A stretch of DNA of 64,000 nt, from assembly GCA_028376765.1 (NCBI GenBank), contig JAONBD010000003.1:1-64000 (forward strand). The letters are read 5' to 3'. The position numbers and the translations under genes were made by a program. Below the pieces are notes generated by a model. The model saw nothing but the letters and a program-made list of their open reading frames with translations. It was not told where the DNA came from and searched no databases. Below are positions 1 to 64,000 of the stretch, in pieces; within the stretch, counting starts at the first letter, position 1, and every line of letters starts with the position of its first letter. This DNA comes from Candidatus Kapaibacterium sp. Lineage in GTDB: Bacteria > Bacteroidota > Ignavibacteria > Kapaibacteriales > UBA2268.

Positions 1-2
1 TT

Positions 3-488
3 ATAGATAAATTATTAGATAAAAATCTTCAATTTATTGTTTATGCACTTGGCAAATCTGAAATTAACCCTAAACTTGAACAGCTACAAGCAAAGTATCC
101 AGAAAAATTCAAGTTTGTTAATACACACGATGAATATTTCTACCATAAGATGATGGCAGGAGCTGATTTGTTAATATCAAGCTCTCAGCAAAAAGTAGAT
201 TGTTTGAACATAATGTACGCAGCAACGTATGGTACAGTACCATTGGTTAGAGTTACTGATACTGTCGATGAAATTTTTGAAGAGTGGGACGGCGAAGACG
301 GCTTTGCTTTAAAAATTGAAGGTGATACAGATAAAGATTTATTTAGTTCTATCGAAGATGCACTTAAGCTATTTGATGAAAATAAAGAAGATTTTGAACT
401 AATTCAAAAAAATGGGACTTACGAAGAGTTTGGCTGGGCAGAAAATGCTCAGAAATATGAAGATATTTATAAAAAATTACTTAAATGA
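3..488 (+). CDS. glgA: Glycogen synthase, C-terminal part (5' truncated by window edge)
   Basis: Open frame runs from base 3 through the listed ORF; GT5-type C-terminus ...AGADLLISSSQQKVDCLNIMYAATYGTVPLVRVTDTVDEI... Confidence 0.75.
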   Translation: MDKLLDKNLQFIVYALGKSEINPKLEQLQAKYPEKFKFVNTHDEYFYHKMMAGADLLISSSQQKVDCLNIMYAATYGTVPLVRVTDTVDEIFEEWDGEDGFALKIEGDTDKDLFSSIEDALKLFDENKEDFELIQKNGTYEEFGWAENAQKYEDIYKKLLK

Positions 489-1861
489 ATTTATATACCC
501 GTTCAAAACCTTTAAATAATTATCTTGGTCTGATTGTATTTTTGGGAATAATATCCCTTTTCTCTTCATGCAATGATTCCCCTGCCAATGTTCAGCTAAT
601 TACTGATACTTTAGATATTAAAGCGGTAAGCAGCTCTCAACTAGAGCTAATTACAGGTGGCAAAACTGAAAAAACAATATATGATGCAAGGTTTAATCGT
701 GTAAATTTTGCACTAGGAAATTTTGAAGATTTAACTGCATTTACTTTCTTAAGATATTCAAGCGTGCCAGATTCTTTAGAATACTTAGAAGCAGATGATA
801 TTGATTCGGTTTATCTCTATCTATACCCATCAAACTATGCCTATGGCGATGTAGAGTCAATGAACTTAGATTTTGACATTCACGAATTATCTGGCGAAAT
901 ATCTAACACATACAGCTATAGCGATGTTTTTGATGCAAATGGACAGACTAGTTTCAAGGGTGATTTTCTAAAGAATTTCAACGAAAAAATAAATATTGAG
1001 CTTAATACAAATGCAGATTCTAGTTTGCTATTTGTTGATCCAATTCCTATCCCAATGGATAAAGAATTTTTATTAGCTTGGTTAGATTTTCGAAAAATTC
1101 AATCTAATTATTTTGAATTAACAAACAACGGAACCGATAACACTTTAAATCTTGATTCGATAGCCAATGCTATTGGCTACGACAGAGAGAAAGCAAGAAC
1201 AATTTATTCATTAGGTTTGTTTCCCAATAGCAATTCTGATATTCTGCTTAGATTAGAAAACATAGCTCCAAGTGGACCATCAGGTAAAAATCCATATATC
1301 AATGTTGGCTATACTGATTCAACTGGTGTTCATAAAACATTTTTCTTGCCTGCAGCAATTGTGTCTTATTACATTAAAAGCCCAGAACCTTCAACAACTG
1401 AAATTGATGTACAAGGCTTGCTTACCTACCGTGGAGTTTTAAGCTTTGATGTATCAATGATTCCGAAAGGTTCACCTATCCATGCTGCGGAACTCGAAGT
1501 AACTTTAATTAAAGAAAATACAGTATCTGGATCGGATGGATTAGATCAGCAAATCGCAGGTTCTTTTGTGATTGATGGAATCGATAATAAATATTCTACT
1601 TTCCCTGCTAGTGAAAATTATCCTTACTTTGGAGTTGCAAACGATACAACAGATATTTATTTTTTTCCTAGTATTACATCTGCTGTAGAAGAGTGGGTAA
1701 GCACTGATGGAAAAGGTGAATTGATGTTGATTTCTTCTGCTAATGGTAATGTAGCCGATGAATTTAATTTCTACGACAAACTTAGCTTTTATGGGCCTGA
1801 TGCGGAAAACCCTGAAAACAGACCAAAACTTAAAATAATTTACTCGACATGGCCAGAATAG
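485..1861 (+). CDS. Putative lipoprotein with DNRLRE-like C-terminal region
   Basis: Lipobox-like LFSSC near the N-terminus; C-terminal RGVLSFDVSMIPKGSPIHAAELEV...FYGPDAENPENRPKLKIIYS resembles DNRLRE domains. Confidence 0.55.
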   Translation: MNLYTRSKPLNNYLGLIVFLGIISLFSSCNDSPANVQLITDTLDIKAVSSSQLELITGGKTEKTIYDARFNRVNFALGNFEDLTAFTFLRYSSVPDSLEYLEADDIDSVYLYLYPSNYAYGDVESMNLDFDIHELSGEISNTYSYSDVFDANGQTSFKGDFLKNFNEKINIELNTNADSSLLFVDPIPIPMDKEFLLAWLDFRKIQSNYFELTNNGTDNTLNLDSIANAIGYDREKARTIYSLGLFPNSNSDILLRLENIAPSGPSGKNPYINVGYTDSTGVHKTFFLPAAIVSYYIKSPEPSTTEIDVQGLLTYRGVLSFDVSMIPKGSPIHAAELEVTLIKENTVSGSDGLDQQIAGSFVIDGIDNKYSTFPASENYPYFGVANDTTDIYFFPSITSAVEEWVSTDGKGELMLISSANGNVADEFNFYDKLSFYGPDAENPENRPKLKIIYSTWPE

Positions 1862-3087
1862 CCTTTTTAATAATTTTAATATCTTATTGTGCTTTTGCTG
1901 ATGGTGGATCTAATTATTCTGCTTTTGGTATTGGCGATATTAGATACAACAATGGTGCTGCTTTTTCTGGGCAGGGTGGTGTTTCTGCTGCGATACCTTC
2001 AAAAAATCATATTAACTTGAGAAATCCAGCACTTTGGTCAAAAGCAGAAAATACAATTTTACAATTTGGATATAGCTTTAATCAAGGGTTTGCAAATGTA
2101 AACTCGCAAACTAACTACCAGACAACTAGCTCCATTGATGGTTTTTTGTTATTGTTTTCAATAGACAGTAGCTTAGGAATTGCTGCTAGTATGGGATTAT
2201 ACGAATATTCTGACGTTAGTTTTAGAGTTAGCTCTGAATTTAGCCAAGGTATAGATGGTACATCAGTTTCTGGTCAGCTAATTCAGAACGGAGATGGAGG
2301 CCTTAATACGGCTTATGTCGGTGCTTCAATTGAGCCTATTAAGGGTCTTTCAATTGGTATTATGGGAAATTATACTTTTGGAAGTATAGAAAAACAAAGA
2401 GAAACAATTTTTAATGAGCAATTTAGATTTTACAATGGATACCGAAGAACAGATGCTTTATTTGGTTCAAACATTAGAGCAGGTATATATTATGAAATTA
2501 TTGATAATCTTTCAATAGGTGGATTTTTAGAAACTAGCACTAATTTTCAATTAGAATCGAAAAGATTATTTGTAACAAATTTCAATGTTGATTCACTAGA
2601 AGATAAATCTAATTCTTATGATTTACCACAAATGTTAGGTGGAGGTGTTTCTTATAAATACGGAAGAAAGAGATTTGGCGTAGACCTTTGGACAAGAGAC
2701 TTTTCTGATTTTGGGTACAGTTCTAATATAGATGATCCAAGTAATTACTCAAGTTCAAATGGGATTAAACTAGGATTTGTAAGAGAGGGAAATAATAATT
2801 TAGGTGCAAAGCTTTTAGATAACACTACTTTTAGGTTAGGTGCTGGTCTCACTAATTTATACTACGAATTTAATGGAAACCAGATTAGCGAATATTATTT
2901 TTCTGGAGGCTTTTCTGCTAAAATAGGAGCGAAGTCCAATTTCGATTATTCATTAGTTTTTGGTTCAAGAGGAGAAAATACTTCACCGCTAATTAATGAA
3001 ACATTTATTAGAATGAATTTTAATGTAAGTATCAGAGAAACTTGGTTTGTACCGTTCAAACGTGGATACGACGATTTAGAGGATTAA
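1849..3087 (+). CDS. Outer-membrane beta-barrel-like protein of unknown function
   Basis: Signal peptide; alternating beta pattern; overlaps the preceding lipoprotein gene by 13 bp. Confidence 0.5.
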
Positions 3088-3094
3088 AACTACT

Positions 3095-4033
3095 ATGAAA
3101 ACAATATTAGTAACTGGTGGAGCAGGTTTTTTAGGATCGCATCTTTGCGAAAAATTCCTTGACAAAGGATATAAAGTTATCTGTATGGATAATTTTATAA
3201 CTGGTAGTCCCGAGAATATAGCTCACCTAATGGGTAACAAATCGTTTGAATTTATAGAATATGATGTTACCAAATATATCTATGTACCAGGAGAACTTGA
3301 TTACATACTTCATTTTGCATCTCCAGCCTCACCAATCGACTATTTGAAATTTCCTATACAAACATTAAAAGTTGGCTCTTTAGGCACGCATAACGCACTT
3401 GGATTAGCTAAAGCTAAAAATGCTAGATTTTTAATTGCAAGTACTAGCGAAGTTTATGGCGATCCACTTATCCACCCCCAAACTGAAGATTATTGGGGTA
3501 ATGTAAACCCAGTTGGGGATCGTGGCGTTTATGATGAAGCCAAAAGGTTTTCTGAAGCTATTACAATGGCTTACAATAAATATCATGGGGTTGAAACTAG
3601 AATTGTAAGAATATTTAATACCTATGGCCCAAGGATGAGAATTAACGATGGGCGTGCTATTCCAAACTTTATAAAACAAGCAATAGAGGGTAACCCTTTA
3701 ACTGTTTATGGAGATGGCTCTCAAACTAGATCTGTTTGTTATGTTGATGATCTTACAGAAGGTATTTATAGATTATTACTTTCTGATGAGGTAAATCCTG
3801 TAAATATTGGAAATCCAGATGAACTTTCAATGCTCGATTTAGCCAAAGAAATAAGAGATCAAATTAATCCTAATTGCGAAATTGTGTTTAAAGACTTACC
3901 AAACGATGATCCCAAAGTAAGGCAACCTAATACCGATAGAGCTAAGAGAATATTAGATTGGGAAGCAAAAATTAACAGAAAAGAAGGTCTTCAAAAAACA
4001 ATTGCAGATTTCAAACATCGCTTAGGTAAATAG
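3095..4033 (+). CDS. UDP-glucuronate decarboxylase (NAD-dependent epimerase/dehydratase SDR)
   Basis: [15 protein letters not shown] Rossmann motif, [10 protein letters not shown] (YxxxK), [24 protein letters not shown]. Confidence 0.85.
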
Positions 4034-4034
4034 T

Positions 4035-4328
4035 TTATTCAATTTGATAATCCACTACATGAGATTTTTCTCTGTATTGGTCTAAAGCTGCTATCAAGTT
4101 CTGATGTACAGGGTGAACGATATATTCCTGTAAACTTTCATCATTTTCAAATTCAGAAACTAAAATTAGATCAAATGCTTTATGGCTTTTTGAGATATTT
4201 ATTCCAGTTTCAAATGACTTTATTTGTGAAATTTCTGAAGGCATTTCATCCATTTGCTTCTTAATTTTTTTGATTATATCTAGCTTTACACCATCGTAAA
4301 ATTTTAGCATGACAATATGTTTTATCAT
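4035..4328 (-). CDS. Dabb family (stress-responsive A/B barrel) protein
   Basis: MIKHIVMLKF...LVSEFENDESLQEYIVHPVHQ pattern of Dabb proteins. Confidence 0.75.
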   Translation of the reverse strand: MIKHIVMLKFYDGVKLDIIKKIKKQMDEMPSEISQIKSFETGINISKSHKAFDLILVSEFENDESLQEYIVHPVHQNLIAALDQYREKSHVVDYQIE

Positions 4329-4368
4329 AATGTTTCCTATTAAAATAATTAGAAATACAAAATAATCA

Positions 4369-4376
4369 TAATTTTG
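4369..4376 (+). promoter_or_regulatory. Bacteroidota-type -7 box TAATTTTG, 4 nt before the queE ATG
   Basis: Exact TAnnTTTG; CAGT spacer then ATG at 4381. Confidence 0.6.
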
Positions 4377-4380
4377 CAGT

Positions 4381-5052
4381 ATGAAAATAGCAAAAGATTT
4401 AAATTTTAATATTAACGAAATATTTTTTTCAATTCAAGGTGAAGGAACAAGAGCTGGCAGAGCATGCACTTTTGTTAGGCTTCAAGGATGCCTTTTGCGT
4501 TGTGTTTGGTGCGATACACCCTATGCACTAGAGCGAAAGGAAGTACATAATTTAATGAGCGGTGAAGATATTTTTAATGAAATAAACAAGTATCCAACTA
4601 AATTTTTGATGTTAACAGGTGGAGAGCCACTAGAACAAGATGATATATTTGATTTTATTAAAATTGCTTGTGAAAAAGGTTTTGAAGTAGTTATAGAAAC
4701 AAACGGGCAAGTATTAACCGATAAAGTTGATAAAAGAGCTGTAAAAATACTAGATATAAAATGTCCAGATTCAAAGATGGAGAAAAAAAATAATTACAAA
4801 AATTTAGAGCTATTGAACCCGCATGATGAATTGAAATTTGTGATCGCTAGCAGAAGAGATTTTGATTTTGCTATAAAATTATGCGATGAAAATAAGCTTT
4901 ACGACAAAGTATCTGCTGTTCTTTTTTCTCCCGTTTTTGAAGGACCAAAGTTACAAGAATTTTCTAATTGGGTAATGGATAGTGGCAAGCCAATTAGAAT
5001 GCAATTACAATTGCATAAGTATATCTGGTCTCCCCAAACAAGGGGAGTTTAG
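4381..5052 (+). CDS. queE: 7-carboxy-7-deazaguanine synthase (radical SAM)
   Basis: FFSIQGEGTRAGRACTFVRLQGCLLRCVWCDTPYAL; TGGEPLEQ; ETNGQ. Confidence 0.9.
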   Translation: MKIAKDLNFNINEIFFSIQGEGTRAGRACTFVRLQGCLLRCVWCDTPYALERKEVHNLMSGEDIFNEINKYPTKFLMLTGGEPLEQDDIFDFIKIACEKGFEVVIETNGQVLTDKVDKRAVKILDIKCPDSKMEKKNNYKNLELLNPHDELKFVIASRRDFDFAIKLCDENKLYDKVSAVLFSPVFEGPKLQEFSNWVMDSGKPIRMQLQLHKYIWSPQTRGV

Positions 5053-5060
5053 ATAGATTT

Positions 5061-6815
5061 TTATTTTATTTGTTTTTCAAGTTTTTTAATTCGTTCTTCA
5101 ATTTTTGATATTGATTGTTTTGTATTAATCAATTCTAATTTTGTAGAATTTATTTTATCATCTATACTTTTAGAATGAATACTAGCCCCTTTTAATGCTG
5201 AAATAAAAACTCCATTATAATCAGAAGTTGCCAAAGTTGTGTCAGTAGAATGGGTACCGTATTTATCATTTCCATAAAGGCTAAAAAAAGTTTGAGCCAT
5301 TGGTCCATAAGATCTTTGCGATTTAGTATCTTGATCTTTATAATTCCAAGACATTATTGCAAGAGAATCAATTTTATTATAGAAGTTGGAATAATCAATT
5401 TCCATAATTCTTTCTTTTTTTGTACTGTCCGATAGAGCAACCCAAGAATTTGTAGTTAGGGACATTCCAACTGTTGCTCCTGTGTTTGTATAAAAGTAAT
5501 AACCACCATCAAACCTTGCAGACCATCTATTATCATTTGTGGAAGAAAGTATAGTAGTCCCCGCATCTCCAAATATCCAACTAGATTTATTCCCAGATGT
5601 TAAATTCCTTCCCAATAAAACCTGATATAAATCATTCCCAACAAATACGTCTCGTCCACCTGCAAACTTAAAATCTTTGTTGCCGTCGGTTTCAATGTTT
5701 TCACCAAATAAAATAGTTGAATAGTCTCCATTTACAAGATGATTAGCACCGCAAATTATAGAGGAATTTGAAGATTCTATATAAGATAGATTACCACCTA
5801 GTATAACAGAATATTCACTTCCATCTATTTGATTATCATTTCCTGCTGCGATAGCAACACTCGGACTGCTACCTGATACAATATTTGAAAAACCAGAAAA
5901 AATTGCTGTATTAGTTTGTTGGTTACCTAACTCATTATCTTCTCCTACAAAAAGACCACCATTATCGCTAGCCCCACCACTCATTATATTAGAAGTACCA
6001 CCTAATAAAACTCTATTTATAGAACTATTATCAATTTGATTATCATTACCTGAAATAATAGCAGCATTATCACTTTGTCCGTTACTAATTAGGTTACTAA
6101 TACCACCATATATAACTGTATTATCAGATGGATTTGTAATATCATTATCATCCCCACCAGCGATATATCCATTTATACTATTATCTTGGTGAGTGATTGT
6201 TGCTCCAGATCCTGTAGGACCATAAGTAATTTTTCCACCCCAACTTAACGAGGCTGATGAATTAGTAAATAAAGCATTCAAATTTCCTGTACCAAATTTG
6301 GCAGGGAGGCTAAAAGTTGTTGATGCCGTTGTAGATGTGTTCGCTCTAAAAGAAATAAAGTAAGATCCTTTTTGCCAAACAATTAGACCATCGGAGCCTT
6401 GCCCGCCACTTATCATGTTGTCAATCACATTTACTGTATATGTTGTTGTAGATCCTAAGTTTAATCTGGAATTTGTATTATCCCATGTAAAACTATTAGA
6501 AGCACCAAAATTTGAGCTATTATTGAATTGGACACCTGTAATAGGAGATGAAGGATCACTACCTCCGTTAGGTGATTGTTGCCAATAAAAACTACCACTA
6601 TTATCAGTTGATAAGATTTGAGAGTTTGTTCCAGAACCCGTTGGTAAAGTATAAGTTAATGAACTTGTAAGCGAGCTAGGGCTTAAAACTATTACAGCAT
6701 TATCATCTTGATCATTAGATGAACTTATGTTTAGCTTGGTAGAATTTACTTCCTTTATGGCTTGGGCAAAACAAAAGTTATATGCTAATAGCAGTATAAA
6801 AAGGGTTTTAATCAT
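5061..6815 (-). CDS. Secreted YadA-head-like repeat protein with C-terminal S74 endosialidase-type chaperone domain
   Basis: Signal peptide; GNDNQIDxS-type repeats; SDSTKKERIMEID...SWNYKDQDTKSQRSYGPMAQTF S74 signature; terminal coiled coil. Confidence 0.75.
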   Translation of the reverse strand: MIKTLFILLLAYNFCFAQAIKEVNSTKLNISSSNDQDDNAVIVLSPSSLTSSLTYTLPTGSGTNSQILSTDNSGSFYWQQSPNGGSDPSSPITGVQFNNSSNFGASNSFTWDNTNSRLNLGSTTTYTVNVIDNMISGGQGSDGLIVWQKGSYFISFRANTSTTASTTFSLPAKFGTGNLNALFTNSSASLSWGGKITYGPTGSGATITHQDNSINGYIAGGDDNDITNPSDNTVIYGGISNLISNGQSDNAAIISGNDNQIDNSSINRVLLGGTSNIMSGGASDNGGLFVGEDNELGNQQTNTAIFSGFSNIVSGSSPSVAIAAGNDNQIDGSEYSVILGGNLSYIESSNSSIICGANHLVNGDYSTILFGENIETDGNKDFKFAGGRDVFVGNDLYQVLLGRNLTSGNKSSWIFGDAGTTILSSTNDNRWSARFDGGYYFYTNTGATVGMSLTTNSWVALSDSTKKERIMEIDYSNFYNKIDSLAIMSWNYKDQDTKSQRSYGPMAQTFFSLYGNDKYGTHSTDTTLATSDYNGVFISALKGASIHSKSIDDKINSTKLELINTKQSISKIEERIKKLEKQIK

Positions 6816-8599
6816 TTTTGCCCCAACTGAATTTCTGATTTAAATTCTTTAGCCGCTAATTTATTTTCTAATCTATCTACAATTTTTAGTAGTTGATTTA
6901 GTTTTTCTTCGTTTTCCTTATTGATTTTTTCAAGATCTTGTATTCTACTTTCTTTTTCTTCAAGCTTTAATTTTAAACCCTGAACACCAAGGATACCAAT
7001 GCTTGTAACATTCATTTGCGAAATTGTAGTATCTGTACCAATTGTACCAAATTTATCCTTGCCAAATAACCTATTAAAATCTTGTGCCATCGGACCATAA
7101 GACCTTTGCGATTTGATATCTTGCTCTTTATAATTCCAAGAACTAATTTTTAATTCATCTATTTTATTTAATACTTTAATCGGATTGTACGAAATAAATC
7201 TTTCTTTTTTAGTACTATCAGAAATAGAATTCCAAGAATTATTAGTTAGGGACATTCCAACAGTTGATCCAGTGTTTGTATAAAAGTAATAACCACCCGA
7301 AAACCGAGCAGTAAACCTATTATCTCCACCAGATGTTACAGAACCAGTATTTGAATCGGTAAAAACAAATGAGCCAAGATCATCTGCATTTGCATTCCTA
7401 CCTATTGCAACAGAGTAATTGCCCCCAGCATCAGCATTTTGACCAAATGCCATAGAATAGTCACCATTAATATCACAGTCTTGACCACCTAATACAGATG
7501 AGTATTCGCCAGTATTAGTATTATTTAAACCACCTACAATCGAAGAGTATTGTCCTGAAACTTCATTATCGGCTCCTCCGCCAATAAAACTATAATCCCC
7601 AGGAGCGGTTATTGTATTAGAATTTCCAGAAACTATAGCTGCCCAATCAGAAAAAATGTAATTATCAATTCCAGAACCAATAAAAGATTCTTGATTTCCA
7701 TCGGCAATGTAATTTTGTGTACCAGTAAATATACCAGAATTGGTTGCACAGATATAATTATTATTTCCCCCTGCTATCACAGAATTTGTTCCATTAGTAC
7801 AGATATTATTGCTGGTTCCTGCTACAATTGCAGAATTATTTGCGTCGGTTACGTTATCTTCTCCCCCACCAATAAAACTGTTATTACCTGTTGCATCGTT
7901 TTGGACACCACCACCAACAAAAGATAAATCTTCGGCTGTATTATTAACACCACCACCAGTTCCCTGTCCAACACAAGAAAATCCACCACCATCAACAATA
8001 CCCGAATTATACCATGATAGGTTACCATTTCCATCAGTTACCAAAATCTGACCAGATGTACCATCGCCAGGTGGCCAAGTGTAAGAAGTACTTGTTTCCA
8101 TATTTGCAGGTGGAGTGAATGAAACCATATAATCGGTTGCTCCTTGCTCCGAATATATTGCTAATGTACCATCGCTTCCATCTGCACCAAGCTGAACTCC
8201 TCCATTAACAGATAAAGTATAACTGGGCGAGTTTGTACCAACTCCAAGTCTGCTGTTTGTGTTATCCCAAAAGAAACTCGAAGATGCTCCAAAAGAGCCT
8301 GCATCGTTGTACTGTACTTCACCATTGTTTCCAGCAACAGAAGCTGTACCACCAGATATAGTAGCCCAAGTAAGGCTACCATTACCTAAGCTAGTTAGTA
8401 CTTGGTTTAGTGTCCCATAATCGGGTGGCAAGGTCATGGTATAGCTATTTGTTAAGGAAGAAGGCGATACTATTGTTATGTAAATATCACTACTTTCAGC
8501 ATTTGGATTGATATTTACTCTTGTTGCGTTTACTTCTTTGTAAGCTTGAGTAAAACAAATGACTGGGAATAATAAAACTAAGATGTATAATTTTTTCAT
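6812..8599 (-). CDS. Paralogous YadA-head-like repeat protein with S74 chaperone domain
   Basis: Same architecture as the neighbour; SDSTKKERFISYNPIKVLNKIDELKISSWNYKEQDIKSQRSYGPMAQDF; 4-bp overlap with next ORF. Confidence 0.75.
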   Translation of the reverse strand: MKKLYILVLLFPVICFTQAYKEVNATRVNINPNAESSDIYITIVSPSSLTNSYTMTLPPDYGTLNQVLTSLGNGSLTWATISGGTASVAGNNGEVQYNDAGSFGASSSFFWDNTNSRLGVGTNSPSYTLSVNGGVQLGADGSDGTLAIYSEQGATDYMVSFTPPANMETSTSYTWPPGDGTSGQILVTDGNGNLSWYNSGIVDGGGFSCVGQGTGGGVNNTAEDLSFVGGGVQNDATGNNSFIGGGEDNVTDANNSAIVAGTSNNICTNGTNSVIAGGNNNYICATNSGIFTGTQNYIADGNQESFIGSGIDNYIFSDWAAIVSGNSNTITAPGDYSFIGGGADNEVSGQYSSIVGGLNNTNTGEYSSVLGGQDCDINGDYSMAFGQNADAGGNYSVAIGRNANADDLGSFVFTDSNTGSVTSGGDNRFTARFSGGYYFYTNTGSTVGMSLTNNSWNSISDSTKKERFISYNPIKVLNKIDELKISSWNYKEQDIKSQRSYGPMAQDFNRLFGKDKFGTIGTDTTISQMNVTSIGILGVQGLKLKLEEKESRIQDLEKINKENEEKLNQLLKIVDRLENKLAAKEFKSEIQLGQK

Positions 8600-8681
8600 A
8601 ATTTTACCGACTATTTAAATAGAAACATTTTTTTGATTAAAGTGTTTATCTTTCAATCAAATTAATAAAAATAAAGTTAAC

Positions 8682-11600
8682 ATGAATAAATATTTAATCC
8701 TTGCAGTATTTCTACCTATTTTATTAATATCCAGTCCAATTGAATTTAGAATAGGAGAGCAAATTAATTATCTTGATGGAAGTAATTCCGATGTCATGGT
8801 TCGTTCAGTTTTAGATAATTATATTTTTGATCTAAGCGACGATGAATTTCGCTTCACCTTATTCAAGAATTTCAATGAAAATAATGAAGATTATTTGGAG
8901 TATGAATCTATAAATTTTGAAATACTGTTCGATAAACAAGAGACTATTGAAAACACTTTAGGTAGCATAAATTTTAATAAGTTTACTTATTGGAATGCTA
9001 CAATTCCAAAAAGAATAGATAAACTTTATAAAAATGGTATCCCTAATAATATAGAAATTTATGATTATGTAGAGTGGAAAGCAATTGATTCAAGGCTACA
9101 AAGATTTAATTTCAAATTTTTCGAATTTATGGGGAATATTAAATATGATATTGAACTATCAAACAAAAATTTAAATAAATTAAAAATCAAATTAAATAAA
9201 CCTGCATATATCACTGATAGTGGAGAGTTGCTTGTTAAGGGTAAGCTTGGTAATATAATTTCTGAAAGACCAATTTCTTATTTAATCGATGAAAATTCTG
9301 GAACTAAATCATTAATTGATCTTGAATATTCTTTGAGTGGAGATACATTAGGCTTTGTATCAAAAAGCATTTTGCCGAAAAACAGCAGAATAATTATTGA
9401 CCCAGTATTAAGAGTTGAATCTAGCTATTACGGTGGATTAGATGATGATAGATTTTATGATATGGATAGAGATGCTGCTGGAAACTATTATCTTACAGGG
9501 ATAACATCAAGTGCAGGTAAAATTGCATTTAATGGACACCAAACAATTAAAAATAATTTGAATGATGCATTTCTAGTAAAAATTAACCCAGAGGGCAATA
9601 GAGTATGGGCAAGTTACTATGGTGGAGATCAAATTGATATTGTGTATGGAATTGGAGTTTCTCCTGATGGTGATATTGCTATTGTTGGCGAAACATTAAG
9701 TGACGAAGATATTGCAACGAGTGGTTCCCATCAAGAAGAATTGGGAGGCGGAAGTTCAGATGGATTTATTGCTTACTTTAATACCGATGGGGAACGGCAA
9801 TGGGCAAGTTATTACGGTGGTTTAGAAAGCGATAAATTGAATGATGTAGTATTAGATAATTTTGGTAATTCGTATGCAGTTGGCTTCACTCGTAGTGAAG
9901 ATAATATTGCTTTTGATGGATACCAAAATATAAGAAATGGGAACTCCGATGGATTTATGGTAAAATTCAATCCACTTGGTCAAAGACGTTGGGGATCATA
10001 TTATGGTGGTTCTGAAAATGACTATATCAATTCAATAGATCTAGATGAAAATGGCAATATATATGTTTGTGGAACAACACAAAGTTCGAGCAATATAGCA
10101 TTAAATGGATATAAAAATAATTATACAGGAGCATTTGATGCTTTTATCTCAAAGTTTGATGCGAGTGGAGATTTAACTTGGGCAAGTTATTTTGGTGGAA
10201 CAAAAGACGAAACAGCAAACTCAGTCAACTATCATAATGGAAATGTAGTATTAGCTGGTTCATCACAAAGTAATAATATAGCAATAGGTGGTAATCAAAC
10301 ATCTCATGGTGGTTCTTACGACGGCTATTTTGCTTTATTTGACGATGATGGAAACTTTAAGCTATCAAGTTATTTTGGTGGATCTCAAAATGATGATATA
10401 TCTTCTGCTTATCTTTCCGACGATGCTTTATATGTATGTGGGTACACCCGAAGCGATAATAATATTTCTTTTAATGCTTATCAGGAATTTAGAAAAGCAC
10501 AATTTGATGCAAGTTTTGCAAAATATAATCTTGATGGAACTATAGAATATGGATCTTATTATGGAGGTAGCGAAAGTGATTTTGCACGCTCAATAAGAAT
10601 AGATTCAGATACAATTTTTGTTGCTGGATATAGCAATAGTTCAAGCGATATTGCTGATAATGGTTATCAAAATTTTAATAGTGGATCCGATGATGGTATT
10701 TTCATTTTCTTAAAAGACCAAATAACTCCAAAAATTAATGCAAATTTTCAAGAATTATATTGTGGTGGCGAATCATACTCGGTAGAATTTGATTTAGTAG
10801 GCGACTTTCCAAACAAAGTAAATTTAAGGTTAGAATTATCTGATAAAAATGGGAACTTTCAAAATAGTCAATTATTAAAAGAGGGTGAGTTTTCTTCTGA
10901 TATAACTAATCTATTTGATTTTAATATTTCAAACACTTTAAGCACTAGCTCACTTTATAAAATCAAAATAGTGAGCGATAACCCAAAAGCAGAATCAAAT
11001 TCAACAGAGAGTATCACAATTCTTGCTCCAGTAAAGATATCTGGTTTATTGGATAGATATTGCGTTAATAAAGATTATTATCTTAATGCCAATACTATTA
11101 ATGGATCTACTTATGAATGGATTCTGCCTAATGGAAATAGAATTGAAAACGTAAATCGAATAAATATTAACCATAATAACTCTGGCACTTATACATATAA
11201 ATTAATCCAAAATTGTTTCGGTTGTATTAGTGAAATAGAATTTGATATAGAGCTAATAGATACACCAATAATTAGCATTACTCCAAACGATGATGTGTGC
11301 AGATATGATACCGTTAATTATCAATTGCAATATGATATTCCAAGAAGTAACTTCACTTTGGAATGGAAGCTATTTGATGCCAAGTTGATTTCTGGTGATT
11401 TAAAATTATCTGATAATCTTGATGTTCGGTTAGATGGTGATAACCCAAGAATAGAGGTTACCGTCTATGAAAAAGGAACAGGCTGTGTAGTAGAAGAGAC
11501 AATTTCAATAAACTATTATGAAAATATAATTCCTAAAATATTAGGGCCTGAAAAAACATGTAAAAATTGCACAGAAAATTATAAAATATCAGATATTTAT

Positions 11601-12707
11601 TCATCTTATAATTGGGAAATAGAAGGCGGAGAAATAGTTACAAATAATGATGCCGAAATTACTGTAAAATGGGGTAATGAATCGGTTGGAGAGCTAAAGG
11701 TATTTGTAGAAAATAGCTTTGGTTGCAAGTCTGCTGATGATATTAATATAGTACTTTCTGATAACATAGAAATATCTATATCTCCCGAAATCAATTTTAT
11801 TTGCATTGGAGATTCTACCGAATTTTCGACTTCCTCAGCTACTTTTTTAAATAATAATTGGGAGATTGAAGGCGGAGAAATTTTAAATCAAACTGAAAAT
11901 TCCGTTACTATTTTTTGGAACGAAGCTGGAAAATCGACTCTATATTTAACACAAATAAATAACAATACTTCAACTACTCAAACTGAAAATATAGAAATAG
12001 ATGTACTTGCAATACCCGAACTTAAAATCAGCTCTTCAACTATCAATTATTGTATTGACCAAACCAGTGTTTTGGAGTTTGAAACAATCCCTGGTTTGCA
12101 ATTGCAAGCAAATATTGAAAACGGAATAATAGATAAGATAGATGGTAATAAGGTTGAGTTTAGGTTTACTAAAATTGGAGTAGGTGAAATTACAGTTAGC
12201 GGTCAAGTTGGAAATAATGGATGCAAGGGATATAATAGCAGTACTTTTTTGATAGCTGAAAATACTGATGAGGTCCAGCTAGATTTAATTAAAGGAATAA
12301 TTTCATCAAGCAAACCAGCATATTTTTTGCTAAATAATTCAGTTCTATTAAATGAAAGCCCAGCATTGGAGTACACTCCATCAGAAAATGGGAACTATTC
12401 TGCATATACATTAGATATGTTTGGATGTAAATCAGAAATTTCGAATACAATATTTATTAATTATTTTTCTGTAATGGATTTACCCGAATATATAAACATA
12501 TATCCAAACCCTGCAGATAATATTCTAAATATTAATTCTAAATATAATATTAATTTAAAATTAATTGATATTAATGGAAATACTTTAATAGACCTAAAAA
12601 ATATAAACAAAACAAGCTTGGATATATCCAAAATATATTCTGGTTTTTATTTGATAGAAATTCAAAATAAAAATATCTATTATAGAGAAAAATTAATAAT
12701 AAAATAA
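8682..12707 (+). CDS. SBBP-type beta-propeller/PKD-like secreted protein with type A T9SS sorting domain
   Basis: Repeated (W)ASYYGGxxxD...DAFLVKINPEG blades; C-terminal YINIYPNPADNILNINSKY...SGFYLIEIQNKNIYYREKLIIK. Confidence 0.85.
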   Translation: MNKYLILAVFLPILLISSPIEFRIGEQINYLDGSNSDVMVRSVLDNYIFDLSDDEFRFTLFKNFNENNEDYLEYESINFEILFDKQETIENTLGSINFNKFTYWNATIPKRIDKLYKNGIPNNIEIYDYVEWKAIDSRLQRFNFKFFEFMGNIKYDIELSNKNLNKLKIKLNKPAYITDSGELLVKGKLGNIISERPISYLIDENSGTKSLIDLEYSLSGDTLGFVSKSILPKNSRIIIDPVLRVESSYYGGLDDDRFYDMDRDAAGNYYLTGITSSAGKIAFNGHQTIKNNLNDAFLVKINPEGNRVWASYYGGDQIDIVYGIGVSPDGDIAIVGETLSDEDIATSGSHQEELGGGSSDGFIAYFNTDGERQWASYYGGLESDKLNDVVLDNFGNSYAVGFTRSEDNIAFDGYQNIRNGNSDGFMVKFNPLGQRRWGSYYGGSENDYINSIDLDENGNIYVCGTTQSSSNIALNGYKNNYTGAFDAFISKFDASGDLTWASYFGGTKDETANSVNYHNGNVVLAGSSQSNNIAIGGNQTSHGGSYDGYFALFDDDGNFKLSSYFGGSQNDDISSAYLSDDALYVCGYTRSDNNISFNAYQEFRKAQFDASFAKYNLDGTIEYGSYYGGSESDFARSIRIDSDTIFVAGYSNSSSDIADNGYQNFNSGSDDGIFIFLKDQITPKINANFQELYCGGESYSVEFDLVGDFPNKVNLRLELSDKNGNFQNSQLLKEGEFSSDITNLFDFNISNTLSTSSLYKIKIVSDNPKAESNSTESITILAPVKISGLLDRYCVNKDYYLNANTINGSTYEWILPNGNRIENVNRININHNNSGTYTYKLIQNCFGCISEIEFDIELIDTPIISITPNDDVCRYDTVNYQLQYDIPRSNFTLEWKLFDAKLISGDLKLSDNLDVRLDGDNPRIEVTVYEKGTGCVVEETISINYYENIIPKILGPEKTCKNCTENYKISDIYSSYNWEIEGGEIVTNNDAEITVKWGNESVGELKVFVENSFGCKSADDINIVLSDNIEISISPEINFICIGDSTEFSTSSATFLNNNWEIEGGEILNQTENSVTIFWNEAGKSTLYLTQINNNTSTTQTENIEIDVLAIPELKISSSTINYCIDQTSVLEFETIPGLQLQANIENGIIDKIDGNKVEFRFTKIGVGEITVSGQVGNNGCKGYNSSTFLIAENTDEVQLDLIKGIISSSKPAYFLLNNSVLLNESPALEYTPSENGNYSAYTLDMFGCKSEISNTIFINYFSVMDLPEYINIYPNPADNILNINSKYNINLKLIDINGNTLIDLKNINKTSLDISKIYSGFYLIEIQNKNIYYREKLIIK

Positions 12708-12711
12708 ACTA

Positions 12712-13326
12712 TTAATCTATTTTTACAAAGCTACAAAATAGAAAATTCTGAGTGGTATTGAATGGCGTTGTGTGATCTGATTTTACGCACTTAATTTTTT
12801 TAAAATTATCATTAAATAGTTTACTCAATTTTGGTTCACTATACTGAGAAATTTCTAAACCACTGCATTTAAGAGGCCCTTCATCAGAAAAAGTGCCCAT
12901 AATTAAAGATCCGTTCACAAACTCTAAGACTGTATTTACATAGTGTTCAATTTCTGTTTTATTGGTTAAAAAGTGAAATGCGGCTCTATCGTGCCATAAA
13001 TCATACTTTTTTTTAGGTTTAAAATCTAGAATATCACTAACGATCCAAGTTACAGCTTTTGCCTTTTCTCCTAACCGGATTTTAGACTTTTCTAATGCTT
13101 TTTCTGAAATATCTAAAACGGTAATATTTTGATAGCCTTCGTCAATTAGATAATCAACCAAATTACTATCTCCTCCACCAATATCGATAATTTCAGCAGA
13201 TTTATCAATTTTTAAATCAGATATAAACTCAAGTGAAATTATTGGTTTTTTCTGAGTCCAGCTTACTTCGTCTTTATTCTTAGTTTGGTAAACTGTTTCC
13301 CAGTGATTTTTTCTGTTAATATCCAT
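12712..13326 (-). CDS. Class I SAM-dependent methyltransferase
   Basis: EIIDIGGGDSNLVDYLI motif I; VTWIVSDILDF; LWHDRAAFHFL. Confidence 0.8.
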   Translation of the reverse strand: MDINRKNHWETVYQTKNKDEVSWTQKKPIISLEFISDLKIDKSAEIIDIGGGDSNLVDYLIDEGYQNITVLDISEKALEKSKIRLGEKAKAVTWIVSDILDFKPKKKYDLWHDRAAFHFLTNKTEIEHYVNTVLEFVNGSLIMGTFSDEGPLKCSGLEISQYSEPKLSKLFNDNFKKIKCVKSDHTTPFNTTQNFLFCSFVKID

Positions 13327-13330
13327 AGCA

Positions 13331-13338
13331 CAAATATA
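13331..13338 (-). promoter_or_regulatory. -7 box TATATTTG, 4 nt before the methyltransferase ATG
   Basis: Reverse complement of caaatata; TGCT spacer then ATG at 13326. Confidence 0.6.
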
Positions 13339-13457
13339 TACATTTTATAAAAAGCAACATATTCTAGGGGTTAATCTTTTACAGAAACATTCATAATTAA
13401 ATATTTACTTTTAGTAGGAATTCAAATAATACATAGATTTAATTCGTTTTAATCAAT

Positions 13458-14477
13458 ATGAATAATCCTATTAAAAATATTACGCCACTTGGCTTTCAGT
13501 GGCAAACAGCGGATCCTTTTTTGTTTTGTGTACATCACGAAGATTTTTATCCTGAAGGAAATGATCAAATGGGAATAAACCCTGAAAACCTTCAAGGGCG
13601 ATACCTTGGTAACGATTTTCAACTAAAAGATGGATTCAGAATGTATCATGGAAATCCAGTACCTGGATTTCCGCAGCATCCACACAGGGGCTTTGAAACT
13701 ATAACAATTGTTCGTGATGGCTTTGTAGATCATAGCGATTCTCATGGTGGATTAGGCAGGTATGGCAATGGCGACGTGCAATGGATGACTGCAGGAAAAG
13801 GTTTAAATCATGCAGAAATGTTTCCGCTTGTTCATTCCGACAAACCTAACCGAACTGAGCTTTTTCAAATATGGTTAAATCTTCCTAAGAAAAATAAATT
13901 TGTGAAACCTGATTATAAAATGCTCTGGGCCGAGGATATTCCTAAAATTGAAGTAAGAAATGAAGCTGGAAAAAAAGCAATTGTCGAATTAATCGCTGGT
14001 AGCTTCGACAATAAAAAAGCGGTAGCACCACCAGAAAATTCTTGGGCTGCAGATAGTAACAACCAACTTTCCATATTAAATATACTAATGGAATCTGGAT
14101 CGGAAATTTCAATTCCAAGAGTAAACCTTGAAGAATTTAATAGGAATTTATATTTTTATAGGGGCGAATCGATTACCATCAATAATGAAAAAATCAATAA
14201 TAATTGTAGAGTAGAACTAAATTCAAACGATGATATAGTTATAAAAAATGGTGAGAAGCCTACTTCTATTTTGCTTCTCCAGTCAAAACCAATAAACGAG
14301 CCAGTTGCACAACAAGGGCCTTTTGTAATGAATACTGTTGGAGAAATAAAGGAAGCAATTTTAGAATACCAGCAAACTGAATTTGGTGGTTGGCCATTTG
14401 ACAGAAGCGACTATGTTCATGCTAAAGAAAAAGGAAGATTCGCAAAATATTCTGATGGTAGTTCAGAAGAAAAATAA
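13458..14477 (+). CDS. Pirin family protein
   Basis: FRMYHGNPVPGFPQHPHRGFETITIVRDGFVDHSDSHGGLGRYGNGDVQWMTAGKGLNHAEMFP. Confidence 0.9.
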   Translation: MNNPIKNITPLGFQWQTADPFLFCVHHEDFYPEGNDQMGINPENLQGRYLGNDFQLKDGFRMYHGNPVPGFPQHPHRGFETITIVRDGFVDHSDSHGGLGRYGNGDVQWMTAGKGLNHAEMFPLVHSDKPNRTELFQIWLNLPKKNKFVKPDYKMLWAEDIPKIEVRNEAGKKAIVELIAGSFDNKKAVAPPENSWAADSNNQLSILNILMESGSEISIPRVNLEEFNRNLYFYRGESITINNEKINNNCRVELNSNDDIVIKNGEKPTSILLLQSKPINEPVAQQGPFVMNTVGEIKEAILEYQQTEFGGWPFDRSDYVHAKEKGRFAKYSDGSSEEK

Positions 14478-14572
14478 ATTATTCTAGTTGGATTTTGAAT
14501 TGTTTCTGTATTGAAAACAATACAACGTATGTTTGTGCAACTTGGAAATGTTAATGGTTGTAAAAACTTATA

Positions 14573-15190
14573 TTAATTAGATATATTGGTAAAGTCAAAT
14601 ATCAAATGTTTTAAGATTCCTATTTCAATATGTTCAGATTCAAAATAATCTTTATGTAGATGATTTTTTTTAGAAATCAAAGTTTCGGTACTTCTATTAT
14701 CTTTTTTTATTAGAAGGGAGTTAATTCCTTGAATAGTCTTGTTTAAATCTCCTTCTAATAAATACCCAACTAAACTTCCATTTTCGTATTTTTTAGTAGT
14801 AAAGTTATTAATACCTGTAGCAATGTATCTCCGTTTGAGTGCAGAACTTTTTTCTTTTAAGTTTTTTGCTTCAAAAAAATACTTCAATTCTAGTTTTGAA
14901 ATTATACTAGACATTTTCAAATCTACACGTGGTAGTTTATCTGCAAAACCTTTCTTTTTCTCTATATCTTCTGATAAATGTTCTTCTCTGGTTGCAAATA
15001 TGCTAAACTCAAGTCTTTTAGGGTTACTGTCTAATTTTTCAAATAATACTTGTGAGATATCATTCTCGTCCATATTTAATTTTATAATTTTCTCATTTAT
15101 TGAAGAATGATAAGCTTCAGCCATTAAAATAAAACATTTATCCTCAAATGCCTTTTTGAATTTTTCGTGAATATTCGTATTTAATGCCAT
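14573..15190 (-). CDS. Putative PD-(D/E)XK-type nuclease partner of the adjacent DNA methylase
   Basis: PRVDLKM...LKYFFEAKNLKEK gives D-x(n)-ExK spacing; starts 2 nt after the methylase stop (same strand). Confidence 0.4.
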   Translation of the reverse strand: MALNTNIHEKFKKAFEDKCFILMAEAYHSSINEKIIKLNMDENDISQVLFEKLDSNPKRLEFSIFATREEHLSEDIEKKKGFADKLPRVDLKMSSIISKLELKYFFEAKNLKEKSSALKRRYIATGINNFTTKKYENGSLVGYLLEGDLNKTIQGINSLLIKKDNRSTETLISKKNHLHKDYFESEHIEIGILKHLIFDFTNISN

Positions 15191-15192
15191 AT

Positions 15193-18100
15193 TTAATTCT
15201 CGTTTAAAATTTCAAGAATTAACTCAGAAGCATATTCTAATGCCATTGATTGCGACCAGAATCTTCTTTGATTTGGTCTAATAATATAAATATTATTCCC
15301 TGATTTATAATTAAGTTTTTTTCTAAAATAGATATTGGTGGCTTTTTCTTCCCATAAGTGTTTATCGAGTTTTTTTAATTCATCATCAATAAAATCTTCT
15401 GATTGAAAAGTTTCGTTTTTCTTTTCATTAAAAGAAATTTTAATCATCATTAAAGGACTAAATCTATTGATAGAATTAAAAACTGTAGCATTTGCAAATA
15501 AATCTTGTCCGTCAAGAAAATTATTTAATTCATTAGAAATTAATGTGCTAAAAATTTTTACTTGCTCTTGAAGTGCGGGGAATAATGCTTTTGATTTTTC
15601 TTGATTATGAAATAAATCAACCGAAATTTGGATTGTATCTGAAATAGAAATTAAATCATTTGATGAAAGATAATATATATTTTTAATTTCTGAATTCCAT
15701 TTATTTGTTTCAAAAGTTATTTCATCTTGACTAAATAAAGTATCGTTTTCCTCAAAATTTAATTTCGAGAATTTCTGTTCTTTAATTTTTTTTAAATCTA
15801 ATTCTTGATAAGGGAAATTTAGGTATTCAGTTAAAACAATTCTATCTCTTTCTAGACCCCAAGAAGATGAAGTAAGGAAAAAGAAGTAGGTTGCTAAATG
15901 TGAGTTAAACGTAATTACGATTGATTTTAATTTATCAGCATCTTTAGAAGAAAAACCATATACAGCTTTATTATAAAAGATATTATAGTCAAAGTAACTC
16001 GATAGGATATTCTTATTTGTAATACCTTCTTTAATTACAGCGAGAGGCTGTTCGAATAATTTTGTGTTATTTTTCCTGAACTCTCCGCTTATATCTTGGC
16101 TCTTATTCTTATTTGTGTAATATTTATTAATTTTAGATGTACCAATGTGCTTACCGTCAACTAAAATTTTGTTTTCTTCTTTTTCTTTTGGGTGTAAACC
16201 AGAACCATACTCAATATTGTTTTTACTCAAATAGCTTTTAAAGCATTCATTTTGTTTATTTAGTTTTTGGATTAATTCCCAATCATTCATTCCGCCCCAC
16301 ATTGCAACCTTCCAGATTTTGGTGTCAGGTTTTTGGCTTTCCTCTCTTGGTAAATATTTTAAATCTGTGGAATCTATAATTAAACCTTCAATTATATTTG
16401 ATTTAATATAAGTTTTAGGTGAATAATATGTGATTGTATTTGAGATTGTCTTTGGTTGCTCTTTTTGATAAAATACAATGCTTATAGGACCAGTTGCATC
16501 TCCAAATAATTGACCTCCAAAATTTTTCTTTGCATTACGAAGTATCGAAAAATTATATATTTTTTCTACATAGTTTTCGTTAAATAACCATTCTCTAAAA
16601 TTCTGATAAGTACCTCCTGTATTAGTTAAAACCTTGGTATTAAATATTAGAGCTATTTCTCCATTGGGTGCAAACTTTGTGGATTTATGTAAAAATGGTA
16701 AAACCATTTGTTTAGCAAAATCAAATTGTTTGTTATAATTTTTTACAGATTCAAGTAAACCAGTATTACCAAACGGTGGGTTTCCGACTACAAGATTAAA
16801 TTCTATATTTTCTACTTCTTTATTTGTCTCAATGGTATCTCTGCAAAATAAATTTGCTCCTTGTTTTTTTAAAGTTTTATCATTTGGGTTGTTGATTAGG
16901 TTGGGTAAGCTATGATTTTTATTTTGCCAAATATTTTTAGGGTTCAGATTATCAACTAAAGCTAAGTATAAACTAAAAGCAGCAACTTTAATTGCTTGTG
17001 GATGTAATTCAATTCCAAAAATATTATCTGTAAGTAGTTTTTTTAATTTATTAAAGTCGGTTAGTTTTTCATTATGGGAATTCTCATAACGCTTTACTAA
17101 TCGTTTAAAGCATTCTACTAAAAAAATTCCAGAACCACAGGATGGGTCTAAAATCTTAATATTATAGTTTGTTTCACTATTATTAACAGGTAATTTTTCA
17201 TTTAAAATAAATTCAACCAAAGAAGGTGGTGTGTAATATGTTCCTGTTTTTTTCTTTAATTCAGGGTCAGTTTTAAATAAAAAGTTTTCATAGATTTCAC
17301 TTAACAATTCTATTTGTATAATGCTAAAATCAAATAGTCTCCAATCCTCAAATAAGTTTATTTGTGATGTGTTTTCATTACCACTAATAAAACATTTTTT
17401 AATTAATTGAAGTTGATTGGTAGATATGTTTTCTCCATCTTCTAAAGTGAACACGTTACCATTGAAATGTTCCTCTAATTTATCGAATAAATCATAAGTT
17501 GATTTTACATCATTTAGAATGTCAAAGTAAGATTTTGCTCCTTTTCTTATTTTAGAATAAAATATCTTATCTGTGGCTCCTCTATCTTGCAGATATAAAA
17601 GAAACAAAGAACGAAGAATGATCTTGTTGATAAAATTAATGTCAAGACCTTGATTTTGAAGTTGATTAGCTGTGTTAACTAAACTATCTACTAAATACTT
17701 GTCTACTCTACGTTGTAAATTTATTTTATCTCTGATAAATTGAGCTTCTTCCAAAGTCCAGATAATTCCCGTATCAATGGCAATAGTTGAAAAAAGTCGA
17801 TTAAGCTCTTGAATTTGTTCTTTGTCAGAATAAGTATAAGATTTTATTTCAATTTTTTGCAGTTCAATATTATAATCAAAATCATCTTTAGTGATGATAA
17901 TAGGTTTTTCAGAACAGTTATAAATACGAATTTCTGTTTCAGAATAAACGTATAGAAATAGTACTTTTTTGAAGTTCCAAGCTTTTTTGTGAGTGTTTGC
18001 AATTTCTTTTAATGAACCTGTATCGAATGAGTTTATTTTTTTTAAAAATATAGCAGGAAAGCTATTGTCGTTTTCATCGGTATTAAAATAAACTGCATCT

Positions 18101-18222
18101 ATGCCAAACTCTTTTGCTTGGTTCAAGACAATAGATTTACTTTCGGACAGCTTTTTGCTTTTCGAAGTAGTAGAAATGGCTTTGTTTAAACCAATTAAAT
18201 CTATTGTTTTTTGTCCGTTCAT
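15193..18222 (-). CDS. Eco57I-like N6-adenine DNA methyltransferase / restriction-modification protein
   Basis: KKKTGTYYTPPSLVEFIL (motif X region), ILDPSCGSGIFLVECF (motif I), LVVGNPPFGN (motif IV NPPF), C-terminal TRD-like half. Confidence 0.85.
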   Translation of the reverse strand: MNGQKTIDLIGLNKAISTTSKSKKLSESKSIVLNQAKEFGIDAVYFNTDENDNSFPAIFLKKINSFDTGSLKEIANTHKKAWNFKKVLFLYVYSETEIRIYNCSEKPIIITKDDFDYNIELQKIEIKSYTYSDKEQIQELNRLFSTIAIDTGIIWTLEEAQFIRDKINLQRRVDKYLVDSLVNTANQLQNQGLDINFINKIILRSLFLLYLQDRGATDKIFYSKIRKGAKSYFDILNDVKSTYDLFDKLEEHFNGNVFTLEDGENISTNQLQLIKKCFISGNENTSQINLFEDWRLFDFSIIQIELLSEIYENFLFKTDPELKKKTGTYYTPPSLVEFILNEKLPVNNSETNYNIKILDPSCGSGIFLVECFKRLVKRYENSHNEKLTDFNKLKKLLTDNIFGIELHPQAIKVAAFSLYLALVDNLNPKNIWQNKNHSLPNLINNPNDKTLKKQGANLFCRDTIETNKEVENIEFNLVVGNPPFGNTGLLESVKNYNKQFDFAKQMVLPFLHKSTKFAPNGEIALIFNTKVLTNTGGTYQNFREWLFNENYVEKIYNFSILRNAKKNFGGQLFGDATGPISIVFYQKEQPKTISNTITYYSPKTYIKSNIIEGLIIDSTDLKYLPREESQKPDTKIWKVAMWGGMNDWELIQKLNKQNECFKSYLSKNNIEYGSGLHPKEKEENKILVDGKHIGTSKINKYYTNKNKSQDISGEFRKNNTKLFEQPLAVIKEGITNKNILSSYFDYNIFYNKAVYGFSSKDADKLKSIVITFNSHLATYFFFLTSSSWGLERDRIVLTEYLNFPYQELDLKKIKEQKFSKLNFEENDTLFSQDEITFETNKWNSEIKNIYYLSSNDLISISDTIQISVDLFHNQEKSKALFPALQEQVKIFSTLISNELNNFLDGQDLFANATVFNSINRFSPLMMIKISFNEKKNETFQSEDFIDDELKKLDKHLWEEKATNIYFRKKLNYKSGNNIYIIRPNQRRFWSQSMALEYASELILEILNEN

Positions 18223-18277
18223 TATTATTTTCTATGGTCTTTTTTGGTTTTTCATAAAATACGAATTCATTAACCCA

Positions 18278-18310
18278 CAAATTTATTCTTTTTGAAAAAA
18301 TAAAGTCAAA
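18278..18310 (-). promoter_or_regulatory. Candidate promoter of the methylase/nuclease operon (TTTG-N21-TAAATTTG)
   Basis: caaattta at 18278-18285 and caaa at 18307-18310 on + strand, 21 nt apart, upstream of start at 18222. Confidence 0.55.
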
Positions 18311-18396
18311 TTACTTTTGCAGATAGTCAACAATGGATAAGCTACAATTTTTTTAGCATTAAAATATATTAGTGGCAAAACCGAAAATGCTAAGAT

Positions 18397-18412
18397 AAAC
18401 GACTGGTCGTTT
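18397..18412. promoter_or_regulatory. 16-bp palindrome AAACGAC-TG-GTCGTTT, TetR-family-operator-like
   Basis: Perfect 7-bp arms with 2-nt centre. Confidence 0.4.
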
Positions 18413-18686
18413 GAATCTCAAACATTACATATATTTACATTGCTTATATAAATTATATAGTGTTTTTAGTAAGTGCATATATATATAAATACTTTAACTA
18501 TTGAATACTGCATTTGTAACTATACGCACAAGCTAATTTAATGAAAATTTAAACAGCACTCGCTATATTTTATAAACCATTTACAAAATATGGATAAACC
18601 ATTTTCTTGTATTTTGTTTTTGGATTGGTAACTTTCGTCCAAAAAAGAATCAACGAATACAGCGGTAGAAACATTCTGCAAGGTGT

Positions 18687-18790
18687 GCTCGTCATTAAGA
18701 CTGGAGCGAAGCGGAAGGATGAATCCAGTGAAAACATTGACCATACTGGATTCTTCAATCGGACTGAAGTCCTCTTTCTGAATGACGAGC
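18687..18790. repeat. 104-bp imperfect palindromic interspersed element
   Basis: GCTCGTCATT (18687-18696) / AATGACGAGC (18781-18790) termini and inner GAATCCAGT (18721-18729) / ACTGGATTC (18745-18753); contains GGAGCGAAGCGGAAGGATGAATCCAGT. Confidence 0.75.
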
Positions 18791-18807
18791 CAGTGAAAAA
18801 GTGGAAG

Positions 18808-18862
18808 TGGTGACACTTTAAAAAACGAAAAAGTGTTACCAGGTGTTACCAGATGTAACCAA
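18808..18862. repeat. Hairpin plus 10-bp iteron-like TGTTACCA repeats, cluster 1
   Basis: TGGTGACACTTT/AAAGTGTTACCA arms (11/12) then GTGTTACCAG GTGTTACCAG ATGTAACCAA. Confidence 0.65.
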
Positions 18863-19032
18863 CATAATTTAAAATTGCTTTAAACAAATACCTTTATTTT
18901 TTTGTTTCTGAAACTTACTTTGTAGAAAACACACTTACTTATCAGTACAACCTTAATAAAATTTCATATATTAATTTAGAAAAAATGAAACAAAGCGAGG
19001 TTTCAACTTAGTAGGGTTAGCCCCCACCTAAA

Positions 19033-19054
19033 TCCTCCCCCTAAAGGGTGAGGA
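19033..19054. repeat. C-rich hairpin element TCCTCCCCCTAAAGGGTGAGGA
   Basis: Complementary arms with one mismatch, within ...TAGCCCCCACCTAAATCCTCCCCCTAAAGGGTGAGGACTT. Confidence 0.6.
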
Positions 19055-19092
19055 CTTGAAAAAATCGAAAAAGTGTTACCAACTGTTACCAG
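19054..19092. repeat. Iteron-like TGTTACCA repeats, cluster 2 (direct repeat of cluster 1, 240 bp away)
   Basis: ACTTGAAAAAATCGAAAAAGTGTTACCA matches 18815-18841; followed by CTGTTACCAG. Confidence 0.65.
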
Positions 19093-19145
19093 TTCTTTGA
19101 AAAAGTTGACGAAAAATATACCTGAACTTGATATTTAAATTAGAT

Positions 19146-20528
19146 TTATACTTGTTTAGTTTTCCATTTGCCAAGTTTGAATATTATCATAGCAAGGCAT
19201 GCCATCAAAGAATAGGAAGCGGAAATAGAAATAAAAATTCCATTTTGTCCGTATCCCCAAGGGATTGCTAAAAGGTAAGCTACTGGTGCTTGTATCATAA
19301 TAAATGATACAACATTTAACATCATAGGTGTAAATGTATCGCCAGCACCATTAAAAGATTGACTAATAATCATTCCATAGCCATAGAATATATAGCCCAG
19401 AGCTATTATCTGTAGCCCTGAACCAGCACTTTGCACAACGCTTAATTCAGTACTGAAAATATTTGCCAAGTCATTTGCGAATATTAAATAGGACGCACAA
19501 ATTACCAGTAAATAAATGGCGTTAATATGGGCGGCTCGCCAAACTGATTTTTCGGCACGATCTGGTTTTTTGGCACCTAAGTTTTGACCAACTAGAGTAG
19601 CAGCAGCATTTGCAACACCCCAGCTAGGCAATAAAGTAAACATCACAATTCGCATGACAATTGTATTTGCAGCGACTGCACTTTGTCCCAGCTCCGAGGT
19701 AATTCTGGTTAATATAATCCAAGAAGCAGACGAAATTAGATATTGGAAAATACCACCAGATGCAATTCGGAGCATGTTGCTAATGGTTTTATATCTAACA
19801 ACCAAATTTTCCTTAGTGATTCTGATTTTAGAAGATTTGCGTTGCAGGAAGTAAATTTGGAATAGAACGCCAACTCCTCTTCCAATTACAGAGGACATTG
19901 CCGCACCTTCGATACCCATCTCAGGGAAGATCCACCATCCAAAAATCAGGAATGGATCTAATATCATATTTATGATATTTCCGATCAGTAATGAATACAT
20001 TGCTATGGCTGCATTGCCAGCTCCACGGAATGCACCATTTAGCATAAAAAGGAATAAAATGGGGAGGTTGCCAACAAGCATTACGTACATATATCCCTGT
20101 CCTTTTTCAATTGTTTCAGGGTCACCACCCATTAAGGATAGCAGGTCTTTTGAAAAGTAAAAGCCGACAATACTTATCAAAATTGAAAGAATTAGGGATA
20201 TTAAAATTGCTTGAAATGTAGCATTAGCAGCTAGCTTAGTGTTGTTTTCACCAGTTCTTCTGGCTACAATAGCAGTTACTGCAGCACTTATTCCGATAGC
20301 TATTGAGTAGATTAAGAAAAGAATTGCTTCTGTTAACCCAACAGTTGATAGGGCATAACTCCCAAGTTGACCAACAAAGTATGCGTCTACAACAGCGAAG
20401 ATTGATTCCCCTATCATTTCGATTATCATTGGAATTGCAAGCATTACAATTGCAAGGTTTATCGAACCTTCGGTTAGTTTGTCGTAACTACCACTAAGTG
20501 CAGTCTTTATTAGCTTAATTAGTTTCAT
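19146..20528 (-). CDS. MATE family efflux transporter
   Basis: Twelve-TM pattern; VDAYFVGQLGSYALSTVGLTEA, GAGNAAIAMYSLLIGNIINMILDPFLIFG; ATG at 20528 preferred because the upstream TTG at 20537 lies in a -7 box. Confidence 0.85.
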   Translation of the reverse strand: MKLIKLIKTALSGSYDKLTEGSINLAIVMLAIPMIIEMIGESIFAVVDAYFVGQLGSYALSTVGLTEAILFLIYSIAIGISAAVTAIVARRTGENNTKLAANATFQAILISLILSILISIVGFYFSKDLLSLMGGDPETIEKGQGYMYVMLVGNLPILFLFMLNGAFRGAGNAAIAMYSLLIGNIINMILDPFLIFGWWIFPEMGIEGAAMSSVIGRGVGVLFQIYFLQRKSSKIRITKENLVVRYKTISNMLRIASGGIFQYLISSASWIILTRITSELGQSAVAANTIVMRIVMFTLLPSWGVANAAATLVGQNLGAKKPDRAEKSVWRAAHINAIYLLVICASYLIFANDLANIFSTELSVVQSAGSGLQIIALGYIFYGYGMIISQSFNGAGDTFTPMMLNVVSFIMIQAPVAYLLAIPWGYGQNGIFISISASYSLMACLAMIIFKLGKWKTKQV

Positions 20529-20534
20529 TTGATA

Positions 20535-20542
20535 CAAAATTA
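20535..20542 (-). promoter_or_regulatory. -7 box TAATTTTG, 6 nt before the MATE ATG
   Basis: Reverse complement of caaaatta. Confidence 0.5.
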
Positions 20543-20613
20543 AGCAAGAAATAATATATAAATTGAAATATTTATCAAATAAATACTAAAACAAGGTAGA
20601 AGAAAATTTGTGT

Positions 20614-21525
20614 TTAGTTTGATCGTAGGGCGGTTTTAATTTTATTATCAGAAAGTTCTAGCATTGATTTGGCTTTCTCTTTGCTCACATTTGCTAATAA
20701 CATCATAATAGCAGTTTTTACATGATTATCTGCTTTTTTAAGGAATTGTTCAGCTGTATGATAATCAACTTCGCAAACAGTAATAATAGTTTTTTTTGCT
20801 CTTTCCTTTAATTTTTGATTGGTCATTTGCAGGTCAACCATGATATTATTGTAAGTTTTACCTAGCTTAACAAAAGCTACGGTAGTTATCATATTTAGTA
20901 TCATTTTCTGAGCAGTACCCGATTTCATTCTTGTTGAACCCATAATAGCTTCGGGCCCAAGAATTGGGTTTATTAGAACATCAGCTTGTATATTTTTATC
21001 GAAAATTTCGGAAGTTGATATTAAAATTGTTTTACATCCGGTTGATTTTGCATAATCCAATCCACCTATAACATAGGGCGTTCTTCCAGAGGCTGCCAAG
21101 CCACAGACTACATCATTTTTGTTAATTTTTTCGTTGATTAGATCTTCTCTTGCAAGCTGTTTAGAATCTTCGGCACCTTCTTGTGCAAGGAACATTGCTT
21201 GATTTCCACCAGCCATAATTCCTTTTACCATTTCTGGGTTAGCACCAAATGTTGGAGGGCATTCAACAGCGTCTAAAACGCCAAGTCGTCCAGAAGTTCC
21301 TGCCCCAATGTAAATTAATCTACCACCATTTTTAAAAGCATTAATTACGAAATTAGTTGCTATTTTAATTTTAGGAATGAAAGTCTCAACTTTGAAAGCT
21401 ACTACTTTATCTTCTTCATTGATTAATTTTAGGCAATCTTCGACAGGCAAAACATCTATCTCAGTTGTGTTTTGATTTATCTGTTCTGTGCTCAATTTTG
21501 AGATTTCTTCAAATATCTTGTTCAT
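20614..21525 (-). CDS. murQ: N-acetylmuramic acid 6-phosphate etherase
   Basis: GRLIYIGAGTSGRLGVLDAVECPPTFG; GLAASGRTPYVIGGL; NPILGPEAIMGSTRMKSGTAQKMILNM. Confidence 0.93.
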   Translation of the reverse strand: MNKIFEEISKLSTEQINQNTTEIDVLPVEDCLKLINEEDKVVAFKVETFIPKIKIATNFVINAFKNGGRLIYIGAGTSGRLGVLDAVECPPTFGANPEMVKGIMAGGNQAMFLAQEGAEDSKQLAREDLINEKINKNDVVCGLAASGRTPYVIGGLDYAKSTGCKTILISTSEIFDKNIQADVLINPILGPEAIMGSTRMKSGTAQKMILNMITTVAFVKLGKTYNNIMVDLQMTNQKLKERAKKTIITVCEVDYHTAEQFLKKADNHVKTAIMMLLANVSKEKAKSMLELSDNKIKTALRSN

Positions 21526-22952
21526 CTATTAATCAAAGGATATGTTTGACCATCAATTGAAATTAACAAAAAACCGTGTGGAATTTCTGATTTATTAAAT
21601 GAAAATTGTTTTGAATTTGGTTCAGCCTCAAAAAGCTTTTGACCACTTATGTTAAAAATAGAAACTAATCGAATCAATTCTTCTGAATTAATATCAACAG
21701 AATTGCTTTTTACAGAAATTATTGAATTTTCTTTAGCTTCGTTTAATGAATTAACAAGGGTTAAATCAACTAGTTTACGATTTCTAGTAACACCTTTGAG
21801 AGTATTAATTTCTATATCACTTGTAGTGACATCTGAATTATCGGAGAAAACAAGGTATGCTATTATTCCATTTTCTTTTACTGAAAAACTTTTATCGAAA
21901 TCACCGATTGTGAATTCAACTGATTGTGATTTAATATCGTACATTAAATTTGAGTTACTATTAAAAAGTTCTCCTTTTTCCACCCTCAAAAGATTATCAA
22001 TTTTTTTGTTATCAATACTGACTGAAGCTATTGATGCGTAATAATCGCTAGAATGGCTAGCATAAATAGGAATCTTGATTTCATTTTGATTTTGAAGGTC
22101 ATTATGGGTTTTACCAATATGAGATTCATCGCTATTATATGATGGAGATTTAACAGATCCACCATCTTCGGTTAAGTTCAGATAAACAACAAAAAAGTCA
22201 GTTGCTGATATTTCGCCATCACCGTCACAATCTGAATAAGTGGCATCTTCCATATCCCATACTAATGCTCTTTGTGCTTTCCAAAGTGTGCTAGGATTTT
22301 GTCTCTTGAAACTTCTAAAACCTGGGAATCTTTCTTTAAATTTTAAGTTTTCGTAAACGACAGTCCAGTCGATATTATCTACATCACCATCTCTATCAGA
22401 ATCGCCTGGCCAAACTTGCACAAAACCATGAATATCATAGTTTACTGGTGCAGCAGATAAAGGTATTGATTGACCAACCCCATCAACAAAGGATGCCCCA
22501 AAAGCATTTTCAAAAGAAAAGTTTACTGATTGATTATCAGGTGCAGTTGGCAAAACCACAAATTCTAGATTTACTAAATTAGGATTATCGAATTCGTTTT
22601 CTTGTAAAGGCTGTCCCGAAAACACACCGATATCAAGAATCACTTCGTCACCACCCGAAATTACATTTTCATAGATTAGAAGCTCACCCTCACTACCAAA
22701 ATCTCTTATGGCAGCACCAGAGTACTTTACATATTTCGCATTATCAAATTTCAATCTGAAAGAAGCATTATTACAATTTTCAAGATTATCTATTACAAGA
22801 TCAAAACCGAACATATAGGTGGAAGTTACAAATCCTTCCCTTGTAGAATCTACATCAGTTCTCACCAGCCTAACTGATTGAGAGTTGGCTATATTGATAC
22901 TCAGAAATGATAATATTATCCAAATAGTAATTGAATTTAGGTTATGCTTCAT
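21522..22952 (-). CDS. Secreted protein with dockerin-like EF-hand repeats and a T9SS-like C-terminus
   Basis: WPGDSDRDGDVDNIDWTVVY and DCDGDGEISATDFFVVYLNL; C-terminal LVSIFNISGQKLFEAE...GFLLISIDGQTYPLINR; ATG at 22952 gives a clean signal peptide. Confidence 0.65.
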   Translation of the reverse strand: MKHNLNSITIWIILSFLSINIANSQSVRLVRTDVDSTREGFVTSTYMFGFDLVIDNLENCNNASFRLKFDNAKYVKYSGAAIRDFGSEGELLIYENVISGGDEVILDIGVFSGQPLQENEFDNPNLVNLEFVVLPTAPDNQSVNFSFENAFGASFVDGVGQSIPLSAAPVNYDIHGFVQVWPGDSDRDGDVDNIDWTVVYENLKFKERFPGFRSFKRQNPSTLWKAQRALVWDMEDATYSDCDGDGEISATDFFVVYLNLTEDGGSVKSPSYNSDESHIGKTHNDLQNQNEIKIPIYASHSSDYYASIASVSIDNKKIDNLLRVEKGELFNSNSNLMYDIKSQSVEFTIGDFDKSFSVKENGIIAYLVFSDNSDVTTSDIEINTLKGVTRNRKLVDLTLVNSLNEAKENSIISVKSNSVDINSEELIRLVSIFNISGQKLFEAEPNSKQFSFNKSEIPHGFLLISIDGQTYPLINR

Positions 22953-23076
22953 AAAAATTATACTATCAATTAAAATGCCATTTGTTTTCATAAAATTAAT
23001 ATGATACAATAAAGCAAATGAATTGCTTATATTTGTGTAGTTAATTTGCAAAATTTTTGAAATCGAAGAATATTTT

Positions 23077-23084
23077 TAATTTTG
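23077..23084 (+). promoter_or_regulatory. -7 box TAATTTTG upstream of the FAH-family gene
   Basis: Exact TAnnTTTG, 35 nt upstream of ATG 23120. Confidence 0.45.
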
Positions 23085-23119
23085 TATTATTAATATTATT
23101 TGTTTCAATAACTTATCGG

Positions 23120-23751
23120 ATGTTAAAATAAATTCTTTAAAATCATCGAACGTATTTTGTATTGGTAGAAATTACTCTGAACATGCAAAAGAAATGGGCT
23201 CTAAGGTAGAAGCAGAACCATTAGTTTTTTTTAAACCCTCAAGTTCATTAATTCAAAACCCAAATGAGGTGATACTTCCAAATTTTTCTGAAGAAGTGCA
23301 TCATGAAGTAGAACTATTTTTTCAAGTATCAAAAGATGTTCATCAAATCCGAAAAAATGAAGTAAGCAATTTCATAGAAGGTATTGGAATTGGAGTTGAT
23401 TTTACTGCTAGAGATTTACAGAAAATTGCTAAAGATGGTGGAAAACCTTGGTCATTGGCTAAAGGGTTTTATCAGTCAGCTCCAATTTCGGATGTTTCTA
23501 GTCAACTAAATTTTCTAGAAAATTTTGATTTAGAGCTAAAAGTAAATGGTAAAACAAAACAAAAAGGCAACACCAAAGATATGATTTGGGGTATACCCGA
23601 TTTGTTGGTTTATTTAAGCAATAGGTTTTATCTGAACGCAGGTGATATTATCTTTACTGGAACACCAAAAGGTGTTGCAAAAGTAGAAAAAGGTGATAGA
23701 ATTGAAGCATTTCTAAATAATACAAAAATGTTGGATTTTAGTTTAAAATGA
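23120..23751 (+). CDS. Fumarylacetoacetate hydrolase family protein (apparent frameshift near codon 3)
   Basis: IGRNYSEHAKEMG...PSSSLI...EVHHEVELFFQ...GKPWSLAKGF...GDIIFTGTPKGVAKVEKGD; homology frame extends upstream of 23194 with no in-frame ATG. Confidence 0.8.
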
Positions 23752-25229
23752 AATATGTAATATCAATTATCTTAATAGCTTTACTTAGCTCTTGTGGAAC
23801 TTTTTTTGACATCGACAGAAAAGAAAAAGATGTTTTTGTAGTTACAACACAAGATACAACTTATGTTAATTTTAACGAATCGTCGACTAAAAATACAGAT
23901 AGGGGTGTATTACTTCCATCTGATCGTGAAATATTAACTGAGAGGTATGTTACATCATCAGATTCAGTTATAAAAAGAAGCTATCCGAATTTTATAAGAC
24001 TTGGCTTATTTGAATCTGCTGGTTTAATTACTAATGGTAATTCTGAAAATTCAATATCTGGTGGTCCTGTTGGAGTTCATATTGATCCATCAATTAATAT
24101 TGAATTTAGAGGGAAAAATGGTCCATTGTTTGGAGGTGGCCTTTACAGAGTTGGTATAATTGAAAAAAGACTTAGATGGTTTAACGATGCTGAAAACTGG
24201 ACTTGGGGACTTCATGGATTTGAAATGATTATGCCAGATGCAAGAGCTGAAGAGAGTTTGATGGGAGTTTTACCCTTTTATGTTAGGAAAAGATGGTTCT
24301 TATCCGATGATATCCCTTACAATGTTGCAACTCTTCATATTGGTGTTGGGTGGTTAGGTTTATTAAGTGAAACTTTAGGTTATGGATTGGGTGGATCAGG
24401 GTATCTAAACATTGCTGGCTCTTATGATATTGGTTCGATTGGGGGATTTAATGCAAGGGCCTACCTTGGGATTGCCGCAGGTTATAATGGTCAATATAAC
24501 CCTCTAATTGTTGGAAATGAATACCTCCAAGATGATAATGGAGTCCAAATTAAAAACTCAACTTCTCCCGTAATATTATACGGCGGCTTAGGAGTTTCTC
24601 TTTTAGATTTTTTGAATACAGTTGAAGAAACAAAACAAGAATTTAAAGAAATGAAGCACTCTGCTTGGGATATTGGCTTGGTACAATTAGCAGGTATAAA
24701 TGCCTTTACTGATAAATCAATATTTTTAAGTGATGATGATTTAAATAGTGGAACCACCGATAACCAACTTGTAACTGGTTTAGCTGTAAGGTTAATAAAT
24801 ACAAGTGTTGGTTTACCAATCTTAAATAATAGAATTTGGGCTGGTACATCACTATTAAATATTTTTTATGCAGGTGGAATTGAAGGTGGGGTTGGAATAT
24901 TACCAATTAGGTTGGGATACTGGCAACCACTTATAAAAGACGAATTATCTATCGACCCATTTATTGAATATAATTACTTCCCATCTACCTTTATTCATCT
25001 TGGTGCTAGAATAAGTATTGTTCTGCCAGATTTCAGGAATCATCAATTTGGTATTCAGTTTGGATACGCTAATGGAAATCCAATTGGGGGTCTTGGCGGA
25101 TTAAGAAATTCTGAAGTTGGTGGATTATTAGAAAATTATACTAAAATTAATAACTTTTACCTAGGCTTTTATTTTGGCTTATGGGATAGAGTGTTTTACG
25201 AAAAAGAAATCAGATATTTTAAAGATTAA
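23748..25229 (+). CDS. Putative lipoprotein / outer-membrane-like protein
   Basis: IALLSSCGTFFD lipobox; long glycine/aromatic beta-rich region; overlaps the FAH stop. Confidence 0.55.
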   Translation: MKYVISIILIALLSSCGTFFDIDRKEKDVFVVTTQDTTYVNFNESSTKNTDRGVLLPSDREILTERYVTSSDSVIKRSYPNFIRLGLFESAGLITNGNSENSISGGPVGVHIDPSINIEFRGKNGPLFGGGLYRVGIIEKRLRWFNDAENWTWGLHGFEMIMPDARAEESLMGVLPFYVRKRWFLSDDIPYNVATLHIGVGWLGLLSETLGYGLGGSGYLNIAGSYDIGSIGGFNARAYLGIAAGYNGQYNPLIVGNEYLQDDNGVQIKNSTSPVILYGGLGVSLLDFLNTVEETKQEFKEMKHSAWDIGLVQLAGINAFTDKSIFLSDDDLNSGTTDNQLVTGLAVRLINTSVGLPILNNRIWAGTSLLNIFYAGGIEGGVGILPIRLGYWQPLIKDELSIDPFIEYNYFPSTFIHLGARISIVLPDFRNHQFGIQFGYANGNPIGGLGGLRNSEVGGLLENYTKINNFYLGFYFGLWDRVFYEKEIRYFKD

Positions 25230-25230
25230 C

Positions 25231-26106
25231 ATGAAAACAGTTGCAATATATATACATCCAGCTAAGCCGGAAGCACTAGAATATGCTAGTATGGCAATTA
25301 AAATTTTGGATGAATTAGGAGCCGAAGTTTTTGGTGCTGATACTCTTTGCGAAGAGTTAAGACAAAGTGAATTTCCATTTTTAAAGCAATGTAGTGAAAA
25401 TGATTTTGAGAAAAAAGCAGATGTTGTGTTATCGTTTGGTGGTGATGGGACTATGCTTTTTGCATCTAAACTAATGATGGATACTGGTATCCCAATTATG
25501 GGATTCAATGTAGGCAAGCTTGGGTTTTTAGCTGAATATCCCGTTATCAAGCTCAAAGAATCTTTACAAAGTTTGATGGACGGAAATTACCGAATTGTTG
25601 AGCGTTCAATCCTTGAATGTACTTTTAATGGAAAGTCGCATAACGCTATTAACGATTTTGTAATGGAAAAAAAGAATACATCTAGGATGATTACTATTAG
25701 AGCATTTTCTAATAATAATCATGTTGCAGATTACAGAGCAGATGGTTTGATTATTACAACGCCAACTGGCTCTACTGCGTATTCCCTTTCTTGCGGTGGA
25801 CCAATTATTACACCGGGGACACCAGTCGTTTGTCTTACCCCAATATCTCCTCATACACTTACATTAAGACCACTTGTAATACCTGATACTGCAGAAATTT
25901 CCTTAACAGTTGAATCTCCTACGGGTGAATCAAATTTTGTTATTGATGGGCAAGATGTTTTTGTTGTAAACGATGGTGATAAAGTTATTATCAAAAAATC
26001 GGATTCTAAAGTTAAATTAATTAAACCACTTGATAGTTCATATTATGATTTGCTTAGGGAAAAATTCCTATGGGCATCACATTATGGAATGAGAGTAGGT
26101 AAATAA
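25231..26106 (+). CDS. nadK: NAD kinase
   Basis: VLSFGGDGTMLFASKL; GFNVGKLGFLAEYP; ADGLIITTPTGSTAYSLSCGGPII; start re-placed to ATG 25231. Confidence 0.93.
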   Translation: MKTVAIYIHPAKPEALEYASMAIKILDELGAEVFGADTLCEELRQSEFPFLKQCSENDFEKKADVVLSFGGDGTMLFASKLMMDTGIPIMGFNVGKLGFLAEYPVIKLKESLQSLMDGNYRIVERSILECTFNGKSHNAINDFVMEKKNTSRMITIRAFSNNNHVADYRADGLIITTPTGSTAYSLSCGGPIITPGTPVVCLTPISPHTLTLRPLVIPDTAEISLTVESPTGESNFVIDGQDVFVVNDGDKVIIKKSDSKVKLIKPLDSSYYDLLREKFLWASHYGMRVGK

Positions 26107-26117
26107 AGGTATTTCTT

Positions 26118-26804
26118 ATGAAAAAGTCTCTAGCTTTAATATTTATTGTGTTTTTAACAGTAGCATATTCGCAGTTCACTCTTACTGTAGTTTCTGTTAC
26201 TGGCATCACAACAGATGAAATATCTGGTGAAAATATTGTGGCAAATATCACAATAAAAGATAAAAATGGTAAGATAATAAATAGAACTAAAAGCACTGGA
26301 AAATACTTTGCCACTGGTTTAAAACCTGGTAATAATTATCAAATGGAAATTAATTCGAAGGGATATTTTATTAAAAGTTACGAATTGATTATTCCTAATT
26401 CTGATAAATATGAAGAATTATCAAGAGATTTTACTTTGAAACCTATGAAAAATGGAGTTCATATTCCAGTAAAAGTAATTCCCTTTGATAGAGGAAAAAC
26501 TAAGCTAAGCGAAGGTCTTGATTACTTGTTTCATGATATGATAGAAATATTAAGAAAAAATAGAAGATCTGAATTTCAAATTGAAGTTTATGCAGAATCA
26601 GATGTTGATAAAGTGGCAAATATTGATTTTACAACTAAAAGAGCAGAGGCACTAAAAAATTACTTTGTTAAAAATAAAGCTAGGGCAGTGATAACTACCA
26701 AAGCCTATGATACTACAGACCCTAATAACCCACCTCCTGTCGAAAAAAGAGCAAAAGGGAAAAGGTATAAAGGCAGTATATATTTAAAAGTAATTAAGGT
26801 CTAA
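26118..26804 (+). CDS. Envelope protein with carboxypeptidase-regulatory-like N-domain and OmpA-like C-domain
   Basis: PVKVIPFDRGKTKLSEGLDYLFHDMIEILRKN...FQIEVYAESD...KRAEALKNYFV. Confidence 0.6.
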   Translation: MKKSLALIFIVFLTVAYSQFTLTVVSVTGITTDEISGENIVANITIKDKNGKIINRTKSTGKYFATGLKPGNNYQMEINSKGYFIKSYELIIPNSDKYEELSRDFTLKPMKNGVHIPVKVIPFDRGKTKLSEGLDYLFHDMIEILRKNRRSEFQIEVYAESDVDKVANIDFTTKRAEALKNYFVKNKARAVITTKAYDTTDPNNPPPVEKRAKGKRYKGSIYLKVIKV

Positions 26805-26809
26805 ATGTA

Positions 26810-27508
26810 ATGAAAATTCTATTTTGTCTAATTTTAATAACCTTTAATCTACATTCTGAGGATTCAGAAAGTATACATCAGAATTTTACATTTAGCAGTG
26901 TAGTATTAAGAGGTGTAATAATTGATGTTAGCACTAAAGAAGTTGTTTCATCAAAAATTACTGTAATGGATGAAAATAATAAAGTTCAAAGTAGATTAGA
27001 ATTTAAAGAAGAATTTTTTATTTCAAACTTAACACCTGGAAAGACCTATATTTTAAGAATAGAAAAGCAAGGATATTTTTCACTTGATGAAGAATATACT
27101 GTTCCCCTAACAAATAGCTACAAAGAATTTTCGCATGATTATGTAATTGAACCAATTCAAGTGGGGTTTAAATATCTTGTAGATGTGGTTCCATTCGATA
27201 AAGGAAAAAGCGAGTTAAAAGCTAATATAGATTATTTATTTCTAGATTTAGTGAAAATAATGAGAAAATACAGGAAAGCAAAATTTCAAATCGAAGTATA
27301 CCCAAAATCAGAAAATCCTAATGATACTGATATAGCTAAAGCTAGAGGCGAAGTGTTTAAAAAATATTTTGTTGATAAAAGAATTCGTGCATCTCTTACA
27401 AATGTTCATTACGAAATAACTGACCCGCAATACCCACCACCAGTTAAAAAACGAGCCAAAGGCAAGAGCTATAAAGGTAGTATTTACTTAAAGGTTTTAA
27501 GCATTTAA
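26810..27508 (+). CDS. Tandem paralogue of the preceding OmpA-like protein
   Basis: Aligned LVDVVPFDKGKSELKANIDYLFLDLVKIMRKYRKAKFQIEVYPKSE...KRAKGKSYKGSIYLKVLSI. Confidence 0.6.
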   Translation: MKILFCLILITFNLHSEDSESIHQNFTFSSVVLRGVIIDVSTKEVVSSKITVMDENNKVQSRLEFKEEFFISNLTPGKTYILRIEKQGYFSLDEEYTVPLTNSYKEFSHDYVIEPIQVGFKYLVDVVPFDKGKSELKANIDYLFLDLVKIMRKYRKAKFQIEVYPKSENPNDTDIAKARGEVFKKYFVDKRIRASLTNVHYEITDPQYPPPVKKRAKGKSYKGSIYLKVLSI

Positions 27509-28167
27509 TGTATTTATTTGTTGATACAGAAACAACAGGGCTTCCACTAAAATGGAATGCACCCTTAAAAGATTTGAAAAACTGGCCAAGGTTAGTTCAA
27601 ATTGCTTGGTTGGAATATGATAAATTTGGCAATTTATTAACCCAAGGTGATTATATTATCACCCCTAAAAATTTTGAGATTCCTGAACAATCTTCCAGAA
27701 TACATAAAATTACTAGCAAGATTGCTAAAGAAAGAGGTAATGATCTAAAAGCTGTATTAAATGTTTTTAATTCTATCATAGAAAAATCTGAATTTATTGT
27801 TGCTCATAATATTGATTTTGATGAGAAAATAATTGGGGCAGAATTTTTAAGAGAATATATTAAAACAGATCTACACTCAAAAAAACTGTTTTGCACCATG
27901 AAATCTACTGTTGATTTTATGAAGATCCCATCATCCAAAGGTGGTTTTCGCTATCCAGGTTTGGGCGACCTTTACAGAAAATTATTCGGAAAGAGCTTTG
28001 CAGATTCACATAATGCACTTGCTGATATTAAGAGCACAGCAGAAATCTTTTGGAAGTTAAAAGCTGATGGTGTTATAGATCCCAATAATGATTTCAATAA
28101 GCCAGTCAAAAATGATTCTGTTAAAGAAACAAAGGATAATGGAGAAGCCAGTATTTCCCTATTCTGA
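27508..28167 (+). CDS. DnaQ-like 3'-5' exonuclease
   Basis: LFVDTETTGLPLKW (ExoI), EFIVAHNIDFDEKII (ExoII), DSHNALADIKSTAEIF (ExoIII). Confidence 0.85.
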   Translation: MYLFVDTETTGLPLKWNAPLKDLKNWPRLVQIAWLEYDKFGNLLTQGDYIITPKNFEIPEQSSRIHKITSKIAKERGNDLKAVLNVFNSIIEKSEFIVAHNIDFDEKIIGAEFLREYIKTDLHSKKLFCTMKSTVDFMKIPSSKGGFRYPGLGDLYRKLFGKSFADSHNALADIKSTAEIFWKLKADGVIDPNNDFNKPVKNDSVKETKDNGEASISLF

Positions 28168-29131
28168 AAGGCTTAATTCCATTGATTTAGCTAAAACTTT
28201 TGCAGTTTTACTAATGATTTTTGGGCATACCATATCCGAATTTACAATTTCGTCCGATTCTTTTTTTAATTCAAAAATAGGTACATTTTGGTATTTCTTT
28301 AGGGGTATAACAGCACCACTATTTTTGCTTAGCTCAGGTATTTTATATTCTTATAATTACCATAAAACTACCCTGTTTATTAAATTAAAAAAAGTGATTT
28401 TGATTACTATTTTAGCATTTGCAATGCATGTTCCAATTTTTAATGGATCATGGGAAGAGTTTTACAGAATAGACATATTACATTTATTTGCACTTTTATT
28501 TTTATTAAGTTCATTTATCTTAAAACCTTTACAAAGTAATAATTATACTTATATTAAGAGAGAAGCCATAAAAGTAATACTACTTGTACTCATAATAGCC
28601 ATAGGAATTGGTGAGCAATCCTTTTTTAATTATCACCCTGAAACCATACACCCTTTAATTATCAATTTCATTAACCCAAATGAAAATTCATTATTTCCTA
28701 TTTTCCCTTTTGCAATATATTTTTTAACAGGTTTAATAGGAGGCATTTTAATCAGGCAGAAAAATGATGGATTTAAAAATATTGTAGCATCATTTATTTT
28801 TTTAGTTATTGGGATTAATTATTTTGATGAAACACCGCCATATATTTTTATTTTAACTGTTATAATAGCTATTGTTCTTCTCTTGAGTGGATTTACTAGG
28901 CTTGTAAAAAAATCAAAAAGGTATATTAAATTTATAAGTAATAATTCACTTTGGTTTTACATTTCTCACTTATTACTTATATATGGACATAATTCATTGA
29001 TTGGTGTGGGTAGTTTTATAAGTAGTAAATCATTATCAATTTATGAGTCGCTAGTATTAAGTAGTTTTATAATAATAACATGTTACTTTATCATAATGAA
29101 GATTACTAGGTTAATATCCAAAAGATCTTAA
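28139..29131 (+). CDS. Integral membrane protein, DUF1624/acyltransferase-like
   Basis: RLNSIDLAKTFAVLLMIFGHTISEF...FWYFFRGITAPLFLLSSG; multiple TMs. Confidence 0.65.
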   Translation: MEKPVFPYSERLNSIDLAKTFAVLLMIFGHTISEFTISSDSFFNSKIGTFWYFFRGITAPLFLLSSGILYSYNYHKTTLFIKLKKVILITILAFAMHVPIFNGSWEEFYRIDILHLFALLFLLSSFILKPLQSNNYTYIKREAIKVILLVLIIAIGIGEQSFFNYHPETIHPLIINFINPNENSLFPIFPFAIYFLTGLIGGILIRQKNDGFKNIVASFIFLVIGINYFDETPPYIFILTVIIAIVLLLSGFTRLVKKSKRYIKFISNNSLWFYISHLLLIYGHNSLIGVGSFISSKSLSIYESLVLSSFIIITCYFIIMKITRLISKRS

Positions 29132-30001
29132 GTGAGATTTATTATTTCTCCAATCCTTTCTTACCTTAACAAAGATTTCTAAATATACATCCATACCCAA
29201 AAGTTCTTCAATTTCTTTTCGAGCGTATTGTCCAATATTTTTAATCATTGCACCACCCTTACCAATTAGTATTTTCTTCTGATTATCTCTTTCAACGATA
29301 ATTTCGGCATGGATATACCACTTACCTTTTTCTCGTTCTTTAAATTCCAAAATTGATACTTCCGTAGAATAAGGAATTTCTTCTTTAAAGCTAAAAAAGA
29401 TTTGCTCTCTTATAAGCTCAGAAACAAAAAATCTTTGTGGTTCGGTACTCAAAAGTTCAGGATCGTAATAAAAAGGATTTTCAGGAATGTATTGGCTAAT
29501 AGCTTTTATTACATTGTCTAAATTTTCTTTTGATTTAGCTGAAATTGGTACAATTTGATCAAAAGTCCCCTCATCATAGAATTTTTTGATTAATGGGAGA
29601 GTTTCTTTCACATCTTTTTTTAGGTCAATTTTATTGAGAATTAAAATTTTAGGTTTTTTAAAATTCTCAAAAATTTGTTTACTAATAGGATCAGGGAATT
29701 TATCAAGTTCCAGTTTAGCAATGTCTTGTATATATACCATAAGGTCAGCATCATCCAAAGATGAATTTACAAAGTTCATCATTGATCTTTGCATTTCATA
29801 TTTTGGTTTAAGTAAGCCGGGAGTATCAAAGAATATTATTTGAGTATCATCATTATTATAAATACCAAGTACTCTTTTCCTAGTAGTTTGGGGTTTGGGA
29901 GACACTATTGATAGTTTATAATCTAAAAGCCCATTAAGTAAAGTAGATTTTCCAGCGTTAGGTTTCCCAATAATTACAGCATATCCTGCTTTAGTTTTCA
30001 T
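29111..30001 (-). CDS. era: GTPase Era
   Basis: GYAVIIGKPNAGKSTLLNGLL; FFDTPGLLKPKYEMQ; KH region ERDNQKKILIGKGGAMIKNIGQYARKEIEELLGMDVYLEIFVKVRKDWRNN. Confidence 0.95.
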   Translation of the reverse strand: MKTKAGYAVIIGKPNAGKSTLLNGLLDYKLSIVSPKPQTTRKRVLGIYNNDDTQIIFFDTPGLLKPKYEMQRSMMNFVNSSLDDADLMVYIQDIAKLELDKFPDPISKQIFENFKKPKILILNKIDLKKDVKETLPLIKKFYDEGTFDQIVPISAKSKENLDNVIKAISQYIPENPFYYDPELLSTEPQRFFVSELIREQIFFSFKEEIPYSTEVSILEFKEREKGKWYIHAEIIVERDNQKKILIGKGGAMIKNIGQYARKEIEELLGMDVYLEIFVKVRKDWRNNKSHLRSFGY

Positions 30002-30006
30002 TATTA

Positions 30007-30324
30007 TTAACCTTGCTGCTCTTGTGACTTACCAAAGAATTTATAAATTCCGTAGGGTATAATAACACAATAGCCAAGAATCAATAAAAATGGACCAAGA
30101 ACAATTGCTGTAAAGCTATTCCAATTCCCATCAGGAACAGCATATTCATCGCCTTTTCCACCAAAATACATTGCAGAGTAACCAGCTAGGATTACAATTA
30201 ATCCTACTGCGAGTATTTTAAAATTTTGGGCTGTTAGTGGAAAACTCCACTCAACTTTTGATTTTACTGAAGAATTAAAATTCTTTTTTTCAGTAACGGA
30301 TACTTTTCTAACTTTTTTAGCCAT
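30007..30324 (-). CDS. DUF3098-like small membrane protein
   Basis: Two TM segments: FPLTAQNFKILAVGLIVILAGYSAMYFGG and AIVLGPFLLILGYCVIIPYGIY. Confidence 0.5.
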   Translation of the reverse strand: MAKKVRKVSVTEKKNFNSSVKSKVEWSFPLTAQNFKILAVGLIVILAGYSAMYFGGKGDEYAVPDGNWNSFTAIVLGPFLLILGYCVIIPYGIYKFFGKSQEQQG

Positions 30325-30350
30325 ATCTTCTTATATTCGTAATTAAAGTT

Positions 30351-30358
30351 CAAAAATA
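30351..30358 (-). promoter_or_regulatory. -7 box TATTTTTG upstream of the DUF3098-like gene (possible era operon)
   Basis: Reverse complement of caaaaata. Confidence 0.5.
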
Positions 30359-30377
30359 CAAAATTAAACAATTAACT

Positions 30378-31088
30378 ATGTCAGAAAACGAAGAAATAAA
30401 AGGAAAGTTGTTTGTAGTAGCAACTCCTATCGGAAATCCAGAGGATATTAGCCAAAGAGCTATTCATGTTATTAGAATGTCAGATTTTGTAATCTGTGAA
30501 GAATACAAAGAAGGTGCTAGACTTTTGGCAGGAATTAAGTTAAACAAAGAGCTGATAAAATATAACGAACATAGCGGTTTGGAAGATATAATTAATATTA
30601 TCGATTTAATAAAAGAAGGTAAAAAATTAGCATTAATAAGCGATTGTGGAACTCCAGCTATTGCTGATCCAGGGCATGATTTAATAAGAGCATGTATAAA
30701 AAATAATTATAATATGGAAGTTGTTCCAGGTGCAAGTTCACCGCTAACAGCTTTGCTTTACAGTGGATTTGATAGTTCAGAATTTCTTTTTGCTGGCTTT
30801 TTAGGTAGAACCGAAGAGGATAGAATTAGAAAACTTAAAGAACTAAGTAGCCAAACTAGAACTGTAATTCTATTAGAAACCCCTTACAGGCTCAAAAATT
30901 TCTTAGCATCTGCAAGTAAAGTTTTACCAAATAGGCATGCGTATATTGGTTTTAATTTGACTTATGCCTATGAATCGCATCATTACGGAACTTTTGAAGA
31001 ACTAAATGATAAATTCAAAGATCAAAGATTAAAAGCTGAATTTGTGGTTGTTTTTGAGGGAAGAGGTGGTTCCAGAGTAGCTTATTAA
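30378..31088 (+). CDS. rsmI: 16S rRNA (cytidine 2'-O)-methyltransferase
   Basis: GKLFVVATPIGNPEDISQRAI; ALISDCGTPAIADPGHDLIRAC; VVPGASSPLTALLYSGF. Confidence 0.92.
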   Translation: MSENEEIKGKLFVVATPIGNPEDISQRAIHVIRMSDFVICEEYKEGARLLAGIKLNKELIKYNEHSGLEDIINIIDLIKEGKKLALISDCGTPAIADPGHDLIRACIKNNYNMEVVPGASSPLTALLYSGFDSSEFLFAGFLGRTEEDRIRKLKELSSQTRTVILLETPYRLKNFLASASKVLPNRHAYIGFNLTYAYESHHYGTFEELNDKFKDQRLKAEFVVVFEGRGGSRVAY

Positions 31089-32389
31089 TACTTAACCGTA
31101 AAATCCATTTTATTTAACCATTTTCTAATTCTATCAGAAGATTCATCATTAGGTTTTAATCTCAAATAATCATTAAAATCATCTGCAGCATCTTTATCTT
31201 CTTTCATTTGCCTGAAGGTTACCCCTCTGTTTAGATATGATTGAGCATAATCTGGATTTAATTCGATTGCTAGAGTATAATCTTCTAAGGCTTTTTTGTA
31301 GTAACGCATTTTCATATATGCGTTGCCACGCCCAATGTATGCACCAAGAAGTTTATTATTCTGAGCTAATGCTTTTGAAAAGTCTTTAATTGCTTCTTTG
31401 TGTCTTGCCAGATTTGCATTTGCATTTGCTCTACCAAAAAATGCGGCAAAAAACTTGGGTTCAATATTAACTGCTTCAGTGTAATCAGCAATTGCAGCAA
31501 TAAAGTCCTTGGTATTAAAATTTGCATTAGCCCTGTTATAATAATAATTAGGGTTTTTTCTATTAAAAGATATAGCTTTAGTATAGTCTCCAATTGCAAG
31601 TTCATATCTTTTGGTTGCAAAATGTGCTATTCCTCTATTATTATAAGCTTCTTCGTGATCAGGTTTGATTTTAATTACTTGATTATAGTCGATTAGAGCT
31701 TTATCAAAATCTCTCATTTTTGAATAAATCATACCCCTGTAGTTAAATGCTAGGTATGATTGTGGATCAATGGATACAGCTTTAGTATAATCACTAATCG
31801 CTTCTTTAAATTTCTTTTGATTACCATAGGTAATCCCTCTCGAAATATATGATTTTGGATCTTTTGGGGTAAGCTGAATTACTTTAGAATAGTCGCTAAT
31901 TGCCTCATCATATTTTTTGAGCATGAATTGAATATTACCTCTTTGCTGAAAGGCTAAAGTATAGGTTTCATTAAGCTCAAGTGTTCTTTGGTAATCAGCG
32001 AGTGCTTCCTGATATTGTTTTAAACCTTGTTTAGCTAATGCTCTTTTGTAAAAAGCAAAATAGAAATCTGGGTTTTGTTCAATTGCTTCATTAAAATCCT
32101 TTAAGGCATCATTATAATTTCCAACTTCGAGATAGGAACTGCCTCTTTTGAAATGAGCAAATGAAAAATTTGGATTTAATGTTATAGTATTTGTAAAATC
32201 TCTAATTGATTCTTTAAATTTCTTTACAGCCATAAGGGTAGTCCCACGCTTGAAGTGTGCGTATGCTGCCTGAGGGTTTATAGCAATGGATTTTGTGTAA
32301 CATTCTATAGCTTCTTTAAAGCTTTCGTGTTTAACATTTTCATCGCCTTTTTCGACCCAACTCTCCGCTTCTCTTATTTCACTACTCAT
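31085..32389 (-). CDS. TPR repeat protein
   Basis: About a dozen 34-aa repeats of form AxxDYTKAIxxNPxxxxAYxxRGxxxxxxKxYxEA. Confidence 0.9.
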   Translation of the reverse strand: MSSEIREAESWVEKGDENVKHESFKEAIECYTKSIAINPQAAYAHFKRGTTLMAVKKFKESIRDFTNTITLNPNFSFAHFKRGSSYLEVGNYNDALKDFNEAIEQNPDFYFAFYKRALAKQGLKQYQEALADYQRTLELNETYTLAFQQRGNIQFMLKKYDEAISDYSKVIQLTPKDPKSYISRGITYGNQKKFKEAISDYTKAVSIDPQSYLAFNYRGMIYSKMRDFDKALIDYNQVIKIKPDHEEAYNNRGIAHFATKRYELAIGDYTKAISFNRKNPNYYYNRANANFNTKDFIAAIADYTEAVNIEPKFFAAFFGRANANANLARHKEAIKDFSKALAQNNKLLGAYIGRGNAYMKMRYYKKALEDYTLAIELNPDYAQSYLNRGVTFRQMKEDKDAADDFNDYLRLKPNDESSDRIRKWLNKMDFTVKY

Positions 32390-32462
32390 CTTCTCTTTTG
32401 AAATTTAAGACTAAACTGTATATTGCAATTTGAGAAATTAAATTAACAAATTTTATATAAAT

Positions 32463-33323
32463 ATGCTATATAAACAAATCAATTTTATAAACGAAGAAAC
32501 TGCAAAATATCATATAAGAAATTTTATTGAAGAAGATTCTCCAAATGGAGATGTTACGGGTGATAGTATTTTTGATGGTAGTGAGCTATCAAAGGCACAA
32601 GTATACTGTAAATCTGACACTGTTTTAGCTGGTGTTGGGCTAATCAAATTATTTTTTGAAGAAGATACGAGTGTTAACGAAATTTTTAAAGATGGAGACA
32701 AGTTAAATGTAGGTTCTGTTATTGCTGAGATAAATGGCAAAACCAGTACAATACTTAAAATGGAAAGACTATTTTTAAATCTACTGCAAAGAATGTGCGG
32801 AATAGCATATAATACTAGCAAGATGGTTGAAATAGCGAAGCCTTTTAATGTTGAAGTACTTGATACTAGAAAAACAACACCAGGGCTCCGAATGTTTGAA
32901 AAATATTCTGTTTTTGCTGGTGGAGGTACAAACCATAGATATGACCTTTCATCTGGAATACTAATTAAAGATAACCATATAGCAGCAAGTGGTGGAATCT
33001 CTAATGCTTTAAAGAAAGTAAAATCTAAAGTAAGCGGTTTACCAATTGAAATTGAAATTGATACTTTTAGTCAACTTGAAGAAGCTTTGAGCGAAGGTGT
33101 TGATGCACTCTTACTGGATAATTTCAGCCCTGATGACACTAAAAAAGCAGTTTCATTAATACGGAGTAGTCCAAACGGAGAGAAAATTTATGTAGAATCA
33201 AGTGGAGGAATTGATTTATCAAATATAAATTCTTATGTTGTAACTGGAATTAATGCAGTGTCATCGGGAGCAATTACACACAGTGTTAGTTCTGCAGACA
33301 TAAGCTTAGATTTCAAATATTAA
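32463..33323 (+). CDS. nadC: Nicotinate-nucleotide pyrophosphorylase (carboxylating)
   Basis: ERLFLNLLQRMCGIAYNTSKMV; DTRKTTPGLRMFEKYSVFAGGGTNHRYDLSSGILIKDNHI; VESSGGIDLSNI. Confidence 0.95.
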   Translation: MLYKQINFINEETAKYHIRNFIEEDSPNGDVTGDSIFDGSELSKAQVYCKSDTVLAGVGLIKLFFEEDTSVNEIFKDGDKLNVGSVIAEINGKTSTILKMERLFLNLLQRMCGIAYNTSKMVEIAKPFNVEVLDTRKTTPGLRMFEKYSVFAGGGTNHRYDLSSGILIKDNHIAASGGISNALKKVKSKVSGLPIEIEIDTFSQLEEALSEGVDALLLDNFSPDDTKKAVSLIRSSPNGEKIYVESSGGIDLSNINSYVVTGINAVSSGAITHSVSSADISLDFKY

Positions 33324-33336
33324 GGAGATGTGTTCA

Positions 33337-33789
33337 ATGTCAGAAGAACAAAACAAAATATTTTCTCGAAGAGACCTTTTAAAAAGTGCTGTGAGTGGTG
33401 TTGCAGTTATTAGTGGTATGGCAGTAATTACTGCTTGTGGAGGTTCTTCAAAAAAAGCAGAACCAGAAGCAATGCCCGAAGAAAAAAAGCCTGATGAGGC
33501 TGTTCAAGAAAAAGTAGCTGAAAAGCCTGAATCTGATATGGCTGCAAATGAAGCTGCTTCAAATGACCCTTGCTCAGATTTAACTGGAGTTGCAGAAGAC
33601 GAAGTTAAAAAAAGAAATACTATTTATCAGTACAAAGAAGTTTCTGATAAAGAAGGACAAATGTGTCAAAATTGCCAACTTTACAACAAAGCATCGGATG
33701 AAGGCTCTTGTGGTGGTTGCCAATTGTTCAAAGGTCCTGTACAGTCAAATGGCTGGTGCGTATCATGGGTGAAAAATCCTAAAGCATAA
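33337..33789 (+). CDS. High-potential iron-sulfur protein (HiPIP), Tat-type signal with lipobox
   Basis: SRRDLLKSAVSGVAVISGMAVITACGG; C-x2-C-x14-C-x12-C in MCQNCQLYNKASDEGSCGGCQLFKGPVQSNGWCVSW. Confidence 0.8.
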   Translation: MSEEQNKIFSRRDLLKSAVSGVAVISGMAVITACGGSSKKAEPEAMPEEKKPDEAVQEKVAEKPESDMAANEAASNDPCSDLTGVAEDEVKKRNTIYQYKEVSDKEGQMCQNCQLYNKASDEGSCGGCQLFKGPVQSNGWCVSWVKNPKA

Positions 33790-33798
33790 ATTATATTA

Positions 33799-33822
33799 AG
33801 GCGAATTTAATTCGCCTTTTTT
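33799..33822 (+). terminator. Rho-independent terminator after the HiPIP gene
   Basis: AAGGCGAATTTAATTCGCCTTTTTT. Confidence 0.85.
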
Positions 33823-33886
33823 ATTTAACAATCCTATCCTAAGTAAGCACTCCAAAATTTATTTTAATAAATAATTATATTGATTT

Positions 33887-35068
33887 ATGTTAAGCAAAGA
33901 GCTGATTGAACATGTTTTTAAGGCATTTTCTGTTGAAAGATGGAATGATAAACTACGGCCTATACCCTTAATCCAAATGGATAAGCACGCTCATAAAATG
34001 ATGATAGCTTATGTTCTTGCCCGTTACGAAGAAGATATAGGGAATGAGTTTAGTTGGAGTGATATTATAAAAGGTGGAATTTATGAGCTGTTACGTAGAA
34101 GTGTAATTTCTGATATTCAGTCTCCTGTTTACGAAGAAATTGCTAAAAATAAAAGTTTACTTAGCAAACTAAACTATATGATTTTTAAAGAGGTTGAAAA
34201 CAAAATACCTCAAAAAGAAATACGAGATGAATTTGAACAATATCTGCTTGATAAAGATTCATTACATCCACTTTCCAGAAAAATTCTTGATGGAGCTCAT
34301 AGATATTCTACATATTGGGAATTTCAGATAATTAGGCACGCAAATCCAAATGGTTATTCTATAAGTGATATAGAAATTCAACTGGGTAATCAAATAGAAT
34401 CTTTAAGTGATTTGGAAGGTATAAGAAGATTAAAGAAACGACATAACATTAAAAATTTTGTTGACCTATGTGGCGAGCTTAGATACCAAATTAGATGGGG
34501 ACATTTACCCAGAATACCTTTAACAAGTGTACTTGGTCATTCTTTAATGGTAGCAGTTGTATCTTATTTTTTGACTAAAGAAATAAGCGGAGCTTCGGAA
34601 AAAAGGATTTATAATAACTTTTTCTGTGGTCTGTTTCATGATTTGCCAGAGGTTGTTACAAGGGATATTATAAAACCAGTAAAAAGATCTGTTCCTGGCA
34701 TGAGAGAAGAAATCCAGAAAATTGAACGCAATCTTGCTGAAAAAGAAATCTATCCTCACATAAGAAAGAGCTGGGTAGAAGAAATTAAGTTCTTCACCCA
34801 AGATGAATTTAGATATAAATCTGGAAGCAAAAAATTTGCAAAATATAATGACTTTACAGAGTATATTAAAACAAATGATAACCCATTAGATGGACCACTT
34901 ATAAAAGCTGCCGATGAGTTTTCTGCTTTTTTAGAAGCTTATAATTCTATCAATTATGGAATTAAATCTAAAGAGCTGGAAAATGCAGTTTCTAATTTGC
35001 AATATAAATATAAAGAATCCACTATTTCAGGTTTGGATATCTCTCAACTTTTTGCTTTATATAAATGA
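33887..35068 (+). CDS. HD domain phosphohydrolase
   Basis: VLGHSLMVAVVSYFL...NFFCGLFHDLPEVVTRDI...IKAADEFSAFLEA. Confidence 0.8.
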   Translation: MLSKELIEHVFKAFSVERWNDKLRPIPLIQMDKHAHKMMIAYVLARYEEDIGNEFSWSDIIKGGIYELLRRSVISDIQSPVYEEIAKNKSLLSKLNYMIFKEVENKIPQKEIRDEFEQYLLDKDSLHPLSRKILDGAHRYSTYWEFQIIRHANPNGYSISDIEIQLGNQIESLSDLEGIRRLKKRHNIKNFVDLCGELRYQIRWGHLPRIPLTSVLGHSLMVAVVSYFLTKEISGASEKRIYNNFFCGLFHDLPEVVTRDIIKPVKRSVPGMREEIQKIERNLAEKEIYPHIRKSWVEEIKFFTQDEFRYKSGSKKFAKYNDFTEYIKTNDNPLDGPLIKAADEFSAFLEAYNSINYGIKSKELENAVSNLQYKYKESTISGLDISQLFALYK

Positions 35069-35096
35069 AGTTTGGTACCTTCTTGATAGGTAGTTT

Positions 35097-35516
35097 TTAT
35101 TTTACTTCAAGTTCTAACACATAGTCTGATTTGTTTATTTCTTTTTTATAAACTGGATAAGGAGAAAGTTCTTTTATTGTCATCTTTAAACTAAGAATTT
35201 CTTTTTCAAGATCTTCAGTCGATAATAATGTTTCTTCTGAATTTCCATTACTATCGCTTACTAACAATTTAATAATTGCTTCACCTTGCCAAAAACAATC
35301 TACCCCAGTTGGGCATCTAGAATCACCTGTTACATCAATAAAGTTTATAATATAATCGATGTTATTAGCAGTATAAAAATATTGGTCTCCTATTGATATT
35401 CGACTTTGCACTTGCTCATTATTATTGTCACTTTTTACATCTGTTAAATCTGTATCAAACTTATTACAAGCAAATAAAGCTATACTGATAATTACTATGC
35501 CTAAAATTTTTCTCAT
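35097..35516 (-). CDS. Small putative lipoprotein
   Basis: MRKILGIVIISIALFACNKFD lipobox. Confidence 0.6.
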   Translation of the reverse strand: MRKILGIVIISIALFACNKFDTDLTDVKSDNNNEQVQSRISIGDQYFYTANNIDYIINFIDVTGDSRCPTGVDCFWQGEAIIKLLVSDSNGNSEETLLSTEDLEKEILSLKMTIKELSPYPVYKKEINKSDYVLELEVK

Positions 35517-35725
35517 TTTCTATTCCTTTTATGTTTATCTAAATAACTCGCTAATCAAATTAAAGTTACAAACTAATTGGTTACTTGAAACTTTTTTACA
35601 AATCAAGACACTTACTGTTAACAATAAGACTATAAGAATTGTATTTTTATATCATTAAAAAAAAGTAAGTTTTTCATTAAAATTTGATAGTGTAAGTTTT
35701 GCCCCTTTACTATCATTTATACCAC

Positions 35726-35760
35726 AAAAGTAGAATTGCCAAAAGCAATTCTACTTTTTT
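35726..35760 (+). terminator. Strong intrinsic terminator with no annotated + strand gene upstream
   Basis: AAAGTAGAATTGC-CAAAA-GCAATTCTACTTTTTT, perfect 13-bp stem. Confidence 0.7.
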
Positions 35761-35804
35761 ATATCAATTTTTATTAAATAACGTATTGATTATACTTTCT
35801 TTTA

Positions 35805-35812
35805 TATTTTTG
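35805..35812 (+). promoter_or_regulatory. -7 box TATTTTTG, 4 nt before the Omp85-like ATG
   Basis: AATA spacer then ATG at 35817. Confidence 0.6.
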
Positions 35813-35816
35813 AATA

Positions 35817-37427
35817 ATGAAAATTACAGTCTTCATAATAATTTTTCTTAGTGCAATTCAAATTGCAAAATCAGATAATTACATCAGAACAATTTATATT
35901 GATAATGGTAATGTATTTCCTGATTCCACTTCAAATTTTATGTCGAGAATAATCAATTCTTTACATTTCCCAACACGCCCATATATTATTGAACAAGAAT
36001 TGCTATTTGGTGTTAATGATATTGTAGATGAAGATTTACTACTTGAATCTGAGCGAAATCTTCGAAGGATGAACATTTTTACTGATGTTGATATCAGATT
36101 AGATACCGTTGGCTACGACTTAGTAGATGTATATGTAAATACTACTGATAAATGGTCCACTACTCCAGCATTATTAATTGGGTCGGGTGGAGGTCAAACC
36201 GAATCGGGCTTTAAACTTGAAGATGATAATTTGGCGGGAAGAGCTTATTTCCTATCACTTCAAGCATTAAAAAGAACGGAAAACGACATTGGGTGGCAAG
36301 GCTCGGTCTTCTTGAATAAGACTAGGTTTTTCAGACAAAATTTTGATATTAATCTATCATTAATTTCTCACAAATATAAAACAACGCAAATCTTTGGTTT
36401 ATCGAAACCTTTCAGAAATCTATTAGATGCTTATTCATGGCAATTTAAAACAAAAAATATTTTTGGAAACGATTTTTTATATAATGAACAATTAAATGGT
36501 CAAAATCAGGCACAACAATTACTGGGCATTCACGAACAGAAAATTTCTGCTTATTATTCAAAAGCATTTATAAGTGATTTACGTTCTTTTGCAACCGTAT
36601 ATATTGATATAAATAGTACAGACAGAGGTTTACCACAATTTAGAAGAGCTTTTGATAACACTGGAAAGTTCTTAATAGAATTTTCTTCTGTATCAGAAGA
36701 TTACTTTAAAACTAATAGATTAAACACCTATCAAGACGAAGATATTATGGTTGGTGGTTATGGCTCGGTCATATTAGGTAGAACTTTCCCTATTGACTCA
36801 ACTGGTGATAAAGTATGGTACGCTGGAGCAAGGGGAGAAAGATCATGGGTTGGGTCGAATTGGTATATTTACACTCAAGTAGGTGGAGGGTCTGGTTTTG
36901 ACGATGGATTTGCAAAATATACATTTCAAGATTCGAAAATATTAGGGTTTTTAACATTAGGTCCTAAGCAAGTTATAGCAACTCGCTTCAGACAACAAAC
37001 AGCTTGGAATTGGCCAGCGGATAGGCAGCTAGTTTTGGATAATGATTATGGGTTAAGAGGTTTTGAACTGAATAGGTTAGCAGGAGATTCTAGAATTCAG
37101 TCTAATCTTGAATATAGATTTTTCCCAGGATGGAAAGCTTGGGTCTTTAAAGTGAGCTGGGCAGCTTTTTATGATATGGGTACAACATGGGATCAGGATT
37201 TTGGTTTTGAAAATGCTAGGTGGTATAAATCAGCAGGTCTAGGTATTCGTTTTCATAACGAAATGGCTAGCGGTAAAACTAATGTTTACAGAATAGATTT
37301 TGCATATAATTTTGATGATATGAAATTTGGCGGTATAGTCTTTACTACTGGGCAGCAATTCTCACTTTTCGATATTCATAATTTTAGAATACCAGATATA
37401 TTTGGGTTAGATTTTGATGGAGAATAA
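35817..37427 (+). CDS. POTRA/Omp85-like outer membrane protein
   Basis: PYIIEQELLFGVNDIVDEDLLLESERNLRRMNIFTDVDIRLD POTRA-like; C-terminal beta barrel. Confidence 0.65.
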   Translation: MKITVFIIIFLSAIQIAKSDNYIRTIYIDNGNVFPDSTSNFMSRIINSLHFPTRPYIIEQELLFGVNDIVDEDLLLESERNLRRMNIFTDVDIRLDTVGYDLVDVYVNTTDKWSTTPALLIGSGGGQTESGFKLEDDNLAGRAYFLSLQALKRTENDIGWQGSVFLNKTRFFRQNFDINLSLISHKYKTTQIFGLSKPFRNLLDAYSWQFKTKNIFGNDFLYNEQLNGQNQAQQLLGIHEQKISAYYSKAFISDLRSFATVYIDINSTDRGLPQFRRAFDNTGKFLIEFSSVSEDYFKTNRLNTYQDEDIMVGGYGSVILGRTFPIDSTGDKVWYAGARGERSWVGSNWYIYTQVGGGSGFDDGFAKYTFQDSKILGFLTLGPKQVIATRFRQQTAWNWPADRQLVLDNDYGLRGFELNRLAGDSRIQSNLEYRFFPGWKAWVFKVSWAAFYDMGTTWDQDFGFENARWYKSAGLGIRFHNEMASGKTNVYRIDFAYNFDDMKFGGIVFTTGQQFSLFDIHNFRIPDIFGLDFDGE

Positions 37428-37430
37428 TTT

Positions 37431-38069
37431 TTATTTGCTTGTAATTCCTTCAAATGAATTGCTATCAAATACTTTTTTATTAATAACATAACTTGCTCTT
37501 AGACCACAATTCCAATATGAATCGTTTGTACCATCTAACCATGGGTTTATATTATCAGTAAGAGCAAAGTTTACCCCCACTTGCAAAGAGATTGATAATT
37601 CTTTTTTTATACTATATGTAATATTAAAGCTTGGGGAGGCTTTAAAAGATACGTTTAATTGATTGTTATCAATCTTTGGAAAGGATACATTTTCTACGAT
37701 AAATTCATCTTTATCGAAGTTTGAAATAAAAGTTAACACTCCAAGATTAATTTTAAAATCAAGTTCTATTCTATTAAAATTAAAAATCTCATAACCAATT
37801 ATTCCATCGATTGATCCATAATTAAGTTTGTACGAAGATGGATAGTCAGATTTGTCGTGACCATATTCTACACTTATTCCATAAAAATAAGGCTCAGTTA
37901 CGTTATCTTTATTAACAAATGAAACGCCATAATAATTGCCCAAATTATTATTAATATTTGGAGATTCATTATTAGAAATTATAATACCACTTCTAATTGA
38001 AATAGATTTATTTGCTAAAAGCCCATTGCTTGATATAATTAATAATATTAAAATAAGTGGAAGTTTCAT
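37431..38069 (-). CDS. Hypothetical outer-membrane beta-barrel-like protein
   Basis: Signal peptide; beta-rich sequence. Confidence 0.45.
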   Translation of the reverse strand: MKLPLILILLIISSNGLLANKSISIRSGIIISNNESPNINNNLGNYYGVSFVNKDNVTEPYFYGISVEYGHDKSDYPSSYKLNYGSIDGIIGYEIFNFNRIELDFKINLGVLTFISNFDKDEFIVENVSFPKIDNNQLNVSFKASPSFNITYSIKKELSISLQVGVNFALTDNINPWLDGTNDSYWNCGLRASYVINKKVFDSNSFEGITSK

Positions 38070-38073
38070 TTTT

Positions 38074-38081
38074 CAAAAATA
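38074..38081 (-). promoter_or_regulatory. -7 box TATTTTTG, 4 nt before ATG of the 38069 gene
   Basis: Reverse complement of caaaaata; AAAA spacer then ATG at 38069. Confidence 0.6.
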
Positions 38082-38092
38082 CAAGAAAAATA

Positions 38093-40405
38093 TCAATCTC
38101 CAGTTTTTGTAATTATGTCTTCCCAATCATCTTCATCAAAAATTCCAATTTGATAATCTTGATCGTTTATTTTAATTTTATCAGGTTGTTTATCGAATGG
38201 TGGAAGCTCAATTATATTATTTTTTTGAATAATATTTAGATTTGTTCTGAAAAAGGTTTCATCTTCAAATATTATTAGCAGTGGTAGTGAGACAATAAAG
38301 TCATCAGGGCATTCCAGTTTGTTAGCAGCGATTTTTACAATATACTTGCCCGCTTGCTCTTCTTCTTTAATAGCATAATTAATTTTTGGTATATAATCAC
38401 TTTCTGCCCATTGTTTTATAAACCAACCCATATCAATCCCAAAATGTGAATCGAGTACTTCTTTGAAATCATTGGTATTAAAATGATTATATTCTCCAGA
38501 TTGATAAAGAGATTTTATAATACTTTTAAAAGGAGCTTCGTTCATATTAGCAAAGTCGTATGACAAATTTCTTAGCATATGAAATATCTTAATTGCCTTT
38601 AGTACTACATAACCATACAAATTTCTATTGGGCTTGCTAATCAAACTGCTCATTGATATTGGACCAGGTTCATATTGATCATATAACCTGTAAAAGCTAT
38701 TCTTTAAACTACTTTGTTGATTTTCTAATCTCCTTAACAATTTTGGAAAATTCTCCATTAGCATCATATCTATATACGATACCATTCCAGCTCGAATCCA
38801 TGATTCATGGTAAGAATCACTGAAAAAGTAGTTACTTACCCAAAAGGATTTAAACCTATTCAAAACCGAAATCAATGGGTATCTGTCCAAACTGATTAAT
38901 GGCATTACCATAAAATTTCCATTTACGTAGTCCTGCAAATCTGAAATAGCTCTTTCATTCAGATTGTTTGAACTAACTCTTGCATTAAGTTCATCTCCAA
39001 ATGAAACATTAAAATCACTCCTAGATAAATCTGGGTTATTTTTAGGTATCATTATATTAAACTCTTTAATAGAAATATCACCTAGTAAGTCTAAATAAAT
39101 TGCAACAGATTGTTCAAAGTAGTCTTTTAGATTATCAACATCAACTTCATCATCATGGTATAGATTTATTTTAAACCCATTGCTTAAATCAATTTGATCT
39201 AAAGTAAAATGACCAATTTCAAAAACAGGTGAATAAATTGGTTCAGTAGATTTAAGGGAGCTTAAGTCATTAAAATTATCAATTTCTTCTACAAGGATTT
39301 CTCCAGTTCCAGCAATTGTATAAGTATTAGGATGAGTTACATTTATATCAAAATCGATTTTTTTTAATTGAGAATATTTAGGGTACCAAGCAAAGCTATA
39401 CATTACGTAATTAAAATAATGTTTTACCATAACTCCACTATACCAAAAATCTAAACTAAATTCACCACTCACTTCTTCTGGCAGATTAAACACCAATAAG
39501 CTCAAATCTTTATCCCGATATATATCTTCAATTTTGTAATCCCCAATTTTTATTGAGTCAACAACCAGCTCTTTTGCAAGAGAAAATCTAATAGAAGATT
39601 GCTTATCTTTAAGTCTTTTACAGGTTAAAGTTACATGACTTTTGGAGATCAGATCATCTCCAGATAAATTAATATCTGCTTTTAAACTATCAACTTCTAT
39701 AACATCATATTGATCATATATATTTCTTGAGTTAGTGTCTCTAAAAGAATTTTCACGTACTATTGATCTTTTGTAGCTATCAATATTGCCAAATGTCTCT
39801 ATGTTTTTTGATATTGTGATTTCATCAGAAGAGTATTCTGAATAAATTACTGAATATGAATCGGATTTATTCTTAAAATTCACTGAAAAATAATTACCTA
39901 CTTCCTTATCATAAATAAATTTAAATAATTTATTATCAACTAATTCATATTTTTTATTTAAATAAAAATCAATATGATGTTTATATATATCAAGGAATTG
40001 GTAGCTATTTTCATTTGAAACCATTTGAAAAGAATTTCTAATCATATTTAGAAATGATTTATCAGCAATTAACATTGCCGAGCTGAAATCAAAATTGGAA
40101 GATTCCTTTTCAGTTTGATTTCTAAAATTATCAAGGGCTGCTTGTTCTTTGATAGGAACAGAAATATTGCCATCACCAATTATGACAGAAAAAATCGTTT
40201 TATTATTTACATTTTGGAAAAATATAATCTCTCCGCTAGAAACTGATAGATTTATGCCATCAACGGAATGGAACAGTCCACTTACATCATAACTTTCCAT
40301 TGAGTTTACGTTTAAATTAATTAATTTTGAATATGTTTCTTCATATTTACCTGCTATGGAGCTTAAAGAAAAAAGTATAATCAGAAGGGTTAATTTTAAA
40401 TACAT
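38093..40405 (-). CDS. M1 aminopeptidase-like protein lacking the HExxH...NEG active site
   Basis: M1-like N-domain and C-terminal LDSHFGIDMGWFIKQWAESDYIPKINYAI; catalytic region reads LNRFKSFWVSNYF...WIRAG. Confidence 0.65.
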   Translation of the reverse strand: MYLKLTLLIILFSLSSIAGKYEETYSKLINLNVNSMESYDVSGLFHSVDGINLSVSSGEIIFFQNVNNKTIFSVIIGDGNISVPIKEQAALDNFRNQTEKESSNFDFSSAMLIADKSFLNMIRNSFQMVSNENSYQFLDIYKHHIDFYLNKKYELVDNKLFKFIYDKEVGNYFSVNFKNKSDSYSVIYSEYSSDEITISKNIETFGNIDSYKRSIVRENSFRDTNSRNIYDQYDVIEVDSLKADINLSGDDLISKSHVTLTCKRLKDKQSSIRFSLAKELVVDSIKIGDYKIEDIYRDKDLSLLVFNLPEEVSGEFSLDFWYSGVMVKHYFNYVMYSFAWYPKYSQLKKIDFDINVTHPNTYTIAGTGEILVEEIDNFNDLSSLKSTEPIYSPVFEIGHFTLDQIDLSNGFKINLYHDDEVDVDNLKDYFEQSVAIYLDLLGDISIKEFNIMIPKNNPDLSRSDFNVSFGDELNARVSSNNLNERAISDLQDYVNGNFMVMPLISLDRYPLISVLNRFKSFWVSNYFFSDSYHESWIRAGMVSYIDMMLMENFPKLLRRLENQQSSLKNSFYRLYDQYEPGPISMSSLISKPNRNLYGYVVLKAIKIFHMLRNLSYDFANMNEAPFKSIIKSLYQSGEYNHFNTNDFKEVLDSHFGIDMGWFIKQWAESDYIPKINYAIKEEEQAGKYIVKIAANKLECPDDFIVSLPLLIIFEDETFFRTNLNIIQKNNIIELPPFDKQPDKIKINDQDYQIGIFDEDDWEDIITKTGD

Positions 40406-40471
40406 TATTTTTTACCTGTGCTTACTATATATTGTAAATATATTTTTTAAAATTCAAAAATTCAAATCAAA

Positions 40472-42262
40472 ATGAAATATATCATATTATTATTAATTTT
40501 CAGCAATTTATTATTTGCTGATAGTGATGACATAAAAGCCAATTTAGAAAAATTAACATCTACCGAATTTGGTGGAAGATTGCCTGGAACAACTGGGATT
40601 GATAAAGCAGCTCAGTTTATTAAGGAACAGTTCCAGGAAGCTGGATTAAAACCTATTAACGATAGTTGGTTTCAAGAATTTTCTGTAAAATCAGGTAAAA
40701 AATTATCTGGTGAAAATAATTTAAGCTTTAACATATTTATACCTAGACCAGGCATACCAAAAGAAAAATTAAGACCAAGAACAGCTACTTGGAATAATAT
40801 GGTTGATTGGACTCCATTGCAGTTTTCTTCTAACGGTAGCTATAATGGCGAAATGATTTTTGTGGGTTATGGAATTAGTTCGGAAAGCCTTGCTTATGAT
40901 GACTACTCTAATATTGATGTCGCTGGAAAAGCTGTTGTTATTCTGACTGACTCCCCAAATGGTAAATCAAAAACAGGCAAATTTGCAAGATATTCTAGTA
41001 TGAGATACAAAATTTCGAATGCAAAAGAGCATAACGCAGCGGCTGTTATTTTTATCAAATCACAAGACGATTCTGCAAATGTGTTAGAAAAACTTGATGT
41101 TAATAATAGAATGAGTACAAATTCTGGAATCCTTGCCGCTCAGGTTAGCAGAGAAAAGTTTATTAAATATTTTCCTAAAAATGCTGGCTTGCTAAAACTT
41201 GAAAACTCAATAAACGAAACAAAAAAACCTGCCTCTGTTACTATTGATAATAAAGAAATATCAATAATAATTAATATAGAAGATATTAAATACCCAACTA
41301 AAAATATAATTGGTGTTTTGGAAGGTAAAAATCCAAACAAATATATCTTTATGGGAGCACATTATGACCATTTAGGAGTTTCAAACTCGGGTAGCTCACG
41401 ATACCGAGATAACCCTCCAAAAATTCACCCCGGTGCTGATGATAATGCTTCGGGTGTTGCATCAATGATAGAAATTGCAAATAGGTTAAAAAATAACAAA
41501 CCAGAACATTCTGTTATATTCGCTGCTTGGTCAGCCGAAGAAATGGGACTGCTTGGTTCGGATAACTATGTTAATAATAATTTCGACTTAAAAGAAAACG
41601 TTCTTTGCTATCTTAATTTTGATATGGTTGGTAGGCTTACTAATTCAAAACTAAGTATCTTAGGTACGGGTACTGCGGAAGAATTTAATGATTTGATAAA
41701 CAAAACTGCCGAAGATTATAATTTTGAAATAAGCATGATTCAGACTGGAATGGGCCCAAGTGACCATTCATCTTTTTATAAAGCAAAAAAACCAGTATTA
41801 GCAATATTTTCTGGAATACATAGCGATTACCATACTCCCGAAGATACTCCAGACAAAATAAACTGGGAAGGTATGGATTCAATAATTAATTTTTCTATTG
41901 ATTTATTTGAATCTATAGACAAAAAAGGGAATCTTACTTTCCAAGAAGTACAGATAAACGAAAAATCAAAAACTATAAGAAGAGGTGGTTCCAGCGTTGT
42001 TATGGGAGTGATTCCAAACTATTCTGATATTGACCATGGATTTATAATAGATGGTGTTACTCCAAAAGGACCTGCCGCTCTAGCTGGTTTGAAAGGTGGC
42101 GATATATTAATAGAAGTTGATGGCGATAAAATTGTAGATATATATGATTTTATGTACTCTTATTGGGACAAAAACCCTGGCGATATTGTTGTTGTTAAAG
42201 TTTTAAGAGATAATAAAGATGAACCAATTAGTTTGAAAGTAAAATTAGCTGCAAAGGAATAA
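40472..42262 (+). CDS. M28 family metallopeptidase with PA and PDZ domains
   Basis: MGAHYDHLG...HPGADDNASGVASMIEIA...WSAEEMGLLGSDNYV...GPSDHSSFY; C-terminal PDZ GPAALAGLKGGDILIEVDG. Confidence 0.9.
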   Translation: MKYIILLLIFSNLLFADSDDIKANLEKLTSTEFGGRLPGTTGIDKAAQFIKEQFQEAGLKPINDSWFQEFSVKSGKKLSGENNLSFNIFIPRPGIPKEKLRPRTATWNNMVDWTPLQFSSNGSYNGEMIFVGYGISSESLAYDDYSNIDVAGKAVVILTDSPNGKSKTGKFARYSSMRYKISNAKEHNAAAVIFIKSQDDSANVLEKLDVNNRMSTNSGILAAQVSREKFIKYFPKNAGLLKLENSINETKKPASVTIDNKEISIIINIEDIKYPTKNIIGVLEGKNPNKYIFMGAHYDHLGVSNSGSSRYRDNPPKIHPGADDNASGVASMIEIANRLKNNKPEHSVIFAAWSAEEMGLLGSDNYVNNNFDLKENVLCYLNFDMVGRLTNSKLSILGTGTAEEFNDLINKTAEDYNFEISMIQTGMGPSDHSSFYKAKKPVLAIFSGIHSDYHTPEDTPDKINWEGMDSIINFSIDLFESIDKKGNLTFQEVQINEKSKTIRRGGSSVVMGVIPNYSDIDHGFIIDGVTPKGPAALAGLKGGDILIEVDGDKIVDIYDFMYSYWDKNPGDIVVVKVLRDNKDEPISLKVKLAAKE

Positions 42263-42263
42263 C

Positions 42264-43487
42264 TTGAAATCAGTTGATTTTGTAGTTTATAAATTTGGGG
42301 GCTCAGGTCTTACTTCTCCAAATTCACTTAAAGATATTTTTATAAAATTAAATCTTAATACTAAATATCTTTTTGTAATATCTGCCCTAAAAGGAGTAAC
42401 CGATAAGCTTATAGGTATTGCAGAGGCTATTAAATATGGAAATTACGAAAGAGCAATTTCTTTTAAAAATGATGTAATCTCTATTCATAAAAAATATTGG
42501 ATTGACTATTTTCTTGATTATGACAAAATAGAAAAAGATCTAATCTCTTTAATAGAATCATCTAAACTACTTAAAGTTCAATCTGAACACTCAAGATGTA
42601 AAATAATATCAAGAGGGGAATACTATAGTTCTCTACTTCTAAAAGAACTATTATCTAAATGTGGAATTAAATCTGATATAGCAATTGCAACAGAAATCCT
42701 TAAAAAAACAAATTCCGATTATATAATAGAGTCAGATTTAATCAGCGAGTACTTTCAATCTAATAATGTTATTATTACCCAAGGTTTTGTCTACTCAGAA
42801 AATGATAAATACCGCTTATTTGGTAGGAATGGTTCTGATTATTCTGCTGCATTATTTGCATCTAAACTAGGTGCCAATAAGTTAGTGCTATGGAAAGATG
42901 TAGATGGAGTTTACACATATGATCCTCGAAAATTAGAGGGTTCAAAAATTGTTCCTAATATTGGTTTTAAGCAATTAATAGAATTATCTAAATTCGGTAC
43001 AGAAATAATATATACGCCAGCTTTAGAATCAGCTATACAAGGGCAAATTCCAATAATAATTAAAAGTTTATTCGACTTGAGTCTAAATGAGACATTGATA
43101 GAACAAGATTCAATCAAAAATATTTTTTCTATGACTTATGATACAAACTATTCAATACTTGAAATTGAAGAAAGCCAAATAACAAATAATTTGAAATTTA
43201 TATTTGGCTTAATTAAACTAAAAATAAATGCAGAATATTTTAATTTTAATAATTCATTTTTTCTATTATTTAAAAATAGTGAGATTACAAGAACATTAAT
43301 AAATAGTTCTAATGAAAAATATTCTATCTTGATAGTTGTTGGTTTACACAATTCTAGTTATATTAATGAATTGGAACCAAACTTTATTTTATCCGATAAT
43401 TCTAATTATATTACAAAATATTATTTTAACAAAGAGCTTTGCGATTCTACTATCAAAAAAATACATGACAGGAGTCAGCAATTATGA
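42264..43487 (+). CDS. Aspartate kinase family protein (TTG start)
   Basis: VVYKFGGSGLTSPNSL; RLFGRNGSDYSAALFASKLGANKLVLWKDVDGVYTYDPRK. Confidence 0.8.
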   Translation: MKSVDFVVYKFGGSGLTSPNSLKDIFIKLNLNTKYLFVISALKGVTDKLIGIAEAIKYGNYERAISFKNDVISIHKKYWIDYFLDYDKIEKDLISLIESSKLLKVQSEHSRCKIISRGEYYSSLLLKELLSKCGIKSDIAIATEILKKTNSDYIIESDLISEYFQSNNVIITQGFVYSENDKYRLFGRNGSDYSAALFASKLGANKLVLWKDVDGVYTYDPRKLEGSKIVPNIGFKQLIELSKFGTEIIYTPALESAIQGQIPIIIKSLFDLSLNETLIEQDSIKNIFSMTYDTNYSILEIEESQITNNLKFIFGLIKLKINAEYFNFNNSFFLLFKNSEITRTLINSSNEKYSILIVVGLHNSSYINELEPNFILSDNSNYITKYYFNKELCDSTIKKIHDRSQQL

Positions 43488-44443
43488 AACATAAACTAGA
43501 TTACTTCGACCTTTCGGAACATAACTCTATTCAGAAGTTAGTGCTATGGGTAATGATAATCTGTTTTGCGATTGCCCTTTTTGTAGTTTTATTACCACAA
43601 GCAGAAAACTTCTTTGAAGTATATTTAAAAGGTGTAGTTTATAATTCTGGAGAGAGCATTCCATATAGATTAGATTCTAAAAACTTACTTCAGCCTACAG
43701 ATTATTATACTAATTGGGCAATAGATATATATATTGATACTCCACAAGAATCTAGAAATTGGATTAACCCTATATTATCTTTATTTTTTATTGCTTTTCT
43801 TCCCTCACTTATAGCGGCTGTCTTTTTTAGCGTTGTATTGCCTAGAAACCTTGCTCTAATTCGTCAGAAAATAGAAAGAGAAATTACAAGTGAATTGGAT
43901 AAAATAACTTTAAAAGTGTTTGGGGTTCATACTGTTGAACAACGAAACAAAGTGGAACAAATGATTTTAAATGCTGATTTAAGAGATATTCATGATTATG
44001 TAAAAGATTGGAATATTGATCCAGATGATATAATTTCTATCAGAAAAGCATTACAATGGTTAAATTCTTCTGGTAAATTTGCTTTTAAAAAAGCATTCAG
44101 TGCTATTAGTTTTTTCTTGAGATTTTATGTTACTAAAAAGTATGCAAATGTAATACTAGGAACAGTTTACTTTGGTGCAGCATTGCTTATAATTGTAATT
44201 GGTCTGCGTGGGCTAAAGTTCATCCCTTCTTCGGAACCTTCTTTAGTATTTTTCTCACTTGGTTTAGAGTTCACTCTTCTTGTTGTTTATGCTGTTACTT
44301 TAATGTTTGGGAAAGAATCGGAAGAGGATAGATATTCTAACAACCACAACACAACTCAACATAATATTTTATCGAAGGACTTTGGAACAGATAAAGAAGC
44401 AGAAAATCTATTAAAGGTGTTTATTCTAAAAGATAAAAACTAG
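43484..44443 (+). CDS. Hypothetical multi-pass membrane protein
   Basis: Several TM segments; 4-bp overlap with the aspartokinase gene. Confidence 0.45.
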   Translation: MKHKLDYFDLSEHNSIQKLVLWVMIICFAIALFVVLLPQAENFFEVYLKGVVYNSGESIPYRLDSKNLLQPTDYYTNWAIDIYIDTPQESRNWINPILSLFFIAFLPSLIAAVFFSVVLPRNLALIRQKIEREITSELDKITLKVFGVHTVEQRNKVEQMILNADLRDIHDYVKDWNIDPDDIISIRKALQWLNSSGKFAFKKAFSAISFFLRFYVTKKYANVILGTVYFGAALLIIVIGLRGLKFIPSSEPSLVFFSLGLEFTLLVVYAVTLMFGKESEEDRYSNNHNTTQHNILSKDFGTDKEAENLLKVFILKDKN

Positions 44444-44469
44444 TGATTAAATAAAGCTCCTAAAATTTC

Positions 44470-47400
44470 TTATACTGGGAATGTGATAGTAAAAGTTGTA
44501 CCTACTCCATATTCTGATTCAACATTTAGTTCATATTTTAGAATATCGCACAAACGTTTTACAATAGCTAAACCCAAACCTGTAGAGCTCTCTCCATCGG
44601 TGGGTTTGTTAGATAATTTATTAAATTTCTTGAAAATTTTCCCTATCTCATTTTCTTTAATACCAATCCCAGAATCCTTTATCTTTAATGTTATTTCAGA
44701 ATCGGAGTTATAAATATCAATATTTATTTCATTATCTTTATTTGAGTATTTAATAGCATTTGAAATGATATTATCTAATATTTGTCTTAAATACTGTTGA
44801 TCAGAATAAATTTCATAGGTATCATCGTCTTCAAAATTCCTTATTATAGTTTGATTTTTAGATTTTAAAAGTGGTCTAAACGATGAAATAGAATCTTTAA
44901 GCACATCTACCAAGTTTATTTTACTGCTATTCATAATGATAGAACTATTTTCTACTTCGTTAAGCTCTAATATATTTGTAATAAGTTGATCCATTCCTTT
45001 AGCAATTTTCAGAGAGTTTCTAGCTTTGATTGCTAAATTTCCATCTGACTTCTTATTAGCATGCGATTCGATAACACTTAGCTGAAGGTAAATAGCTGAA
45101 AGAGGATTTTTTAAATCGTGACCTAACATTGATAATAAAAAATCTTTCTCCTCATTTATTAATTCTAATTCTTGAGTTCTTTTTTCTACTTTGTTTTCTA
45201 ATTCTATTTCATAGGTTTTGGAAAGAGTAATATCAGTAGAAATTTCTAAGAAATAAGTAATATTTTTTTCAGCATCAAATTGTGGATATATTACAGTATC
45301 AATCCAGTAGTATTGACCATCACTATTTCTATTTTTTATCTCACCTCTCCAAATTTTACCTTGTGTTAATTTTTCCCAAAGTGATTTCCAAAAGTCTGAT
45401 GGATGAAAACCTGAATTAACATTTCTATGTTTATTTCCAACAATATCGTTGTAACTATAACCACTAATATCTTCATAATTCTGGTTTACATCTATTATTG
45501 TTCCATCTGCAGCAGAAGTAGAAACAATAAATTGTTGATCTAAAATCCCAAAATATTGCTCTAATTGTTTATTCTTATGAATTAAACGATTAGCGAGAAT
45601 TTCTCTATCAGTAATATCTCTCCAAACAGCAAGTACTAACTTTTGTTCATTAAATTCGAAAGTTGAAATACTAATTTCCAATTCTACATTAGTTCCATTT
45701 GTTGCTGTGTGTTTCCAATTTACTATTTTCAAATTCTCTTTATTATCATTAGCCTGAACTAAATCAAGGTAAGATTTATTTGTAAATTCATTTGGAGAAA
45801 TATCTGATGGTTTTTTACCTATTATTAGGTTTTTATCATCTCCTTTAAGTATTTTAATAGCCTTAGAGTTGCAATCTATAAACACATCATTTTCTAATAT
45901 TACAATTCCATCATTAATATTCTCAAATAGTGCACCATATTTCTTCTCGCTTTGTTGCAACAGCAATTCGTTTATTTTGGTCTTATTAATATCAATAATA
46001 TTACCAATAAAACCTGTAATATTACCATCTTCATCCAAAAGGCTAGAAAGAGTAAGGTTACCCCAAACTACTTGTTTATCCTTTCGGATATACTGTTTAT
46101 CATAATTAACAAATGGTTCACCTTTAAGCAATCTATTAATAAACTGCGATTCATATTCAATATGATCCTTATGTGTAAAGTCTTTAAAATTTAGCCCAAC
46201 TAGTTCATCGTTTGAATATCCTAAAAATTCTGCAAAAGCATCATTTACAATATTTATTGCTCCCATTTCATTTGTTAATGCAATTCCTACTTCTGTTTTT
46301 TCAAACATACTTCTAAATAGCCGTTCACTCGATTCTATTTTCTTGCTTTTTTCTTTGGAATCTGTAATATCTAAAACTACACCAAGAATACCCGTAACAT
46401 CATTATTAGCATCTAAAATTACTGATTTATTAAATATCACATTTCGAATACCGTTATCAGTCTTAATAAACCATTCATAATTTTGCTTTCCGCTTGATGA
46501 TTCTAGCAATTCTTTATCTTTGGCTTGGTATTCTACAGCTAGATATTTTGGATAAAGTTCAAAAACATTTTTACCAATTATTTCTTCTTTACTTTTACCA
46601 AAATATTCACTGAATGCTACATTACAATCAGTGTAATTAAGGTTGATATCTTTTACAAAAATTGGATTGGGAATACTATTATACAAAGTATTCTGGAAGT
46701 TCTTAGATTCTATTATTTCTTTTTCATATATTAATCTTTCAAGCTCTAGGGTAGCTCTATTGGAAAACATTTTCATTAGATCAATCTTGTAATCTGGGTT
46801 TTCCAACTCCCTTTCAAAAAGAGCTACAAATATACCAACTGTCTCATTTTTATTATTTTTAAGTGTTGCACCTAAATAGCTTTCAATATTAAGATCAATA
46901 AGCATCTGATCTTTTGGGAACATTTTTGTAACATCGCTGCTTATACAGCATATACTTTCTGCAACTGAGATTTCACAAGGTGTATATTCTAGATCATAGT
47001 TGAAATTTTCTTTAATTTCATTATTCCAATAACTTTTTGTAGATATTGAATCGCCGAGATATTGACCTATAAAACAATGATCAGCTTTGATAAATTTAGC
47101 TACATTTTCAAGAAGAGTATCAAGATAATTCTGACTTGTAGAATATTCCAAACTGCTAAGTATTACATCAATAATATTTTGATTTAATTTTTCTTTTGAT
47201 ATATCTGTAAATGTTACAATTACTTTGCTTGGCTCAGTGTCATCTCCTTCGAAAATTGGTTCTGATTGTATTTTAATCCAAGTTTGTTCAATGTTTGATT
47301 TTTGTACCCTAAGAATTACATTTTTTTGTGGTTTTCCAGTTTTTTGAGAGATTACAGAGGGTGACTTTTCAGGAGGTAAATCTTCTCCTTCTGAGTTTTT

Positions 47401-47889
47401 CAAACCCCATCTAGGATCAAATGATGTATTCCCTAATAGTTGATCGCTTGTAACGCCAAGTATATCTAAAGCAGATTGATTAAATTCAATTATGGCACCA
47501 TTCTTATCGTGAACTACAAGGCCGTCTTTAATTTTATTATAAACCCCAGAATCAGATATTATACTATTTTTGAACACTCTTCCAATAGCAAGAATGCTTT
47601 TGTTGTATGTGTTAAAAGACCACTCTACAAGAACCCTTTTCCCACTTTTTGTTAGTAAAATTATTGATTGAAGTTTATTGCTTTGTAATGAAGAAATTAT
47701 AGAAGCACTAATAGAATCAGCTTTATTTAAATCATGCTCTGATATATAGTTATCAAAATTTTTATTTACAAGGGAGTCGCAGTTTTCACCAATTAATTGA
47801 CAAAAACTAGTATTTGCATAGCTAATAAGATTGGATTCATCCAAAATTATTACTATGTCGTTTGAACTATCAAATATCTGTTCTAACAT
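44470..47889 (-). CDS. Multi-PAS (and GAF-like) sensor histidine kinase
   Basis: Repeated PAS segments; H-box FLLSMLGHDLKNPLSAIYLQL; N-box ILDNIISNAIKYS; GLGLAIVKRLCDIL. Confidence 0.92.
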   Translation of the reverse strand: MLEQIFDSSNDIVIILDESNLISYANTSFCQLIGENCDSLVNKNFDNYISEHDLNKADSISASIISSLQSNKLQSIILLTKSGKRVLVEWSFNTYNKSILAIGRVFKNSIISDSGVYNKIKDGLVVHDKNGAIIEFNQSALDILGVTSDQLLGNTSFDPRWGLKNSEGEDLPPEKSPSVISQKTGKPQKNVILRVQKSNIEQTWIKIQSEPIFEGDDTEPSKVIVTFTDISKEKLNQNIIDVILSSLEYSTSQNYLDTLLENVAKFIKADHCFIGQYLGDSISTKSYWNNEIKENFNYDLEYTPCEISVAESICCISSDVTKMFPKDQMLIDLNIESYLGATLKNNKNETVGIFVALFERELENPDYKIDLMKMFSNRATLELERLIYEKEIIESKNFQNTLYNSIPNPIFVKDINLNYTDCNVAFSEYFGKSKEEIIGKNVFELYPKYLAVEYQAKDKELLESSSGKQNYEWFIKTDNGIRNVIFNKSVILDANNDVTGILGVVLDITDSKEKSKKIESSERLFRSMFEKTEVGIALTNEMGAINIVNDAFAEFLGYSNDELVGLNFKDFTHKDHIEYESQFINRLLKGEPFVNYDKQYIRKDKQVVWGNLTLSSLLDEDGNITGFIGNIIDINKTKINELLLQQSEKKYGALFENINDGIVILENDVFIDCNSKAIKILKGDDKNLIIGKKPSDISPNEFTNKSYLDLVQANDNKENLKIVNWKHTATNGTNVELEISISTFEFNEQKLVLAVWRDITDREILANRLIHKNKQLEQYFGILDQQFIVSTSAADGTIIDVNQNYEDISGYSYNDIVGNKHRNVNSGFHPSDFWKSLWEKLTQGKIWRGEIKNRNSDGQYYWIDTVIYPQFDAEKNITYFLEISTDITLSKTYEIELENKVEKRTQELELINEEKDFLLSMLGHDLKNPLSAIYLQLSVIESHANKKSDGNLAIKARNSLKIAKGMDQLITNILELNEVENSSIIMNSSKINLVDVLKDSISSFRPLLKSKNQTIIRNFEDDDTYEIYSDQQYLRQILDNIISNAIKYSNKDNEINIDIYNSDSEITLKIKDSGIGIKENEIGKIFKKFNKLSNKPTDGESSTGLGLAIVKRLCDILKYELNVESEYGVGTTFTITFPV

Positions 47890-48109
47890 GTAAAAAGAAT
47901 ATTATAAATATTAATAACTTATGCAAAATAACAATTTTCAATAACTTATAGTAATAATAATTATATTTTTTTGGCATGGAATTTTAGCATAACTATTATA
48001 ACAAAAACTTAACACAAAAAGGACTTATTGTCGGTAGTAATAAGCCATAATGTCGCAAAAGAAAAAAATAAACATGTCAAAATTAATAATTAATAAGGAG
48101 TTATAAGAT

Positions 48110-50035
48110 ATGGGAAAAATAATAGGTATTGACCTTGGAACGACCAATTCCGTTGTTTCAGTAATGGAGGGAAGCACTCCACAAGTAATCACAAATTCTG
48201 AAGGTGGAAGAACCACACCTTCTATGGTAGCGTTTTCTAAATCTGGAGAGCGTTTAGTAGGGCAATCGGCTAAAAGACAGGCAGTTACTAACCCGCATAA
48301 AACGATTTACTCGATAAAAAGATTTATGGGTCGTAGAGATTCTGAGATTGGCAATGAAAGAGATTTAGTACCTTACAAGGTAATTGGGTCACCTGATGGC
48401 GGAAGTGTAAAGGTTCAAATAGACGATAAACAATACTCTCCACCAGAAATAAGTGCTTTGATTTTAAAAAAGATGAAAGCAACGGCAGAGGAATATTTAG
48501 GTCAGAAAGTAGAAGAAGCAGTTATTACTGTACCTGCTTATTTTAATGACTCTCAGAGACAAGCAACAAAAGATGCTGGCGAAATTGCTGGCTTAAAAGT
48601 AAGAAGAATAATAAACGAACCCACTGCTGCTGCTTTAGCTTATGGTCTTGATAAAAAAGGTCAGAACATGACTGTCGCAGTTTATGACCTTGGTGGTGGA
48701 ACATTTGATATTTCTGTTTTGGAAATTGGTGATGGTGTATTTGAAGTAAAATCAACTAATGGAGATACTCACTTAGGTGGTGATGACTTTGATCAAAAAA
48801 TTATTGACTTTTTGGCAGATGAATTTAATAAAGATGAAGGCATTGATTTAAGAAAAGATGCTATGGCTTTGCAAAGACTAAGAGAAGCTGCAGAGAAGGC
48901 TAAGATTGAATTATCTCATCAGATTGCAACAGATGTAAATCTTCCATTTATAACTGCAACAGCCGAAGGGCCAAAGCACCTTAATGTCAATCTGACACGA
49001 TCTAAGTTTGAAAGCCTATGTTCAGATTTATTTGACGGAACATTAAAGCCGGTAGAGCAGGCAATGAAAGACGCTAAATGCTCACCATCTGATATTGATG
49101 ATGTAATTTTAGTAGGTGGATCGACACGTATCCCAAAAATACAGGAATTAGTTAAAGGATTTTTTGGTAAAGACCCATCAAAAGGGGTAAATCCTGATGA
49201 AGTTGTTGCAGTTGGTGCAGCAATTCAAGGTGGAGTACTTTCTGGTGATGTAGAAGATGTATTATTATTAGATGTTACTCCATTGACTCTTGGTATAGAA
49301 ACAATGGGTGGAGTTTTAACTCCAATGATAGCATCAAATACAACAATCCCAACTAGAAAAACAGAGGTGTTTTCAACTGCTTCAGATAATCAGCCATCAG
49401 TTGAAATTCATATTTTGCAGGGCGAGAGACCAATGGCAAAAGATAATAGATCGCTTGGAAGATTCCACCTTGATGGAATTCCTCCTGCATCGAGAGGTGT
49501 GCCTCAAGTTGAAGTAACATTTGATATTGATGCTAATGGGATTTTATCAGTTGCAGCTAAAGATAAGGGAACTAATAAAGAACAAAACATTAGAATTGAA
49601 TCTTCGAGCGGGCTTAGCAAAGAAGAAATCGAAAAAATGAAAAACGAAGCTAAATCCAACGAAGAAGAAGATAAAAAATTCAAGGAAGAGGTAGAAAGTA
49701 GAAATCAAGCTGATGCCTTGCTTCACTCTACAAGAAAACAAGTAACCGATCTTGGTGACAAACTACCTGAAGATGAGAAAACTAAGATTAACGAAGCAGC
49801 TGATAGGCTAGAAAAAGCTCTTAAAGATAATAAAGAAGATATTGCACCAGCAGTTGAAAATCTAAATCAGATTTGGAGTGCCGCTTCTCAAAATATCTAC
49901 GGTCAGCCAGGAGCTGATGGGCAACCTAACCCCGACCCAACAGCAAATGCTGATGGTGGGTCAGAGCAAAAATCTGAACCTGATGTAGAAGAAGCAGACT
50001 TCACAGTAGTAGAAGATGAAGACGATAAAAAGTAA
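48110..50035 (+). CDS. dnaK: Chaperone DnaK (Hsp70)
   Basis: [54 protein letters not shown]-terminal [15 protein letters not shown]. Confidence 0.97.
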
Positions 50036-50062
50036 TAAGAGATATTATCTCAAACTTTTTAA

Positions 50063-50094
50063 AAAAAGCAGCTCTAGTTGGAGCTGCTTTTTAT
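50063..50094 (+). terminator. Intrinsic terminator after dnaK
   Basis: AAAAGCAGCTC TAGTTG GAGCTGCTTTTTA. Confidence 0.85.
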
Positions 50095-50114
50095 TTTTAA
50101 TTAAATATCTTTTA

Positions 50115-51824
50115 TTAAATTCTTCTTGAATACCAAACACCACCTATAAGCATCAATCCAGCAAAAGCTATCATACCCCACTCGCCAAGAGTTGGAATTG
50201 TGAAGCCTGTTATTGTTGGCACATTATCAGTTTTGTAATTGGTTGTTGCTACATTTGCTCCTAAGTTAAAAGGTACTAATGCATATTGCCAAGACTGGTC
50301 TCTGCTTAGCCCTGTAAATGTGTAGTTTGTTGTTGAATTAACAATAATTTTAGCAACTACTGTCGAATTGCCAATATTATCATTTACTTCATAGGCATTT
50401 CCATCTGATGGCAAATCATTTTCTCCAAATGAACTAACAGAACGAAGAATTAAATATCCCGAAACATTGGTTAAACCTGAAAAAGCATCAAAGCTTAATT
50501 CAATTTGATTCACATCCTTACCAACTTGAGAAAAGTTGGAATGTGATGCAGGTTCTGCAATCAAAGTCCAGAAGTTTATCTCATTGCTTTCAGTCCGACC
50601 AATTGTGTTTGTTGCTGATGCCTGAACATAATACTGAGTATTTGCAGTTAAATTATTGTCATCTTCAAAGCCAACATTTACAGTTACATAGTTGCCCGCT
50701 ATTGTATTGCTATAATTTAAACTATAAAGGCCAGTTGCAGTGCCATAATCGAAGGTATAAGTTGTAGTAGCTCCGCCGTCAGCTAAATTCATATAGAAAC
50801 TTGCACTTTCTGGGCTAATAGATACGGCTGTAAGGTTATTAATTATTGGTGCTATGCTCTCAACTGGTCCAAATAACCAAGTATCATTTTCATTATTTCC
50901 ATTACCAATATCGCCACCAAAAAGTAAAATTAAGCCATTAGATATCTGAGCCATCATTGCTGCGTCTCTTTCACTCGGTTGAATTGTAGTATTTAATTGG
51001 GTCCAAGAACCACTGCCATTATCAAATATCCATGTCTCATTGTTACGATCTCCTCCAGTATCAATTCCTCCAAAAAGTAATACTTTGTTATCTGAAAATT
51101 GAGCTATCATTGGGTCGGTAGTAGCAGTTGGGGAGACGGGGGTTGCAAGCTCACTCCAAGAGCCACTACTATTATCAAATATCCATGTCTCATTTAAAAT
51201 ATCTCCAGCATCTTCACCTGCAAAAAGTAATACTTTATTGTCTGAAAGGTAGGATATTGCATGAAATGCTCTGGGGCTTGGTGGATTAGGTGGGATTAAT
51301 TCTGTCCAAGAGCGACTACTGTTATCAAATATCCATGTCTCTCCAATAAAATCATCGTTTTCATCATACCCCCCAAAAAGTAATACTTTATTGTCTGATA
51401 TTCGAGCCATCTTTGAGTCGGTTCTAGGGCCTGGCGGATTAGGAGGGACTAATTCTGTCCAAGAGCCACTGCTATTATCAAATATCCAAGTATCATTTAA
51501 AAAACCTGTATCATATCCTCCAAAAAGTAATACTTCATTTTCTGATATTTGAGCCATCATTGCTATCTGTCTAGCACTTGGTTGGCTTGGAGGGTTTAAC
51601 TGTGTCCAAGAGCGACTACTGTTATCAAATATCCATGTCTCTCCATCAACAGCTCCATCAAATCCACCAAAAAGCAATACATCATTATCTGATGTTCCAG
51701 ATATCATTGCATAAGATCTAGTACTTGGTTGGCTTGGAGTATTTAATTCTGTCCAAGAGCTAGAACTTTGCGATAAAGCAATTCCACTTAATAGGACTAT
51801 TGTAAGTAATATAGTATTTTTCAA
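50115..51824 (-). CDS. Kelch-repeat secreted protein with IPTL-CTERM tail (TTG start)
   Basis: Repeats KVLLFGGxDxxxxNETWIFDNSSGSWTEL; C-terminal IPTLGEWGMIAFAGLMLIGGVWYSRRI. Confidence 0.85.
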   Translation of the reverse strand: MKNTILLTIVLLSGIALSQSSSSWTELNTPSQPSTRSYAMISGTSDNDVLLFGGFDGAVDGETWIFDNSSRSWTQLNPPSQPSARQIAMMAQISENEVLLFGGYDTGFLNDTWIFDNSSGSWTELVPPNPPGPRTDSKMARISDNKVLLFGGYDENDDFIGETWIFDNSSRSWTELIPPNPPSPRAFHAISYLSDNKVLLFAGEDAGDILNETWIFDNSSGSWSELATPVSPTATTDPMIAQFSDNKVLLFGGIDTGGDRNNETWIFDNGSGSWTQLNTTIQPSERDAAMMAQISNGLILLFGGDIGNGNNENDTWLFGPVESIAPIINNLTAVSISPESASFYMNLADGGATTTYTFDYGTATGLYSLNYSNTIAGNYVTVNVGFEDDNNLTANTQYYVQASATNTIGRTESNEINFWTLIAEPASHSNFSQVGKDVNQIELSFDAFSGLTNVSGYLILRSVSSFGENDLPSDGNAYEVNDNIGNSTVVAKIIVNSTTNYTFTGLSRDQSWQYALVPFNLGANVATTNYKTDNVPTITGFTIPTLGEWGMIAFAGLMLIGGVWYSRRI

Positions 51825-51849
51825 ATTTTTTCCTTAGCATTTACTAATG

Positions 51850-51857
51850 CAAAGATA
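51850..51857 (-). promoter_or_regulatory. -7 box TATCTTTG upstream of the Kelch/IPTL-CTERM gene
   Basis: Reverse complement of caaagata, 25 nt before the TTG start. Confidence 0.45.
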
Positions 51858-51933
51858 CCTACAAATTATTTGAATTTGCATTATTTATTAAATATCAAAG
51901 ATTTATTAAATATTAGTAGATTTGTATCTTAAT

Positions 51934-51972
51934 AAAAAAAGCTCAGAGATTATTAATTCCCTGAGCTTTTTT
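51934..51972 (-). terminator. Bidirectional intrinsic terminator downstream of the second IPTL-CTERM gene
   Basis: AAAAAAAGCTCAG...CTGAGCTTTTTT. Confidence 0.75.
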
Positions 51973-52008
51973 ATTCTGTTTTCAATAGTTCTAAATATCT
52001 ACTTAAAT

Positions 52009-53961
52009 CTAAATTCTTCTTGAATACCAAACACCACCAATAAGCATCAATCCTACAAAAGCTATCATACCCCACTCGCCAAGAGTTGGAATTGTGAAGC
52101 CTGTTATTGTTGGCACATTATCAGTTTTGTAATTGACTGTTGCTACATTTGCTCCTAAGTTAAAAGGTACTAATGCATATTGCCAAGACTGGTCTTTGCT
52201 TAGCCCTGTGAATGTGTGGTTTGTTGTTGAATTAACAATAATTTTAGCAACTACTATTGAATTACCAATATTATCATTTACATTATAGGGATTTCCATCT
52301 GATGGCAAATCATTTTCTCCAAATGAACTAACAGAACGAAGAATTAAATATCCCGAAACATTGGTTAAACCTGAAAAAGCATCAAAGCTTAATTCAATTT
52401 GATTCACATCCTCACCAACTTGAGAAAAGTTGGAATGTGATGCAGGTTCTGCAATCAAAGTCCAGAAATTAACTTCATCGCTAACAGTAAATGTATTTGT
52501 TGCTGATGCCTGAACATAATACTGAGTATTTGCAGTTAAGCCAGTGGCAGTAAAACCAACATTTACAGTAGCTGAGCTACCAGAAATAGTTGAACTCGAG
52601 CTTTCAGTATAGTTGTTAGATGTAGTTCCATAATTAAAAGTATAAGTAGCATTTGCATTTCTTGTATATAAATCCATAGTTATTGAAGCAGAACTAGCAT
52701 TATTTAAACCAACACCTGCTAAATTATATATCCCTATTTCATTTGATGGTGATTCAAATTCAAAGGCTCCAATATCTGTAGAATTATCTCTTGAGATACT
52801 TCGTTGGTCATTACTTGGAGCATTAGTATTAGAACCTGCATCTACACCGTTAAAAGTTTCTAAAATTTCAATAGTTTGAGTTGGTCCACCATTATCAGAT
52901 AAACTTGCGGTATATCCAGTACTGTTCCAAGTTACGTTTCCTGAATTATTATTATCTACTACATAACCTGTAGTTGTTTCAATAGCATTATTTAGTAAAT
53001 CTTCTAAGTCACTGTTAGTTGCTGATCTTATGTCTGGACCAGTATCTGCAGTATTAGAAACAAAGATAGAATTAATAATATTTGTCACAGAGCCAGTTGC
53101 ATTATCTTCTTTATCTTCAGAATAAACTCCTCCACCTTCACTCGAGCCAGAATTACCATTACTACCAATGGTACCAATCGGAGAACCAACACCACCAGCA
53201 CCTCCAGTACCACCAGTACCTCCAGTTGCAATATTACTATCAAAAGTGCAATTAGTAATATCAGCTAAAATTCCTTGCGCTGCTAAGTCAATACTTGCTA
53301 CGGCAGCTCCATAAGCATTCCCACCATCGCCACCAACACCTCCAATACCTCCAGGTGTTCCTGGAGGTGGAGCCAAAAGACCCATAGTACCAGTACCACC
53401 CGTACCTCCAGCACCTGCCTGTGCAGTGTTGTCATAGAAAGTACAGTTAATAATTGTTAAATCAGCATCTGCATTATAAATTGCTCCCCCTGATGCCTCT
53501 GAACCAGTACCTCCAGGTCCACCACCATTGTTACCTGCTGTTCCATTGTTACCTATTACGCTATTTGATTGAAATAAACATCTTTCGATTGTAACATCAC
53601 CAGCAGATATATGAATTGATCCTCCATTTGCTGGAGCTCCTAGCTCCCTTCCTTCAAAAAATGTTAAATCACTTATGGTTATTGTTGCAGAGCTTATATT
53701 AAAGTGTCTGTTAGATAAATTACCATCTAGGGTAACACCATCTTGATGGCCAGCAATTGTAATATTTTTATTAATAGCAATTTCACTATTCAAAGTTATA
53801 GTCATTGAGCCATTAAATTGGATAATATCTTGAGCATTAGCATCTAATACAGCCTGTCTTAAACTGCCAGCACCAGTATCGTTATTATTAGTAACTGTAA
53901 TAGTAGCCGCATTCATAAGAAATGGACTTATAAAAAATACTATTAGTAATATTCTCTTCAT
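52009..53961 (-). CDS. Choice-of-anchor-type/pectate-lyase-like right-handed repeat protein with IPTL-CTERM tail
   Basis: NNNDTGAGSLRQAVLDANAQDIIQF; NCTFYDNTAQAGAGG; DNGGPTQTIEIL...DIGAFEF; C-terminal IPTLGEWGMIAFVGLMLIGGVWYSRRI. Confidence 0.85.
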   Translation of the reverse strand: MKRILLIVFFISPFLMNAATITVTNNNDTGAGSLRQAVLDANAQDIIQFNGSMTITLNSEIAINKNITIAGHQDGVTLDGNLSNRHFNISSATITISDLTFFEGRELGAPANGGSIHISAGDVTIERCLFQSNSVIGNNGTAGNNGGGPGGTGSEASGGAIYNADADLTIINCTFYDNTAQAGAGGTGGTGTMGLLAPPPGTPGGIGGVGGDGGNAYGAAVASIDLAAQGILADITNCTFDSNIATGGTGGTGGAGGVGSPIGTIGSNGNSGSSEGGGVYSEDKEDNATGSVTNIINSIFVSNTADTGPDIRSATNSDLEDLLNNAIETTTGYVVDNNNSGNVTWNSTGYTASLSDNGGPTQTIEILETFNGVDAGSNTNAPSNDQRSISRDNSTDIGAFEFESPSNEIGIYNLAGVGLNNASSASITMDLYTRNANATYTFNYGTTSNNYTESSSSTISGSSATVNVGFTATGLTANTQYYVQASATNTFTVSDEVNFWTLIAEPASHSNFSQVGEDVNQIELSFDAFSGLTNVSGYLILRSVSSFGENDLPSDGNPYNVNDNIGNSIVVAKIIVNSTTNHTFTGLSKDQSWQYALVPFNLGANVATVNYKTDNVPTITGFTIPTLGEWGMIAFVGLMLIGGVWYSRRI

Positions 53962-54116
53962 TTTAATTATTCCATTTAATTTAAATTATTTTTATTTGTC
54001 AGCAAATTTATGAAATATTTTATTACGTTTAATAATTCAACTAATATTTTATATGTAGTAATTAATTTATATAGTAAATATTGGTAGGTTTCAAGTTGGG
54101 GTTAGTAAAATAATTT

Positions 54117-55211
54117 TTACTCTTTTAAGAGAAATGGATAATCTATATAGCCTTTTTCTGCACCACCGTAAAATGTGGAATTATCCCACTCTAATAGTTC
54201 TGCATCTTTTTCAAAACGCAATACAAGGTCAGGGTTTGATATAAATAATTTGCCATAAGCGATCAAATCAGCTTCGCCATTATTAAGTGTTGCTTCGCCT
54301 GATTCTTTATCGAAACTATTACAAGCTATTATAGTTCCTTTATAGATATTTCTAAAATATTCTAGCATCTCAGAATTATTGAGATAGTGGTCGGGTAGAT
54401 TTAAATCTCCCCTTGGATCAAAAAATCTGGAAATATGAAGATATGATAAATCAAATTGATTTAATTCTTTTACAAAAGCACCAAATGTAGCTTTTGGGTC
54501 GCTATCGAACATATCATTGAATGTACCTGAAGGAGAAATTCTTATTGCAGTTTTATCAAACCCTATTTCTTCTCCAACAGCCTTTACAACTTCAAGTGGA
54601 AATCTTAATCTATTTTGAAGATTACCACCATAATTATCGGTTCTGATATTCGAGCCATCACATAGGAACTGGTCTATTAAATAACCATTTGCACCATGTA
54701 TTTCAACTCCATCAAAACCAGCAGTTATAGCATTTTTTGCAGCATTTTTAAATTCATCAATAGTAGTGTTAATTTCTTGATGAGTCATTTCGGAAGGCAT
54801 CTCTTTTTCTTTCATACCATCATAAGTAGTTACTTTACCACTAGGCTTAATTGAAGAAGGAGCTAAAGGAGCTTTTCCATTATGGAAATCTGGATGGGAA
54901 GATCTGCCGGTATGCCATAGCTGGCAGTATATCTTCCCTCCATATCTTTTTATTGATTTAGTAATCCTTTTCCAACCATTTATCTGCTCATCGTTATATA
55001 TTCCAGGTGTATCGATGTACCCTACAGCTCTTTCGGATATTACTGTGGCTTCAGAAATTATAAGCCCAGCGCTAGATCTTTGAGTGTAGTATATATTGTT
55101 CATCTCATTTGGCACCCTAGTTTTCCCAGACCTAGATCTAGTAAGCGGAGCCATCACAACTTTATTTTTTAAATTAAGATGATTAGAACTATATGGTTTA
55201 AGTAGATTCAT
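54117..55211 (-). CDS. Alkene reductase / old yellow enzyme family
   Basis: NKVVMAPLTRSRSG; QLWHTGRSSHPDF; AGFDGVEIHGANGYLIDQFLCDGSNIRTDNYGG. Confidence 0.93.
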   Translation of the reverse strand: MNLLKPYSSNHLNLKNKVVMAPLTRSRSGKTRVPNEMNNIYYTQRSSAGLIISEATVISERAVGYIDTPGIYNDEQINGWKRITKSIKRYGGKIYCQLWHTGRSSHPDFHNGKAPLAPSSIKPSGKVTTYDGMKEKEMPSEMTHQEINTTIDEFKNAAKNAITAGFDGVEIHGANGYLIDQFLCDGSNIRTDNYGGNLQNRLRFPLEVVKAVGEEIGFDKTAIRISPSGTFNDMFDSDPKATFGAFVKELNQFDLSYLHISRFFDPRGDLNLPDHYLNNSEMLEYFRNIYKGTIIACNSFDKESGEATLNNGEADLIAYGKLFISNPDLVLRFEKDAELLEWDNSTFYGGAEKGYIDYPFLLKE

Positions 55212-55214
55212 AAA

Positions 55215-55715
55215 TTAATCGTTTCTAGTGATTTTCATTACAATTTTTTCATGTGGATTGTCGCCATTGTCTCTTGGAGCAGCAACTATTTTGTCAGCTA
55301 AATCCATTCCATCAATTACTTTACCAAAAGCTGAATATTGCCTATCAAGAAAATGTGCATCAGCAACACAAATAAAGAATTGTGAAGATGCACTGTTCGG
55401 ATTTTGTGATCTAGCAGCAGAGATTATACCCCTATCATGTTTTGTATCGTTGAATTCTGCTTTTACATTTTTTTGTTTAGGGTTACCAAATCCCCAAGTA
55501 TCTCTCGAACCAGAAATAGAGTTTGGATCTCCACCTTGTATCATAAAACCTGGAATAACTCTATGAAAAGCACAGCCATCGTAGCTACCATCTTTTACTA
55601 AGTTGTCAAAATTTTCTGCATGCAAAGGTGCTACATCAGGAAGGGTTTCAATTGTAATGTTTCCCCACTCTTCATCATTTGAAGTAATATTGATTGTGTA
55701 TTTTGGATTTGCCAT
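55215..55715 (-). CDS. Cyclophilin-type peptidyl-prolyl cis-trans isomerase
   Basis: YDGCAFHRVIPGFMIQGGDPNSISG; SQFFICVADAHFLDRQYSAFGKVIDGMD. Confidence 0.93.
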   Translation of the reverse strand: MANPKYTINITSNDEEWGNITIETLPDVAPLHAENFDNLVKDGSYDGCAFHRVIPGFMIQGGDPNSISGSRDTWGFGNPKQKNVKAEFNDTKHDRGIISAARSQNPNSASSQFFICVADAHFLDRQYSAFGKVIDGMDLADKIVAAPRDNGDNPHEKIVMKITRND

Positions 55716-55719
55716 AATA

Positions 55720-56040
55720 TTAATATTCTATTTGTGTGTGTAAACCAATTTCTTCTAATACAGAGCTTACTCTTAAACATTCGCTCATCTCTCCGTCAAA
55801 TACAAGAGCTTTACCATTTGAATGGACTTCCCACGTAATTGCTTCTGCTGCCGATTCAGTACATTTGATCGCTTTGATAATCTGATTTGTTACCTCATCA
55901 AAGGTATGAAAATCATCATTAAAAAGAATTACTTTAGATGAAAGATCAATTTGTTCTTCATCCAAAACTTCAACTTCTTCATCAGCAAGTGGTTCAGGCT
56001 TATTCGACGAATTAAAAAACTGTTTATATTGCTTCACCAT
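55720..56040 (-). CDS. clpS: ATP-dependent Clp protease adaptor ClpS
   Basis: VILFNDDFHTFDEVTNQIIKAIKCTESAAEAITWEVHSNGKALVFDGEMSEC. Confidence 0.92.
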   Translation of the reverse strand: MVKQYKQFFNSSNKPEPLADEEVEVLDEEQIDLSSKVILFNDDFHTFDEVTNQIIKAIKCTESAAEAITWEVHSNGKALVFDGEMSECLRVSSVLEEIGLHTQIEY

Positions 56041-56163
56041 ATTTATTAGAAAGATTTGGTAAAAAATTTATTTTTGTTATGATTGATTTATTAAATTGCA
56101 AGATATGTTTTTTCTTAACTAAATAAAATTTGAGTACTTTATTTAAGTACATTTTTTTAATAT

Positions 56164-57078
56164 ATGAACAAAAAAATTCTAATAACAGGAAGTACGGGTA
56201 AGGTAGCAGAAGCAATTACAACATTGCTTTTAAGAGAGTATCCTGATGTGAAATTACTGTTGTTAACTAGCGATATTAAAAACATAAAACCGACAAAGCG
56301 ATCTAGTGTTTTCCAAGCATTTTATGAAAATGTAAAGTGGCTTAAAGATTTTGTTATTAATCACAAACCAGATATAATAATTAATTGTGCTGCAATGACC
56401 AATGTAGATGCTTGTGAAGATGAAAAAGAGAAAGCGATGAATCTGAATGCGTCATTGCCAGAAACTTTATCTATAGCTGCAAAAAAAATTAATTCTCATT
56501 TAATTACATTTTCTACAGATTATATATTTAACGGAAAAAAAGGACCTTATTCTGAGTTGGATACTCCAGACCCAATAAATTATTATGGAAAGTCGAAGTT
56601 GGCAGGAGAAAACTTAGCTAAAGGTAATACCCAGAAGCTTACAATTATTAGAACAAATGTAGTGTATGGAAAATCGTCCTATGGCAAAAATGATTTTATT
56701 AAATGGGTATCTGATAAATTAGACAATAAAGAAAAAATTAATGTGATTACTGGTCAATGGTGCAACCCAACTTTTACTGATGATATTGCATGGGCGGTTT
56801 CTAGAATTATAGAAACTAAATCCTATGGAATAATTAATTTATCAGGAAAAGATTGGTTAAACCGATACGAAATTGCACTAATTGTGGCTGAAGTATTCGA
56901 TTACGATAAAAATTTAATTTCTCCACTCGATCCTTCAAAATTAAGTCAGAAAGCATTTCGTCCAGAAAAAGGTGGATTAATTATTACTTCTGCAGAAGGA
57001 TTACTTGGAATAAAATTATCTAGATTAAAAGAAGGTTTAACAACTTTAAAATTTCAACTAAATGAGTATGAAATATGA
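56164..57078 (+). CDS. SDR sugar-nucleotide reductase, dTDP-4-dehydrorhamnose reductase-like
   Basis: KILITGSTGKVAEAI; INCAAMTNVDACEDEKEKAMNLNA; STDYIFNGKKGPYSELDTPDPINYYGKSKLAGE. Confidence 0.85.
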   Translation: MNKKILITGSTGKVAEAITTLLLREYPDVKLLLLTSDIKNIKPTKRSSVFQAFYENVKWLKDFVINHKPDIIINCAAMTNVDACEDEKEKAMNLNASLPETLSIAAKKINSHLITFSTDYIFNGKKGPYSELDTPDPINYYGKSKLAGENLAKGNTQKLTIIRTNVVYGKSSYGKNDFIKWVSDKLDNKEKINVITGQWCNPTFTDDIAWAVSRIIETKSYGIINLSGKDWLNRYEIALIVAEVFDYDKNLISPLDPSKLSQKAFRPEKGGLIITSAEGLLGIKLSRLKEGLTTLKFQLNEYEI

Positions 57079-58061
57079 AAAATTCTACTATTGATATTAA
57101 AAGATTTAATGAACTTATAAAAACATTTGCCAATAAGAAAATTGCAGTTGTTGGCGATTTAATGCTAGATCGGTACTTTTGGGGAAGAGTTACAAGGGTT
57201 AGTCCAGAAGCTCCCGTTCCAGTTGTTGATCTAAAAGATGAGAGCTATCATTTGGGCGGAGCTGCAAATGTTTCTGCTAACTTAAGATCACTTGGTTTAA
57301 ATGTAATTCAGTGTGGCTTGATTGGTAAAGATGAAATGGGCTATAAGTTAGTTTCTTTGTCCGAAAAATTGGGTATTGATTGTAAAGGCATATTTGCAGA
57401 TGATACAAGACCTACAACTGTAAAAACAAGGGTGTTTGGAAATAACCAACAAATAGTACGCCTTGATACAGAAAACACTGAAATAGTAGATAATGCTGGT
57501 GAAAGACATATTCTTAATATCTTACACACCGAAAAAAATATAGATGGTGTTGTATTTGCCGATTACGATAAAGGTGTACTTACTGATATTATGATAAGAG
57601 AGGTAATTACCGAATGTAGAAATAGAGATATTCCTGTATTTGTAGACCCTAAATACGATAACTTTTACGATTATTCAAAAGTTAATCTTTTTAAACCTAA
57701 CAGAGCCGAAGCAGAACTTTCTTTAAATTATCCTATAAACTCTGATGAATCAGTCAGAAAAGCTGGAAAGGATTTATTAAATAAATTAAGATGCGATAAT
57801 GTTCTTTTGACATTAGGCTCACAGGGAATGATGCTTTTTGAATCGAACAGCGATGTTCTATCAGTACCAACTAAAGCTAGAAATGTTGCTGATGTTTCTG
57901 GAGCAGGTGATACTGTTATAGCTACTTTTTGTGCTATAATTGCAGCTGGTGGTTCTGCCAAAGAAGCTGCAACTATTGCAAATATTGCTGCTGGAATAGT
58001 TTGCGGAAAGGCTGGTGTAGTTTCCGTTACACTAGATGAGATTAAAGCGGATTTAACATGA
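57075..58061 (+). CDS. rfaE1: D-glycero-beta-D-manno-heptose-7-phosphate kinase
   Basis: VVGDLMLDRYFWGRVTRVSPEAPVPVV; LGGAANVSANLRSLG; VADVSGAGDTVIATF. Confidence 0.93.
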   Translation: MKNSTIDIKRFNELIKTFANKKIAVVGDLMLDRYFWGRVTRVSPEAPVPVVDLKDESYHLGGAANVSANLRSLGLNVIQCGLIGKDEMGYKLVSLSEKLGIDCKGIFADDTRPTTVKTRVFGNNQQIVRLDTENTEIVDNAGERHILNILHTEKNIDGVVFADYDKGVLTDIMIREVITECRNRDIPVFVDPKYDNFYDYSKVNLFKPNRAEAELSLNYPINSDESVRKAGKDLLNKLRCDNVLLTLGSQGMMLFESNSDVLSVPTKARNVADVSGAGDTVIATFCAIIAAGGSAKEAATIANIAAGIVCGKAGVVSVTLDEIKADLT

Positions 58062-58519
58062 TAATTGAGGATTGGTCAAAACTTAAAATTGCTTTAGAAA
58101 AAGAAAAATTACAAAATAAAAAGATAGTTTTTACAAACGGTTGTTTTGATATAATTCACCCTGGACATGTCCAATATTTATACGATTCAAAATCCTTAGG
58201 AGCAATTCTTGTTGTAGCTTTGAATACCGATTCATCAGTTAGAAAATTAAAAGGTGAAACTAGACCCATTAATAATCAAACCGATAGGCTGATTGTAATG
58301 GATGCTTTGAAACCTGTTGATTATGTAACTCTGTTTGATGAAGATACACCCCTAGAAATTATTAAAACTATAAACCCAGATATTATTACCAAAGGTGGAG
58401 ATTATACTCCAGAAAGCGTAGTTGGTGCTGATCATGTTTTATCTAATGGCGGCAAAGTAGAGATAATTAAATTTGTACCTAATAAATCTACTACCAATAT
58501 CATAAACAAGATGGCTTAA
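58058..58519 (+). CDS. rfaE2: D-glycero-beta-D-manno-heptose 1-phosphate adenylyltransferase
   Basis: IVFTNGCFDIIHPGHVQYLYDSKSLG; VALNTDSSVRKLKGETRPINNQTDRLIVM. Confidence 0.93.
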   Translation: MIIEDWSKLKIALEKEKLQNKKIVFTNGCFDIIHPGHVQYLYDSKSLGAILVVALNTDSSVRKLKGETRPINNQTDRLIVMDALKPVDYVTLFDEDTPLEIIKTINPDIITKGGDYTPESVVGADHVLSNGGKVEIIKFVPNKSTTNIINKMA

Positions 58520-58939
58520 TTATAACATTGCTAATGCTTGATTCATTTTTTCAAAACCCTGAATAGTCTTTTCCTTTATTTTCTTTAGAATTACCCCCGA
58601 TAAAATACCAGTAAAAATTTCACCATGAATTAACTCTGTTTTATCATCACCTAGTTTATTTAATATGAAATAATGCTCGCCATCAAAAATCCCCGTGATT
58701 AATAACTTCCCCTTCCAACGGAGCTCTTTGTTTTCTTTGATACAAAGGATTTTTGGTTTGAATTTCATTTCGGATTTTCCATTTTTGATTGTTACATCTA
58801 AATTCGCTCCAATTTTTCTCTCACCATTTATATTTGTAATGAAAGGATTCCATTTAGAATAACTTCTAAAATCAACTAAATGATTCCAAATATATTCGGG
58901 ACTTTTATTGATTATTCTTTTGGTAACTATTTCGATCAT
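58520..58939 (-). CDS. SRPBCC domain-containing protein
   Basis: INKSPEYIWNHLVDFRSYSKWNPFI; LRWKGKLLITGIFDGEHYFIL. Confidence 0.85.
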   Translation of the reverse strand: MIEIVTKRIINKSPEYIWNHLVDFRSYSKWNPFITNINGERKIGANLDVTIKNGKSEMKFKPKILCIKENKELRWKGKLLITGIFDGEHYFILNKLGDDKTELIHGEIFTGILSGVILKKIKEKTIQGFEKMNQALAML

Positions 58940-58966
58940 TTCTTTCTCCTGTAATTTTTTACATTA

Positions 58967-58989
58967 CAAATTTAATTTTCTTATATTTG
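58967..58989. promoter_or_regulatory. Divergent -7 boxes TAAATTTG (-) and TATATTTG (+), 7 nt apart
   Basis: CAAATTTA-attttct-TATATTTG between divergent genes. Confidence 0.5.
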
Positions 58990-59026
58990 ATAAAATATGC
59001 AGTTAACGACAAAATGCTAACTTATT

Positions 59027-60052
59027 ATGCCAAAGGAAGTAAATTCAAAATTTGTAATAATGATATGTGATTATGCCGAAAGTAGAGGTATAAGCAGAGA
59101 GTGGTCTTTGCAGGGAATTTCATATTCTGAAAAGGAAATGAAAGAAAATATTGAAAGGATTGATTATCAAACATTTAGTGAATTTGCGATTAGAATAATT
59201 ACTAAAATTGGTGATGACAATTTTGGATTTAAATTAGGCGAATGGTTGAACCTATTTGCCGCAGGTCTTATATCACAAATATTAGTTTCAAGTAATAATA
59301 TAATGACTGCATTAAATTTCCTTGTTGAATTTAGTACTTTAGAACTTGGTCCATATAAAGTAAAACTTAAAAACCGTAATTCTCATATTAGTCTAATTTA
59401 TAAACCCATTGAATCGTGGGAGCAACAATATCCTGTTGTTTGCAAGCAAGTAAGCGAAATGGCTGTTGTGTTTACTTTAAAATTCTTCAAACATTTACAC
59501 AGAGAAACACAAATTGTAGAAAGAATTGGTTTAATGGGTTCTAAAGAACATTCGACTACAAAGGATTATTTGCAGTTTAATATACCTATCGAATTTAATC
59601 AAAACAGGTATTGGTTTGATATCCCATTAGAATATGTAAGTTTCCCAATTGTTAGCTCCGATAAAAATCTTATTAATTTACTTACTAGCTATGCATCTCA
59701 AAAAGTAGCAGAATATTCTTCTGGGAATACTTATTATTCTCTTGTAAAAGCAACGATTTTTCGACTTTTGAAACCTAAGTTTCCGACTTTAAATGATGTG
59801 GCAAGTAACTTAGGGTATTCTACAAGAACACTTCAAAGGAGGCTTTTTGAAGAAGGCTGGAACTACAAACAAATTATTGATGAATTAAAATTTGATTTAG
59901 CTAAAAAGTATTTAAAAATTGAATCTTTATCAGTTAAAGAAGTAGCTTGGAACTTGGAATATTCAGATTCGAGTACTTTTGTTAGAGCCTTCAAAAAACA
60001 TTCTGGAACTACTCCACTTAGTTGGCGAAAGTCTTTTTATTTGGATAAATAA
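59027..60052 (+). CDS. AraC family transcriptional regulator (N-terminal Arabinose_bd-like domain)
   Basis: C-terminal VASNLGYSTRTLQRRLFEEGWNYKQIIDELKFDLAKKYL...VAWNLEYSDSSTFVRAFKKHSGTTPLSWRK. Confidence 0.92.
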   Translation: MPKEVNSKFVIMICDYAESRGISREWSLQGISYSEKEMKENIERIDYQTFSEFAIRIITKIGDDNFGFKLGEWLNLFAAGLISQILVSSNNIMTALNFLVEFSTLELGPYKVKLKNRNSHISLIYKPIESWEQQYPVVCKQVSEMAVVFTLKFFKHLHRETQIVERIGLMGSKEHSTTKDYLQFNIPIEFNQNRYWFDIPLEYVSFPIVSSDKNLINLLTSYASQKVAEYSSGNTYYSLVKATIFRLLKPKFPTLNDVASNLGYSTRTLQRRLFEEGWNYKQIIDELKFDLAKKYLKIESLSVKEVAWNLEYSDSSTFVRAFKKHSGTTPLSWRKSFYLDK

Positions 60053-61643
60053 AACTTGCAATCCATATTAAAACACCAATTAGAAATAGCGATTTGGCTA
60101 GCAGATCACCATGCTTAGTATAAAAAGATAAGGTCTTAACTTTTTTTGCTTTAACAATAATACCTGATTGTTTATATTGGTTTAATCTATTTATTTCTTG
60201 GCCATTTGGTGCTATTATTCCACAAACACCGCTATTGGCAGATCTAACAATATATCTTCTGTTTTCAATAGCTCTAATCCTCGCAATTTGCCAGTGTTGT
60301 TCTGGTCCAGGTGTACCGTCGTACCAAGAATCGTTAGTTATAATTGATAAAATTTCTGCTCCTTGTAAAGCAAAATTTCTACAAAATTCTGGATAAATAG
60401 ATTCAATACAAATGATATTTCCAATATTTATCTGACTATCATTATTAGATAAAAGCAAATTATGTTGATCTTTACCAATTCCCCAGCTTGAAATACCTAC
60501 ACCCCACTTTATATAATCCATTAAGAATGAAAAGTACTCTAGATTAGGAATCCTTTCTGCAAATGGTGTGAGTTTCATCTTGTGATAGGTCTGAGGCTTT
60601 AAATTTGGATTAAGCATAATAGCAGAGTTGAAATGCTCATAGAATTGATCAGAGTTTGGAAATTGACGAGAGCTTGTCTGTTTTTGTTCATCATTTTTAT
60701 AGACATATCTGTGAATAAAACCACTAATTAGAGACACATTATTAGAATCAACCCAATCTTGAACAAACCATAGATTTTCTGCGGTATTGAAACCAGATAA
60801 ATTCACAAAAAGAATTGAAGTTTCTGGCCATAAAAATAAATCTATAGTATTATCTTCATTTAATAGTGAGTCGCTAATTGCCATCATAGCCTTAACTTGT
60901 TCCACATTACCAGATGCCCATTTTTTCCAAGGATATTTATTTGGTTGAACTACACCAAAGCTCACTTCTTCAGAGCTTATGTTATCATCACTAAATTCAT
61001 TGTTTTTTTTTGCCCCATATATAAGAGGAATAATAAAGATTGATAAAAGTAAAAAAGACCATTTTAGATTAATTCCAGCTTTAAATTTTCCAGTACTTGA
61101 AGATACATTTTTATACATTTTCATTATTAATGAATTAGAAAGAGCTATCAAAAATGTAGCACCGAAAACACCAGTTATATCAATAAATTGTATCCAAGTG
61201 GTGTTATAAATTTGATTATTACCTAGTGCTAACCAAGGATAAGAAAACTCTCCGTAGCTATGAAAATACTCCCATCCAGTCCAAATTACTGGAAAAAAGA
61301 ATATTGAGACATTAAATCCAAATTTTTTACGGACTTTATAATAAATATATGTTGGTATTAAAAAAAACAATGGATGTGCTATGTCCATTGCAAAACCTGA
61401 TGCCATTAAAAAAGGATCTGTTTCTTCCTGAAAGCTAGATATCCACCAATTTGATGCAACATGGTATATTACAAATGTTAAATAGGTAGATAGGAAAAAA
61501 TTGGCATTAGAAGTACCTTCAATTTTCGATTCAATAAATATCAATAAAGGTAAAAAAGCTACAAATGCTAAAAAGTAAAAAGGTAATGGGGGAAATGATA
61601 ATGCAAGCAAAACCCCAGTTAATACAGATATTCCAATTTTCAT
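60018..61643 (-). CDS. lnt: Apolipoprotein N-acyltransferase
   Basis: LFLWPETSILF; KMKLTPFAERIPNLE; ICIESIYPEFCRNFALQGAEILSIITNDSWYDGTPGPEQHWQIARIRAIENRRYIVRSANSGVCGIIAPNGQ. Confidence 0.93.
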   Translation of the reverse strand: MKIGISVLTGVLLALSFPPLPFYFLAFVAFLPLLIFIESKIEGTSNANFFLSTYLTFVIYHVASNWWISSFQEETDPFLMASGFAMDIAHPLFFLIPTYIYYKVRKKFGFNVSIFFFPVIWTGWEYFHSYGEFSYPWLALGNNQIYNTTWIQFIDITGVFGATFLIALSNSLIMKMYKNVSSSTGKFKAGINLKWSFLLLSIFIIPLIYGAKKNNEFSDDNISSEEVSFGVVQPNKYPWKKWASGNVEQVKAMMAISDSLLNEDNTIDLFLWPETSILFVNLSGFNTAENLWFVQDWVDSNNVSLISGFIHRYVYKNDEQKQTSSRQFPNSDQFYEHFNSAIMLNPNLKPQTYHKMKLTPFAERIPNLEYFSFLMDYIKWGVGISSWGIGKDQHNLLLSNNDSQINIGNIICIESIYPEFCRNFALQGAEILSIITNDSWYDGTPGPEQHWQIARIRAIENRRYIVRSANSGVCGIIAPNGQEINRLNQYKQSGIIVKAKKVKTLSFYTKHGDLLAKSLFLIGVLIWIASFIYPNKKTFAN

Positions 61644-61659
61644 ATAAATTTATTTTTTC

Positions 61660-61667
61660 CAAAAATA
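61660..61667 (-). promoter_or_regulatory. -7 box TATTTTTG upstream of lnt
   Basis: Reverse complement of caaaaata, 16 nt from the ATG. Confidence 0.5.
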
Positions 61668-61697
61668 AGAATATTTATTATATTGCTGGTAGAAATT

Positions 61698-62300
61698 ATG
61701 AGTTTTGAAAAAGTAAATATTGCAATAGTTGATGATCATTCTCTTTACCTAGAAACAGTTAAGATATTTTTAGAGCTGCAAGATTTTGTTAAAAGCGTAG
61801 AAATCTTTACCACTCTACAAAACTATTTAGAAGCAAAGAAACCATTCGATATAGTATTATTAGACCTAGACTTAGATGGAGAATCTGGACTAGATATTTT
61901 TAAAACTAAACACCAAAACAAGGTTCTAATTATAAGTTCATACAAAGAGATGCAACAAATAAACTTTGCATATAATAATGGTGCTTATGGTTATATTAAT
62001 AAAACTTCTGATACTAAGGAGATAATTAGGGCTATCAAAACAATAGTCAGCGGTAATGTTTATTACTCCGAAAACATCTTTCATAAAAATACTATTTCAC
62101 CAAGTGTCAATATTGATGTGTTATCATCAAGAGAAATAGAAATATTAAAATCAATAGTTCAAGAGCTTTCCCCTCAAGAAATTGCAAAGAAAAACTTTAT
62201 ATCTATAAATACTTTTAAAGTACACAAGTACAATATTATCAAAAAGTTATGCTTAAAAAAAGGTATATCTTTAGAAGAATACTTTAAAGGTTTTTTCTGA
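61698..62300 (+). CDS. NarL/LuxR-family response regulator
   Basis: VNIAIVDDHSLYLETV; DIVLLDLDLDGESGLDIF; HTH LSSREIEILKSIVQELSPQEIAKKNFISINTFKVHKYNIIKKLCLK. Confidence 0.9.
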   Translation: MSFEKVNIAIVDDHSLYLETVKIFLELQDFVKSVEIFTTLQNYLEAKKPFDIVLLDLDLDGESGLDIFKTKHQNKVLIISSYKEMQQINFAYNNGAYGYINKTSDTKEIIRAIKTIVSGNVYYSENIFHKNTISPSVNIDVLSSREIEILKSIVQELSPQEIAKKNFISINTFKVHKYNIIKKLCLKKGISLEEYFKGFF

Positions 62301-62470
62301 TAGTAATACTACTAATTGTAATAGCAGCCTTCAATAATATCATCATAAAAATAAACCAAAAATAAACTTTTTCATGTTTCCTTTTTTAAGAATTTGCAAG
62401 AGTAAGATGGAACAACATTACTTTATTCATTTTATAACAGCGTTGCCCTTAAAAATATTGATTTCTTATA

Positions 62471-62506
62471 GAAGCTGCTTCCTATTTATGATGGCAGCTT
62501 TTTTTA
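62471..62506 (+). terminator. Intrinsic terminator, 170 nt downstream of the response regulator
   Basis: GAAGCTGC ttcctatttatgatg GCAGCTTTTTTT. Confidence 0.7.
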
Positions 62507-63151
62507 TTTAAATTCACTAGCTATATCTATAAACTCAGATAGTATGATTGCAGTAGCACCCCAAAGTGGAACAGTTGGGTGAACATCATAAAACGGAACA
62601 TCGGCAGTACCAATGCCTTTAAAATCAATCTTTTTTGTTTTTTTTATATCTGGATTTAAAATTTCATTTAAATCAGTAAAAAATGCTTCTGATACTTCAC
62701 TGGGATTTATTTCTAATTCAAATTCGGAATTGCTAAACCCTATAAATGGTGTTATTATTGAATTAGAAGGAGGTACAAAAATCTCGGTTAGCTCACCAAT
62801 TATATCAATTTTATTAGGATTTATTCCTACTTCTTCCCATGTCTCTCTAAGTGCTGCATCTTGAGTGGATTCGTTTTTATCCAATCTACCTCCTGGGAAA
62901 GATATTTGATTAGAATGTTTTTTTAATTTATTTGATCTTAAAGTAAACAAAATGGATAAACTATCCGTTTCTTTAATTGTATGCAGTAACAAAAGTACCG
63001 CACTTTTTTTAGCTGTTGACTCAGGAATGGACTGACGAAAGGGAGAACCATCTTTTATAGGGAACATTTTTTCGTGAGATTTATTAGCAGGTAAGTCGTT
63101 AAGTAGTCTTTTTTGAAGAAATTCTATTAAATTTGTTTTATCAATTTTCAT
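62504..63151 (-). CDS. NUDIX hydrolase, CoA pyrophosphatase-like
   Basis: ISFPGGRLDKNESTQDAALRETWEEVGI Nudix box. Confidence 0.92.
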   Translation of the reverse strand: MKIDKTNLIEFLQKRLLNDLPANKSHEKMFPIKDGSPFRQSIPESTAKKSAVLLLLHTIKETDSLSILFTLRSNKLKKHSNQISFPGGRLDKNESTQDAALRETWEEVGINPNKIDIIGELTEIFVPPSNSIITPFIGFSNSEFELEINPSEVSEAFFTDLNEILNPDIKKTKKIDFKGIGTADVPFYDVHPTVPLWGATAIILSEFIDIASEFK

Positions 63152-63162
63152 AATATAAGATT

Positions 63163-63480
63163 TTGTCTGAAAACTCATTTAACGAAAAAGTCAAAGAATT
63201 ACTTTTAGAGATACCAATAGGCCGTGTAACTACCTATGGTATAATAGCTGAAAAGTGTGGAATGAAATCATCTGCTCGTATGGTGGGTTATATTTTGAAC
63301 TCGTTAAAAAATCAAACTAAATACCCTTGCCATAGGGTGGTTAATCGTTTTGGAGAATTATCTGGTAAAAATCACTTTCAAGGAGAGGAACTGATGCAGG
63401 AGCTACTCGAAAGTGAAGGAATTGAAGTAACTGATAACAAGGTTAAACTTTCTAATTATTTATGGAATCCATTGGATTAA
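63163..63480 (+). CDS. MGMT-family / alkyltransferase-like protein retaining PCHRV (TTG start)
   Basis: IPIGRVTTYGIIAEKCGMKSSARMVGYILNSLKNQTKYPCHRVVNRFGELSG. Confidence 0.88.
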   Translation: MSENSFNEKVKELLLEIPIGRVTTYGIIAEKCGMKSSARMVGYILNSLKNQTKYPCHRVVNRFGELSGKNHFQGEELMQELLESEGIEVTDNKVKLSNYLWNPLD

Positions 63481-63510
63481 CAACAATTAAATACTAAATG
63501 AGAAATAAGA

Positions 63511-64000
63511 ATGTCATTATTCGATAAATGTAATAGTTTTAAAACAGCAGATGAAGTTAAAGAAAAAGGGTTATATCCTTATTTCAAAACATTAGAGCAA
63601 AACGAAGGCCCTATAGTGACCCTTGAAGGTAGGGAGTTTGTAATGGCAGGTTCTAATAACTACCTAGGATTAACATCTCACCCAGAAGTGATAGAAGCTG
63701 CTCAACTTGCCACAAAAAAGTATGGAACTGGTTGTTCTGGATCTCGCTATTTAACTGGGACTTTAGATTTACATATCGAATTAGAAGAAAAACTAGCTGA
63801 ATACTTAAATTATGAATCGGTTCTTCTTTTTTCAACTGGATACCAGACTGCATTAGGAGTAATATCCTCACTTGTGCAAAGAGGTGATTATATTATTTCT
63901 GATAAAGAGAATCATGCTTGCATAATAAATGGTGCTTTAGCATCTAAAGGAGCACTTGGAAATTTTGTTAGATACAAGCATAATGATATTAATGATTTGG
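63511..64000 (+). CDS. Alpha-oxoamine synthase family (AONS/KBL/serine palmitoyltransferase-like), 3' truncated
   Basis: Read from sequence: MSLFDKCNSFKTADEVKEKGLYPYFKTLEQNEGPIVTLEGREFVMAGSNNYLGLTSHPEV...YGTGCSGSRYLTGTLDLHIELEEKLAEYL. Confidence 0.88.
   Translation, partial: MSLFDKCNSFKTADEVKEKGLYPYFKTLEQNEGPIVTLEGREFVMAGSNNYLGLTSHPEVIEAAQLATKKYGTGCSGSRYLTGTLDLHIELEEKLAEYLNYESVLLFSTGYQTALGVISSLVQRGDYIISDKENHACIINGALASKGALGNFVRYKHNDINDL

Follow-up and report, generated by a model that had tools for sequence, protein, structure and literature searches.

A recurring gene pair of a Type IIG-like methylase and a small putative PD-(D/E)XK nuclease as a candidate two-subunit restriction-modification system

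What distinguishes the restriction types is the set of activities combined in one chain. In the Type IIP arrangement, separate genes for the restriction enzyme and the methylase are usual and about 200 aa is a normal enzyme size, while the Res subunit of Type III systems carries a helicase; solitary methylases with regulatory roles exist as well. An E...D...ExK set of residues is the signature of PD-(D/E)XK nucleases. The definition of Type IIG enzymes, in the section of PMC4081073 that treats them, is that a single chain both cleaves DNA and carries out gamma-class methylation, the specificity module being either C-terminal or carried by a separate subunit. BtsI and BsrDI possess a small non-specific nuclease subunit, and their large subunit is also a nuclease (section on these enzymes in PMC4081073; PMC2909958). 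As for the origin of Type IIG enzymes, it has been proposed that an HsdR-type nuclease domain was fused to an M-S chain (PMC6158711). The locus described here appears to lay out the same parts unfused, and it bears on that fusion proposal.

The locus lies in a stretch of 64,000 nt from Candidatus Kapaibacterium sp. (GCA_028376765.1, contig JAONBD010000003.1, positions 1 to 64,000, forward strand), referred to below as the window, and consists of two genes on the minus strand. A preliminary description of this DNA had pointed to a 1009-aa reading frame with GTYYTP, DPSCGSG and NPPF motifs, followed 2 nt later by a 205-aa frame with a D and an ExK. We find the large frame at 15193-18222 (-), with GTYYTP at residues 327-332, and the small frame downstream of it at 14573-15190 (-), the two being separated by nucleotides 15191-15192; the D of the small frame (D90) lies in PRVDLKM and its ExK (E107, K109) in FFEAKN. 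The genes on either side of the pair encode a pirin and a MatE transporter, and the pair is present as a single copy in the window genome, which is 76% complete. GC content is about 25-29% over the pair versus 33-39% over the adjoining pirin and MatE genes, which is only weak evidence of foreign origin because other stretches nearby are also AT-rich. Upstream of the methylase gene, window positions 18300-19140 form a long non-coding stretch with repeated GTTACCAG-type units (18820-18862 and 19060-19092).

The large chain is a gamma-class N6-adenine DNA methyltransferase, by its motif I and NPPF and by matches above the curated Pfam cut-offs (Eco57I, 6.8e-21; N6_Mtase, 7.5e-21), and it ends in a C-terminal target-recognition region, as expected of an M+S subunit. 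The AdoMet-binding motif I, DPSCGSG (residues 359-365; 17128-17148, -), keeps D359, G363, S364 and G365 unchanged in every one of 21 large chains, and the catalytic motif IV, NPPF (residues 481-484; 16771-16782, -), has N481 and P483 invariant in all 21 and P482 in 20. The nearest solved relatives by sequence are adenine methyltransferases, aligned over residues 306-558. Membership of BREX was rejected, since PglX models score 37-54 bits against cut-offs of 400-900, and with pirin and MatE genes as its neighbors the pair was placed in neither BREX (PglX) nor DISARM (DrmMI).

At the position where Type IIG enzymes have their nuclease, the large chain has an alpha/beta domain (residues 28-130; 17833-18141, -). 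PADLOC matches the chain to REase_MTase_IIG (PDLC03603, 5.5e-55) and files its family as a single-chain "Type IIG restriction enzyme-methyltransferase" with no partner recorded, one relative (L043) matching this model over its full length with 1065 bits. The large chain could accordingly be a complete single-chain Type IIG enzyme with a cryptic N-terminal nuclease, and the small protein an accessory such as an end-degrading nuclease or a regulator. The N-terminal domain also resembles, weakly, HSDR_N_2, the nuclease domain of Type I HsdR, consistent with descent from a nuclease domain: in a profile-profile comparison with a profile made from the collected sequences of that family it scores 16.9, the maximum of 400 shuffles being 14.9. 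We nevertheless regard the single-chain explanation as unlikely, because no acidic/Lys triad is conserved in this domain over 21 members, whose only common residues there are H78, W82 and N83, and because large chains are almost never without the small partner, whose catalytic-type residues do not vary. The suggestion in the preliminary description that the large N-terminus might be a second nuclease is thus not supported, as no conserved D/ExK set was found in the domain among the 21 large chains. The other invariant residues of these chains are methylase motifs and scattered structural ones, although a nuclease of another kind could lie elsewhere in the chain. On account of the weak HSDR_N_2 similarity, the domain may be an eroded nuclease domain, a reading that is only suggestive because comparison with the canonical Type IIG nuclease domain, through a profile from one sequence, gave scores of 16.3 and 15.6 that are not significant (the latter was exceeded by 1 of 300 shuffles). 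Foldseek with the large-chain model listed MmeI and Holliday-junction and tRNA-splicing endonucleases, with E above 0.4 and hence not significant. A relative that has no small partner (L056) carries a standard nuclease at its N-terminus (GGRVDLAF...FFLEAK), with Pfam HSDR_N matches. The contrast is between the canonical Type IIG chain, which carries a D...EAK itself and is not accompanied by a small protein, and the paired large chains, which have no conserved triad.

The neighborhood of the pair was surveyed, as the preliminary description had proposed, in a search for relatives with one genome per species. All 14 closest relatives belong to Flavobacteriaceae; their small proteins are 53-58% identical to that of the window, and the same methylase lies upstream of the small gene in every one, at a gap of 2-3 nt. 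A methylase profile recovered 15 further, distant proteins from 396 sampled Bacteroidota genomes, and gene order is kept here too, 13 of the 15 having an ORF of 205-250 aa directly downstream, usually overlapping or abutting. Two of the 15 have no such partner: L052 stands at a contig end, and L056 is itself a different protein, of 862 aa. Conversely, the small-family profile found 17 loci in the same 396 genomes, comprising 15 intact pairs and 2 decayed remnants, and no intact orphan. One remnant is an N-terminally truncated frame beside a transposase gene; the other is frame-shifted, with a transposon-type gene inserted between it and a methylase fragment. These decayed copies of the module lie near 6064-6414 of L084 and near 87-4306 of L085. 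On plasmids, a search with an alphaproteobacterial member gave 20 records that match the small protein, and every one of them is among the methylase matches too; their hosts are alphaproteobacterial and the small protein is annotated "hypothetical protein". Most scans of viral contigs gave no match, and one gave two relatives. Homologs of the small frame that routinely occur away from methylases would, according to the preliminary description, have spoken against its reading; neither the Bacteroidota genomes nor the plasmid records contained an intact example. The large and small genes are a recurring two-gene module, present also in distant bacteria. Distances among the small proteins are moreover correlated with distances among the methylase cores (r = 0.86, reached in 0 of 5000 permutations), which suggests co-evolution of the two.

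The small family has no model in Pfam, NCBIfam or PADLOC, and neither the window protein nor ten of its relatives gave a meaningful match there; a sequence search of the PDB likewise returned no significant match for the small protein. The first weak single-sequence matches (TonB/DNA polymerase I and the like) were set aside as chance; L006, which was among them, is a real distant partner. In the family alignment, partners range down to 16-24% identity with the window protein, and six residues are invariant over 24 small proteins: E42, D90, E107, K109, Y122 and H195. The D and ExK singled out in the preliminary description are therefore not chance occurrences, and the conserved (E)...D...ExK by which PD-(D/E)XK nucleases are recognized is found in 24 of 24 divergent members. 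E42 (codon 15065-15067, -), the Glu upstream of the D...ExK core, is presumably the helix-1 acid of PD-(D/E)XK folds; D90 (14921-14923, -) is the putative metal-binding Asp, and E107-A108-K109 (14864-14872, -) form the ExK motif. Compared with HSDR_N_2, the small-family profile scores 31.2, while 200 column shuffles reach at most 17.3, and the alignment puts D90 and E107-x-K109 on the catalytic-core Asp and the ExK of that family, in a match that spans only 32 columns around the motif. As yardsticks, the nuclease domain of the canonical single-chain Type IIG protein scores 31.5 against the HSDR_N_2 profile, and the known relatives HSDR_N_2 and Mrr_cat score 19.2 against each other. With the Mrr_cat profile, the small family scored no better than shuffles did. 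Together, the motif and the HSDR_N_2 comparison lend support to the earlier assignment of the small frame, which we treat as a putative PD-(D/E)XK nuclease.

Structure prediction contributed less, since the shallow alignments gave low-quality AlphaFold models. That of the small protein, from 17 sequences, has a pLDDT of 57.8, and Foldseek found nothing significant with it, so that the fold rests on the motif and profile evidence. This leaves some room for the idea that the small protein is a DNA-binding or regulatory subunit that keeps the PD-(D/E)XK fold without being a nuclease, and that the module serves epigenetic methylation, for which the solitary regulatory methylases offer a precedent. 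We consider it very unlikely, as even members that have diverged very far all keep the complete E...D...ExK set, which would be unnecessary for a structural role. The small gene is under purifying selection among close relatives, with a median dN/dS of 0.097 (range 0.063-0.180, 59 comparisons).

The 14 close relatives indicate how specificity is divided between the two chains. Most pairs of their methylases are 86-100% identical over the first 640 and the last 60 residues, and the region between these, corresponding to about residues 635-941 of the window protein (15400-16320, -), where identity drops between classes, falls into three classes that are about 27-35% identical to each other. Between L015 and L017 the recognition regions are 27% identical, with sharp break-points, and the small proteins 97% (7 substitutions in 206 residues). 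L025 has the recognition class of L017, yet its small protein is closest to those of L024 and L023, which belong to another class, and class 2 recognition regions occur with two different small-protein lineages. The small protein, on these patterns, does not track the recognition region, and this region, a candidate for the one exchangeable specificity module that both activities share in Type IIG enzymes, is exchanged between constant flanks and beside a constant small protein. A nuclease that read the site could not stay so constant, whereas one that followed the large chain could; therefore specificity probably resides in the large chain, and it is probably not the small protein that reads the target. 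The same patterns bear on a classical Type II pair, in which the small protein would read the methylase's site itself as an independent sequence-specific restriction enzyme. The separate genes and the size of the small protein would suit such a pair, but it is hard to reconcile with a recognition region that is fully exchanged from one close relative to another beside an almost unchanged small protein, or with one recognition class shared by two small-protein lineages, and we give this explanation very little credence. If the small protein instead follows the large chain, cutting would be expected to follow the exchanged recognition region.

We thus consider it likely that the module is a two-subunit restriction-modification system, made of a methylase-plus-specificity chain and a small PD-(D/E)XK nuclease subunit. 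The preliminary description had raised the possibility that cleavage was split off to the small partner, and this is favored by the pairing, by the invariant nuclease-type residues and by the large N-terminus without a triad. In the mechanism we propose, the exchangeable C-terminal region of the large chain would recognize a DNA sequence, in which an adenine would be methylated by the gamma-type N6 methylase core of that chain. The small chain would be a PD-(D/E)XK nuclease that has hardly any specificity itself, or none; docked on one of the constant parts of the large chain, it would cut DNA near unmethylated target sites. Methylation would then mark self DNA, and incoming unmethylated DNA of phages or plasmids would be cut. 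The direct basis is the gene pairing, the nuclease-type residues, the exchange of recognition regions beside a constant small protein, and purifying selection; from these we infer complex formation, cleavage, the target and cut site, and a role in defense.

The pair shows signs of mobility. The Aureibaculum copy (L002/L020, genome G107) shares only the phylum with the window genome, while the one pair from the window's own class (L050, genome G140) is far more divergent, with a small protein just 22% identical to the window's, which suggests that the pair has moved by horizontal transfer. Of the 14 flavobacterial copies, 9 have conserved mobilization-type genes in a block ahead of the pair, and 10 have conserved tra-type genes on its other side; by gene content, these pairs are cargo of an integrative conjugative element. 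Further copies are on conjugative or mobilizable plasmids, and the neighbors of some copies are AbiH or SIR2 genes or a caspase/Schlafen cluster. A setting among mobile and defense genes fits, and does not prove, a role in defense or in maintenance of the element. The same-genus relatives of the window genome that were examined for an empty site have no close copy of the flanking pirin gene.

Several neighbors deserve mention in their own right. Caspase-domain, HATPase-domain and Schlafen/AlbA proteins stand in a row to the right of the pair in L012 (8741-13890), probably a second defense cluster. Two distant copies have another probable methylase or Type IIG-like gene immediately upstream (L047, 190-3384; L053, 67-1869), suggesting defense-island settings. 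On alphaproteobacterial plasmids a conserved 61-64-aa protein (LNFKV..DFK..FKGYAV..G..M..LL.EGFEL), possibly a regulator, precedes the pair (L060, 3628-3813; L061, 3659-3853; L062, 3696-3890), and its L061 copy has no Pfam match. After the pair in three flavobacterial mobile elements comes a gene for a 349-aa protein (L021, 8672-9721; also in L014 and L018), which has no Pfam match and whose C-terminal D-VK...YEVKS stretch resembles another PD-(D/E)XK nuclease.

In the openly accessible full-text literature we found no description of the pair, and the sections of PMC4081073 on Types IIB, IIG, IIH and IIT do not include an M+S chain with a small separate R subunit that has no motor. We advance, tentatively and at somewhat less than even odds, the broader proposal that these pairs are a widespread, unrecognized class of restriction systems, in which methylase and specificity would share one chain, the nuclease would be an HsdR-like subunit of its own that has no helicase, and subunits divided as in Types I and III would together perform the task of a Type IIG enzyme. 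If this is true, the entries of the large-chain family now filed as single-chain Type IIG enzymes are half-systems. Since PADLOC calls the large chain a complete enzyme, cloning the large gene alone, or predicting from methylomes, would yield a methylase without restriction. As the target seems not to matter to the small subunit, natural exchange of recognition regions would also mean that one nuclease subunit serves many specificities.

How, then, does the module compare with the systems already described? With the BtsI, BsrDI and BspD6I enzymes (Type IIT) it would share a small catalytic subunit without specificity and a large recognizing subunit (PMC2909958; section on these enzymes in PMC4081073); their large subunit, however, is a nuclease and their methylases are separate, whereas the large subunit here is itself the methylase. 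Type IIB BcgI (RM + S) is likewise a two-subunit methylase/nuclease enzyme with shared specificity, as described in the corresponding section of PMC4081073, but it is the specificity subunit that is separate in BcgI and the nuclease in the window module. The likeness to the N-terminal nuclease of Type I HsdR (HSDR_N_2) is one of profile, centered on D...ExK and limited to 32 columns, and the module has neither a motor domain nor separate HsdS and HsdM. Type III systems (Mod + Res) resemble it in combining methylase and specificity in one chain and keeping the cutting subunit separate. The small chain, however, at 205 aa and with no Pfam family above cut-off, lacks the superfamily 2 helicase motor, which places the pair outside Type III, and ATP-driven translocation is not expected because no helicase is present. 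With Type IIG enzymes of the Eco57I/MmeI/BpuSI kind the module shares a gamma-class N6 methylase core, a C-terminal specificity region and a large chain of about 1000 aa, and in Type IIG, according to the section of PMC4081073 devoted to it, cutting and methylation can both rely on one specificity module. The window module differs in that the large N-terminus has no conserved nuclease residues and the putative nuclease is encoded by a separate gene, so that the two domains do not share the single polypeptide by which Type IIG is delimited. In its working the module would resemble a Type IIG enzyme with the nuclease domain encoded by a gene of its own, or a Type III system in which the subunit that cuts is free of a helicase.
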